A stretch of 64,000 bases of DNA from contig JAIXMF010000010.1 in NCBI GenBank assembly GCA_025201365.1, forward strand, positions 372,001 through 436,000, in the 5' to 3' direction. Position numbers and translations under genes: made by a program. The notes beneath the pieces are model-generated. The model was given only the letters and a program-made list of their open reading frames with translations, searched no databases and was not told where the DNA came from. The stretch comes from Syncephalis plumigaleata (lineage: Eukaryota; Zoopagomycota; Zoopagomycetes; Zoopagales; Piptocephalidaceae). Shown in pieces: positions 1 to 64,000 of the stretch (the stretch's first letter is position 1; each line of letters starts with the position of its first letter).

Positions 1-713
1 CGTGTCTTTGTACCATTGACCATTGGTGGTGGTATACGTGATCTAGTTGAGCCTGATGGTACGGCACGATCAGCACTAGAGGTGGCGGTGCCTATTTTCG
101 ATCTGGTGCCGATAAAGTATCCATCGGTGGTGATGCGGTATTTGCGGCAGAAGCCTATTGGAATAGCAATCGACAGTGTACGGGCACATCAGCTATTGAA
201 CAGATTTCTAAAATATACGGCGCACAAGCCGTTGTTGTGTCGGTGGATCCACGTCGTGTCTACGTGGATTCACCGGAAGCCGTTAGCGCTGCTCATCGTG
301 ACAATGTGGTACCGGCCAATCCTCATGGTCCCAACGGTGAAGCCTGGTGTTGGTACCAGTGCACCGTGCGTGGTGGACGTGAAACTCGCGACATTGATGC
401 AAGACAATTGGCCATAGCGTCGGAGGCATTAGGTGCTGGCGAACTACTCGTAAACTGTGTCGATCAAGATGGAACTGGTCTAGGATTCGACCATGCATTG
501 TTGACCAATCTACGCAATGCCGTGCGCATTCCCATCGTCGCATCTAGTGGTGCTGGCTGCTCTGCTCACTTTGCCAACGTATTTAACGAGTGCAACGTAG
601 AAGCTGCATTGGCAGCAGGTATTTTCCATCGACGAGAAGTGGCCATTGAAGAGGTCAAGGCTCATTTGCGTGATAGCAACATTATCGTACGTAATGCAGA
701 GTTGCCTATTTAG
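1..713 (+). CDS. HIS7: Imidazole glycerol phosphate synthase, HisF (cyclase) end, partial
   Basis: The window opens inside this gene, so only the C-terminal cyclase half is present. In fungi HIS7 is a glutamine amidotransferase fused to HisF; it converts PRFAR plus glutamine-derived ammonia to imidazole glycerol phosphate and AICAR in histidine synthesis. Seen: frame 1 from base 1 reads the HisF motif TIGGGIRD, then after about base 92 another frame reads YFRSGADKVSIGGD, AQAVVVSVDPRRVY, VNCVDQDGTGLG (the catalytic Asp strand) and IVASSGAG, ending in NAELPI and TAG at 711-713. The frame changes near 88-93 and one base is missing relative to the family alignment (EVA-x-x-YFRSG). No intron signals fit there. 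Since the rest is well conserved, I read this as a one-base sequence loss in a working gene, but a real frameshift cannot be excluded. Confidence 0.93.
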
Positions 714-916
714 ATGAAGTAGCGATCATTACTGCTATTCTACCATTTTTCTTCTCTAATTATTCAATAACACACAATGATTACAAATTTACATGTTTAT
801 CCTCGTTTAATCCATTAAACATTACAAAATGTTCATATTAAAACAAGCGTTACGGGACAGATTAAGTAAGCATTTAGATTGCAAAATAGCCAAATATGCT
901 TTGAATGTTGCCCGTA

Positions 917-1901
917 TTATTTCGCAGTATTGATTTGAGATAGGTGTAACATGCGATTCGTTTTAACATGGTGTTTTCTCCTGAATTTAACACGATTACG
1001 ACAACAATGACTGGTCAGTATTGTTGTAACAATGGCCCTAGTCATAATGGTTAGATTGTGTTTGCAATTAGTTGTACAAGAGTGCTTCTTACCAGTCCAT
1101 AATAAATAAAATATCCTGATTAATTAATTTAACTTGAGAAATAATGAGAAGAGCACAAGTGATATTGCATAGCAAGGCTAAGCACATTGTTTGTATGCCT
1201 TCACGCGCTAGACGTTTCCATAAGTCGGAGCCGTATAGCTGATATTGCTTGTAAGCTACGTAGCAGAATATAGTAGAGAATACTATGTTGAATGGGATAT
1301 TGATAGCCACCCAATACCACAGTATAAAAGATGGATAGTACATGGTACATCCAAGATTTGATTCTATCCTAATGAAGCTGTGAGATATTAAAATAAACGG
1401 GTAAGCAATCTGTGGCAGCGTCAATAGAACTCCAACGTATAGAACCCATTTACGCTTCATTAGCACCAGGTACGCCTTATGAAGTAGTATTAGATTGTTG
1501 CAAAGTATAGAAATGCCTAAAGCGACATCCATTCCCCAGACGGTTATGCGGCAGGTGAGATTCCTCGCTAGCGGCATCAATAAATAGACCATTGCCATTA
1601 TTACACTAAAGAATGATGACGAGAAGCAGCACCACGAAGGCAATGTGCGTGACTTTGATATGAGCATCCTTGATGCCATAATGAAGTTTCGAGCAAATAG
1701 ATATATAATAAGTACACTAGATACGATTTCAATCTGCAGGCCAGTCAATCGTTTACGCTGCTCGAGCAGATCCCCTGATGCTGCCATGTAATAATCCGAG
1801 ATGCTGATTTCACCTGCTTCATGCACTGGAATGCCAGCTATCGTACTGGCATTCTTCATCCATCCTGTATTAGCGGGATCGTTGTAATCGAGACCTGGCA
1901 T
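917..1901 (-). CDS. Seven-transmembrane-type protein, paralogue A (2 exons)
   Basis: Complement of join(917..1037, 1093..1901), 309 residues. I do not recognise the family. The start chosen is the ATG at 1901 (MPGLDYNDPANTGWMKNAST), which aligns with copy B. A short polar N-terminus is followed by hydrophobic segments at roughly residues 55-75, 88-108, 115-145, 155-175, 192-220 and 232-255, and a seventh (AIVTTILTS) that is encoded only in exon 2. Conserved features among copies are DYYMAASGDLLEQRKRL, a Cys-Arg before TM3, LLHKAYLVLM and WKRLxREGIQTM. Exon 1 appears to end in a stop (GAC TGG TAA), but the same bases form a GTAAG donor. Splicing the 55-bp intron continues into a basic tail (SHCCRNRVKFRRK). 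Exon lengths (809 and 121 nt) are identical in copy B, which supports the model. A receptor-like role is only an inference from topology. Confidence 0.75.
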
Positions 1902-2362
1902 AGCGATGAGAATATTATACAAGAAAGAAGATAAATGAGATGTGAACAGACTACAATTTAGGAATTAAAAAATGGCCTGATCCCAATTCGCCGTTGCTAG
2001 ATTATAATTGCGGAGTGTACAACAACTAATAAGGCATGAAGTGGTCTTTGTAACATCCTGTTTCTTCATCAACAATATACACTAGTGCATTGTTAACAGA
2101 ATAGCGGTAGACGCAGTGGCCAACTGGTTTATGCATCACGCAGCAAAGACGACCACGTGTCACCAAGACGTGAATTGATGGTGGACAATGCCATGACTTA
2201 GTCTCGAATACCGTCACATATCAGTGTACTTGGTTGCCTTGTAGATCATACAAACGATAACGGTCATTCATTTGTACATACATTAATAGAATGGGATAAT
2301 CATTAATCCATGTATAATCAAGTTTAGTAATAAAATAAACATTTTGTATTAAGGCTATCATA
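1902..2362. other. Intergenic, between 7TM copies A and B
   Basis: AT-rich spacer holding the presumed promoter of copy A and the 3' end of copy B. A 63-codon open frame on the minus strand (2026-2217) contains several Cys residues but has no partner elsewhere and no domain I recognise. A short stretch near 2130 (around ATGCATCACGCAGCAAAG) resembles 3590-3610 upstream of copy B, so it may be a remnant of a duplicated upstream region. Confidence 0.4.
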
Positions 2363-3348
2363 TCATTTTACAGTATCAATCTCGGATAGATTGAATATAT
2401 AGCTTGTTTTGATGTGACGATCCACAGTGGATCTACTTCGATCACGACAACAATGGTTGGCCAGTATCGTAGTGACTACAGCCCTAATCATAGATGGTTA
2501 GATTGTGTTTGCAATTAGTTGCACAGGAGTGCTTCTTACCAGTCTATAATGTAGAATAGGTCCATATTAGCGCCATCAACATGAGAAATAACGATAATGA
2601 TACAGATTATATTGCATAGTAATGCTAGACACATTGTTTGTATACCCTCGCGCGTTAGTCGCTTCCATATGTCGGAACCGTATTGATGATACTGTTTGTA
2701 CGTAGTATGGCAGAAGATGGCAGAGAACAACACGTTCAATGGGATATTAATGGCCACCCAATACCATAATATGAAAGGTGGATAATTGGCCGTACACCCA
2801 AGTTCAGACTCTATCCTAATGAAGCTGTTATATATTATAATAAATGGATAAACAGCTTGCGGCAATGCCAGTGAAAATCCAACGTATAGAATCCATTTAC
2901 GCCGCATTAATACCAGGTACGCCTTATGAAGTAGTATTAGGTTGTTGAAGAGTATGGAAGCACTTATACCAACATCAATTCCCCAAACAGCTATCCGACA
3001 GGTGAGATTCCCCATTAGTAGCATCAGTAGGTAGATCGCTACCATTATTACGCCGGATGACGATGACAAGAAGGAGCACCATGAAGGCAGTGTATGTGGC
3101 TTTGCTATGAGCATCTTGGAAGATATAATGAGATTACGAGAAAATAAACATATGAGAAATATAACAACTAGGACTTCCACTTGCATGCCAGTCAATCGTT
3201 TACGCTGCTCGAGCAAATCTCCTGATGCTGCCATGTAATAATCCGTAATACTGAGTTCACCCGATGGATGTATTGGAATGCCAATTACTGTATCGGCATC
3301 CTCCATCCATCCTGTATTAACGGGATTGTTGTAGTCGAGAGCAGGCAT
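2363..3348 (-). CDS. Seven-transmembrane-type protein, paralogue B (2 exons)
   Basis: Complement of join(2363..2483, 2540..3348), 309 residues, the tandem sister of copy A in the same orientation. The ATG at 3348 gives MPALDYNNPVNTGWMEDADT. The same six hydrophobic stretches are present in exon 1, then exon 2 adds the seventh segment (AVVTTILANHCCRDR) and a basic tail. Exon sizes (809 and 121 nt) match copy A exactly; the intron is 56 bp. As in copy A, the first exon runs into an in-frame TAA that lies across the GTAAG donor. Most differences between A and B are conservative changes inside membrane segments, which suggests both are under selection. Function unknown; a chemoreceptor- or transporter-like role is speculation from topology. 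Confidence 0.75.
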
Positions 3349-3755
3349 AGTGATAATAATAATAATAATAATAATATGAACATGTATATATATATAAGTG
3401 TGTATTAAGGAAATAAAAGAGACGTAGCTGTGCTATTTCTCCTTGATTAAATGGCAACATGGTCAAAAGCTGGTGCATGGGCTTTTTTGCCCGGGCACGT
3501 ATCATGTCGTGTTGAACAGTATCCGGTTTTTTGTCGAGTGGCATTGCCTATATTAACGTTATGCATGCGTCCGTGATTCTAGACCGATTTATGCGTCACG
3601 CTGCAAAGTAGCCATGAGGCGTGTAAACGAGCAAAGTCGGCGTGGCCACTCAATATTATCAGGTGCAAGTTATTCCGAATACAGAGCTACATTGACAGCC
3701 TTATGAAACGAACAATCCGTGAGGATATGCAGACATTGTTGTACACGCACGTATT
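3349..3755. other. Intergenic with a TAA microsatellite
   Basis: Upstream region of 7TM copy B, starting with a (TAA)n run at about 3354-3376 directly before its ATG, then an (AT)n-type run. A 75-codon minus-strand frame (3317-3544) begins MPLDKKPDTVQHDMIRARAK but runs into microsatellite translation and into the 7TM gene, so I do not call it. Confidence 0.5.
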
Positions 3756-5161
3756 TTATTTCCATACTATAACATTTCCATCAAATGACGCAGATAGTAA
3801 GCCGACTTCTTTGGGATGAGTGGCTACGAATGATACGACATTGTTGTGTCCCTTTAATCTTCTTACTTCGTTACCCTAGTCATCATCGAGATTAGTGCAA
3901 CAGGGCGCTAACTCGATATTACTACACTACCTCAAGTAATCCCAAAATAGAATGGATCCGTCTTCCGACCCACTTATCACGTGCGTGTCCATTGGCGTGA
4001 GACAGCTGCGTAAACGATACTCCTTGTGTTGATGCCCGGAATACCTGGATTGCCAGCAATGATCAATACCCGTTCTATCTTGTAGTAATAGCTAAGCGGA
4101 CAACACTTACTCGTTAAGTAGACCTCCATTCTCCTTGTCCAACAGGCGTATCCGTGCATCTAACGTGCCCACCAATACACAATTGCCATCACTCGTAAAG
4201 TTGACCGAAGTAACCGGATCTAGAATGGTTGTGTACCATTTCAGTACTCGTCTTTGCCCTCTACTCAATCCGATAAACAAAATAACTCACGTCCAATCTC
4301 ATCCGTGTTAAGCTGTCCCATTCGCAAGTCGTAGCAGCGCACCTTGCCATCCACGGAACCAGTCAATACCTCATGACTAGATACTACCAAGGAGGCAACG
4401 CTATCTTTGGCATCTTTTAGTATCTGAATAGGTGCACGCGATGCAGCACTATATGAAATCAGCATAGCACAGTATCATGGTAATAAGCAGCAAGTTAGAC
4501 GATATAAGCAATGCCAATGGATACGTTCAACTTACCGGAGATCCCATGCTCGTACTGTGGCATCATAAGAACCTATAGATATATATATGACGATAATTGG
4601 TATGATAAACGAGTAAACACGCAAGTTATAATTCTATGCTTTACCACTAAATAGCACCGTGGCATCGGCATTAAATCCGACGCAATTCACTCGCTAATAC
4701 ATCCAGTTAATTGGATCATATTTGCATATTTATAAGGAGAAATACTAATATCTTACCTGAAGATGGCCGGAATATCGACGAGTTACGTGACCAGCTGTGA
4801 CATCCCATAGAAACACGGTACGATCACCACCACATGAAGCGAAACGACTATTGTCATAGGAGCTGAACAATACGCTGACATTAATAGACTGATCTAACGC
4901 AAACTACTGCTACTGCTACTGCTACTGCTAATACTGTTACTATTACCTGCAAATATCATATACTTCCCAGCCATGAGCACTATACTTTTGAATGAATTTA
5001 CCACTTGCTGGATTCCATAGTCGAACGTCTTTGTCTTGTCCACCCGTCAAACAATACGCGCCGTCTACTGTATAACGAGCGACATTAACCGCACCTCTAT
5101 GTCCTTGTAGTGTATGTAGCTTTTGATTAGGTAAGGGTAGAGGAGCTTGACTCGAAGACAT
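3756..5161 (-). CDS. WD40-repeat protein, WDR83/MORG1 type
   Basis: Complement of join(3756..3875, 3931..4044, 4111..4219, 4291..4448, 4536..4572, 4645..4693, 4757..4862, 4947..5161), about 302 residues like animal WDR83 (315). WDR83 is a seven-bladed propeller that acts as a MAPK-module scaffold and is found in spliceosomes. Seen: exon 1 MSSSQAPLPLPNQKLHTLQG then DGAYCLTGGQDKDVRLWNP; later SYDNSRFASCGGDRTVFLWD, VASLVVSSHEVLTGSVDGKV, RCYDLRMGQL (diagnostic for WDR83), VTSVNFTSDGNCVLVGTLDA, GHQHKEYRLRSCL and a final blade ending SASFDGNVIVWK. All junctions join in frame except the last, where one base is lacking at the acceptor near 3875 (total coding length is one short of a multiple of three). 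I read this as a sequence error. Confidence 0.9.
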
Positions 5162-5247
5162 GACGAATAAGTAAAGGCAAGGGATAAAACATTGATCAAT
5201 AATAATGATAATAATAATGGCTTTAATAAAAATAAAGAGTAATAGTA

Positions 5248-7913
5248 CTATTTAGTCTTTCCACGATGAGTCAGTTTCATGAATAGAAAGGCGATACAAT
5301 TCCAAGCAATTGTGATCAAGGCTAGCATGATCAGAGAATAGTTATAATTCTTTAGATCGTAGTTGTGTGGTAGTTGATCCGCGTGAATCTCCTCGAATGG
5401 ACGTGCGGCCACTTCCTTAATAAATAGCGCTTCAATGGCGTAGCGTGGTGCGGATATCTTCCATAGCCAGCGTATATAGTTGTACGTATCATCGGTGTTG
5501 ACATCGTGCAAATCTGGAATGACACCCGAGAGAACAATAGCCCATGCCAGAGCAAATGCCGTGCCCACTAGACCGACCGTCTCCTTCTTGACAATCATCG
5601 AGATAAAGTAGCCCATGGCAAAGGCGACAAAGTATAGCATCACGATAATGCCAAAAATGTAGACGTAGCTACTTCGATACGGGAAGAAGATGATGAACGA
5701 GAGCGAGAAGCATAAGGCGGCGATGAGACAACGCGGTAGATCGGCCACCACTTTAGCCAGGTAATATGGAATGGACCGCATGCCAGCTGCGGTATCACGC
5801 CAGAAGACAACCTTTTCATTACCGAATGTGGCGGCACCCACACTAATACCAGAGAATAGAACGCCTAGCGACATGAATACGCCCACTTCGGCAATGTGAT
5901 CGGTTGGCGTGTTACACTGATACTGCAGGGCAATAGGTGCGATATTACAGATCGATCGAGGTTGTCGTCCAAGATAGTCGAATTGTCGCGATGCAATACT
6001 AATAAATGCACCACAGCCGAGATGTAGCAACTGATCGTAAATGAACTGACCTTGCGATCGATAGATTTGCATCCAGGCTCGCTTTGAGCACAGCCAGAAC
6101 ACGACGAAGGCATTGGGCGTAGAACGAACCGGATCACTTCGACAAAAGATGATGGTGGAAAAGAGGAAGCCAAAGAATTCCGACAAAACATCCACCACGT
6201 AATAGTAGGCATCGTTCAGACCGGCCCAGGCTGCCCTGACAAACTCGGACAAGAGCCCGCCGAATCCACGTCCCTCCTCGTCCCGCGTGTCGATATCCAA
6301 TCTAGCACCATTTTCCATAATGGACATACGATGGAATTTACCACCACTGGACGATGGTGTAAATGGTTCCTCGCCACGTTCAAATCGTTCCCAATACGTG
6401 AAAAGATCTTTTGGATGGAAATCGGCCGTAAATGCCGAGCGTACCTTACCCGACGTGACGCCAATGTAGAAATCGGCCGGATTCTCGTCAGGTGGACACG
6501 TAAAACCGATACGATGGAAGTAGTCGAGTGCCTTGTCGCGAGGACCGAAATAAACGACACGTCCACCCTTACCGAGCACAAGAGATCGTCGAATTGATTG
6601 AACGCTTGCGGTGATGGCGAATGAATGACCGCTGCCACTGTTAATCGTTGTTTATGCGCAATATTACGCAAGAGCGAGCATACTTCATAGGAGGTGGCCG
6701 AATCCAATCCTGAGGTCGGTTCATCGAGGAAGAGTACAGATGGATTGGCCACCAGTTCCATACCGATATTGACACGTTTACGCTGTCCACCCGATATACC
6801 ACGCGTTTCTTCATCGCCAATGATACTGTCCATGACGTGTCCCAATTCGAGATACTCGATGGTCTCGAGCACCTTCTTCTTCTTGGCATGCAACGGTAAT
6901 TCGGCCGGCAATCGCATTAACGCGGAATGAATCAGAATATCACGTACGGTCAACTCGCGTAGCATCACATCCTCTTGCGGTACGAATCCAATCAATTTGT
7001 TGTATTTACTTAATGCCTCGCTAACACCGTTAATTCTCACTTGACCACTTGTACGTCTTGCCTTGCCCGTAAGCAATGACACAAAGGTCGTTTTACCGGC
7101 ACCGGATGGACCAAGAATGGCACAGCAACGAGACGACTTCAACTCGCCCGATACACCACGCATAATCTCCACGCCCGACGGTAGGACTAGACCGAGATCC
7201 GTGAAACTAATATCGAATGTACGCTCCACCTGGCCCATGTCCACGTTGGCCGATTCATCCTGTGCACCATAGCCATACTGCAGCAAGTGTTGATACTTTG
7301 ATTGTTTAATGCTGTCTCTACGATTTTTAACGGCAAATATTGCTGCAATCACTAATACCAGCGCGAGAAACAGACCGAATACACCGAGTTTCGAGACAGT
7401 CTTTGATCCTTCCGGACATGACGCTAGAAAGTGGCATCCTTGTGTCTCGGCGCTGCCTTGCGGACAAAACTTGCCCTTTGGACAAATACGAATGGTCGAG
7501 GGATCGGGACAGTAGTAGCCGGCACAGCAATACAACGGTTGTGCCGTATTCTCTGGACAATAAAGCCCTTGGGACATCTTTCCTGCTTCCCTTGCGCCAT
7601 ACAAAAGGAGCCCCGTGGACAGTTCCAACTAATGGGTGAACCACTGCCTGGTTGCGGTGTAGATAAGAATTTACATGGTGATGGATATTTCTAGGTAACA
7701 ATAATCAGAAACGATCTATCTAATCGATGTTCATGTTCTCCTTATACTTACCGCAGTTTCTGGTGACTCGATATACTTGAAGGAATTAATGAATGATTCA
7801 GGGTCAAAACCACCAACGGAATTCTGCGCATTAGTGACCACTGTCGTGGCTACAAGTGCCGTACCGATAAATAAAATGCTTCGCCATAGCGAATAACCAC
7901 GCTTTGTATTCAT
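5248..7913 (-). CDS. ABCG-type half transporter with Cys-rich ectodomain
   Basis: Complement of join(5248..7690, 7752..7913), about 868 residues. The ATG at 7913 begins MNTKRGYSLWRS followed by a hydrophobic signal peptide ending near TNAQ. A lumenal/extracellular Cys-rich block follows (CPRGSFC, CPENTAQPLYCCAGYYCPD, CPKGKFC), then one membrane segment (LGVFGLFLALVLVIAAIFAV). The nucleotide-binding domain shows Walker A GPSGAGKTT, a Q-loop region VPQEDVML, signature ISGGQRKRV and Walker B VLFLDEPTSGLD. The C-terminal half carries an ABC2-type domain with about five or six helices (SLGVLFSGISVGAATF, YYLAKVVADLPRCLIAAL). This layout matches yeast Adp1 and plant ABCG24/28-like proteins; the substrate is unknown. 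The frame slips by a missing base at two places, near 7575 and near 6583; both lie in well-conserved sequence. The start lies next to simple repeats at 7930-7975. Confidence 0.9.
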
Positions 7914-9672
7914 GATAAGCACCGCTTATCATAATATATGCGTATGCGTATATGCGTATGTGCGTGAGTGTGTGTCAAGACTGGTATGTTTACCATACAA
8001 TATAAATGAGAAATGAAATGGATAGTCACTTCTTTACACTAGGCAGCTTGAGAAGGACCCTTGTAATGTAAAAGTATCTGGTCAATAGTTGACCTTGCAA
8101 TAATGGTATCCGATAGGCAAGCAAGTAGACCAGATGTATATATAAATATGAGCTATTATACTATACTATACTATTGCTTAATAGAGCTAATGCTATAACG
8201 CTAAGCGCGATGTAAGATGATGAGAACCGTGCTATGAAAGAGAGAGAAAAGAAGAAGAGGAGGAGGAGTATAACACGCTTATGGTATAACCACGCATACA
8301 CTGATACTTTTATAAGTGATAACAACGAGAGATACAAATGAATGTCCGAATAAGAAAAAGGAGACACTGCTAGTTTGTATCGAGAATTCAAAGGTGCTAT
8401 TTAAAGCCCTTTAGCAATGATCAATCCATACAAGGCGTGGTTAACATTCCGTGCGCTTAGCGTTGAACTACTAAGAATAGATGATGGATGAATGAATAAC
8501 AAACATATTCACCGGCCATCTAACTGGATGTCCTTATACATCCATGAAAGGTCGGCATGCTGAAATGAAGTAGAGAAACTACACAATCAATGCGGCATCA
8601 ATTATATCCTTGTTGTTGACACGCATGGTCAAGTGTTTTATTATAATTCAACAAAGGAAGGCTGGTTACAACCAATTCTCCTGCAATATGTCAATGCGTT
8701 CGTAACTAGTTCATGTATCAATGCAGCAGGATGTTAGCCATTATTACGCATGCTACATTATACTGGAACTAGAGTAAAGCGAGATGTTTGATATAAGAGA
8801 TACAGTAATAAGGATGATAAACTCTAGCTGGGTTACTTCTATTTTTTGATGTGGAGTCTACGATCCAGTCTCCGACTTGGCTTGACCTGATTCGAATTAG
8901 GCAAACTCAGAAATCATCATTGTCTGTCTGTGTGTGTGTATAGGTAGACCAGTAATTGCGACCATGAATGATGTGATGCCCACGTCAACGTACAAGTCTA
9001 CTCTGGCTTGTAATGCGCGAGTGTGTGCGCGTTTCTTCTCTTTACAATCCCGTAACCATCTATTACTTACTCATCTCGTTTAACCGTCAACTCTTTAGTT
9101 TACTGTGTCTATTATTGCACATACGTTCTCTGTTCTCGCTCACTTGTCTATTCGCAGGGTGCATATTTACTCAAATACCGAGTAGCGTGGTGGAGGAGTG
9201 CAGACTATCCTTTGGTGTACCAAGGAAGCATATTCTTCCGTCGTGACCAACCACGACATACGCACACATACGCACATACGCACACACACACACATACACA
9301 CATAACTGTGGTCATCACACTTTCTTATTCTTACTTCCTTTCGCCCTCTCTCGCTTATTCGCTTACTCTCTCGCTCTCTCACACACACACGCACCTCAAC
9401 CCAACTCTTTCCTCTTCATCTTTCATTTCGATAGTCGAACCATTCGACTTCGGGATCCGCCGATCGAACTTAAGGTATGTTAATAAAAAAGCAAGATGAT
9501 GCTCGTGAGGACGTGAGATGATGAAGCACATCTTTTCGTGATCATAAAACAGTATCGAGTCTTTACCTTTTTGCTTTTATGCCATCGGATAGCTATCCTA
9601 TCGCTTTATTATATAGAAAGATGCTAATTCATATTGCATTATTAGATAGTGTTATAGTCGTTTACTTATACT
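7914..9672. other. Intergenic, divergent promoter region of ABCG and PP2A genes
   Basis: About 1.8 kb with no gene I can support. It holds TATGCG/GTGT repeats just upstream of the ABCG start, purine-rich tracts near 8240-8270, a (CA)n patch at 9260-9310 and CT-rich sequence at 9340-9420 just before the PP2A gene. A possible 5'-UTR intron of the PP2A gene (donor GTATGT at about 9474) would explain the gap between the CT-rich tract and the PP2A ATG. Confidence 0.5.
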
Positions 9673-10975
9673 ATGAGCATGGAAGCAACCGCGACAGAGG
9701 CGCCGATTAACGCCGTGGCTCCCTCGGTAGTTCCTGGGGGAGACGTCGACAATGTAGATGCCTGGATTGCCATGCTAGAACAGTGCAAACTGCTTTCAGA
9801 AAATGATGTAAAAAAGCTATGCGACAAGGTAAGATGACTACTGCTGCTATTACTACTAGTATGATCTTGATTATATCTATCTATCCATTGATGAATATAC
9901 GCCATTCTTGTACCAATGCTACTATCCACTAACTAATCAACTTTCATTGTTGTGATTCGATTTAATTTGAATAGGCACGCGAAGTATTGATGACAGAATC
10001 CAATGTACAACCTGTACGGTGCCCGGTCACCGTATGCGGTGATATCCACGGTCAACTGCATGATTTGCAGGAATTGTTCCGCATTGGTGGTAACTGTCCC
10101 GATACCAACTATTTGTTTATGGGAGATTACGTGGATCGTGGCTACTACTCGGTCGAGACGGTAACGCTCTTGGTGGCCATGAAGGTGCGCTATCGTGATC
10201 GTGTCACTATTCTACGTGGTAATCACGAGTCGCGTCAAATCACACAAGTGTACGGCTTCTACGATGAATGTCTGCGTAAATACGGCAATGCCAATGTCTG
10301 GAAATACTTTACCGATCTATTCGACTATCTTCCACTCACAGCGCTCATTGATGATCAGGTATGTTTTATCCACCGCCGCACACTACGATATACGTAATCG
10401 TAGACCACCACCCAATAATACTAACCGCACGAGTAGATCTTCTGTCTACACGGTGGTCTCTCGCCATCAATCGACACGCTGGATCATGTCCGAGCTCTTG
10501 ATCGTATCCAGGAGGTACCTCACGAAGGACCAATGTGCGATCTGTTATGGTCCGATCCCGATGACCGTAGTGGTTGGGGCATTTCACCGCGTGGTGCCGG
10601 CTACACGTTTGGACAGGATATTTCCGAGTCGTTCAATCACAACAACGGCCTTAATCTTATTGCACGCGCACATCAACTGGTGATGGAGGGCTACAACTGG
10701 ACACAAGATCAAAATGTTGTAACTATTTTCAGCGCACCAAACTATTGTTATCGATGTGGCAACCAGGCTGCCATTATGGAAATTGACGAGCGAATGAAGT
10801 ATACATTGTAAGTGACATGCGCATCATCGTAGAAAGAAAGAAAGAAAATAACGATTCATCTTACTAATTGATATCATGTTTATTCATCTATTCATGATCT
10901 AGCTTGCAATTCGATCCCGCGCCACGTAAGGGAGAACCTCATGTGACGCGTCGTACACCGGACTACTTCTTGTAG
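9673..10975 (+). CDS. Serine/threonine protein phosphatase PP2A, catalytic subunit
   Basis: join(9673..9828, 9975..10358, 10437..10807, 10903..10975), 327 residues, all junctions in frame. This is the catalytic C subunit of PP2A, a cytosolic/nuclear metallophosphatase that works with scaffold (A) and regulatory (B) subunits. Seen: [18 protein letters not shown] (metal-binding GDxHG), [14 protein letters not shown] (GDxVDRG), [20 protein letters not shown] (GNHE), [40 protein letters not shown], and the C-terminal TPDYFL that separates PP2A from PP4 and PP6 and is the site of Leu carboxymethylation. The N-terminal 25 residues are an Ala/Val-rich extension ([17 protein letters not shown]) longer than usual. 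Introns are 146, 78 and 95 bp. Confidence 0.97.
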
Positions 10976-11616
10976 CGTTGTGCACATTCTAATACATTAT
11001 TTCGCTTGTTTATGGTGTAAGCTATTGGACTAGGCAAATGAAAGTATATTTTAAAGTTTCTAGTTACAAAAAGAAGTTACCGCCAATAGTAAATAAACAT
11101 TGGCGTTTACAGTGGTAAATACGTGTGATAGATAAATACGCCGCCGCCAATAACCATATAAATTGTAAATTGTCGTAAAATGGTCAAGTCATTCTATTTC
11201 TGAACCAGATAATGTAATCAGTGTATAATAGTATACAATAGGTGAATGCACAATAAAGGCAATGTAGAGTATAACAGCGGTGGTTACATGAAACGCTCTG
11301 GTGGTCTTACCATGCATGGCGTTTCCACTACCATGTGATGCATAAACACAAGACTTACGTTACTAGTGCTCCATGAAATATTCGGCACTACGTAATTTAG
11401 CGAGAAGGGAAAAAACAGGATTTTCATGCTACCTCGAGCCTTTATCTGTCTAGTAGCTAATCACTCCATTGTACAATAAAGGCAACCAGTGCTCCCCTCC
11501 CCGCGCACCATCCTGTTGTTTAATTTTCAAACAACGGTCCGTTCGCTTCTTTTTTTTCTAACACTTTTGCGTTACTCTATTATATCTATTGTATTGCTGT
11601 TGCTATCATCATCACT
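10976..11616. other. Intergenic between PP2A and 7TM copy C
   Basis: AT-rich, no supported gene. It contains the PP2A 3' region, two near-identical CAATAAAGGCAA words (about 11250 and 11474), and a short imperfect inverted repeat with arms GAAACGC/GCGTTTC at about 11290-11325. The 90 bp before the copy C ATG is pyrimidine-rich (T8 tract near 11550), a common pattern upstream of genes in this window. Confidence 0.45.
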
Positions 11617-12596
11617 ATGCCAGTTATCAATTATGATAATCCACAGGAGACGGAGTGGATGAAGACGGCCGATAGGATAAATGGTATTCCACCACATCCA
11701 TCGGGTGAAGTTGATATTCCAATTATTACATGGCAGCATCTGGCAACCAGTTGAGCAACGTATGCGACTAGTTGGTATTCAAGTTGAAATCGTATCTAGT
11801 GTATTTATTGCATATCTATTGTACGAATCTTATTATGACATTGAGAACTCTATTGTCGAGACATCGTAACCTACCTTTATGGTGTTCCTTTTTCTCGTCA
11901 CTCTTTGGCGCGTTAATGATAATTGGCCTCTTGTTACTGCCATTGACAAAGGTACTCAATTGTCGACTAGCCTTTTGGGGAGTGGGATTCGGCATGAGTG
12001 TCTCCATGGTATGCAGTAGTACAATATTGCTACATAAGGCTTATTTGGTACTATTCAGGAAGAAATGGATCGTCTACATTGGCGTGCTACTCATAATCCC
12101 GCAGGCTGCCTACGGGATCTTGATGGTATTCTACAATCACATTATGCTGATACCAGGTGTGGGATGTGCCAGCTACTATCCGTCTTTCATGCTATGGTAC
12201 TGGATGGCCATGAATTCCATTGAACGTGTTGTTCTCTGCCATATTCTGTCATGCCACGTATAAGCAGTACCAATTGTATGGTTCTGATATGTGGAAACGC
12301 TTAACTCGTGAAGGCATACAAACAATGTGCTGGCCTTGTTATGCAATATTATTTGTGCTCTTCTTATCATCATCAAGATTAATGGCATTAATCTGGACCT
12401 ATTCTACACTATAGACTGGTAAGAAGCGCTCTGTATAACTAATGACAAATTAACTAACTAATGCTACAATTAGGGTTGTAGTCACTACGATACTGGCCAA
12501 CCATTGTTGTCGCGATCAAGTAGATCCGCTGTGGATCGTCGCGTCAAAACAAAATATATGCAACGCTTATCACAAATTGATACTGCAAAGAGTTAA
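11617..12596 (+). pseudogene. Seven-transmembrane-type protein, paralogue C, frame-disrupted
   Basis: A third member of the 7TM family on the opposite strand, about 8 kb from the tandem pair. Exon 1 runs 11617-12418 and exon 2 12474-12596, with the same donor/acceptor positions as copies A and B. Matching segments are MPVINYDNPQETEWMKTADR, IPPHPSGEV, YYMAASG, RHRNLPLWCSFFSSL, LLHKAYLVLFRKKW, YKQYQLYGSDMWKRLTREGI and a tail ending SQIDTAK. The reading frame changes several times. Exon 1 is 802 nt against 809 nt in A and B, so seven bases are missing in total; one more is missing in exon 2. All differences in length are losses, mostly in short homopolymers (for example near 11714, 11753, 11820). 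No substitution-type stop was needed to explain the breaks. It is either a young pseudogene or a functional gene in a poorly sequenced stretch. Confidence 0.75.
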
Positions 12597-12856
12597 TCAA
12601 TATAATAACTATGTTGTTGAATTTCTAATTATTATCTCTATTAAACTATTATAATGCAATGTCAGTGTAAACATTCTATCAGTTAGATAATCTACTATGA
12701 TTTACTCAATACCTCAATGATGAACTAATTAACTAACTAGCAATTATGGTATGAACAGTAGCAAAAAGGCCACTTTAATTTATATAAATGTTTTGGATGA
12801 ACAGACACGCATGTTATATTACTACTAGAAAGAGTAGGTGTAGCATCAACGAATAA

Positions 12857-14231
12857 TTATGCCTCGATATCCTCGTAGTTCTCGTCGTCATCCTCGTCAT
12901 CTTCCTCGCGTTCGAGGACAAAGTTCAAGAAATCACGCTCCAAAACATCGTCAGCCTGGTAGAGAGCCATCATGTAGTCCTCCTTCTTCTTCCATTCTTC
13001 GACCACCGCCACACACTCGTCCTCGCGCTTCAAGTAGAAGAGAGCCTGAGCGAGACGCAACTGAAGGGCCGACTCGTCACGCTCCTTTTCAAGTGACAAT
13101 GCGGTGCGGTAGAGCTTTTCGGCTTGAGCCACTAGCTCGGTCTCCTTGCCCTTGTGCGATGGCAATTGCAATTGCGAGCGACCGAACGTGGCATCGGCCA
13201 AGTATCCGTGTAGCGACGAGTTCTCTGGATCGACCTTAAGCGCACGTTCAAATTGAGCTGTCGCCTTATCGTAATAGGCAACGATATCGGATTCGACCAC
13301 GGCAACACGAGCATCGATCATGGCACGTACACGCTCGTCATCCTCGTCCTCTTCTTCTTCGTCATCACCACCAAGGGTAGCCTGAGCCAACACGCTATTG
13401 GCCATGGTAAGATAGAGTTCGGCCAGATCGATGATCGCCTCGGTACGCGTAGCATTGGCAGCGATCGACTCCTCGAGCTTAGCCACCGCTGGATCGTATA
13501 GGCTGCAGTCAAGGCTCGACTGTTGATCTTGCAGGTAGTTTGCCTTTACTTGCAAGGCATCGGCCCATTCCTGCAATAGTTCGGCTTTACGTTCCGGCAC
13601 CATGGGCAGGGCTTTCTCCAAACGAGCAATGCCTCGTCAAATTTGGCGTTAGCCTTGTCAGTTTCAGTCTCTATACAGGCAATCGAGGTGATTGACTCGG
13701 CGATGGCCGAGATAATATCTACAAGGTGGCTTGGGGTGTAGGCTTCACCCTTGGTATCGACGGCACCGCTAGCAATTTGCTGTTCACGTAGCGGATAGGC
13801 ACGCTCGTAGAATTCAATGGATTTTTGGAGCAATGGTGCACCGGTTTCCGTGTCGTCGAGCTCGTCGATCAACACACCACCCTTGATGGTCAAAGCTTGA
13901 CCCAAATGGTAGAGGATATCCGCGTTGTCCGGGCTTAGCTTCTCGGCTTGCTCCAACTTCTCGATGGCCTTGTCGAGTTGATCCATCTTCTCCTCGACAC
14001 CTTCCTCCTCGATGTCGACGAATTCAGCGACGTGAATAGAGTGCGACCCCATTGGTAAAGCAGTGGGCGTCATCGGACTTGAGGGCGTGAGCCTTCTCGA
14101 AAGCATCGGCAGCTTGAGTGGCGAGTTCTACGGCAGCCTCAGGATCATTTCATCTTCATCTTCAACTTCATTTGCTTTACATATTCCTCGGCCTTGGCCA
14201 TCCATTCTTCGAAAGTGGTAGGAGTAGACAT
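12857..14231 (-). pseudogene. TPR-repeat protein, copy 1, frame-disrupted
   Basis: Paralogue of the gene at 15332, pointing away from it. Start ATG at 14231 (MSTPTTFEEWMAKAEEYVKQ) aligns with MSNPSTFEQWMEQAANLERK of copy 2. Homologous segments follow in order but in three frames: DPEAAVELATQAADAFEKAH, WGRTLF, EFVDIEEEGVEEKMDQL, IEKLEQAEKLSPDNADILYH (TPR), then LEKALPMVPERKAELLQEWA, LYDPAVAKLEESIAANATRT, FERALKVDPENSSLHGYLAD (TPR) and an acidic C-terminus DDEDDDENYEDIEA. About five frame changes occur (three between 14140 and 14190, one near 14025-14045, one near 13620), each explained by one missing base, often in A, T or G runs. The protein between the breaks is well preserved, so a sequencing cause is as likely as true inactivation. 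Molecular function unknown; TPR proteins usually mediate protein-protein contacts. Confidence 0.7.
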
Positions 14232-15331
14232 GATGATGTTAATATATAACTAGAACGATAATCGTATCAATAATAGTAGTATAATAGTAGTAGTAGTAAT
14301 AATCCAAAAGGAAATACGAACTAGCCACTAGAGACGAAGAGCGAGAAAGGAGAAAAGCAGAAAAAAGGCAACAATAAAGACGACACGATGGCAGACACAG
14401 GCAGCAACTAAACAAGAGCGACACGACGGGAACACGGCTTATTTGTACTCGAACGGGAGAGTAGGGGATGACCGATAACGATGATGATGCTGGTGATGAT
14501 GATGATAGTGGTAATTGTAACAAATAGGACGTGTCGTCAGCGGGGTTTCACCTTTTAGTTTTTTTATTTTTTTTCTTCTTTCTTCTTTTCCAACTCAATG
14601 TTAGCATGGCAATCCATGACACACTAATACCGGCGACTTTCCATTCCTGTAATGAACGAATAGGCGCATTCTACGTAGATATACACATATTACTCGTACA
14701 CCGCGTGTTCCCCAATGGCAATGACGTCGGAGCAAGCAAGTGTCAAAGTTGTCCGAATATTGAACTACGCGCATTTGTCGAATTTTTCTTCTTTTTTTCT
14801 TCTTTGAATTCATTGGCTACGCCCTACCATCTGTAACCAATCATGATGTAGGCTAACATGCCAGTATATGTTGTACTGATCAAATATGGTGACGACAAAT
14901 TGGACTGACCAGTTTTGTCAATGTCATAAACGAGTATTAGCTTGCTCTCTCTCCCTTTGTATTTGATGTATCTGTATAGACTACTCATGAACCCATGCTA
15001 ATTATGGTGTATCTAGAATGATAGTAGATCACATATACAAGATGATACACCATTGATAATAATGCTAGTTTATTTGGTGTACAGTTCAATAAATGATATG
15101 GTGATGATGGCATGCTCAGTTGACTACTACTACTACTACTACTACTACAATATCAGTAATGCATATGATAAACAAATAGACACAAAACTCATCCCACTTA
15201 TTCATTTATAAATTCCAGTTGTTTCCTCGCATTCCTTCCCGTGCTAGTCTCCAATCGTTGTAAGCACCTTTTGTATTGTCTTTCTTTTACTAGTATTAAC
15301 TGCCGTTACCAACTACATCAACACCGTCATC
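14232..15331. other. Shared upstream region of the two TPR paralogues
   Basis: About 1.1 kb between two divergently transcribed copies. It contains T-rich and (TTC)n tracts at 14558-14590 and 14785-14805, a (TAC)n run at about 15123-15150 and a CT-rich leader before the ATG at 15332. A 101-codon plus-strand frame (14531-14836) is T-tract translation and I do not call it. Control of both copies from this region is likely but unproven. Confidence 0.5.
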
Positions 15332-16720
15332 ATGTCGAATCCTAGTACGTTCGAGCAATGGATGGAGCAAGCGGCCAATTTGGAGCGTAAAGTAGAAAAT
15401 GAAGAGTTATCCGAGATGGAGGCGTTTGACGCCTATACACAAGCAGCTGCAGCCTACACGGAGGCCGATCGTCTACACCCTAACGACACCGCTTGTCTTT
15501 ATAACTGGGGTAGGGTTCTATTTATTCTGGGCGGATTCGTTGACGGCGACGAGGATCCCGATGAGAAGCTACGACATGTAAGCCTGGCCATCGAGAAGTT
15601 CGAGCAGTCCGTGAAACTGCAGCCTAACAACACGGATGCATTGTTCAACTTGGCTCAAGCACTTGCCACGCGGTGTGATCTACTCGTGGACACCGATAAC
15701 GACCGTGCCACCGGTGAGCCATTACTAAGGCGAGCCATCACGCTATTTGATCAAGTGTACGGTTTGCAGGAGGCAGCAATTGCATCGGGTGGTAACGAGT
15801 CAGCTACAGCTACAACAACAACAAGCAGTAGCGCCAATACCGAGGATAGTAATCAAACACCTCCCACTAAGGAGGCACTAGTGGATACCGTGTCGGCAGT
15901 GGCTGAATGCGTCACATCGCTTGCTTGTCTACAGGAGACGGCAGAAGAGGCCGACAAACTATTCGCCGATGCTTGTTCCCGTTTAGAACGCGCCCTCCCA
16001 TTAAGCGAGGAACGCAAAGCGGACATCCTATGCGATTGGGCTGCCGTACTCGAGGCCAAAGCTAATCATGAACAACAAAACACTACCGAGTGTATGAACG
16101 CCAAGTTGTACGAGCCAGCGATCGCTAAGCTTAAAGAAGCGATGGCAGCCGGTCCGACTTTGGCCGATCCACGCTGCGATCTCGGCGATCTCTACTTGGG
16201 TATCGCCCACGGTAAACTTGTGGAGGCAACCCTCGACATGGATGAACAGGACGAGTCGAAAATGACGGAACAAAACGAGGCAGAGTTGAAACGACAAGCG
16301 GAAGCACGTATCGCCACCATGGACGGCGAGATTACACCGTATTACGAGAATGCTTGTGCGGCCTTTAAGGAAGCCGCTTCATTAGAACCGAGCAATGCCG
16401 GTATCAAACAGAAACTCGGCGATATTTACTTTGCACGATCACGCTTACCGCTTGATTCAGCCAAGGCCATTGAACAGAAATTGTTATCGGAAGCGGAGAG
16501 CTGGTATCAGGCCACCTTAGAAGTGGCGAGCGATGATCCAGAACCGATGGTTCGACTAGCACAAGTCTACGATGTGCAAGGTCGAACGGAAGACTACGAA
16601 CGACTGCTCAATCAATGGCATAAGTTAGAAGGCACGGTAAACGATTTATACGAAGAAGATGACGTATTTGAAATGGAATTTATTGAAAAAGTAGCAAAAT
16701 ACTTGGAACATAAATCTTAG
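15332..16720 (+). CDS. TPR-repeat protein, copy 2 (intact)
   Basis: Single-exon gene, 462 residues, ATG at 15332 in the context ATCATGTCG. It is the intact member of the head-to-head pair. Helix-turn-helix TPR-like units are visible at about residues 30-65 (AFDAYTQAAAAYTEADRLHP), 85-120 (AIEKFEQSVKLQPNNTDALF), 220-245, 255-290 (AIAKLKEAMAAGPTLADPRC), 330-365 (ACAAFKEAASLEPSNAGIKQ) and 390-420 (WYQATLEVASDDPEPMVRLA). The chain is acidic throughout, with a Ser/Thr-rich linker at about residues 150-170 (TATTTTSSSANTEDSNQ). There is no signal peptide or membrane segment, so it is likely cytosolic or nuclear. I do not recognise an orthologue with a known job; an adaptor or co-chaperone-like role would be guesswork. 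A (TAG)n run follows the stop at 16720-16745. Confidence 0.85.
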   Translation: MSNPSTFEQWMEQAANLERKVENEELSEMEAFDAYTQAAAAYTEADRLHPNDTACLYNWGRVLFILGGFVDGDEDPDEKLRHVSLAIEKFEQSVKLQPNNTDALFNLAQALATRCDLLVDTDNDRATGEPLLRRAITLFDQVYGLQEAAIASGGNESATATTTTSSSANTEDSNQTPPTKEALVDTVSAVAECVTSLACLQETAEEADKLFADACSRLERALPLSEERKADILCDWAAVLEAKANHEQQNTTECMNAKLYEPAIAKLKEAMAAGPTLADPRCDLGDLYLGIAHGKLVEATLDMDEQDESKMTEQNEAELKRQAEARIATMDGEITPYYENACAAFKEAASLEPSNAGIKQKLGDIYFARSRLPLDSAKAIEQKLLSEAESWYQATLEVASDDPEPMVRLAQVYDVQGRTEDYERLLNQWHKLEGTVNDLYEEDDVFEMEFIEKVAKYLEHKS

Positions 16721-16946
16721 TAGTAGTAGTAGTAGTAGTAGCAGTAATAATAGTCGTCGTGATGGTGGTGATCAGTCAATGTAGCCATACAACAACAACA
16801 ACAACAACAATTACTACCAAGTTTATCTCAGATAATAAAGCGAAAAACAGTAGTATAATAAATGATATATGATAAATGATAATCTGCAAATGTTATTAGT
16901 ACTTGTGGATGATGATGTACTAGAATACGACATATTGAAATGGTTA

Positions 16947-19900
16947 TTATGTCGATGTTGTCGCAGTAGGAGATGATGTCTGTGCAGCTGCATTAATATC
17001 GGCATAGTTATGCAATCGTTCTCCAACGAGGAATTCCTCCTCGAACACATTAGCCACCCATCGTTGAATGATAATACGACCGAAATAGTAGACACTCACA
17101 CCGAGTAGGGTAAGCATCTCCACCGGGTAAGCCAATAGATAGAATTGCTTCTCTACAATCTCTCCACCTATACCTGTATGTAATATCTGATTAGAATACA
17201 CATCTATTATATACACATGTTTATATTAGCTTACCCCAATAGTTGAATAGTTTCAGTATAATAGGACCAACCATATACGGTATGGCTAGGAATACGCCAA
17301 TCAAAGTGATAATAGGTAGGCGAAATAGATTAACGCATTCCACGTATTCCATCGTGCTACATTGCCCGTCAACACCTAAAGTGATCGATTACAGTTCATT
17401 GTATTAGTCAAATCATTCATGTGTATCCAATAGTGAGCAAACTTACTCTAGTAACTGATCGACTAATAACGTTCTCGGGGAATAGTAGAGCTACTTGAAT
17501 GGCAACCTTACAATAGAGTATACCCAATGCCCAATCCTATTCATAATGATTAGTACTATTATATATATGCATATATGCACATCTATAGCACTATGTCATC
17601 TTACCTGAAGCGATATAAGTAATAGATTTCGTTTATCATGTAGTGTAAATAACGGCAGTAATAAGCATCGTTTAACTACGATAGCCATAAGATACGGAAT
17701 GACAATACCAAATATCACAATCAATGTAGTGATTTGTACCATCTATAGGAAACAAAAAGACAACAACATGTTATACTCACAAATAGTAAAGCATTAGCAA
17801 TATTAACTTACTAGATATACGTAGCGTAGCAATAAACGAATGGTACGTCGCCATCGCATACGATGTATTCGTTTAGCAAATTGATAACTGCGTTTTAGCA
17901 TATCAATCACGCCAATTACCATGGATATCAACGAGATACCCACGAAGAAGGTGTAGACATCATGTTCGGCACGATGTGTAATCCATTGTTCACATAGGAA
18001 TCGGCCAATTAATACTAGATATCATCATGAATAAAGCGTATTTTATCTCTATAATATATGTGTCTTTTACTTATATGGTCCTATGGTCAATGTTAAACCT
18101 ACGATGGTACCCGTTAACCACATTAGAACTAGGAATAGACCAATCTACAATAGTAAATAAATAAGATATGATGATTCATTACTATTATTCATTAGCGAGT
18201 TACTTACTCGTGTACGGAAGTAGCTTGGTAGATAGATGACAATACCACGTTGTTCCGTCGGTACCGAGTCATCTTCAATGATCGCTCGATCCTCGGGATG
18301 AATCGGTTCACCTGCTTCATTCACCGGAATGAATACAGATCGTTCAAGCCATGCGGGTATACCATCATAACTAGGAGCGAGTACACGTCTACCCACTAGA
18401 ACGGTCGTGTTGTCATTATCCGCTTGGATTCTCGTTATCTCCTCATCGACATAACGACCACCGAACATGAACGAGGAGAGTCGTAGTAGACGAGATGCCA
18501 TACGCCACCAATACGTGAAATACGTGCGCAAATGTCGTTTTGGTCTTGCCCAAGTAACGAGCATCGGCACAACAAGATGTAATACCAATAGATCGATAGG
18601 GAAATCAGATATAGGTTTACTATTGATACAAGCATACATATATATATTTGTTAGTATAGAATACAATGCCTAACATGATAGTAATCACTTACTCGATCGA
18701 CCATTTCAATGGTAAAATTCCCGTGGTGTATCGTTGAACACCGTAGATAGTCCCACCGAAACACACTAGAATAATGCCGATATACATGAGACCAGAGGCA
18801 GCCACTCTTCGTAGTTGCACCCATGCCGTACGTTCCAGTATCTCCTTCATGGGATGGAAGCGTGGATCATTCGGATCACGTATAAACCACATGACACCGG
18901 GACGAACAATCTTACGACATAGAATGATGAAACTAGAAAAGAAATACATGAACCCAGTGCCTACAAACCAATGCAGGAACACCGAGGTAAACGGTGCATC
19001 CAATTGGAATTCTATACGCGTGAACAGCGTAGTATTAGGGAATAAAGGTAGGGTGACTAGATCGAGCAGTATACCACAAGTAGTAGGGAAGACAATCAAC
19101 TCGATAATGACAAAGAATATCACTTTAACCACGAGGGCAGCCATTAGAAACCTTGTTGCATAGCATTACCTACAGCATGTCCATAGGCATTACGTGTATA
19201 TGCCTTATATACACCAATATTAATACGGTAGTTATCTCATACAAATAGACTACTATCACTTACCAAGTAGAGTACTAAATCAAAACCAATCACCATATAA
19301 CCAATGGCCACACTAAGGAAATGATCAGCTGGTGTGTTGCCATAGGCAAATGATTGCCATCGTTCTTGTAATTTCACAACCGTCTCATGTTGTGGATCAC
19401 CTGCTAATAGCCAACCTGCCATAGAGAATGTGGCATTAGCGGTGGCACCCATCATCGAGTAACTACCGACACCAGTATTCGTAGTGCCATCAGTAGTAAT
19501 AGTACCAGATGCACTAATAAGATCATGATGCAGTGTTTGATCCATCTTGATGGCATGCTGTGTAAATGCCTCGATACCATACTCGATCTGTTGACGTAAT
19601 TCATGAATGATAATGTCAAATAGTTCGTTGAATCGAACGAGTTGCTCCATTGCTTGTTTATGAATTGATTGTATGAACACGGAATCCATAGGGAATATCG
19701 AGTTATTATCTGTGATGATCGATAATAGCTTCAACCATACTTCACTACTATAATAGATAATGCTCATAAACAATTGGAAACTCAATCCAAATACGGTCGT
19801 GATAGGACGTAGTAGAAATAGACAAATACGCCAGCATAATGGTAGCCATACATCTAGGGTGAAATCAACAACAGGATCTGTGATAAGACGCAAGACACGT

Positions 19901-20224
19901 AATGGTAATGTGATATAATCAAGTGGGCTCATCTATTCATATATATATATATATATATCATATATGTGTTACTAAATAGGTATATATCTATTTGTATGAT
20001 TCTACTTACTAGTACAAATGTTTTACCAACAATATACGGCATCCATGCTGCACAGGCCAGTGCCAACATAACAAGAATGGTCATTAATGCGGCATTTGGA
20101 ATAGTAATCCGACAGGACCACGAATACCCATGGCTTCTAGTACACCATCGAATTCTTCACCTGCCATTTCATTGAATTGTGGATCAAATTCGGCACCAAA
20201 TTGATTGATAAATGCATTATTGTT

Positions 20225-20256
<32 letters not shown>

Positions 20257-22861
20257 CACGTAATGGAGCAGCAGGTTGATTTGCAGCAAGCTGATCAGCT
20301 GGATTGTTATCGTTGTTATCATTCTGTATCTCTCCTGCTAGTTCATCATTGTTGTTATTGTCTTCCTCCTCTTCCTCCTCTTCCTCCTCTTCGTCATCGT
20401 CGTCTTCATCGTCATCATCTAATCGTTCAGCCACCCATGCTTGTACTTGACGGAAGAATCTAGGCAGAATATTGTTCATATGTTCCTCTGCTTGCACTTC
20501 AACTTGATCCACTTCATCTGCTCTAGGTATGGGATGTTCCTCTGGTTGTGCTGCTACTGCTATATTATCTACATCTGGTTCTTGTTGATCATCTACCAAT
20601 GGTTCATCCTCCATAACTGGTGTGATAGCCTGATCAGTATCAATATCATCATGTGCTGCTGCTGCTGATGATGATGAGGATGCTTCTTCAACTACATCTG
20701 GTACAATCTGTTCCGTTGCATCAAATGAGGGATGACTACTATCAATCTGCGAATGATTGATGTATTCCTCGATATTTACATTATTGTGAAGTTGACTATT
20801 TGATGCTGATGGTAATGAGGGATCCTCTGTCTGCTTACTTAACTCATCAAGTTCTTCTTCAAATGTACGTGGTTGCTCCGTCTCTTCAGTCAATCTAGTC
20901 ATTGTTGATGCTGTTTGAGATGATATATCGTCATTAGCCTGATCTTCATTCATTGATCCATTAAAGTTTGTAGCTGTTAATTGAGAAGTGACATCATCTA
21001 TTGATGTCGATGTTGTCGTATTTGGATATAAATTAATCGACCAGTCACGACGTAGTCCTACTAGATTCTCATTGATTTCATATGAGGGCGTTGACATTGT
21101 CGACAGTAGCGTGCAATCGAGATTCGTTTCGGTGATCGACGTGCCACACTCCAACGTATATCGGCTGTCCATGCTTTTCCAATATGTCTAGTATGATGTA
21201 CGGGCCATGCTACCACGCTTGTCGGTTGATTTGTCTCTTCAAATGTGAAATGAGATACCCGAGTTTTGTTACCCTTCTGGAATGGTTTCAGCCAGACAAC
21301 GATACGTGCCTTTGATACCTTTGAATATCGGTCATTTTCATGGATTGATTAACTGCTCTCCATTGTATGGCGTTAGATTCTTTATCCAACTGGTTAGATT
21401 TTAATAATTGGACCGATCTGGAATACCGATAGCGTCGATTCGATACTATTCGGTAACGACCACAAGGTGCATAAAACTGCTTAGCATTGGATTGTCGTTG
21501 TGTTAGCATGGCTGATTTACGTGATGATGTTTCAAGACGTTTAGCGGTAGAGGCAGAGGCAGCCGCAGCAGAGGATGATTCGCCATTGGTGTGATGTCCT
21601 ATAATTGGTCTAGGTTCTATGTAAATATCGCCTACAGGATTACGTGCTGGCAATTCATGATGTTCAACTCTATTGGCCAAGGGTTGCACGGGAGGTAATG
21701 GTGGTTGTTGTATCGGTGCCGGTGCAACGGGTGCATCTACATCGGCCAGCATTTGTAATTCGACAGGTGGTGTGTTCTGTAGAATCCACTCTCGTAATAG
21801 AAATCCGGCAACAAATATCACCACGACTAAGCATGCGATAATCTGTCCCTCGAAACAATCGGCAAAGAAACGACTAATAACAAGAAGCAGTTGTCGTTCA
21901 TCGATACCTTGCACGGGAACAGTCGAGGCATCCGCATCAAGTGTCGTGTTGAACGCGGTGATATTCTTAGAATCGGCCTGTCTAATGCCATACATCGCGG
22001 CATCAATCAGCGCATACCATAGACCGTTGGGCCCATTATACGTGGCATTAACTAACGAGGACGTTGACTGGTTGGCACGCATCTGTACGATATGCAAGGG
22101 CAATTGCGCTCCACTAAGACCAAGTGCCACATTCTCACCGCTCCATAGTAGTGTACGCAAGGACCAGACGGTAATATACGGCAAGACGATAAGCCACACG
22201 GTACTCGCGAGTATAATACGTAATCCAAAGGTAATCGAATGGAATATCCGCTCGAGACCACATCGAATAAGTAAGGTTAGCGGTATGGTTTCTGGCATAT
22301 CCTCTCGATAGACTAGATGAGTTCATGATATCACATCAATATTAATATATATAAATACAAATACGCTAGTATCACTAGTAGTGCTTTGTATGATTACTAT
22401 ACCTCGAGTAAATGAGAATTGAAATTTGCATAATTCACAATGTCTACGAGTTATTAGATAGATTAATTAGCTGCTAAACAATAATATAGACACTACAAGA
22501 CTTACCGTTTGCCGCTACGTGATAGCCATTCTTTTAAGCTACAAAGTTATGAATAAAGCATATATACATACATGTATTAGTGATTAGTTACAAGCAAATA
22601 TCAATACAACTCGTTATTACCAGTCTTCGTGCACGTATTTAATACTGCCGGAACAACGACACGGATGGAATAGCGGTTGATCGTCCGTGGCTTCACAACG
22701 ACAGACACGACAGATCTCTATTTAATCGAGTACAAACAGATTCATCTCATTATTAGTATTTAATAGAGACTGAATACCGTATATCTATATCTATATGTAT
22801 CGGTAAACATACCCGCTTCCTCTTCACCGCCGTCCATAAATAGCGACGGCGATCGAGACAT
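16947..22861 (-). CDS. SSM4: ER membrane RING-variant ubiquitin ligase, Doa10/MARCH6 type
   Basis: Large multi-exon gene on the minus strand; clear exons are 22813..22861, 22621..22717, 22506..22538, 22403..22443, 20010..22312, 19264..19932, 18693..19235, 18208..18619, 18071..18144, with several more down to the stop at 16947-16949. The first four exons encode a RINGv zinc finger ([32 protein letters not shown]). Doa10 is the ER/inner nuclear membrane E3 of the ERAD-C pathway. Many hydrophobic segments follow, including [20 protein letters not shown] and [20 protein letters not shown], which match MARCH6 closely. The C-terminus [10 protein letters not shown] matches MARCH6 GQRLVNYE. The large exon contains a long acidic/Asn-rich insertion at about 20230-20470. 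The frame slips by a missing base near 21345, 21180, 20093 and 19148. I did not resolve every junction between 17.2 and 18.1 kb. Confidence 0.88.
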
Positions 22862-23718
22862 GATGATAGAAGAAAAGGAACGGCAAAGGAAATAGGGAAA
22901 TGATACGAACTCTTGAACAACAACGAGAGGTTGTAATAGTTGGAGGCATTTAGGGTTTAATCCTGAGGCCACACACACATCCACACATCCATATGTGTTG
23001 ACATTGAATAAGATGATTTGCGTCACCATCATCATCAATGTGCTCTCTTCCTATTATTCATTCAATTGACATGTTTGCATCCCATTCACACAAATACATG
23101 ATATAGCATAAGCGTCGATTTAGATGTATCATTTTATATATAATCAAGATTGAGTTATTTCTTTATGTTAGTATTACGTGACATATTCATATTCAAGTAT
23201 GTTCAGTAGACAATAATGATTTACTAAAGTTGATTATTATTTTACTATTTCCACTAGCATGTCTGCTAGACCATATGCGAACTGATGCACTAAAGGGCGA
23301 TAATGTATGGCTTGATAATAAAGAGTGATTATGCTTCTTGTGTATAGAATTGATCGTAAAAGTCAAATATGACATGAAATGACGATGTTGATGATGATGA
23401 TGATACGAAACGTAAGGTTTAACATATATCAACATGGCAGTAATATAAAGCAAGTGCTAATATACTAAAGCAAAAGTAGCAACTTTCAAAGTAGATCTAA
23501 ATTGTATCAATAAGCAACTATGAAAAAGTAAGAAAATAAAAAGGGAATACCAAATAGCCAAATGATGAAACAATTAAATAATCGTAAAAGAGATTATTGC
23601 GATCAAGGAAGAATAGAATAGAGTAGAGAGAGATGCAAGTAGAAATAAATAACGATGAACATGAAAGCTGTAATGATAATGATAAGAGTAGTAATAGTAG
23701 GAGTAATAGTGATTGCTG
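22862..23718. other. Intergenic between Doa10 and velvet genes
   Basis: Promoter side of the Doa10 gene and 3' side of the velvet gene. AT-rich, with GATGATGAT and AGAG-type simple sequence. No gene supported; the open frames at 22760-23038 and 23193-23453 have repeat-like translations and no recognisable domain. Confidence 0.5.
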
Positions 23719-25694
23719 TCATTGGTTGTCACCTTGACGCTTACGAACATCATTTCGAATAGGAATCTTTAATCCTTGCCTGGCAAATGCCTTTGATAAC
23801 TGGGTTGATTCCGTCATACCAGGGAAGCGTTTTGCTGAGTATACCGTGAATGGCTCCGAGTATACCTCGGCCACCGTATGACCACTACATCCGTCGTCTT
23901 CCTCCTCTTCGTCGCTTTATCAAGGAGAATATATATATATATGTGTGTGTGTATGTGAGTTATTTGATGGATATTAACATGGTAACTATGCTTACTCGTT
24001 CATCTTGACTAGCGTAAATCGTAAACGGTATTCACCCTCACAACGAATACTAAGATCGGGGAAACAGAAGAAGCAACCAGTATTGCCCTTGTCGTCTTTT
24101 AGCACACTGGGCGACGATACGAGTGTTCCCATCATTACACGGGTTGTAGTAGTGGTGCGAGTATTCCCAGTTGCACCACTACTACTACGGCGCGTAGACG
24201 ATGATCCAGGTTGTGGTACCTGCGTACTATTGGTTGGCATACTATTCGCGTTACTTGTATTGCCTAAAACAGGATCAGCATTCTCACGTAATACATTGGA
24301 TAATCATGGCATGCTTACCTGATCCAGATGAATCGAGCTGGATAATATCCAAAGCAAACCGAGGATCTTCAGCTGGCCGTAGTGTGACATGAACGACAAA
24401 GAACGGCGAACGCTCCATTCTAATAAGAAGAAGTGGTGCAATAAATATTAATGCTAACAATGTTTACAAGTATATAATAAAATAGCAAATACTACATACT
24501 CTTGATCAGGATGGCCTGCCTCGTTTAAGACAGTCAATTGTACCACGGGTGGTGGATCAACGGGTCGTCGATCCTTTTCACCAAACCCGCACATACGAGC
24601 ACGTACTGGCTGTTGAACCACGGTAAGATTGTATGTGCTAATAGATAATCAGCGAGTGATCCAAGCATTAGTAAACAATAGTAGTAGGATACATACCGTT
24701 TATCAGATGGCACACCAGCATTACTGTGCATACTGGTCGTATGATTGTACCGCATGTTATGCGGCGGCACTTGATGAGGAATATAACTTGCATGCGTAGT
24801 AGTAGTAGTAGTGGTCATTACACCCTGTGGATGATGTTGAATCGTATGCGACAATGTCGTTACTGATGGATGTGATGGATGTGGCGGTAATGATTGATTC
24901 ATGGCACTTGGTTGACTTGGGTGGAAGTGCTAATTGCAATCAATAGTTTTAATACACGATAATGTTGAAATTAATAAGAAGAATATCATGTACACGTACT
25001 GTAGTTCGATGTGACGATGCTTGAAACGGCAAATACGCGTGTGGGGCAGTCATGGTCATGGAGGTCGACGTGTTCCTACCCGCCAATGAAGGCACATCGA
25101 TGGTCATAGACGAATGTGGCATCGGCCGAGATACTGATGATGATGATGATGATGATGACGGCGGCAAAGAAATAGGCGATTGCATATGCGTGGACACCGG
25201 CAATCCTCTCGATGCTGCGCCATAGTTGCCGACAATGGTAGAGGTGGCGTCGACATCATGTGAGGGTATGTCGACGTGCTCGCGATCGGCTCATGCCTGT
25301 AGGATGTATTGTGCGGTAATGAACGTGGATCGCTATACGGATACGGCTCGTAATGCGAACGCGGATGAGAGTGTGGCCAATGTTGCGATGTATCTCGCGC
25401 GTCCATGGATGGCGGCAAGGGACCATGCACAGGACGGGAGGAGGAGGAGGAGGAGGAATGGTTCATTGAGTGAATAAGGGAAACCTCCGTGGAAGATCTA
25501 TTATCCTGTAATGAACCGCTATAATGCGTGTGATCTCCCTTTTCCGATCGAACGGGATTATTAACCGAGGGGTGAAGGGCAATGTTATGACTATTGCTAC
25601 TCCTCGATGATGGCGCACTAGAAACACTTGCGGATACACTTGAGCCGAAAGTATCCTTACTAGTTGACGCGCTACTATAATTATTACGAGACAT
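23719..25694 (-). CDS. Velvet-domain transcriptional regulator (VelB/VosA family)
   Basis: Complement of join(23719..23914, 23996..24263, 24319..24419, 24500..24637, 24697..24929, 25000..25694), about 543 residues. Velvet proteins are fungal regulators with an NF-kB-like fold that control development, sporulation and secondary metabolism. The velvet domain begins in the fourth coding exon with [20 protein letters not shown] and [16 protein letters not shown], then [40 protein letters not shown] and [20 protein letters not shown], ending with a basic tail [16 protein letters not shown] long Ser/His/Pro-rich disordered N-terminus (about 230 residues) and a loop of Ser/Thr/Arg within the domain are extra. 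Summed exon length is one base short of a multiple of three; the frame slip lies near 25205-25245, inside the disordered region. The ATG at 25694 ([10 protein letters not shown]) is preferred over one at 25751. Confidence 0.92.
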
Positions 25695-27761
25695 ATTGGG
25701 CGCGTTTGACTCGATTAATTGTTTTTTTAAGTGAAATAGGCACACACGCACAGCGTATTTACCGCTTTACAAGATAGTCAAGGCAATAGAAGGTGAGGAA
25801 TAGATGAAGACAGCACGAAAGTGAATAAAGAGAGAGGGAGAGAAGAAGCGGGAGAGAGCTTTTATGCTAAGTACTTACAAGAGAAAAGAGTTATAAAGCG
25901 CTTTTAAGCTTGATATACTTGACAGTAAGCAGTGCGACCTTTAATAGCAGCAAACTAAACAGAAAGGTTGCTTCTTCTTTTTCTTGTATTTCTCGTTTGC
26001 TAAACGGTCTGCAGACGACAAACTCGCGCGTCAAGACTATCAATATCAATCGTGCGTTAGTCAACAGTTAACAAGCTCGGAGTTTAGAATGGTGAGTATA
26101 TGTCGTTGGTTAGAGCAGGCAGGAAAGGAAGAACGTATAGCTACAATACGCGGAAAGATGAAATCAAGGGGCGTTATTATATGATAAAAAATATTTTCCA
26201 ATATAAAAAAGGGCCAAATTACTAGCACGTATTGACATCCACGTTTTTTCGCGGAAGAAATAACCGAACGGTAGAATGGAAGGCAGCGCGGAAGACATAA
26301 AAATAGTATCAGCCGGAGGACGCAAGGATTAACTGCACAAAAAGTTTCTGTAAACAGATAGACACATGTATATTGCAGCATTCTGCGTCGGTACAAGCCC
26401 GATGCAAAGCCAATTGAATGGGTTCTGCGTGTGTTTAGGCTAGTCTTTTTCCAAGAGGAACACAAAGAAAGTAATGTGGACATGAGGGATTATGGCTATT
26501 ATTATTAGTACTAGTACTGTTACTGCTAGTGCTGGTGCTAGTGCTAGTGCTATCATTAGATGGAAAGAAAAAGATACAATGGCACATGCAGCACGCAACG
26601 GATCAGCATGATGATGATAACGATGATGGTGCTGATGATCAGATGTTCAAACGATGTCATAAGATCTAGGAAGCGACAGAGCTTTATCCATTTCTCTACC
26701 GACTGATGCCCCTACTGCATGACGGCACGTGTAGCACGCCTATCGGTCAGCCGGCTGATGCCTAAGCTATGCACCATATGTGCGGTCGGGCCGCGCTAAC
26801 AATTTGTAGGCCACACAGCACTAGCAGCGAGAACACAGGCGTATGAAGACAAATGGCGCTGGATTGGCCAGAAAAGGGAACGCTGATGATGAATCGAGAC
26901 GCTAGAATGTTTTCGATACCCAATAAAGGACATACTAGCCAGACTTACACAATATTTGATTGCTTTTGGATTAAATTTGGTAGGAAGAAATAATTGATCA
27001 AACTAGTATATGTAAACCTTTTTCTATTAATGAAAAAAGCTTTAAACTAACACTAGTAGTAGCGATATATAGAAAAGAGAGGGTAGAAGTTAATGATAGT
27101 AAGTGTGAGCGCGTGTTTATAGACGAATGGGCGAATAGGTGAACTAGCCGATAAGGATATGACTGTGTATAATAAACGAAAAAAGAAAAAGAAAAGTCAA
27201 TTAGGTAGGTGGAAACACAATCAGAGTAAAAGGTTCAAGCGAGTAGCGATGATGGTATCGATAGGAAGAATGGTAAGAGAGGGAGAGGGAGGGAGATAGA
27301 TAGAGAGAGCGAGTATGTGTAGGCGTGTTAATAGAATAATATACACGCATTAGAATGACAAAGCACGACCTCTTTATAGAATATTTGCGCGCATTTTAAT
27401 CCAAAGTAATCATTGTTGAATCTAACAATGATTTTCCATGCTATACCGCGTTAGATCTTTAGCTAACCATTCATTCATTCATTCATTATCGTTTCTCCTT
27501 TTACAATGCTGTAGTTGTCTGAGGAATGGCATGAGCCATCACACCTATGTAAGCATAAGAATTTAGACATCAGCCACACAGAGTACATTAGCAGCATGGG
27601 CAAAAAAAAGAACTGGCTTACAGACAGGTCGAGTCAGGTGGAGTGAATAGGAAGCAAGAACGTGTTCACGTCATGATTTGCTTTACGCGGAACATTTCGT
27701 TTATTGGCATAATCTGCACCCGGAGAGAAACAATGATAAAACGCGAATACCCGTCAGCAAC

Positions 27762-28225
27762 TAAGCACACACACACACACGTACACACATACACACATAC
27801 ACACACATGTTATGAAGATGGAAAGGAGAAAAGGCATGGATGCCTGCATCGTGTGTACACGTATGTATCTATGTGTCTATCAGTATGTGCATAAATGTAC
27901 GTGTTCGTGTATATGTATATGTATGTGTGCGTGTGTGTGTGTGTGTGTGTGTGCGTATGTGATGGGTACATGTTTGCCGCTGCAATGATGAACGACGATA
28001 ATGAGCATGGCTGTAGTTAGCGCCGGTTAAACTGATACGTGTAACTCGGCATGAGTAACATGACAAATGGAAGAAGGCAAGTTTGGTAGAATGATGCTTG
28101 ATATCGCTTTAATCGATGTTACCATCATCAAATCATTATACAAGGCTTGCGCATCCATTAATTGAATGTGCTATGCGAGTGTGTACGTGTACGTGTGTGT
28201 ATATGTGTATATGTGTGTGTAGACA
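27762..28225. repeat. Cluster of CA/TG microsatellites
   Basis: Dense ACACAC arrays at 27762-27810, a GTGTGT array at 27927-27953 within TATGTATGT sequence, and a TGTGTA array at 28185-28222. The opposite strand polarity of neighbouring arrays (CA then TG) could let the single strand fold back over about 150 bp. Nothing suggests coding. Confidence 0.85.
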
Positions 28226-30651
28226 TTAGACATGAATACCATTTTAGAAGAATGAATGGACGGATGATTATGCGTGGATAAATGTGAATGGTATTGACAC
28301 GTATGCATGTTCACAGCAATGCTGTCACGTCGTCCAATGCCAAGATTAGCCAAGTAGAACGACGTTTATCCGTATTGTTACGGTAATACAATCAAAGTAT
28401 GATGACCAAACGTGTCGACTTGTAATGGATGAGAAGGTCTGCATCAATGCTATAGCATGGGTGCGCGAGTGTATGAGTAATAACACTACCGGTTATGCAT
28501 ATTTATATATGAGCATTGCTTATAATAGGTCCACGTATTACAGCTTCTACTTTGGCGTAAATTATCCTTATTCAGTCGCCTATCCTCAACATTCAATAAA
28601 TATTTTTGAATAAATGACGTCATAGTCATCTTCAATCGCGCAGTACCATTGAGGTATGCAATATTGACGACGGACTGAACAAACAAAATGCAGAAGACCG
28701 CGTACAAATGCACGCTTCAAACAGCGAATGGAATGTATCAATTGCAAGTATAGCGGCGAGCTGGTCGTTAAAAAGACATACGCATACATATACACATACA
28801 CATACATATACACTGGTTCACACATACATGTGCATGCATTTACAAGTACAAGGACAGCGCCCGCACAATCGTTACTACTGAAGCTTAAATGGGTACTGAC
28901 GGATTTCGTGGAAACGTACATGTAATAACACGCTGAATTGTTATCATTGTCGCAATCGCATTTGTAAACAGGCTATTCACCTATTCACATGCATGGAGGA
29001 AATTGGACAAGTATAACGCAGATGAACAGAGTGATTGCATTATTGAGTACACGATCTTATCATCTATTCAAGTAAGTACAAGGTGGGAAAAACAGACTTG
29101 ATGGACGATACTGTATACTAATGTGTCATGCTCGTACAGCGAGATGTGTGCGGCCAACCATTAGAATGGACATTTTTGTGCATTCAACTTACATCAAGTC
29201 AAGATATTAATCGAGAAAAGAAAGAAGAAGGAAGAAAGAAGAAAAGAAAAAGAAATGATGTGATTACGCCAAGCATACGCATGACTACATAATCAATCAA
29301 TGATTAGGATGAAGATGAGATATCCATGTGTGCATCATGAAATGAGTAAATAAGCATTGCTTATTACGCACATGCTATAACCTTGTCAGAATTGACATTG
29401 AACAATGAGAACAGCACGAATCGTGGGATAGTTTCACGAGAGTAACAGTAAACATCAGCACTGCTGCTATCATGAACAATACTCGTTAGACAACAGTACG
29501 ATATGAGTTGAAATCAAGGAAACTATATGAGATTTACTTGACATCTCGATTAAATACTAGATCATTGATGATGTGGGCTAAATACAATAGTCGCGGACTA
29601 GATTTTAAATCAAATTGAGATGAAAGTACAAACTTACCTATCTGTATTTGTTTGTGGTGTTTATGTTCATGCAAGACTATTTAATCGGAGGGGACACAGT
29701 ACAACCGACGAGCTGCGATATGGTTTTTCCGTGATAGAAAATGGAAATGCCGCCGATGTAGCACAGAAAGACCGCAAAGTGCGTAAACAAGAGACGCACA
29801 ATTGAAGTGTAAAACAATGGGGTATGGCGATGATAATCCAACAGCAATGTTACTAGTAGCAAGAGAATATTAAAGCTTGAAATGAGAAAAGCAACAATAT
29901 TCAATCAAATGAATAACAACGGAAAGAAAATATCATTAGCGCTGACTGTGATATTATGTGAAGACATCCACTGTGGCTAAAAATAAACCTGTACCGAGAA
30001 TACGTTCAGTCACTCATAGGTGTCTAACGTGCAATAATAGCACAAACCATTTTACCGTCCAAATACGGCAGTATTCATGATGCTTGTTCGAGTGTCAACG
30101 TCAATAACCAATCATTAACAATAAACTGCTGGTCATTTCTTTGTCCCCTTGTAGTAGGATCTGCACCACTGTCTTCTCCCGTTAACGCTTGTTCGCGCGT
30201 ACATTTGCACCCATCCGCTCGAATGAAACATGCATGAAAATGATCGCGTGTACATTGCTTGGCTTGTGTCCTGGTTAAATTTACTAGAGCGCACGCCCAC
30301 ACACACGTCCATACACGCCATACTTACATGTGGTCAATAGGTAAGGATGATGGATCGACCAGCAGAGCAATGCTAGTAATAATAATAGTAACATGCACAA
30401 ATAGATGCCAGTTTGTTTGGTCGAGTTTGAGAAATTGAAACGATTATGCAACCAGAGATACGATATGCACTGAATCGACTAGATGACCACATTCTTCATT
30501 TTAACCTTGAACAAAGTAATGATTACGACGACGACCACTGCCATTATTATTACTAAACCATGCTCATTCATTGCTATTTACATATAGCATAGAAATAGAA
30601 ATAAAAGACAATAATCAATGCGAATGAATATAATTAAACTTTGGAACAAGC

Positions 30652-30873
30652 ATGTTCTTCCGAATAAAGAATCACATTATTGCTATTCTTGTTATTGCAG
30701 CAGTCGTTGTTGTCTTCGTTGTCGAACAACCGCATGCAATTGCTCAAGCGATCAAGGCGTGCACATGTATCAGTCCACGTCATTACGCATTGGTCAGTTT
30801 CCATTGGGACCATGCCTGTGGTTATACAAGTGCTCCCCGTCTAAATCATGCAACAACATTGATGCCGGTTTAG
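30652..30873 (+). CDS. Small secreted-like ORF, hypothetical
   Basis: 73 codons beginning MFFRIKNHIIAILVIAAVVV: a basic N-terminus followed by about 16 hydrophobic residues and an Ala-rich segment (AIAQA) that looks like a signal-peptidase site. The mature part would be about 38 residues with three Cys (KACTCISPRHYALVSFHWDH, then AC). I do not recognise it. It sits alone in a gene-poor stretch about 0.2 kb from the 3' end of the glutathione synthetase gene. It may be a small secreted protein or chance; expression data would decide. Confidence 0.3.
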   Translation: MFFRIKNHIIAILVIAAVVVVFVVEQPHAIAQAIKACTCISPRHYALVSFHWDHACGYTSAPRLNHATTLMPV

Positions 30874-31085
30874 ACACAAGGAAGACATGCACACGTACAT
30901 ACATGACTGTGGTAGTGGTGCGCATATGTCTATCTCATTTATGACAAAGCTAAACTGGTTTCTGCAAACCTGTACTACCACCAGGCTTAATGGACATCAT
31001 GCTATGTATCCAATAATAATTATAATACTAATGGTAGTAGTAGTAGTAGTAGTAGTAGAAATGGCACAAATCAAATCAGTATGAT

Positions 31086-33269
31086 TTATTGTAATTGTCG
31101 CCAACGACGGTAGACATCATCTTCCACTAGAAGTGGACTATCAATAACCGCATATCCAGTGGCCACACCACCTTCTTGCGTATCTACTGATTTAGTGCGT
31201 AGTAAATGTCCCACTGGTTCATTAAACACCAAATGATGATGATGTCTAATCAATTTGTTGATTAGTAAGTTGCCTCGCTGGATGTTCCGTCAAATAGGAA
31301 TGCACTTACTTTAGCCAAACACCATAAATACCTAACTCGCTAACCACATTGGCCTTGCTTGCTTCTCCATCTCGTACAAGCCAGTTCTGCAGATGTGGTG
31401 GACGTATTAGATCCATTAAGATATAAGCTGATCGTTCTTTGGCCGATAATGATCGTAAAAGAGGCGGGATATCCTGACCATAAATGTTATTGCCTATGGA
31501 TGAACATAGGTTACTAAAAAGTGTATGCAATCACCTCATAATAATGATAACACTTATAGTGTAATATGCTTACCTCCTCCTTCACGTTGTGGTTTAAGGA
31601 CAAAGTCATCTGGATTAGCCAATGCCATCTTCAGTGTGTTCTCGCCCTCCTGCGTGTCATCTAACGGATACATGCCAGCAAAACTTGCTCTCATACGTCG
31701 ACATGCTTCCTCGTCATCAGGGAAGAATCTAGCGTCATCGAGAGTGTGAGTACACGGTATAAATGAGATGATGAACAACAATGTGTATAGTAGTAGATTA
31801 CCGTTCTAGCATGTTAGGCATAGCCAATACTTGCTGTACCTTTTTGGCTCCAGCCAACTGATAGGCCACAGTGGGACATTTCACGGCTCTTGATTGTTCC
31901 AGCATTAAACGAGTAGACCATGCCTATATCATGAGATGATGACAATGATGATGAACCGATTAGGGATGGTAGATCACGTTTAACGTACTAACCGATTCAG
32001 TCGTGTAATCATCAGGACCATAGGCTGATCGGAAATAAATTACCGAGATCTCCATGCCATCACTAAGAAGAAGTAGCATAGTATAGTGTGTATTATTATA
32101 CGTGCGTGTATATAGGTACATGTGTGTGTGTGTTTACTGCACTTACATGGATAATGCTTTGGTTTCCGGATTCAAAATAGCGCGTGTCGATAGGTCATCC
32201 AGTGTACGACGTATCATTGGCACTTTATGACTAGATTAACCTATTCGTTAGCAGTATCTCATGTTATACGCAACTATCATTTACCTATCCCATAGTGCAT
32301 ATTCAATGTAGCGCTGATCAAATCGATTACGTTCACCCGGCTGAGTGACCATCAACACATAGGAACTACATGAACATGATTAGGAATGTTATAGCTGCCA
32401 TTAGAATGATCTATCACTTACTTTGGTATATCGATAAGTTGATGCGCTAATGCCAATCCTTTGGCTAATCCTTCATAGGCTTGATTCTCGGGTAGATGAT
32501 GTTTCAATGAAGTGCCCAGCTTAGTTGCATTAAATTCAGCATCAAGACCTCGTTCCATGACGAATCTACGAATAATAGCAGCTATTAGACAATATATACT
32601 ATGCATACCAATGACACTTCTTACTGATGCATTTGATTTGTCTTTACGGCTAAAGCAGCGAATGATGCGGCAATCGTATTGATTTCCACTTGACGGATAA
32701 CAGGCCGTGTAGCATCGACTGGCCAGTGTAGTAAATAATCAGAACGATGTATACCCAAAGTAATAAGCTAGTGAGTAAGAAGTATGAATATCTTTTTAGT
32801 AATCTGCTGTATCATCAATCCAATAGCTAGCTAGCTAGCTTACCTGTTGGCTATTATGTTCCTTCACTTTCTTATAAATATCATAGAGATGATGCGTAAA
32901 TGGATCAACTCTTGAGACACTACATTAATGGCAAGTTAGACGAATACGATGCCAACGATTATTAGTGGCAATTATTAGCCTATATGTATATGTGTATATA
33001 TGTATACCTTTCGAATATATCAGTAAGAAACTCATCATCGCTGCTACCCGATCCATTAATTCATTAAACAACGCTTGTAACGAGCGAGCCTCCTCGAAAC
33101 ATCCACGAGGAAAGGGTGACGGCACTAGAGCGAACGGTGCATGCACAAGTCGTTGCACCGGTTCATTAGGCGCGCCCACTATTAAACCATGAGCCGAGCC
33201 CCAGTCCATGGAAGTGGCAAGTAGCTCATTACGCTGATTGCTCGATAGTGTTGGAGGATAGCTGTCCAT
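31086..33269 (-). CDS. GSH2: Glutathione synthetase (eukaryotic type)
   Basis: Complement of join(31086..31245, 31310..31493, 31574..31728, 31802..31923, 31993..32062, 32147..32230, 32285..32365, 32422..32565, 32625..32767, 32844..32919, 33008..33269), about 493 residues (human 474). It joins gamma-glutamylcysteine and glycine with ATP in the cytosol, the last step of glutathione synthesis. Seen in order: [114 protein letters not shown], the glycine-rich ATP loop [27 protein letters not shown] and the substrate-binding tail [12 protein letters not shown]. Summed exons are one base short of a multiple of three; the slip is in the first coding exon near 33043, where AADDEF is expected. The rest is intact, so I read it as a working gene. 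Confidence 0.95.
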
Positions 33270-33676
33270 TGACGAAGTATACAGTAGTATATCAGGACTA
33301 TCGACGGTATTAAGAAGTAGAAACGGCTACCCGTACTAATTGACAATAGCCAGCTAAGACGCAAGCAGTATAGCGAGTACTACAAAGTAAAAACCCTTAC
33401 TAGTGCAGAATAAAGATACGACAAGAGAAGGTGTGGTTGTTTTGGCGTTCCAATAGTTGCGTTGACATTTGAGAAACAAATATGTCCTCTGGCGTATCAA
33501 ACAAATACACCAATGAATATTACTAATTGGTGCATGTTCTCTATATTCGCGAATAGATGACAAATTCATATTACTTCTAAAATTCGAATTAGCTCGAATC
33601 AATTAGATTAACAATAAAAAAGAAAACGAGAGAAAATAAACACGTTGTTGTTCAATAACTTTAATATTAGCTTGTC
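33270..33676. other. Shared upstream region of GSH2 and the PPR gene
   Basis: 407 bp between two divergent starts, AT-rich, with a poly-A-rich stretch at 33612-33640. No gene. Probably a bidirectional promoter region. Confidence 0.5.
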
Positions 33677-35593
33677 ATGTTCAACTACCGGACTATATTC
33701 CGTACGGCTGATCTACACGGGTTAACGCGTCGAACACTAGTAGATCACGTCTGTATACACGGAAACACGCAAGTACGAAATCATGTCCGTAAATACTATG
33801 CGTTACGACTGTTCACCACGAGCAACTACTGCAATAATAGACAAGAATTGCCCTTTCTACCGGAAACTCAGCTGAACATGATACAATCGCTAAGTAGACT
33901 ATCACCTGTGGAGCAACCAAGACCTAGCAAACTTGGCCGTGGACGTAATCCAAAGATACGTCAAAGTATGCATGCCAAAAGCACTAGCATACAAGGAATA
34001 GAGAGCAATCTTCAATCCACCGACATATCGCCTATTTCCAAGCGTCGGATTCGTCAATTGATACGGGCGGTAAAAGATCATACGCTCTATGATTTGGACG
34101 GCATATGGAATGCGTATATGGCTGTACATGCTGATTCGGCGGCATTAAAGCAAATTCCTGCAGTCATATTTGCCGCTATACGCGAGTTAATGCATCAAAC
34201 GGTCGATGTATTGGGATTGTACAATGCTGCCTCACGCGTCTGTCTAGTTAGTAAGGATCAGGAGAATGTTGGCATCGCCATGAGTCAGGTAGATCATACA
34301 ATTCACATGTGGGGATTATATCAACTTCGTCGTTACAATGAGATTGAAGCAAAGTTTGACGCGCTCTTGAATCAGGATAGACAATCGAATGGCCCACCAT
34401 TGTTAAACCAGGATATTTGGCACTTTCGTCTAACCGCCCTATTAAAGGCGAACAAACTCGAACGCATGATGGATATCGCGAGGAAGCGCTATCGTACGGA
34501 GCAACAACCGCTAGATGCGAGTACTGCGGCCAGCCTACTTATTCATATCATGCGTAGGAACCAGATCAATCGTGCGGTTGCTTTATTGCATCAAATGCAC
34601 CCACTACCTGAACGTATTTTACCGAAAGACATCGAGCAGTATGGAGAGCGTATAGAATTCAATCTGGACAACTCGGTGTTTGCGCATAACATATTGTTAT
34701 CAGAATTCGCCAAACGGGATTGTCCAGCCATAGCACAATGGTTTCTTACACGTATGCGAGAACAACACATTAACGTGCTACCATTCAGTATCACATCGAT
34801 GTTAAATGCCGTGGCACAATCGAAAAAGGTCACTAGTGCTATGCTTCAAGTGTTATTCGCGGAACTTACCGCGCTCTGTCCAAAACTTGACGCGTTCGGG
34901 TACAACACGTTCACCTATCATTTTATGGCGCGTGGATGCAAGGAGGAGGCGTACGAGGTATTGGCGAGAATGCGCGAGGCAAACATTTATCCCGACGAGT
35001 GCACCTTCTCCATCCTGATACATGCGTGTGTTAAGCAGCAAGACTGGCAGGCTGCAAAGACACTCATAGCCCAGATGCGTTCGCTCAACTTGACACCCTC
35101 CCCCGATCTCTATGGTGTTCTAATGGGTGGCTACGCTAGGATTCGCGACATTGACGGAATGACCGAGACGTTACGCGAGATGAGCGAGAACAATGTTACG
35201 CAATCGCTAGTCATATGGAATTGTACTCTTTCCATGGTGGCACGATCCAATAATCTGCCTGGAACACTATACGTATTCAATTGTATAAGAAAACTAAGAT
35301 TACCACTCGACAAGTACACGTTCTGGTGGGTGTTCTACGTCTATCGATGGACGATCTGTCGTGTACAGCGTGACTTTAATCGCACTGAATACACGCCTAA
35401 ATCATTCGAGAGCTACAACATTAGCGATAACGAACTGCAACTGCCATTCTCGCTTCTGGCTGAAATGAAAGAGTTGGACATTACCATTGACACGAAACTC
35501 GCCTATCTCATTAACTTTGTACTTTATCGCATCACGCAACTACGTCGACTAAAATCAACTCATATTGACATGAATACCATTGCTGATCAGTAA
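33677..35593 (+). CDS. Pentatricopeptide-repeat (PPR) protein, probably mitochondrial
   Basis: Single exon, 638 residues. The N-terminus (MFNYRTIFRTADLHGLTRRT) is rich in Arg, Thr and hydrophobics with few acids, like a mitochondrial presequence. PPR-type helix pairs are clear at about residues 410-520: FGYNTFTYHFMARGCKEEAY, IYPDECTFSILIHACVKQQD, LTPSPDLYGVLMGGYARIRD and VTQSLVIWNCTLSMVARSNN. Weaker repeats lie further upstream (STAASLLIHIMRRNQINRAV; HNILLSEFAKRDCPAIAQWF). PPR proteins bind organellar RNA and act in its stability, processing or translation; the target cannot be read from sequence. A basic patch at about 75-125 (RPSKLGRGRNPKIRQ) precedes the repeats. No frame breaks. Confidence 0.85.
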   Translation: MFNYRTIFRTADLHGLTRRTLVDHVCIHGNTQVRNHVRKYYALRLFTTSNYCNNRQELPFLPETQLNMIQSLSRLSPVEQPRPSKLGRGRNPKIRQSMHAKSTSIQGIESNLQSTDISPISKRRIRQLIRAVKDHTLYDLDGIWNAYMAVHADSAALKQIPAVIFAAIRELMHQTVDVLGLYNAASRVCLVSKDQENVGIAMSQVDHTIHMWGLYQLRRYNEIEAKFDALLNQDRQSNGPPLLNQDIWHFRLTALLKANKLERMMDIARKRYRTEQQPLDASTAASLLIHIMRRNQINRAVALLHQMHPLPERILPKDIEQYGERIEFNLDNSVFAHNILLSEFAKRDCPAIAQWFLTRMREQHINVLPFSITSMLNAVAQSKKVTSAMLQVLFAELTALCPKLDAFGYNTFTYHFMARGCKEEAYEVLARMREANIYPDECTFSILIHACVKQQDWQAAKTLIAQMRSLNLTPSPDLYGVLMGGYARIRDIDGMTETLREMSENNVTQSLVIWNCTLSMVARSNNLPGTLYVFNCIRKLRLPLDKYTFWWVFYVYRWTICRVQRDFNRTEYTPKSFESYNISDNELQLPFSLLAEMKELDITIDTKLAYLINFVLYRITQLRRLKSTHIDMNTIADQ

Positions 35594-36072
35594 TGCACAC
35601 AATCAATGTAATATGTAATAAAATAATATGTATGATTTATTATAGTGCTTTGAAATAGAAATACAGTAATAATGAAGCTATAAGTTCAGTAAAATGAAGG
35701 ATTGTAAAGGAGTGATGCATGGTCACTCTACTAATAGAGCGTTGCATTAGTATATTAGTAGAGTGATTGTGACAGATGATGAGTTGGCGTAAAATGGAGT
35801 CAGAAGTGATACGAGCAAGAATCGCACATAATTTCACTCCTCAACGGGAAATGTTTCTCTTTTTATATTAATTCTTTGATTGCGTACATTTGCCTAGTAC
35901 ATATCCTAGCAGCTACACGGTTATTACAATTATACTATTCTACATTTGTAAGGGTAAGTGTTGTTATATGACGTCGCGACTATATGCGTAATCAGCAAGT
36001 ATTAAATATCAATGGTCTGATTCGCAAACCTATACTCTTTCATCTAAATACAAGAATCGTGAATTGTATAGG
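35594..36072. other. Intergenic between PPR and ubiquitin-protease genes
   Basis: AT-rich spacer with no supported gene. A GTAAGGGTAAGTG donor-like string at about 35948-35960 and TATAGG just before the ATG at 36073 would allow a 5'-UTR intron of the downstream gene. Confidence 0.4.
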
Positions 36073-40950
<4,878 letters not shown>

Positions 40951-41326
40951 CAGCACTTGTATCTGTCTCACTGTGTTTACGCCATCTTACCGTTTCATTA
41001 TCGTTAATTGAATGAATGGATGAATAGATGGCTGTGCTAGCTGGTTATTTATCCTAGTTATACCATCATCAATATACAATATCATTGCAAGATAAAAATA
41101 TAATAAAATATTGCAGGATAGATGCACTATTATCGCCATGATCTCCTCCGTTTGCCGCAAACTACCGACGGCAACAATGTACATAAATATAGCGATTTCT
41201 TACTAATTATTACATTTACATTATCAGCATACAATTATATGTATATTATCCATTCGTTACAGTTAGTTGACAATCTATTGCACGTTACCTACCAGTTGTT
41301 TAACTGCTTGTTCTTATAAAAAAAAG
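40951..41326. other. Intergenic between deubiquitinase gene and transposon nest
   Basis: 3' side of the ubiquitin-protease gene, AT-rich, nothing recognisable. It ends with an A-run (AAAAAAAA at about 41318-41325) directly before the target-site word of the LINE insertion. Confidence 0.5.
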
Positions 41327-41341
41327 CCGGCGTAAGGCACG

Positions 41342-42222
41342 TTTTTTTTTTTTATTATAATCCTGGGCCGTAGCCTAATTTTATTTAATAAAGAAGACAT
41401 GGCACAAGATCGCGTAAATATACAATACAATAGTTGTAGTGGAAGTTAGGTAGGTGCTGGACATACGTGGCTGTTAGGATAATGGGATCGTGTGGAACTT
41501 CAACGTTCCTGTATTCGGCAGCCCGCCAGGTTCAAAGGTGAACCATTGGCATTGAATTTTTGTCCAGGTTTTTTGGAATGTACTGACGGATTTGTGTCGT
41601 ATAGCGTGACGTAAATCCGCTTCTATTTTCGATTTTATGGCTGATTGCCATCTAGCAAGGATCGTAATACTAGGTGACGTGACTTGGCGTAACGCGTGCT
41701 CCACTTTTGCTCGATGGACTTGCCATACTGCTAGTGCGTGAAAGAGGCTGACGTTTGGCACATGTGATTGCCATTTTTGTAGGCCGTTCGTAATATCGTG
41801 TATGTTAAGCGATGTGTCTGTCGGGTGATTCGGCGCGATCGCTTTAAGGAAGAATGTTGCTAGTTGCCAGAATTCTGTTATGCGAGGGCATTCTAGAATA
41901 AAATGACGTTTCGTTTCTACGTGTTCTTGACAAACTGTACACATGTTAGAGTGACCTGGAATGATGTGCATCATTCTATCCCCCGTGAGGATCGCTGCGT
42001 GTTGAAACTTCCACATGTACGAGCTGTGCTTTGGCTCGATTGCTTTGTCGAACGTCTGGGACCATTCCATCATCGATGGGGAATCGTTCTGTATTTCTTC
42101 TTGGGTGTACCATCTTTCGGTTCTTGGTGGCGTGGTTTCCTGGTCACATTGAAACAGGCGGCCGATTTTCGGTTTATAGAGGTCCAATTTGGTGTCTGCC
42201 ATCTTCAGGAATCTGAAGGGTA
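41342..42222 (-). mobile_element. LINE (non-LTR retrotransposon), 5'-truncated copy
   Basis: The minus strand carries the last part of a LINE ORF2 (open frame 42202-41474, 242 codons) with the C-terminal zinc finger of LINE reverse transcriptases (zf-RVT): MCTVCQEHVETKRHFILECP, that is Cys-x2-Cys with a distal His-x4-Cys. It is followed by a 3' UTR and a poly(A) tail (T-run at 41342-41353). The endonuclease and polymerase domains are absent, as expected from incomplete reverse transcription. A 15-bp target duplication, CCGGCGTAAGGCACG, lies at 41327-41341 and again at 49568-49582 on the far side of later insertions. The residual frame is open, so the copy seems young. Confidence 0.88.
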
Positions 42223-42228
42223 CCGGCG

Positions 42229-42470
42229 TTTTTTTTTTTTTTTTTTTTTTTTTTTCTTGTTAGAACATATTTGGCTATATGCCGTCTTTTATTATAAATG
42301 AATAAACCAGGGTTATAATAACAAACAATTTTGACAAACAGCCCAATGCCCACGGAATGGAAATGTGTCTTGCGAGTGCAGACCACGGTTGTGTAGCAGA
42401 AAACCAACTAGCATATAGTCGGTAGGTTAATAAATGTCAACATTTCTGTTAACTAGTTAGAAATGATACC
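42229..42470 (-). mobile_element. SINE copy 1, tail-side part
   Basis: The 3' part of a tRNA-derived SINE on the minus strand: body sequence and a 27-bp poly(A) tail (T-run at 42229-42255). It matches SINE copy 2 (49238-49557) almost base for base. The head-side part lies at 49126-49221, because a Ty3/Gypsy element is inserted between them. A 16-bp target duplication (CTGAAGGGTACCGGCG) flanks the whole SINE at 42213-42228 and 49222-49237. Confidence 0.88.
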
Positions 42471-42781
42471 TGTTAGCGTAAGCAATAAACGATGAGGTCT
42501 TTGACCTGGAAAATCAATTTGAAGTTATTGTAACTAACTCGAATAAACAAATAATCATATAAACAAAAAGAAACAGTGGTGTAAGTCCGTCTACACCACA
42601 ATAATCTAGCAAATACAAGTCCGTCTGTATTTGCTATTAAAGCTAAAGAAGCTAAACTAAACTGAATAAAGGGAAAGAACGCTTGATGCTTTATTTAATA
42701 ATGAGTAGGTAATCATATTTATAGTGGGATTAGTGAGACAAGTGTAACATATTTGTATGTTAACTTGTCGTATTCATAACA
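42471..42781 (-). repeat. Left LTR (3' LTR of the element)
   Basis: 311 bp, TGTTAGCGTA to CATAACA on the plus strand, apparently identical to the copy at 48815-49125. It contains a short inverted pair around TGGTGTAAGTCCG and TACACCACA, and A-rich motifs (AATAAA) consistent with polyadenylation signals. Confidence 0.95.
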
Positions 42782-44079
42782 TCTCCCGGGACCACTGAAG
42801 AATACGTCCGCGTATTCGACCACTCGGGGTAGTAGGGGCGTAGTCGATCACGATGAACATACTCAGTATGTCGTCGTCCGTTTATTAAGGTCTCCACTAC
42901 AAATGTGCCATTGTGGAAATCACCAATGATAGTGGATGGCCCTCTCCATAAGGGACCTAACGTATCTTGTTGTTGTTGTTCAGCAATATTCTTCTTGATC
43001 CATACTTGTTGTCCGACAGTTAAGTTATCGGGGCCGCGAGGTCGAGTTAACTTCTTCTCATGACGCATTACCGACTCCTGCTGTGTTTTGACTTGTCGTT
43101 GACTGGCCGCTTCTCTTATTTTATTTACATGATCGGCTCGGGACCAAGAAGAAATAGTATTAGCGAACTCATCTTGTTGTTTCGCGATGGTGTGTGTAGG
43201 GAAAAGGTTATCAGCCGTAGTACGAGGTGGAATTCCATATACAAGTTCAAAGGGTGAGTATCCTGTCGTACTTTGACGGCGAATATTATAACAGTAGGTG
43301 ACATGGTTTAGCATTTGGCACCACTTGGTGGTGGATGATTGACTAGTAACATATTTAGCTAAAGCTTCTTTCAACGTACGGTTGACACGCTCCACAAGAC
43401 CGTTAGACTGTGGGTGATAAGGACTTGAGTGTACGTGGGTTATATCGTGTTTAGCTAATAATACTTTGACAGCACCGGCGAATTCCAAGCCGTTATCTGT
43501 GTGTACTTCGGAAGGGATGCCAAAGCGGAATAATATTTGTTTACGAATGAAGTCGGCGACTCGAGCTGAAGTTTTCTTCGCAATCGCACAAGTTTCTACC
43601 CACTTAGTTAAGCAATCGATTGCTACGATCACATAGCGTTTACGCGTGGCGCTTAAAGGTAAGATAATAAGATCAATGCTAAATCGATGGAACGGAGCGA
43701 CTACCGGAATGGGAACTAATGGTTGGACCTTTTGTGATCGAGCGCGTAGTTGACAAGCGGGACAGCCACGAATATAAGCTTGTATATCTGTCTTCATATC
43801 GGGCCAGTAATAGTTTCGACGTATGAGCTCCATGGTACTTTGTAAGGCAAAATGACCGGCTTCATCATGATGTAATTTCAGAATAGAATGAGCTTCTCGA
43901 AAGGGAACGACGCGAAGTAAGGGTTTAGGGGGAGGTTGAATAAAAAATAAAGAATTAAGACTAACGGAATAACGCTGGGATAACTGAATAAAATTGGAAA
44001 TGTTTTGAGGTAAGATATCCTCGGGCAGCTTCCGATGCTGCAGGTATACGACGAGACTAGAATATAACTCGTCGTCCAT
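42760..44079 (-). CDS. Ty3/Gypsy integrase frame
   Basis: 439 codons. The HHCC zinc-binding module is visible at about residues 68-110 (KLHHDEAGHFALQSTMELIR, then GCPACQLR). The DDE core follows with Asp in FSIDLIILPL, Asp in VHTDNGLEF and Glu in SNGLVERVNRTL, then a C-terminal domain with a GPSTIIGDFHNGTFVVE strand set typical of Ty3/Gypsy integrase tails. It lies directly downstream of the Gag-Pol frame; elements of this family often place or express the integrase part separately or by recoding. Confidence 0.93.
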   Translation of the reverse strand: MDDELYSSLVVYLQHRKLPEDILPQNISNFIQLSQRYSVSLNSLFFIQPPPKPLLRVVPFREAHSILKLHHDEAGHFALQSTMELIRRNYYWPDMKTDIQAYIRGCPACQLRARSQKVQPLVPIPVVAPFHRFSIDLIILPLSATRKRYVIVAIDCLTKWVETCAIAKKTSARVADFIRKQILFRFGIPSEVHTDNGLEFAGAVKVLLAKHDITHVHSSPYHPQSNGLVERVNRTLKEALAKYVTSQSSTTKWCQMLNHVTYCYNIRRQSTTGYSPFELVYGIPPRTTADNLFPTHTIAKQQDEFANTISSWSRADHVNKIREAASQRQVKTQQESVMRHEKKLTRPRGPDNLTVGQQVWIKKNIAEQQQQDTLGPLWRGPSTIIGDFHNGTFVVETLINGRRHTEYVHRDRLRPYYPEWSNTRTYSSVVPGDVMNTTS

Positions 44080-44085
44080 CTTGGT

Positions 44086-47000
44086 TTACTGGGTAGTAAG
44101 TGGGGTTTTACCGGTTGACCCAAAACCATTAATACCTCTTGTAGTGTCGGACAATTCATTGACTTCCCTCGCTTCTGGTGTGGCTACGGCCACGAGTACC
44201 ATTTGTGCAATTCGATCGCCTTGTTTGATATCGACGGCTCGGTCACCAACGTTGAGTAGAATAACATGAACGTTACCGCGAAAATCAGGATCAATGGTGC
44301 CTGCTAACGCAATTAGACCATGTCGATAAGTCAGACCACTTCGTGAACGAATTTCGCCCATATAGTTTTTACTAAACTCGAATGCTAAGTCTAGAGGGAT
44401 CCTCACACGTTCGCGGGGTAAAATACAACAATCGGTAGCGGCACTCAAATCGTAGCCTACGGAGTGTGGCGTAGCACGTATAGGAGGTGTTGCTCTTTCC
44501 GTCAATCGCTTATAAAGGAGCAGAATGACATCGTGAGCATCAGTAGCTACAGCACCGACGAAGGGTGGACGTGATAATGCATCGGCATTGCGATTCTTCA
44601 AGCCTTTCTTGTACTCGATAGCAGGTCGAAATTCATCTACATGGAAGGCCCATCTAGCAAACTTCCTGTTAACCGGCTGGTTTCTGGCGATAAATTCGAG
44701 TGCTTGATGGTCAGTACGAATTACGACTTCGTTGCTGAGTACATATGGCCGAAAGTACTCTAATGCCCAAATTACGGCAGCTGCTTCGAGTTCTGTAGCC
44801 GTGGCTAGGTTCTTCTCTTCCGGTCGAGTCGATCTGCTGGCGTATACTACGGGATGTTCCTTGTTATTATCGTCACATTGTGATAAAATTGCTCCAAAAC
44901 CATCGTACGACGCATCAACTTCAATAATGAATGGCTTGTCGAAGTCGGGATACGCTAGTATTGGTGCTTCCGTAAGGCACTGCTTGACCTCGTCGAATGC
45001 CGCTTGTTGATCGGTAGTCCATTTCCAATCTACGTTCTTTTGTAACAGGACTCTCATTGGTGCCGTGAGTTTAGCAAAATTTGGCACAAAGCGTCTGTAA
45101 TACGAGGCCAATCCTAATATAGAACGTAATTCGGAGACATTTTTAGGCGGACGACAATTGACGACAGCTTTAACTTTAGCTTCATCGGTCTTCAATCCTT
45201 CCCTCCCAGTACGGAAGCCTAAAAATGTGAGCTCACGTTTACCGAATGAACATTTGCTTAACTTTAATTTCAAGTTAGCAGTTCTCAGACGTTGAAGCGC
45301 TTCATCCAATCGTATGAGATGTTCTTCAAATGTTCTCGCAAACACTTGAATATCGTCCAGGTAAACGAATACCGATACCCATAGTAGTCCTGAATAAACC
45401 TGATCCATTAATCGTTGGAATGTAGCTGGTGCGTTTGTCAAACCGAATGGCATTACATTGAAGCGATAAGTTCCTTGTCGAGTGATGAAGGTTGTCTTAT
45501 CCTTATCTTCGTCAGACATTTGCACTTGCCAGTATCCCGATGCGAGGTCGAGAGCTGAAAACCAAGTAGCACCTCGCATAGCATCGAATATCTCGTTTAT
45601 TCTAGGTAATGGATACTCGTCTCGCCGTGTAACGTTGTTCAGCTTACGATAATCCACGCAAAAGCGTAAATCGCCATCTTTCTTGCGGACGAGAACTACG
45701 GGAAATGCCCATGGACTAACCGATGGTTCAATAACACCTCTTGTTAACATTTCCTGTATTTCCTTCTGTAGGAACTCGTTGTCCTTTGGGGAATAATGAT
45801 ATGGACGGCAGCGAATAGGGGGAGCGTTGTTTGTGTCGATTGTATGTTGAACGAGGTCTGTACGGCCTAGGTCTTTCGAGTCCCTAGCGAAGAGGTCGTG
45901 GTTACGCAGCAACAATTGTAATAGCTGATCTCGCTGTTTCTCCGTGAGCTCCGAGTCCATTTGTCGAAGTATGGCTTCTTTATCTACTTCAGGTAAGACG
46001 TCCTTTGCTAATAATGTCGTAGCTGAATCCTGTCCGTTTACCATTGTTGATAAATACACTTCTATATCGGCTTTCGATCTAATGACTTTGGGCGACTCGG
46101 TGATAACATCCATCCATCCTAATCGAGTATTTGCCGGTATTGCAATACTTTGTTCACCATTATTGATGAAAGGTAACTGAATGGATTTACGTGGACCGTA
46201 TGCGAATAGGGGCGTTACTCCTAATGGCAGCAATGTCGCTTGATCAGCTTCAAAAATGTAACTGACTTGTTGATGTGGCGCATCGAAGGTAGTATTACGT
46301 AGCGGTAGGATCAATAGACCATGCGCCGCAATATTGATAGGCTGTAGGTTACGGATCTCCTGTATAGTCGTTGGCTTGGGATTGCTGACAAACACTTGGC
46401 CTACGTCCTCTTCTTCACGCCATATCGGTTGTGTGACACGTTGCTCGTTAATAGAGAGTTCAATGTATTTCTTGCCCAATGAAATCGTTGCATCATGTTT
46501 CTCTAACCATTCATTACTAATCAACAGCTCCAAGTCATTCGTGTCAATTACCGTAGCGTCAATAAAGGCTGTTTGAGTGCTAAATTGTACAGGTAATTGC
46601 TTGACTTCTCCCATCGTTGAGACGACGTCGCTCGTTATGCCACGAATGAGTGTAGGGACAGGATTCGTAATGGTGATACCGAGGCGTTTCATAAACGTTG
46701 AACCAATAATACACGATGTTGCACCAGAGTCGAGAATAGCTGCTACCTTCTGTCCATTAATCGTGACTAACGTCTTTGTAGGTGTCTTCCGCGGGATACT
46801 CAGAGTGGTGAGTTCGTCGGCTACTAGGACAGTCGCACCGGTATTCGGATCTCCACCATTATTGGTATCGGCGACACCAGGTAGCAAGTCCACATTCGGC
46901 TGTTGAATGAACACTGGCTCGTCGTCGTCATAATTGTATCCGTCATCGTCATCGTCGTACTGTGGTGTGTTACCGTCATGAGTCGTGGGTGGGACCTGTG

Positions 47001-48672
47001 TTCTTCCGTTAGCAACAGTCGCGACATTCACCGTCACTGTCCTCCGGTTATTGTTGCTATTCGTTGGGCACTGATTGGCGAAATGACCGGGCATCTGACA
47101 TTTGAAACAGTGAATTTTGTTCGGTTCGTTACGTCGCGCGTTGGGGCGGTTTGTGGCCTGTGAGTGCGATTGTCGTGTAACGTTTCCTTGGTTTGTGACA
47201 GGTACATATTTCCACTGGACGCAATAACATGACACTGCATACTTTGTTGACTTGGGTGGGTTTTCTATCTGTTCACAACTAAATTCGTATTGTGTCACGC
47301 CATTGACTTCTATGAATTGAGACTCTGCACGTTTCGCCGCTTCCAACAATGTACTGAATGGAATCTTGTTTGAGCTTTGTGTCCTTTGAATGTGGTGCAG
47401 GTCAGAAAGCAAAATAGATTTTATGCCCTTAGGTAGATTTCGTCGGAAATGAGCTGTAAGACCTTCTTCTGCCATGGGAATACTAATACTGCAGCGTTCG
47501 TGTAATTCACGCAACCTGTTGGAAAAGGTGTTGACATTGTCGCCACGAACAAACTTAGCAGTGTAATATTGGTCATGCCACATCTGTTCCATGCTAGAGC
47601 TTACAAACGTGTCGAGGAACTGCTTGCAGAATGAGTTTTCCGCCATTTTACTTCCACCGTCCGTATTTCTCCAACATGTCATGGTAGCGCTGCTCAAGTG
47701 GTACCATTCTAGAGCGCGTTCTTCTAGATATAGTCGTACGTAGTGTACCATTTGTTCCTCCTTTATGTTTCTGAATCTTGCATTTGACTCAAAGGTTTTC
47801 AACCACTTGATAGGATCTTCATGTGGTATACTACCATTGAAACGGAATACATCGGGATCAGCGTGGAGGTAGTTAGAACGGCAACAAGTAGCGTTGAATA
47901 ATTGATCATTTGTGTGTTGCGCGTTACGAGTGGTGTGATGTTGGTGAGGGCTATCACTGTGCCCGTTTGACGAAGTAGTGTCCTCCTGCTGTGGATCCGG
48001 CTCGTTCCTAACAGAAGAAGCTCGTGATTTACCGGTTACACTTCCTTCGTTGTTGACAGCCCGTGTTAGATGGTAGAGGTCTGGCATCTCAGCAATTGGT
48101 ATTGACTTTACACGGCACAATGAGTTAGTTGCACCACAATTAAAAAACGCTTCCACTTCCTCCCATTCTTGATTGTACGCTATGAATGCGATAGAGTAAG
48201 CTATGGACGCTAAGAACCACTTAGTTGTGTCCGTATTTTGCTGCTTGCTATACCTATTAAGCCCATTGTGTATGGCATTCACTGCTTCGTCCAGCTTGTT
48301 TTCTCTCTGCTCTGTTTGGAAGAAGTCATACCATCCGCGGATAAATGGGAGAGGCTGTGAATCATTCGTGGCACCAGGGTGATACGCTTCATTTTGCTGA
48401 CGCGGAAGTTGGGGTGGTGGTTGGTGCGTATCGAGTTGCACAGAATGAGGTGGTGATTGGTGTGTATCGAGTTGCACAGGATGAGGTGGTGATTGATGTG
48501 CAGTCTCCTCCAAAGTTTCCTGTATTGGAGAAGTTGGCGCTACTTCGTATGTTGCTTGTGGGTATGTATTCATGGGCAATGAAGCGTCCTCGTTGGCTGA
48601 ATCATGGTCGGATTGAGGGCTTGGATCATGACCAGGAGTGCTTCTAGTACTCATTCTCCGTGAAGTTGACAT
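44086..48672 (-). CDS. Ty3/Gypsy Gag-Pol frame ending in a dUTPase domain
   Basis: 1528 codons in one frame. Order by residue: Gag (about 285-400, EDPIKWLKTFESNARFRNIK); zinc knuckle CFKCQMPGHFANQC (about 520, Cys-x2-Cys-x4-His-x4-Cys); aspartic protease ILDSGATSCIIG (about 645); reverse transcriptase (about 990-1170) with LRFCVDYRKLNNVT and the active-site YLDD; RNase H (about 1235-1350) with EVDASYDGFGAILSQ and RTDHQALEF; then a dUTPase domain (about 1390-1520) with HSVGYDLSAATDC, GEIRSRSGLTYRHGL, GTIDPDFRGNVHVIL, GDRIAQMVL and the Gly-rich end RGINGFGSTG, i.e. the trimeric-dUTPase motifs 1-5. A dUTPase in this position would lower dUTP during reverse transcription (inference from retroviruses). 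Confidence 0.93.
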   Translation of the reverse strand: MSTSRRMSTRSTPGHDPSPQSDHDSANEDASLPMNTYPQATYEVAPTSPIQETLEETAHQSPPHPVQLDTHQSPPHSVQLDTHQPPPQLPRQQNEAYHPGATNDSQPLPFIRGWYDFFQTEQRENKLDEAVNAIHNGLNRYSKQQNTDTTKWFLASIAYSIAFIAYNQEWEEVEAFFNCGATNSLCRVKSIPIAEMPDLYHLTRAVNNEGSVTGKSRASSVRNEPDPQQEDTTSSNGHSDSPHQHHTTRNAQHTNDQLFNATCCRSNYLHADPDVFRFNGSIPHEDPIKWLKTFESNARFRNIKEEQMVHYVRLYLEERALEWYHLSSATMTCWRNTDGGSKMAENSFCKQFLDTFVSSSMEQMWHDQYYTAKFVRGDNVNTFSNRLRELHERCSISIPMAEEGLTAHFRRNLPKGIKSILLSDLHHIQRTQSSNKIPFSTLLEAAKRAESQFIEVNGVTQYEFSCEQIENPPKSTKYAVSCYCVQWKYVPVTNQGNVTRQSHSQATNRPNARRNEPNKIHCFKCQMPGHFANQCPTNSNNNRRTVTVNVATVANGRTQVPPTTHDGNTPQYDDDDDGYNYDDDEPVFIQQPNVDLLPGVADTNNGGDPNTGATVLVADELTTLSIPRKTPTKTLVTINGQKVAAILDSGATSCIIGSTFMKRLGITITNPVPTLIRGITSDVVSTMGEVKQLPVQFSTQTAFIDATVIDTNDLELLISNEWLEKHDATISLGKKYIELSINEQRVTQPIWREEEDVGQVFVSNPKPTTIQEIRNLQPINIAAHGLLILPLRNTTFDAPHQQVSYIFEADQATLLPLGVTPLFAYGPRKSIQLPFINNGEQSIAIPANTRLGWMDVITESPKVIRSKADIEVYLSTMVNGQDSATTLLAKDVLPEVDKEAILRQMDSELTEKQRDQLLQLLLRNHDLFARDSKDLGRTDLVQHTIDTNNAPPIRCRPYHYSPKDNEFLQKEIQEMLTRGVIEPSVSPWAFPVVLVRKKDGDLRFCVDYRKLNNVTRRDEYPLPRINEIFDAMRGATWFSALDLASGYWQVQMSDEDKDKTTFITRQGTYRFNVMPFGLTNAPATFQRLMDQVYSGLLWVSVFVYLDDIQVFARTFEEHLIRLDEALQRLRTANLKLKLSKCSFGKRELTFLGFRTGREGLKTDEAKVKAVVNCRPPKNVSELRSILGLASYYRRFVPNFAKLTAPMRVLLQKNVDWKWTTDQQAAFDEVKQCLTEAPILAYPDFDKPFIIEVDASYDGFGAILSQCDDNNKEHPVVYASRSTRPEEKNLATATELEAAAVIWALEYFRPYVLSNEVVIRTDHQALEFIARNQPVNRKFARWAFHVDEFRPAIEYKKGLKNRNADALSRPPFVGAVATDAHDVILLLYKRLTERATPPIRATPHSVGYDLSAATDCCILPRERVRIPLDLAFEFSKNYMGEIRSRSGLTYRHGLIALAGTIDPDFRGNVHVILLNVGDRAVDIKQGDRIAQMVLVAVATPEAREVNELSDTTRGINGFGSTGKTPLTTQ

Positions 48673-48701
48673 ACTGAAGGAGCTAATAAGATAAATAAAA
48701 G

Positions 48702-48732
<31 letters not shown>

Positions 48733-48814
48733 GGAGTAGAATGAAATGAACTAATAAGAATATGCGGTATACGGGCTCGTGGATTATGACTAAACCCGAG
48801 GTGTGCTCGCCATA

Positions 48815-49125
48815 TGTTAGCGTAAGCAATAAACGATGAGGTCTTTGACCTGGAAAATCAATTTGAAGTTATTGTAACTAACTCGAATAAACAAATAATC
48901 ATATAAACAAAAAGAAACAGTGGTGTAAGTCCGTCTACACCACAATAATCTAGCAAATACAAGTCCGTCTGTATTTGCTATTAAAGCTAAAGAAGCTAAA
49001 CTAAACTGAATAAAGGGAAAGAACGCTTGATGCTTTATTTAATAATGAGTAGGTAATCATATTTATAGTGGGATTAGTGAGACAAGTGTAACATATTTGT
49101 ATGTTAACTTGTCGTATTCATAACA
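48815..49125 (-). repeat. Right LTR (5' LTR of the element)
   Basis: 311 bp, apparently identical to the left LTR. Immediately inside it (lower coordinates) lie TAT and then the TGG-initial primer-binding-like site. Outside it is the second copy of the ATACC target duplication. Confidence 0.95.
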
Positions 49126-49221
49126 ATACCTTTTTCCCTATGACGGGATTGGCAGGAATCGAACCCAGGACCTATTCGTCCGAGAAATAGAGCGTAACCA
49201 CTTGGCTACAACCCCATCCTC
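49126..49221 (-). mobile_element. SINE copy 1, tRNA-like head part
   Basis: Minus-strand tRNA-like 5' head of SINE copy 1. Reading 49217 to about 49139: TAGCCAAGTGG fits the RNA polymerase III A box and GGTTCGATTCC fits the B box. The acceptor arms GGGGTTG and CAATCCC pair, while the T-stem is imperfect, as expected for a tRNA-derived SINE rather than a working tRNA. The Ty3/Gypsy insertion point lies 14 bp beyond the tRNA-like part. Confidence 0.85.
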
Positions 49222-49237
49222 CTGAAGGGTACCGGCG

Positions 49238-49557
49238 TTTTTTTTTTTTTTCTTGTTAGAACATATTTGGCTATATGCCGTCTTTTATTATAAATGAATA
49301 AACCAGGGTTATAATAACAAACAATTTGACAAACAGCCCAATGCCCACGGAATGGAAATGTGTCTTGCGAGTGCAGACCACGGTTGTGTAGCAGAAAACC
49401 AACTAGCATATAGTCGGTAGGTTAATAAATGTCAACATTTCTGTTAACTAGTTAGAAATGATACCTTTTTCCCTATGACGGGATTGGCAGGAATCGAACC
49501 CAGGACCTATTCGTCCGAGAAATAGAGCGTAACCACTTGGCTACAACCCCATCCTCT
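49238..49557 (-). mobile_element. SINE copy 2, complete
   Basis: About 320 bp on the minus strand: tRNA-like head (about 49552-49474, A and B boxes intact), a body of about 220 bp, and a 14-bp poly(A) tail (T-run at 49238-49251). It is flanked by the same 16-bp word as copy 1 (CTGAAGGGTACCGGCG at 49222-49237 and 49558-49573), so it landed at the same nick site. It differs from copy 1 by only one or two bases plus tail length, which suggests both are recent and share a source. Confidence 0.88.
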
Positions 49558-49583
49558 CTGAAGGGTACCGGCGTAAGGCACGC

Positions 49584-49644
49584 TTTTTTTTTTTTTTTTT
49601 ATTATTATAATCCTGGGCCGTAGCCTAATTTTATTTAATAAAGA
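49584..49644 (-). mobile_element. Minimal LINE 3'-end copy
   Basis: Only the last 44 bp of the same LINE 3' end seen at 41354-41395 (ATAATCCTGGGCCGTAGCCT) plus a 17-bp poly(A) tail. It is flanked by CCGGCGTAAGGCACGC at 49568-49583 and 49645-49660. This is an extreme 5' truncation at the same target word used by the larger LINE copy. Confidence 0.85.
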
Positions 49645-49739
49645 CCGGCGTAAGGCACGCGAAAAAAAGGACACTTTTAAAATCTATATATTAGGTAGGC
49701 AAAATTGGTCAAAATTTCAGCGAGCAATTGGATTCGCTA

Positions 49740-49813
49740 GTTTTCGTGGTGTAGTCGGTTATCACGTCTGTCTAACACACAGACGGTCCCCGGTTCGAAT
49801 CCGGGCGAAAACA
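49740..49813 (+). tRNA. tRNA-Val (anticodon AAC)
   Basis: A clean 74-nt cloverleaf without intron. Acceptor GTTTTCG (49740-49746) pairs with CGAAAAC (49806-49812), discriminator A. The D arm is GTG...CAC with GTCGGTT, the anticodon arm TCTGT-CTAACAC-ACAGA gives anticodon AAC, and the T arm is CCCGG-TTCGAAT-CCGGG. A TTTT terminator follows at 49817-49820. The transposon cluster ends about 80 bp upstream. Confidence 0.97.
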
Positions 49814-50104
49814 TCCTTTTGCTCCAGATTTGTTTATGCTATTTGCTCCTTTAGAACAGATTAACGCTTTATTTTTGCACTTCTAATGCTTTAGAATCGT
49901 GTAATATGTAGTTTAGAGGCGTGTAGATACAGTTTATTGATATTATACTAAATAGATACCTAGTAATAGTGTTGTTGTCTGCACATCTTATTGGTACATT
50001 TAGGTTTAGGCATCCTTCCAATCATTTCATTTCCGTTTCTTATCGTGCATGTGTGTGTGTTTACCCTCGCTACAGCTGCATAGCACTCTTCCTTCTTCTT
50101 AGCC

Positions 50105-51048
50105 ATGCTCGTACTAGTCGTTTTCATCTTGTTTGCCGTTGGGCTTTACTTGCGTATTGCCTACAAGCACCCAAAGCTACCTATTACCTTTCTACGCAAT
50201 GATCGAGGTGTCGAGGAGAAAACACGCGTCCTCTTGGTTACCGCGCATCCCGACGACGAGTGTATGTTTTTCGCGCCAACTATTCTCGCGCTTAACCGTC
50301 AGCCCGAAGTAGAGATTCACTTGTTGTGTGTTACTAAAGGTGTGTTGCCCGTGTATTCCGTGTCAGGTTTACTGCTATATACCGCAACATATAACTAATG
50401 CAACCGTGTAATAATAACAACAATAGGCAACCACGAGGGACAAGGAGAGGAGCGTATGCGAGAATTAGAGAGGAGCTGCTCCGTTCTAGGCATCGATATC
50501 GCTAATGTTGTCGTTCTCGACCATGCAGACTTTCAGGATAGTCCGAATGCTCGTTGGAATACTGCATTCCTCGGTCGAATCATAGAAGAGCACGTTACGC
50601 GGCATCAAATATCTCGACTGATCACGTTTGATTGGCGTGGTATTTCTGGCCATTTGAATCATATCGCGCTAGAGCGTAGTGTTCGGTAAGTGATACTTTT
50701 TATTAATTGCAACTATACGATAATAACAATGGTAAAACTAGTCATATGCTGGTAACATCGCAACGTCTTAGTTCTATAAATCTACCCACCTACACGCTAG
50801 TGACCGTGCCTTTGTTGCGCAAGTATTCAGCCATGCTAGACATTATATTCTCAGTTCCCATTCGTTATGTGATTGGAGCGTCACTGGAACGGGAGGACGA
50901 TAAGCTATTGTTTGTATCGTCTATCGAAGATTATAGACGTGGTGTTCAAGCGATGCGAGAGCATTCAAGCCAGTTCATATGGTTCCGTCAGTTATACGTC
51001 ATATTTTCACGCTACATGTTTATCAATGTATTGCATCGCGTTGATTAA
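50105..51048 (+). CDS. GPI12: N-acetylglucosaminyl-phosphatidylinositol de-N-acetylase
   Basis: join(50105..50339, 50427..50685, 50742..51048), 266 residues, all junctions in frame. PIG-L/Gpi12 removes the acetyl group from GlcNAc-PI on the cytosolic face of the ER, the second step of GPI-anchor synthesis. Seen: an N-terminal membrane anchor (MLVLVVFILFAVGLYLRIAY), then the metal-binding LLVTAHPDDECMFFAPTILA (AHPDDE), HLLCVTKGNHEGQGEERMRE, the VLDHADFQDSP segment, and LITFDWRGISGHLNHIALER carrying the SGHxNH metal site. The length agrees with PIG-L (252). The gene starts about 290 bp after tRNA-Val. Confidence 0.95.
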
Positions 51049-51147
51049 TAGAATAAACAAACAAACAAACAAGTAAACAAAGAAATAAACAAACAAATAA
51101 ATGTGTGATGGGCAATCATATGAATGATATATTTATTCCATGTTTGC

Positions 51148-51998
51148 TTATGAGAGCGCTTCAGCGGTTTCAATCTTGACTTCATTCTTTGGGCTAATTG
51201 CAGTAATAATAAAAAGAGTTAACATTATATCGTATGATGGTTTATATGATTACTTACCGATCCTCTCTACCTGTCTCAACTGCGCCCAACTTGTTGACGA
51301 CATCCAAACCGCCGATGACCTTACCGAAAACGGTGTGCTTGCCATCCAACCAGCTGGTCTTGGCAAGGGTGATGAAGAACTGGCTACCGTTGGTGCCTGG
51401 ACCGGCATTAGCCATGCTGAGGATACCAACACCGGTGTGCTTCAATTCTGGGTGGATTTCATCCTCGAATTTCTCACTGTAATTAGTTTTATACATATAC
51501 ATGTGTCAAACAAATATCAATTAGTTTATCATGTAGTAACGATGATAATGTAAATGACTCGGATGAAACTTACCCGTAGATGGATTGACCACCACGACCG
51601 GTACCGGTAGGGTCACCACCTTGGATCATAAAGTCCTGTTATATTGGGAATGAATGATTAGTATGGAGGAAGGGAGATGGCATTATGGTAGACTTGTCGT
51701 AACCTACTTTGATGATGCGGTGGAACTAGTCATTATACAATAAGATATAATTAGCGAATGGCATTAAAGCATAATCGATTGGTATAGCTAACTTACGATG
51801 ACACCATTGTAGTAGCCTGACTTGGCCAATTCATAAAAGTTCTTGCAAGTCTTTGGGGTCTTATCCCAGTAGAGCTCGATGCAGATGTCACCCTATTGAT
51901 CATCATATAGGTTAGCAGTTTGTTTATTTATTTATTAGCCATGGCTAGTTGTGCCCTACCAAAGTGGTGTGAAGGACAACTTGACGTGGGTCGCTCAT
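51148..51998 (-). CDS. Peptidyl-prolyl cis-trans isomerase, PPIL1-type cyclophilin
   Basis: Complement of join(51148..51193, 51258..51476, 51574..51635, 51708..51725, 51797..51892, 51960..51998), 159 residues, in frame throughout. PPIL1 is a nuclear cyclophilin of the spliceosome that binds SNW1/SKIP. Seen: [80 protein letters not shown] and [12 protein letters not shown]; the catalytic Arg (FHR), Phe, Trp and His are present. The ELYW and YNG signatures place it with PPIL1 rather than cyclophilin A. Exon 4 of the list, coding only FHRIIK, is an 18-nt microexon. The stop faces the GPI12 3' end, about 100 bp apart (convergent). Confidence 0.95.
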
Positions 51999-52419
51999 GA
52001 TAAACAAGGTATAACTGAGATAAGCTAACAAGTGGCAAGGCTACAAGTAGAATAGAGTAGAAAAGAAGAAGAAGAAGAGGGTAAGAGGGTAAGAGGAAGG
52101 TGACGTGTCATCGTCATGGTTACTATTTATTGAAACACAAATGACGATAACACCACTCTGAGGAATGCTATTTGATTGGTGATGTTCCAGGGTTAACATC
52201 TACTAGGGTTGTAAAAGCTTGAAGTGAAATGGCCGTCCTAAAGAAGATTCTAGAAGGGTTACACGTGCTGTGTCCATACAAGTAAAAGTGGCTCACACCG
52301 GCGTGTTACACGTTGTCAAAGGAGAGAAAGTAATTGTACTGCGTAGAAGTAATCTAATATCACCGAATAAATGTTTATTCATACTATAGCATAAAATAAA
52401 TAAATAACATGTTATTGTA
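51999..52419. other. Upstream region of PPIL1
   Basis: 420 bp, AG-rich near the cyclophilin start (52060-52100), nothing else recognisable. It ends at the TA flank of the inverted-repeat element. Confidence 0.5.
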
Positions 52420-53018
52420 CAGGCTTTTTCCATCCAATTTGCGCAGTTAGCCTTCTGTTTTTACGAATAAATAATAGTTAACACTTACAAGTATTACTAC
52501 TCCGTATTTCGGGTGCCATTGTCGTTTGGGCGACAGTGTGGCGGTTGACGATACAACCTGGTTAATTTGTAATTTGTTGTTTGGATCCCTCTTGATCTTG
52601 ATCTTCATTTAGTGAATATTTTGCGGACGTACTAGGCTCAGGAGGAGAAACGGCACCTCGATGGAATTGTGTTGGAACACCCTTGTCCTTACGAACACTG
52701 CGAATAATCTGAATGAAGTTCAGACATGCTGCCATATCCCGATTCCATACATGATAATCAATAGTTACTTGTAAGTGCATGACATGGCAATATCCAACTA
52801 TACTTGTACACTTGTATCATCTACCTTATAGAATTGATGATGATAGTTATCGCTATCAATAAAGGATCCATTACTAATACTGAATTGTTATTATTATTAT
52901 CATGCTATATCAATTGGCATATCTATGCTGATAATAATGTTAACAATTGTGTTAATCTATCTATTAGTAAACTGCAAAAGTTAAAGGATAAATGCGCAAA
53001 TTGGATGGAAAAACACTG
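52420..53018 (-). mobile_element. TA-flanked terminal-inverted-repeat element carrying a Fanzor-like fragment
   Basis: A 599-bp element bounded by terminal inverted repeats of about 26 bp (left begins CAGGCTTTTTCCATCCAATT; the right end is its reverse complement with two mismatches) and flanked on both sides by TA. This is the signature of Tc1/mariner-type DNA transposons. The interior has no transposase but contains a minus-strand frame (52780-52562) resembling the RuvC-III end of Fanzor/OrfB proteins. A 210-bp sibling with the same ends lies at 58937-59146. It is therefore probably an internally deleted derivative of a larger element that carried a Fanzor gene. The DNA between the TIR and the frame is AT-rich with no other recognisable domain. 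Confidence 0.75.
52562..52780 (-). pseudogene. Fanzor/TnpB-like (OrfB) C-terminal remnant
   Basis: 72 codons. The key segment HVWNRDMAACLNFIQIIRSV followed by RKDKGVPTQFHRG resembles the third RuvC motif (NRDxxA, catalytic Asp) and the tail of eukaryotic TnpB relatives, which are RNA-guided nucleases often carried by eukaryotic transposons. The zinc-ribbon cysteines and RuvC motifs I and II are absent, so only the extreme C-terminus survives. The tail PPEPSTSAKYSLNEDQDQEG is disordered. The apparent ATG (MHLQVTIDYH) is internal to the old gene. The call rests on one motif recognised by eye; a profile search against Fanzor and OrfB_Zn_ribbon families would settle it. Confidence 0.55.
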
Positions 53019-53071
53019 TATATTTTATTGGTTCAACGTAACACATATATAAAGAAATTTTTACGATGAGA

Positions 53072-54296
53072 TTATGACGAGTGAAATGATAAACCTTGCC
53101 AGGTATGAATAAGAATGTCTACCAGCTGCGGTTCACGTACAGCCACGCGTACAAAGGTGGGGTGGTGGTAGCCTGGACGACCACTGCGTACGGGAACACC
53201 GGCAGCACGGGCCCCATCCACCATGGCATCGGCCAGTTCCTCGCTGCCTACGTCGAGCCAGACCCACGAGAGGAATTCACGACCACATACCCGCCATTCG
53301 GCACCACCCAATTGTCGATTTAGCTGCTTTAGCTTATCAACAAGCGAGGCACGCCACTCGGTCGTCACTTGCCAGGTCTTCTCGAGGTAGGCCGTGTCTT
53401 GACAAACGTTATTTAGAAATGCCAATGCCATACCATTGACCGACCATGGTACTTGGTAGCTTTTCAGGCGTTGACAATCATCCGCGGTAGGACACACCAC
53501 CGAGCCTAGGCGCAGTCCAGTGCATGACCATAGTTTAGTCCACGAGTGGATGATGTAGAGTCGGATACCACGACGCTCGTAAAGTTCCGCGGCAAAGGCG
53601 GGCACCGAGGTGAGCGAGTCTTCTCGGAACTTGGGACCATACCACGGTTGCATCGACTCGTCCACCATGACGATGGCTTGATCAGCGGCGTTGGCGGAGA
53701 TCCACGTTTGCACCTCGTCTAGCGACATGTAATCACCGGTAGGATTGCATGGATTCACTAGACATAACATATCGGCAGGTGTCGCACTGTCGTCGGAGGC
53801 GAGAATCTTGCAACCAGCGTTCACCGCAGCTCTTTCGTATTCTTTATATTGTGCATCCCAAGGACCGGAACGCCAACGACTATTCGGTGCAGCAGTGCGT
53901 GCAATGAGATCAATTAGCTCGCTCGCACCATTACCGATGATGAGTCGGCTATGACCTTCCGGTACTTCTCCCGCTGTGTTCGCGTTAGAAGCAGAAGCAG
54001 AAGCAGAAGAAGGCCATAAAAAGTGGGCCAATGCAGTTTTGGCGGGTTCTTGATCAGCCGGCGGATAATGATGACAATGATTGAGCTAGTATTTGCAATG
54101 ATAATCGTTATATATCAATCTATATCAATCTACGTACGCCATAACTTACTGCTTCATGAGCTGCAGCGAGAGCGGGTTTTGGCGTTCCTAATGCATTGGT
54201 AGTGACGCTGAAATCCTCTTTAAAATTAGCTAGAAACTTCCAGTCTTGACCGCCATGAAATTGTTGCGTTTTCGTATCCCATACTGTTGGTAGCAT
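53072..54296 (-). CDS. PLP-dependent aminotransferase (HisC/CobD-like, class I/II)
   Basis: Complement of join(53072..54085, 54150..54296), 386 residues, in frame. Fold-type I PLP enzyme. Start ATG at 54296, MLPTVWDTKTQQFHGGQDWK. Seen: HCHHYPPADQEPAKTALAHF, the cofactor-site IIGNGASELIDLIA, LVNPCNPTGDYMSLDEV (NPTG), VMVDESMQPW (Asp for the pyridine nitrogen), IIHSWTKLWSCTGLRLGSVV with the Schiff-base Lys in S-x-T-K, and a C-terminal RPGYHHPTFVRVAV with the carboxylate-binding Arg. It resembles histidinol-phosphate aminotransferase and threonine-phosphate decarboxylase, but the substrate is not clear; canonical fungal HIS5 features are not obvious. A Ser/Ala microrepeat near residue 80 (SSASASASNANT) is an odd insertion. 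Confidence 0.85.
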
Positions 54297-54610
54297 CGTG
54301 ATGGTGGCCGTATCAAGCAGATAGAAGTAGTAGCAGCAGAAGTAATAATAATAATAATAGGAAAGTAATAATAATGTGTTGACAAGTAAAACTAGAAAAG
54401 AGCTTTATATCGTCTATGAGAAACGATGTTGATAACAATGGCGAATAGCAATGTGCTTAGTTGTCAAGGCAGACAGGCAGGCAGACAGGTATGCGCCATT
54501 ACCCTTCCAATAGTAGTAATGATTCCAGTAGCACATCCATAGTTTTCCCCAACCAGATATCCAATGTAAGGCATGTGAAACAATCACACGTCTATTTTAT
54601 GTGAAATCAC

Positions 54611-54784
54611 ATGTCAACAAACACTACTACATCGACTACTACTACGACGACGACGACGACGACACGCGATTCTATAAAGGAGATGGTTGCTGCTATGCAG
54701 GATGGTAGTCCCATTGTCTCTCTAATGAAATTGCACTCGTCATTTTTGGCGAAAAAGAGGATTAGTGGCATCAACCGCATCTAA
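54611..54784 (+). CDS. Small hypothetical protein (57 aa)
   Basis: ATG at 54611 gives MSTNTTTSTTTTT..., a poly-Thr run encoded by (ACT/ACG)n, then RDSIKEMVAAMQDGSPIVSL and MKLHSSFLAKKRISGINRI. The second half has a plausible amphipathic helix and no low-complexity bias, which is why it is listed. It is divergent from the aminotransferase gene and about 270 bp before ORC4. Family not recognised; it may be chance. Confidence 0.35.
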   Translation: MSTNTTTSTTTTTTTTTTRDSIKEMVAAMQDGSPIVSLMKLHSSFLAKKRISGINRI

Positions 54785-55055
54785 AATATCTAATGGTCTA
54801 TTGTAATCTATGCTTATTGTTTTGTTACACTTGTACATTCATGAGTATGGATATCTAATACGCGTTATCATTTGCATTGAATAAATCTATTGGTATAGTA
54901 CGCGTTAAAATGCGCACATTCTACTTACTTGTGGGCTTTTGATCTTCGCGTTTATATTTCTACTACTTTTGTGCGTAATTTACCATGTAAAATTTTATCG
55001 ATTTTTATTCATTCCTTGAGCGTATCTTTTATCATTTCGTTTACACTTTACAATA

Positions 55056-57110
55056 ATGACTCGTCCTACCGAGAACGAGGTTAACGTCGTGAGACGTGTT
55101 GTACTCGAGCGACTAACGGAACGGTCACTGCCACATTGTCTCATTGGCTTGGAACCAGAAGAAAAGTGGGTAACCTAGTGTTAGCAAGTAATAAGAAGTG
55201 GCCACCTTCTAATTAACCTGTAAACCAGTCGTATGTTTGCTCTACTGGAACGTACCGTATTACGCGGTGAAAGCAATTCTGTTCTATTAGTAGGACCGCG
55301 TAGTTGCGGTAAAACTACGGTAACAAACTTTTATCGCATTGTTATTATCAGGATGGTATAATAACAATGTCGTTTTATTTAGTTAATCAATCGCGTATTA
55401 CAACGATTGGAAGAGCGTTGTGCCAATTCATCAATGCTACTTCGGGAGGAATTACCTGGCACGCCATCTAAATCTCGTATCATACCATCTATAGCCGGTA
55501 CACCATCGCGTATATCAAAACGAAGAAAAACGCAAACAATAATGGACATGTCACTAGATGAGGATGATGATGATGATGATGTATCGGATGCGGATATACC
55601 CTCGTCATCAACGACATTGAACAAGATGGTCAGCGCTGAACATCATGGTTCATCGAGTGAGTTTATTGTAGTTAGACTGAATGGCACGGTGTTTCCCGAT
55701 GATAGAGGAGCCTTACGGGATATTGCTCGTCAATTGGGCGTGACACCGGATGGTCGAGGATTTGTAAGTGTATTCATGGTTACGACATTAAATGATAGCG
55801 TTAACTAGATTACTGCCGTTAGTCATCGTTCGCCGAGTGTCTATCGCATCTGTTAAGATTATTCGCTGCCGGACAGACTGATCAGACACGACCCATTATA
55901 TTTATTCTAGATGAATTTGACGCGTTTGCACAACGACCCAAGCAAACCCTACTCTATAATCTATTTGATCTGGCACAGAGTGGTCGTGCTCCCGTAGCTG
56001 TCATCGGGCTTACATGTCGTATGGTGAGTGACATGCAATTGAATGCAAAGGAGATGTCGTCGATGATTAACGAACAATGATCGTATATAGGATGTGGTGG
56101 ATACACTGGAGAAACGAGTAAAGTCACGATTCTCACATAGGATTATTCACCTTAGACTACCCGATAGTCTTGATGATTACATTACCATTGTCAATGATGC
56201 ACTAATAGTTACGGCTAATAGACTGCCTAATGTGAAAGCCAGTTATATTAATGCTTATAATGAGAGTGTGAAGGTAAGTGGCAATATATACATATGCCAG
56301 TTGATTATTGCTTGCTTATAACAATGACTTGTATCCAAAACAGCATTTATTAGATGATGCACTATTCATTGATATAGCAAAACGATCATTCGAGTTGACC
56401 AAAGATATTCGTAGTATATTCCGCGTTTGTGTAAGTAATACTAGGTAATATTATATTGTCGAATGATGATGATAACCAAAGGATGATGATCATAGATTCA
56501 ACTAGTAACCAATCTTTCATTGGATCAGCCTTTATTGTCAAATGACGAATTAACAAGGATCACCGAGGCACGACAGAATGATAGAAAGATGCAACTATTA
56601 CAAGGTAATCTAACATAACCTATCATACACACACACATATATATATGCATATATATTGATAGTCATTGGCATATGATTACTATCACTATTAGGTGTATCC
56701 GTGTTAGATCTTTGCTTGATGATATCAGCCAAACGATTACTCGATACCTCTCATGTGCAGATCAACTTTGCCATGATATTCGACGAGTATTTGCAGCTAT
56801 TTGCCACTACAGCCACCGGCGGTATGAAGCATTATAAGCGAGAGGTGGCACTCAAGGTAATTATCCCATGATGGCATTATTGACTCGTAGCCATTAACAT
56901 ATACACCGTATTCACCGTATATAATAGGCATTTGAACGTTTAATTGAATTGGAATTGATATTGCCAACGGAACATCAAAAGCCATTGCCCAAGGAGTATC
57001 GTATGACTAAGTTGGCACTACATCCGTATCAAGTGGTAGAAGCTGTAAAACAATATAAAAACTGTCCCGACCATTTACGACGTTGGGTATCCTTGTCTGC
57101 CACATCATAA
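55056..57110 (+). CDS. ORC4: Origin recognition complex subunit 4
   Basis: join(55056..55165, 55229..55319, 55383..55763, 55823..56033, 56091..56273, 56344..56430, 56496..56604, 56693..56855, 56928..57110), 505 residues, all junctions in frame. ORC4 is an AAA+ subunit of the complex that marks replication origins and loads MCM. Seen: [18 protein letters not shown] (Walker A), [13 protein letters not shown] (Walker B), [20 protein letters not shown] with the arginine finger region ([10 protein letters not shown]), and a winged-helix C-terminus ([27 protein letters not shown]). A Ser/acidic insertion ([20 protein letters not shown]) lies between the first ATPase segments, longer than in human ORC4 (436). 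The first donor is GTGGGT, the only choice that keeps frame. Confidence 0.95.
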
Positions 57111-57302
57111 TGTCATAGGATTATATATATATATATATATATATATAGCTAATAGATGGAGATGACGCTGATTGTTGTCTATTTATATTTGTTGTTAAGC
57201 GAATAAACATATTATCTGTTTGTATCTACATGATTACCATTTGATAGACAAGCATAACCTATATTCAGTTCATGTATTGCACACGAGTCAGAAACAGTTT
57301 AT

Positions 57303-58725
57303 TTAATGAGCAGAACGACGATGTGCCTTGGTCGCAGCAGCTTGATCAGTTGCTAGGACAAGTAGATCGGCAATCTGAACGTGTTGTGGACGTGTAGCAA
57401 TGAACACAGCAATTTCCGCTAATTATCAATGGTTAGTATGCCATTTGTATATCTATAATGGATAGCTCATTCATCAACTCACCGATATCTTGACCCGATA
57501 GTGGTGTCTAATAGAATGTAACACATTGCCCAACAAATAATTAGTCATTATTACACGCTAACATGCACGTAACTAACTTACCAAACCCTCGTAGACTTTG
57601 TTGGCACGTTCTTTATCACCGCTAAAACGAACAGTTGAGAACTCCGTATTTACCAGACCTATTGCCAATTGTGTTAATCTACATGAACAGCCAACGCCGT
57701 GCTTGCTTCTATTAACTACGTACCAGGTTTGATCTCGCTAACACGAATCGGCGTGTCCATTAGCTCGTGACGTAGTACTTGCGTGATGGCATTTAATGCA
57801 TGCTTAGTGGCGCAGTAAACACTACCGCCGGCATAGGCTTCGATACCGGCAATCGAGCCAACATTAATGATATGGCCTTCTTGACGTGCTCGCATACTCG
57901 GTAGAATGGCACGGACGAGATTGAGCGGTCCACGGATATTAGTGTCAATCATCGTGTCTACATCGTTAGAGTGAACGAGTTCCGTACGATCTACACCGAT
58001 CACCATGCCTAATTGTAGTGTATCGTTGTATACAGGTGCATTAGTCGTTTAGCTGCCGTCTAGTTCGCGACATCAACTGGCGACAAGCACATACCCGCAT
58101 TATTAATGAGCACGACAACATCTCGCACTGATGGCGGCAAGTTATCAACGCATGCATGAACACCGGCATCGTTACGAACATCCAATTGAGCACAATTAAT
58201 GGTTATATTAGGATACTGGGATTGTAGTTCGGTTTTCAAGTTATCAAGACGATCGAGACGACGTGCCGTCAACACTAGGTTAGCACCTGTCTTGGCGAAT
58301 TCACGTGCACATGCTTCGCCAATACCAGCTGAAGCACCCGTACTGTACTAATGGTTATTCCTGGATGAATAGAAGAGTACGAGTACTTACATGAATACGC
58401 ATTTACCGGTAAGTGACGTCATAGCGTGATGAGTTTGTGATGTCGAAGTGGAGGACGAGGACGAGGAGGTAAAAGAGGAAAAGTTCCGAATACTAAAATT
58501 CGACAACGAACAAGTCTTCCTAGAACGGGTGACGTCAGCATAATCATATTGGTGGTCAACGTAGGGAGATATTGATGGCCTAGTCGACAGAGTGGTGGTG
58601 GTGGTAAGCATGCGAGCATGACCTGACAACCATGGATGGCGTATGACACGAACTAGTTTCTGACACGAACGAGTGTATACGCCATTTGATCGAGAACTGA
58701 CGACAGCAAGGGAGCGTAGTAGCAT
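57303..58725 (-). CDS. Short-chain dehydrogenase/reductase, yeast YMR226C (Ydf1) type
   Basis: Complement of join(57303..57418, 57483..57507, 57582..57658, 57724..58008, 58095..58342, 58391..58725), 361 residues, in frame. NADP-dependent reductases of this group act on 3-hydroxy acids such as serine and L-allo-threonine. Seen: KCVFITGASAGIGEACAREF (TGxxxGIG), LINNAG, INVGSIAG (catalytic Ser), VYCATKHALNAI (YxxxK), RVSEIKPGLVNTEFS, and a tail HVQIADLLVLATDQAAATKA very close to yeast. About 105 residues precede the Rossmann fold: MLLRSLAVVSSRSNGVYTRS and further Arg/Ser/Thr-rich sequence with almost no acids at the start, resembling a mitochondrial presequence not found in the yeast protein. 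A 25-nt microexon (57483-57507) codes for TPLSGQDI. Confidence 0.93.
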
Positions 58726-58936
58726 GTTACAATACTATTGTTTCCGTTTACTAGTGCAAGTGTATAGAGGGATACAAATAGGAAAAGGATAGAATGATAA
58801 ATTGAGTAACTATCATGATGACGACGACGCTGATGATGATGACGATGTAATAGACGACACTAATGACGTTAATCTATACACATACACACAGACACATATA
58901 CTAGCTTTATTCCATCTTTACACTCTTCTTGATATA

Positions 58937-59146
58937 CAGGCTTTTTCCATCCAATTTGCGCAATTAGCCTTTTGTTTTTACGAATAAATAATAGTTATCA
59001 TTAACATCTCCCTCAACTGCTAGGGCAATGATAACTACTCAATAATAATAGTAATGCAATAATGGTGTTAACAATTGTGTAAATCTATTTATTAATAAAC
59101 AGCAAACGTTAAAGGATAAATGCGCAAATTGGATGGAAAAACCCTG
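58937..59146. mobile_element. MITE, 210 bp, sibling of the 52.4 kb element
   Basis: TA-flanked, with the same terminal inverted repeats as 52420-53018 (left CAGGCTTTTTCCATCCAATT; right TTGGATGGAAAAACCCTG). Subterminal sequence is also shared on both sides (TTTTTACGAATAAATAATAG and the stretch ending GTTAAAGGATAAATGCGC). The interior, including the Fanzor-like frame, is missing. It lies upstream of the dehydrogenase gene. Confidence 0.85.
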
Positions 59147-62100
59147 TAGTTACTATTGGAAACACTGACAAATAAAGTAATCATGTAGGCTAGACTTTTT
59201 ATTACAAATCCCTTTGTTATTAAATGATGATACCTGATTATATTACCAACTCATGATGTCATTCCGTTGAATATACATTGATCATCATTTACTATTGATA
59301 ATGAGCATTGCTTGGTTTAAAAATACCCTGACTGTCCTGCAATTATGGATACACAAATAGTTATTATTAGTTTATAGGTGCAGTCATTATGATGAACTAA
59401 GGCTGTAGTCTTGTGTTTGCATATAATTTGCATGTCAATTAGCTAATAGGTTGCTCATCAACAGAAGGATAGAGATAAGACTAGATAGTCGTGATCAGTT
59501 TGCTTTTTCTTTTCTGTTCATGCTACAATTACCAAATAGGTCATACTAATTTATTTAGGTGTTGAGAACGTGTTAAAGTCGTCATAGATATTGTAGATTA
59601 ATTCGAACCACGATTTATGATCGGACTTGCCTAGGCAAAAGTAAAAAAACCAAGGAATCGGACGGTTTTACGATTGTTTTTTTTCATAGACATGACAACA
59701 TGATAAACAACCAAATATAGTATGTAGAAGATGGTTTAATGAAGAGGAAAAAATACAGTGAATTTTACACATAACATTAACGCGTTTGTTATTCGCGTGT
59801 CATGAGGCAACAAGACTGGTAGTGGAAGTAGTAGTAGTAGTAGTTAGAATGAAAAAAGAATGAAACAGTAAATCACAAAATGACCAGAAAACTTGACGAA
59901 AGCAAAAAAGAAAAATAAATGTTGAATTACATGACTGAATCGCGGCTGAAGCTGCCAACGAATTAATAAGTTAGGCCAGGCATTGGGTATAAGTATACCG
60001 AGTTGCTGATCGCGTCTATACTAATAATAATGATGATATTGATTGAGTTGTATTTCACATAGCTGCTGTTGCTGTTGCTGCTGCTGCTGCTAGTACGATT
60101 ATATTATTATTGCTGTTGTTGTTGATACAATAGAGGGCGCAACACATGATAAGTATTTTGATATTTCAATCATGTCGAGGGTATTACATACACACATTGA
60201 TAGATGAACAAGTAGAGATATAGCCTAATTAATAATGCGGACAGTGGTGTTTCGGCGGGCCACCTGCCTTCGAGGATGGAAGAAGGCAAGCGTATGAACC
60301 ATGGCCAATGATGCGAATCGTGGCGGGCGAAGTAATGAGCTTGAGACGCGCGATGAGCTTTTTAGCTTTTGTTGCTTCTGCGGATGTTGGTGGGAGGAGG
60401 GAAGTTGCTCGACTTCCTTAGCATCGACCACCTCCATATCCATTTCAGTTTCCTGCAAGTAATCCAGTTTGACTAAACTATGCGACAAACAAAACGATAA
60501 TTGACAACGGTGCAAGATAGAGATAACACAAGAGTATGCCAGTATAGGCACGACTAAAACCACCACAACGATGGTGCAAGATCAGATCAGATCAGATCGA
60601 CAAAGTACGAGCAAGTAAAATGGCAAAATATTGCTTCGTCTAATACAACTACTAATTATTATAAAAGTAGTTAAAGTCTGATACTGGTTAGTAACTAGAT
60701 AATAGATAGATAGATAGATGGATAGATAGATAATCAATAGCACGATGGCTAACAAAAAAGATATATGAGCAACAATTAGTGTTAGGTGTGGCGCGAATAT
60801 AATCAAGGGTGGGCACAACGCGGGTTTTTGTACTTGACCGAATGCAAGGTAGCGCGCGCACACACACACACACTCACTCACTCACACTCACTCACTCAAT
60901 GGATGGCCTCGTGCGCGCGTGCTCCCCTTGAGGAATGCCGTGCAAATGTGTGACAATCAGACGAATTAAATGAGGCAATCTGACAAAAATGTGCTATGCA
61001 CGCGTATGTACTCGCTTAGTAGTAGCTAGCTAGCTAGTTAACTAACTAGTTGTACAATATCGATGGATGTAGAATCACGCTGAATACAGTGTGAGCGGAC
61101 AAGTGATAGCAGCATGAGCCAGAATGACTACACTAAAAAAACAGATGAGGCAACCGAATGACGCGGCAACTGACCAGACAAATGGCTGCAGGAGGCCACG
61201 TATTTGTAACAATGTACGAACTATTTCTTTAATTACGGGAAAAAACGGAGAAGTGTCGGACTATCAACATGTCGATTTCTATTCTTGCTTAATCGATATC
61301 GTAAGGCGAGTATTAGTGCCATTTTCATCAGTATGACGAATCGAATAAAAGAAAATAAAAATTTTGTCACTTCCATTTGAGTAGAATGACAGCATGGTTT
61401 TGCAGAAAGCGGTTATCTTGATCGACCTGTGCCATGACAGCATGGACAACTGTTTATGATGATGGTTGCGATAAGCAAATGCCGAATAGCTAACCGGCTG
61501 GTCATGGAGAATGAGGAGAAAATAGCAAAGCAATGCAAAGCAAAGCACAGTGGAACAGCTAGACACTGATCATTAGAGAGGGCAATAATGGAGATACTAA
61601 ATCCAGTTTCTATATGCGTTAAGGAAGGAAATGGAAAAGGAAGAAAAAAAAAGGATAAATTAACTGCTACCTATTTTGTGTATCCATTATTATTGTTATT
61701 GTAATTATTGTTATTGATAAGTCATAATGACGCTTAAGGACCGTCATATTGATATTGGTGTGTGTATGTGTGTGTGTGTACTCGTTACGCGAGAGTACCA
61801 ACCATTCAGTAATTGTCATACGGTTTCTAAATGATGATAATGAGGATAATGATGATGATCAGTATCATCTGCATATGTGTATGTGTGCGTATGTGTGTGG
61901 GGTGGAAGTAGAAAGCCGAGGCATGATGCCTGACATCGGTCATCATCATCATGGTCGTCGTTGTCGTTGTCGTCGTAGACACTGATTGATGCGTGTTTTC
62001 TTTGCCGTAAATAAACAGGCAGTGATGAGTGCATGCTGCATACTATGCATCTCGGCTTCTCTTATTCTAGTCGTTATAGCCGACAACGCCATTGACAAGC

Positions 62101-63452
62101 ATCATATGGACATGTGTGCATGTCTACAACTACGGCATAGGACAACAAGCGTGATAGCCATAATGGCATCAATGTCGACAGGCATTACTAGTTTCAGAAT
62201 TGAAGCTTGGCATTAAGCAACGTCTAGCAAAGGTATATGCAGCACCAGCACTACTGATATTACTATTATTAGTGTTGGCAGTAGGGTTGCTGCCTTCTAT
62301 ACTAGGATGTATTATGTGCTCATCCATTAGTATTTCGCCATTTTGTCTGTAATGTACACATTGACTGAATAGACACACTTGTCTAACAATGACTTATCGA
62401 TCATTTCGGAATGGACAATGCCATGCGGTCAGTGTCTAGCTAAGGTGTATGTTGTCTGTGCTCGAACACGTGTCTGTCAGGATGTAGAGAGAGTGCAAGA
62501 AAATGCTAGAAAGTGTGCACGTATGGTAGTACGTATGAATTGTATGGTAAACGAATTAGTAATGCACCATTAGAAAAAGTGTAGATAAACTGTTGTTCAC
62601 ATGTCTAAACACGCGAATACAATTTCTAACAGGCACGGACAATCACTGACAACTGATAACACGACGGCTTTAGTCGTGTGTTTCAAGGAACCGTAAAGCT
62701 GGTTGTAACGCGTGTTTCATACACATTGCACACTATGGACACACACTATGGACACAAACACACATATACACGTACGTGCGTACGTAAATTGCATTGTCTG
62801 TTGTTATCGTTTTAGTGTCATGTCATGCCACTTTCATTATTAATGTTTACTCTTGAAAGAATAGCATCTCCTGGTCATGTATTGCTTCATTGATGTTGGT
62901 GAATGAAAGTGTATGATAATGAAAGAGAACCTCACTCACTTTCTATTTGAAAGATTGTCGGCAATTTCGTTTACAATCGTTTCAAAAACTTGACGCAGTT
63001 TCCTGTATTGTTACAGGTATCAAGTAGTTGCCAATAGGAGAGTTTAGCATGAAACGTCGGCCTATTCCTTGAAATGTATATCATAGAATAGTATTTTAAT
63101 AAAACTCTAACCGACAAATTAACAACCACATAATCATTTCTTTGCATTGCTTCCATTCCTTTCATTGTCATCGCATTATTTGCACTACAACTTACTATAA
63201 GCACTACATTCTATTACTATTATTTATTAGCATTTTCTTTACTTTTTGCATCATTACGCCTTGCATTATTTCTTGTGAGTTAATCCATCATCAACATCAT
63301 CATCATCATTTGCATCATTATCTGCATCATTGTCTGGGCATGCTTCTAGCTGCAGACTCGTACAGACTTCCTATTCTACTATCATTAAAAACGACAGAAG
63401 CAACAAAATAACAAAAAATTAATTGTCTCATTGATCACGCTACCTGCAAGTC
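59147..63452. other. Gene-poor region (4.3 kb)
   Basis: No conserved protein recognised. It holds (TGC/TGT)n near 60060-60125, GATAGATAGATG repeats near 60700-60735, an ACACAC/CACTCACTCA run at 60858-60898, GTGTGT runs at 61760-61780 and 61875-61900, and T/CATCAT tracts near 63290-63340. The 113-codon minus frame at 60225-60566 has Gln/Ser/Arg-rich sequence (QETEMDMEVVDAKEVEQLPS) after a possible acceptor and might be the last exon of an unrecognised gene, but I cannot support it. Small Cys-rich frames at 62029-62573 are listed separately. Confidence 0.5.
62029..62573 (+). CDS. Possible small secreted Cys-rich protein, exon structure uncertain
   Basis: A first frame starts ATG at 62029: MSACCILCISASLILVVIAD, a convincing signal peptide, then a Cys-x-Cys (MDMCACLQLRHR). 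About 250 bp further on, another frame ending at 62573 reads MPCGQCLAKVYVVCARTRVC then QDVERVQENARKCARMVVRM, with six Cys in about 50 residues and regular spacing that looks unlike random AT-rich sequence. A GTATAT donor near 62233 and an acceptor in the 62330-62380 region would link the two, but I did not find a junction that clearly keeps frame. If real, it would be a small secreted, disulfide-rich protein. Confidence 0.25.
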
Positions 63453-64000
63453 ATGGTAATTATCGGTGTAACCGAAGTGGAAATCTGGCCTGAAATACTT
63501 CAAAGTGTAATTAGCGGTCTGTTGCTTATACTGGCCTTGGCAAATTGCCTCATCTACAACAAACGAATCTACGTTGTAATCGTTCTCTTATGCAGCGGTA
63601 CGTATTAAACGAGTCTGTTGTATTCTCATGAACGAATTCTGCAATGTACTGACGTATCATATGCTTTCCCCCCTCCCTCCCCTCTAGTGAATGGCTTGGC
63701 CTCCTTTCTCCGTATTTGTCCCATGGCTGTAGTATCACGCAGTTGGCCATAGCTGACTTTGTCACAGATCTTGTGCCGCCCTTGTTGATAACACTTATTG
63801 GCTGGCTACTTTCCCTATGGTAAGTTTACGTCGGGAATGTACGATAGTGAGTCGCTCGTTGAATTGACATTGACATTGGCATCGACATCATCACGGTGTG
63901 TCGTCGGTACCATTCTGTGTCTAATCGGTGAATGACGTGTATTGCAATGACATATAGGTGCACCTCCACTGCCGCCATACTTTCGAAACAATGGCCATCG
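63453..64000 (+). CDS. Membrane protein, 5' part (runs off the window)
   Basis: Exons at about 63453..63597, 63688..63819 and 63958..64000. ATG at 63453 gives MVIIGVTEVEIWPEILQSVI, then hydrophobic segments SGLLLILALANCLIYN, IYVVIVLLCSG, and after the first intron VNGLASFLRICPMAVVSR. The frame then slips by one missing base near 63740, before QLAIADFVTDLVPPLLITLI and GWLLSLW. Spacing of the hydrophobic parts suggests three membrane helices so far; the topology resembles a seven-helix protein but sequence similarity to the 7TM copies at the other end of the window is not evident. Family not recognised. Confidence 0.5.

Follow-up and report, generated by a model that had tools for sequence, protein, structure and literature searches.

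A 599-bp Fanzor-derived element of Syncephalis plumigaleata and its family of ghost elements with Tc1/mariner-type ends and candidate guide-RNA termini

The window analyzed here, a stretch of 64,000 nucleotides from the fungus Syncephalis plumigaleata (contig JAIXMF010000010.1, positions 372,001 to 436,000), harbors a short transposable element whose sequence derives from a Fanzor gene, and a second, smaller element with the same ends. Their features are as follows, in coordinates of the window.

52418..52419, unstranded: TA target-site duplication, left copy (sequence)
53019..53020, unstranded: TA target-site duplication, right copy (sequence)
52420..53018, minus strand: ghost Fanzor element, internally deleted, non-autonomous, 599 bp; Fanzor reads leftward
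52425..52454, plus strand: terminal inverted repeat on the Fanzor 3' side, 30 bp, 93% against the other end
52984..53013, minus strand: terminal inverted repeat on the Fanzor 5' side, 30 bp, 93% against the other end
52420..52759, minus strand: 3'-end segment of the full-length element (last exon with RuvC III, 3' UTR, 3' terminus), 97.4% to the L032 element, positions 1-340
52766..53018, minus strand: 5'-end segment of the full-length element (leader, without a long frame), 92.9% to the L032 element, positions 3939-4188
52562..52780, minus strand: chimeric 72-codon frame, with an ATG from the 5' segment in frame with the last Fanzor exon (sequence comparison)
52715..52747, minus strand: RuvC III motif WNRDMAACLNF, with identical residues in full-length Fanzors
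52420..52488, minus strand: candidate guide-RNA scaffold (7-bp and 5-bp stems), kept from full-length elements (position and fold only)
52398..52417, minus strand: predicted guide, the flank beyond the TA at the 3' end, with an assumed length of 20 nt (after the published Fanzor loci described in part of PMC10432273)
53019..53021, minus strand: ATA at the 5' end, candidate Fanzor target-adjacent motif including the TA duplication (sequence and genome-wide enrichment)
58937..59146, minus strand: second ghost, 210 bp, sharing the ends and TA flanks and without Fanzor coding sequence (end pattern and sequence)

A sequence-only reading of this DNA had described a TA-flanked element of 599 bp, and both its coordinates (52420-53018) and its TA flanks (52418-52419 and 53019-53020) prove exact to the base. 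The 26-bp inverted ends of that description are real but slightly longer than proposed, spanning 30 bp at 93% match (element positions 6-35 against 565-594), and the outermost bases beyond them are asymmetric (CAGGC versus CAGTG). The described 72-codon frame with WNRDMAACLNF lies on the minus strand, and the interpretation of this motif as RuvC III of Fanzor is upheld by identical residues in full-length Fanzors. RuvC III is, however, the only such motif in the 599-bp copy; RuvC I, RuvC II and the zinc ribbon are absent and, hence, the copy does not encode a Fanzor protein itself. A search of positions 52300-53150 against Rfam gave no match at E values up to 1. An aminotransferase-like open frame of 337 codons (53072-54085, minus strand) directly adjoins the element, and the 210-bp ghost lies 5.9 kb away; by eye, the right half of the latter is closer to the 1.1-kb class C ghosts described below than to those of class A.

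Full-length relatives of the element are present elsewhere in the genome. A search with the 84-residue stop-to-stop version of the short frame yielded 150 scored matches among 581 candidates, some of which cover only residues 19-84 and lie within longer frames. In 15 (L029-L043) of the 20 loci fetched, the match sits in a longer element, and 11 of these 15 loci present both ends, at no more than 3 mismatches, 3984-4232 bp apart. These 11 elements correspond to 10 distinct sites, since L030 and L040 have common flanks, while L031, L034, L041 and L043 show no recognizable second end and were used in 3' comparisons only. The L032 element contains a single gene, on the strand of the short frame, in which a 637-residue frame is accompanied by a final exon that contains WNRD, and its protein matches the solved structures of Parasitella parasitica Fanzor1 (E 3.5e-105) and Spizellomyces Fanzor1 (SpuFz1, 3.2e-33). 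The family displays the RuvC I aspartate (VDPGRR), TSKCCPxC with a second cysteine pair, and WNRD. In the part of Bao and Jurka (2013, PMC3627910) used here, the Fanzor1 motif is given as D-X(125,275)-[TS][TS]-X-X-C4 zinc finger-X(5,50)-RD. Among nine S. plumigaleata proteins (the Mucor protein P0010 being left out of these counts), the gap from D to TS is 175-201 in eight and, at 121, just short in P0009; TSKCCPxC and WNRD occur in all nine, and the second cysteine pair, by eye, in eight, P0002 being spliced differently there. This agreement with the motif, together with the relationship to characterized Fanzor1 proteins, places the full-length parent, as far as sequence can tell, in Fanzor1.

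The proposal that this genome has, or had, full-length Fanzor elements is thus borne out, since the search suggested for it, with ends and frame, recovered relatives of 4.0-4.2 kb that carry RuvC I, RuvC II, a zinc ribbon and RuvC III between the ends of this family. The profile search suggested alongside it fared less well. A Pfam scan of the short frames of the 599-bp element returned nothing relevant, PF07282 gave nothing at threshold over the whole genome, and two full-length S. plumigaleata proteins reached E values of 0.007 and 0.011, below the cut-off. PF07282 by itself would therefore have missed this family, and the Fanzor identity of the short frame is drawn entirely from family comparison. 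A search with the 637-residue frame found 82 stretches, grouped by eye into about 41 loci, and at 15 loci a single unbroken long frame covers nearly all 637 residues (last exons are outside this count), from which Fanzor appears to be "alive" in S. plumigaleata. In L034 (2965-4527), about 1.5 kb, possibly an insertion or an enlarged intron, separates the long Fanzor frame from the last-exon frame; the two adjoin in L032. The closest Fanzors outside Syncephalis are those of Mucorales (Mucor and Rhizopus; P0010, P0012-P0015 and P0017), with 36-42% identity, which appears too diverged for a recent transfer. Mucorales are parasitized by Syncephalis.

Comparison with the L032 element also reveals how the short copy arose. 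The 599-bp copy joins positions 1-340 of that element (97.4%) to positions 3939-4188 (92.9%), and one identical junction is crossed by the translated frames of 24 of 24 ghosts. This set leaves out L002 and L008 (partners of L001 and L007), L036b (with a duplicated exon), repeat fetches of the same places and L025, which lacks one end. At the DNA level the junction was seen in 21 of 25 ghosts, three having been missed by the search string and one carrying the duplicated exon, and the filler found there recurs in the leader of L035, alone among 10 full-length copies. These alignments show, within the reach of sequence comparison, that a 4.2-kb Fanzor element lost about 3.6 kb internally in one deletion, which fused its 5' leader to its last exon, and that the product was amplified alongside other deletion derivatives with the same ends. 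The earlier reading of an internally deleted copy is accordingly sustained, in the form of two ends of a full-length element joined by a single internal deletion; most simply, this event involved a few bases of microhomology and amplification came afterwards.

The resulting family is large. In a DNA search of the genome with the element, 40 of 986 candidates were scored and all 40 match over most of its length, with 100% identity for the element itself and 84-96% for the others; at least 40 copies hence exist among the matches listed. A 21-base end piece has 949 genome matches at up to 2 mismatches, against none for the reversed pattern, and these would amount to about 475 elements, provided that all ends are paired. 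Besides class A, the ghosts comprise further size classes with the ends of class A: class B (about 540-580 bp), with a different 3' half; class C (about 1.1 kb, three fetched), in which the frame is broken at WNR on our reading; and class D (210-226 bp, three seen), which is devoid of coding sequence and includes two ghosts of 225-226 bp that retain just 61-66 bases of the 3' end. TA is found at both ends in 9 of 11 full-length copies and in 29 of 33 ghosts (27 distinct flank pairs); as boundaries were set, L035, L042, L011, L016, L018 and L046 lack it. The outermost bases of the two ends are unequal in most copies. In a ghost at L036 (6546-7201, protein P0030), the block WNRDMAACLNFIQII occurs twice in a frame of 105 residues, as though the ghost had received another Fanzor last exon. 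The term "remnant" previously applied to the window element thus holds insofar as the copy is deleted, but the element is more aptly seen as belonging to a large, amplified family of ghosts, between which and the full-length Fanzor elements sequence is exchanged.

Evidence for this exchange comes from the two halves of the elements. Three 3' UTR types, assigned from the alignment, are found in full-length copies, and the same three in ghosts with the common junction. In a tree of 38 3' halves, ghosts and full-length copies are intermixed within types i, ii and iii, and the types plus the B group require three changes, the minimum, as compared with a mean of 20.1 for shuffled labels. In the 5' tree, built from 34 halves, these labels require 18 changes, as compared with 18.5 on shuffling; with 21 of 31 inner branches open, the resolution of this tree is poor and its scatter may partly reflect weak signal. 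In addition, B ghosts end in PSKRS..., resembling the Fanzor subfamily of P0007, P0011 and P0016. As we read them, these comparisons show reshuffling of the 3' module (last exon, 3' UTR and 3' terminus) with that of full-length Fanzor elements, the 3' and 5' halves having been reassorted.

Occupied sites themselves show signs of turnover. Flanks present on longer contigs recur on several short ones, which are either alleles or duplicated segments, and in all three contig pairs compared the elements differ by 2.8-5.2% and the flanks by 0.1-0.8%. The window element and its counterpart L002 differ at 19 of 596 bases, all in columns 270-553, as opposed to 2 of 1398 flanking bases (p 1e-8); the corresponding values are 31/592 and 11/1393 for L007 and L008, and 120/4221 and 8/1397 for the full-length pair L030 and L040. 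When the joined flanks of 14 ghosts were searched against the genome, three sites had uninterrupted counterparts (L044, 95%; L013, 92%; L047, 88% with 13 extra bases) and seven had filled ones, while L046 was equivocal and L006, L022 and L045 matched only themselves. The gaps of the filled pairs measure 602 and 225 bp at the L020 site (A and D), 597 and about 548 bp at L004 (A and B, with a B frame located there), 598 and about 533 bp at L015, 559 and 578 bp at L017, 617 and 602 bp at L023, 574 and 577 bp at L027, and 559 and 550 bp at L028. The two elements of the L020 site are 93% alike in their common 5' part, the best value among the copies compared, and one of them may have undergone deletion in place, at TAACTAT. 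We regard the differences at paired sites as indications that elements at occupied sites have been converted or re-copied from one another. Such turnover would result if Fanzor made guided cuts in empty alleles, and equally from transposon-gap repair with template switching.

The earlier reading had also labeled the element Tc1/mariner-like. The TA duplication and the inverted ends support this label, as do DDE_3 transposases located between related ends of other elements, but the Fanzor elements contain no transposase: no transposase-like frame was detected in L032, and no DDE_3 match falls within the coordinates of the fetched Fanzor elements. The DDE_3 profile identifies 31 matching stretches in the genome; PF03184 (DDE_1) is silent in this genome and in the control genomes alike. 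A 20-base end found beside one DDE_3 match, AACTGGTTGGAAAAACCCTG, occurs at 171 places in the genome and is identical to either ghost end at 17 of 20 positions; inward of it lies GCAAAAGTTAAAGG, which also occurs on the 5' side of the ghost. Among the 100 of 171 places listed, inverted copies of AACTGGTTGGAAAAACCCTG bracket five of five copies of a 383-residue DDE_3 frame, in elements of about 4.5 kb, and four copies of a degenerate DDE_3 frame, in elements of about 2.6 kb; the other DDE_3 matches have no such pair among those 100 places. Judging from this relatedness, the DDE_3 elements are a likely source of transposase. A different DDE_3 element, with a 380-residue frame, lies inside a Fanzor gene (G000 C1, about 572041-573669; L058 and L059), separating the N-terminal part from the remainder, and has identical inverted repeats of at least 184 bp. 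Its frame is present in four copies, with a fifth of 376 residues at equal score.

The ghosts retain the portion of the Fanzor element in which published guide RNAs lie. At the Fanzor loci described in part of Saito et al. (2023, PMC10432273), the guide RNA is located at the gene end, across the 3' inverted repeat, and the guide corresponds to flanking DNA. The last 69 bases of the ghost can be folded into a 7-bp stem (GUAAGUG/UAUUUAU) and a 5-bp stem (AGGCU/AGCCU) beside the predicted guide; according to part of Xu et al. (2024, PMC11423790), the first stem measures 7 bp in each of the three Fanzor1 structures, and the second 4 bp in PpFz1. In 33 distinct rows, 95% of the cells of the candidate stems pair, as against 30-51% with the partner slid. 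No covariation of the two stems was detected among these rows, pairing being equal to that of the shuffled control and no pair being altered on both sides, so that a guide-RNA structure is compatible with the sequence rather than demonstrated by it. Diversity among ghosts is 0.117 in the inner scaffold region and 0.076 in the leader, which speaks against additional conservation of the former, and 0.046 and 0.035 in the 3' and 5' termini, respectively, the 3' terminus being more conserved than the leader. The ghosts would, we infer, guide Fanzor.

The insertion sites bear a signal of their own. We compiled 5'-side flanks from the first 100 of 196 exact end matches, and 3'-side flanks from 34 of 203. 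On the 5' side, the base before TA (-3) is A in 63 of 100 sites, against 32% before TA in the window (p 2e-10), and in 52 of 83 distinct six-mers (p 9e-9); on the 3' side, the mirror T after TA occurs in 10 of 34 flanks and in 47 of 203 genome-wide, a frequency (23%) below the 32% background (p 0.007). The two sides differ with p 3e-11. If the preference reflected a palindromic choice by the transposase, T after TA would be expected equally often on the 3' side; the asymmetry is instead what a Fanzor target motif predicts, and the target motif found by experiment for the Parasitella Fanzor1 is ATN (in the part of PMC11423790 considered). By family, A at -3 is found in 11 of 12 A, 19 of 22 C, 5 of 7 D, 6 of 15 B and 0 of 2 full-length sites (36 of the 100 sites, 20 of them with A, have no family and six are doubtful). 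A and C together differ from B (p 0.001) although the matched 28 bases of the 5' end are identical. Among fetched elements with clean TA ends, A precedes TA in 7 of 9 full-length copies, of which L030 and L040 occupy one site, and at 18 of 27 ghost sites. At the 37 sites without A at -3, position -4 is A in 30 and T in seven, and never C or G. A is present at -3 or -4 in 93 of 100 5'-side sites; the -4 cases perhaps point to an alternative register of the motif or to a further Fanzor specificity. A conserved motif before the 5' end, as in published ghost elements, is hence present here too, although weaker than a fixed motif.

Several of these observations admit other explanations. The leader ATG is in frame with the last exon as a result of the deletion join, and the chimeric frame thus created might be thought a selected small protein, for instance a Fanzor regulator or decoy derived from the RuvC III exon. 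The frame is indeed open from ATG through WNxD in all 24 ghosts, a sample biased to good protein matches, and 15 of the 18 hits in the database are to small proteins that bear the names of S. plumigaleata gene models, records that reflect gene prediction. We deem such a protein very improbable, as the L008 frame has a stop at codon 2 and, of the best 40 DNA copies chosen irrespective of frame, 28 are unbroken, five contain a stop and seven lack a match among the 150 listed, which is near the 30% of frames broken in a simulation of 3% neutral divergence by substitutions alone. Likewise, private changes per 100 sites per copy are not significantly rarer in the exon (0.63) than in the leader (0.98; p 0.14), 8 of 14 exon changes alter the residue, and conversion from full-length genes can re-supply intact frames. 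Stop counts, exon versus leader rates and residue changes all fail to support selection; the mini-frame is probably not a gene, decays about like neutral sequence and would represent a by-product.

The insertion-site signal, in turn, could stem from the transposase, if the unequal ends (CAGTG and CAGGC) oriented insertion on an asymmetric target in the absence of any Fanzor action. The inequality of the ends in most copies and the setting of target and TA duplication by the transposase lend some weight to this idea, yet families A, C and B differ in preference despite 28 identical 5'-end bases (at small sample sizes) and the motif is in accord with the one determined for Parasitella Fanzor1, a related protein, and we consider it improbable. 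A broader objection is that these are ordinary MITEs, deletion derivatives of a Fanzor-carrying Tc1-like element spread by transposase alone, in which the Fanzor exon and 3' end are inert. The anatomy by itself requires nothing further, shorter ghosts devoid of the exon have spread as well, and the decay of the mini-frame, the lack of stem covariation and the ordinary diversity of the inner scaffold region are all in keeping with it; ordinary transposon-gap repair with template switching could likewise yield mosaics without Fanzor. An asymmetric ATA, and a family difference at one and the same 5' end, are nonetheless unexpected from a palindrome-preferring transposase, and ghost guide RNAs of Spizellomyces are functional with SpuFz1 in human cells, as reported in part of PMC10432273. 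We therefore rate inert MITEs as an unlikely explanation, albeit one to be taken seriously.

It seems reasonable to postulate, and we think it fairly probable, that the 599-bp element is a non-autonomous, amplified ghost of a Fanzor1 transposon with Tc1/mariner-type ends, the 3' end of which serves as a guide locus in Fanzor-driven re-copying. It has the ends of a Fanzor element, lacks the complete gene and keeps the 3' end, as the comparisons above indicate, and thereby fits the published description of Fanzor ghosts. In the proposed mechanism, a Tc1-like DDE_3 transposase from elements with related ends would move the ghost in trans; the retained 3' end would act as a guide-RNA locus with the adjacent flank as guide; Fanzor from intact copies, guided by the ghost, would cut the element-free allele beside ATA; and repair after the cut would copy the element back, with template switching giving rise to mosaics and further deletions. 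Many short copies look as if they sat at sites chosen or kept with Fanzor help. More tentatively, as a possibility we put somewhat short of even, the hundreds of ghosts would constitute a repertoire of guide RNAs at dispersed sites, which a dozen or more intact Fanzors would serve in trans. Each guide would then record its own insertion site, cutting of empty alleles at ATA would keep and re-copy elements while occupants are continually replaced or recombined, and the motif would shift with the 3' module (B versus A and C).

The role of Fanzors for their transposons in nature was left open in the 2023 discussion (PMC10432273, in the part considered), and Syncephalis offers a setting in which to address it: numerous intact Fanzor frames occur together with hundreds of ghosts, Tc1-like transposases lie between related ends, and paired contigs present sites that are filled, empty or swapped. 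Whether ghost-guided Fanzor re-copies elements into empty alleles can be tested there, and the prediction of an ATA signal that depends on orientation and changes between families can be checked in other genomes with Fanzors. Judged by title and the start of the abstract, no description of this element is found among the papers listed from the open-license literature on Fanzor, on TnpB and MITEs and on Syncephalis transposable elements; no paper in that literature links Syncephalis to Fanzor, and Syncephalis is not among the fungi in part of the species table of Bao and Jurka (PMC3627910). As far as that literature goes, the host phylum, the traced origin with its chimeric frame, the common 3' modules, the orientation-dependent ATA with its family difference, the filled, empty and swapped counterparts and the candidate transposases are new.

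Tc1/mariner MITEs are internal deletion derivatives with terminal inverted repeats and a TA duplication that are mobilized in trans. The Syncephalis family differs from them in that the parent carries an RNA-guided nuclease and a guide locus is expected in the retained end. TnpB acting as a gene drive in plasmids is the subject of PMC11870625, as far as the part considered indicates. Like PUl-4, as described in part of Bao and Jurka (2013, PMC3627910), the full-length elements have Fanzor as their sole gene, Mariner-like ends, a TA duplication and no internal transposase; unlike it, they have hundreds of deleted derivatives. The closest solved relative of the full-length protein, by sequence, is PpFz1 (Xu et al. 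2024, PMC11423790, in part), whose ATN agrees with ATA and whose guide RNA also has a 7-bp first stem, whereas the host here belongs to the Zoopagomycota and the predicted guide RNA has a second stem of 5 bp instead of 4 bp. The ghost Spu-1 of S. punctatus, as reported in part of Saito et al. (2023, PMC10432273), is about 550 nt long, with inverted repeats and without a Fanzor gene, and has 134 loci against 42 Fanzor loci. The Syncephalis ghosts resemble it in being short, in lacking the Fanzor gene and outnumbering Fanzor loci, in keeping the 3' guide end and in the motif before the 5' end. In contrast to Spu-1, between the ends of which the same part of that text reports no transposase, Syncephalis has transposases with related ends, and its ghosts have the RuvC III exon preserved within a chimeric frame, trace to one deletion and form several size families, with 3' modules common to several full-length types.
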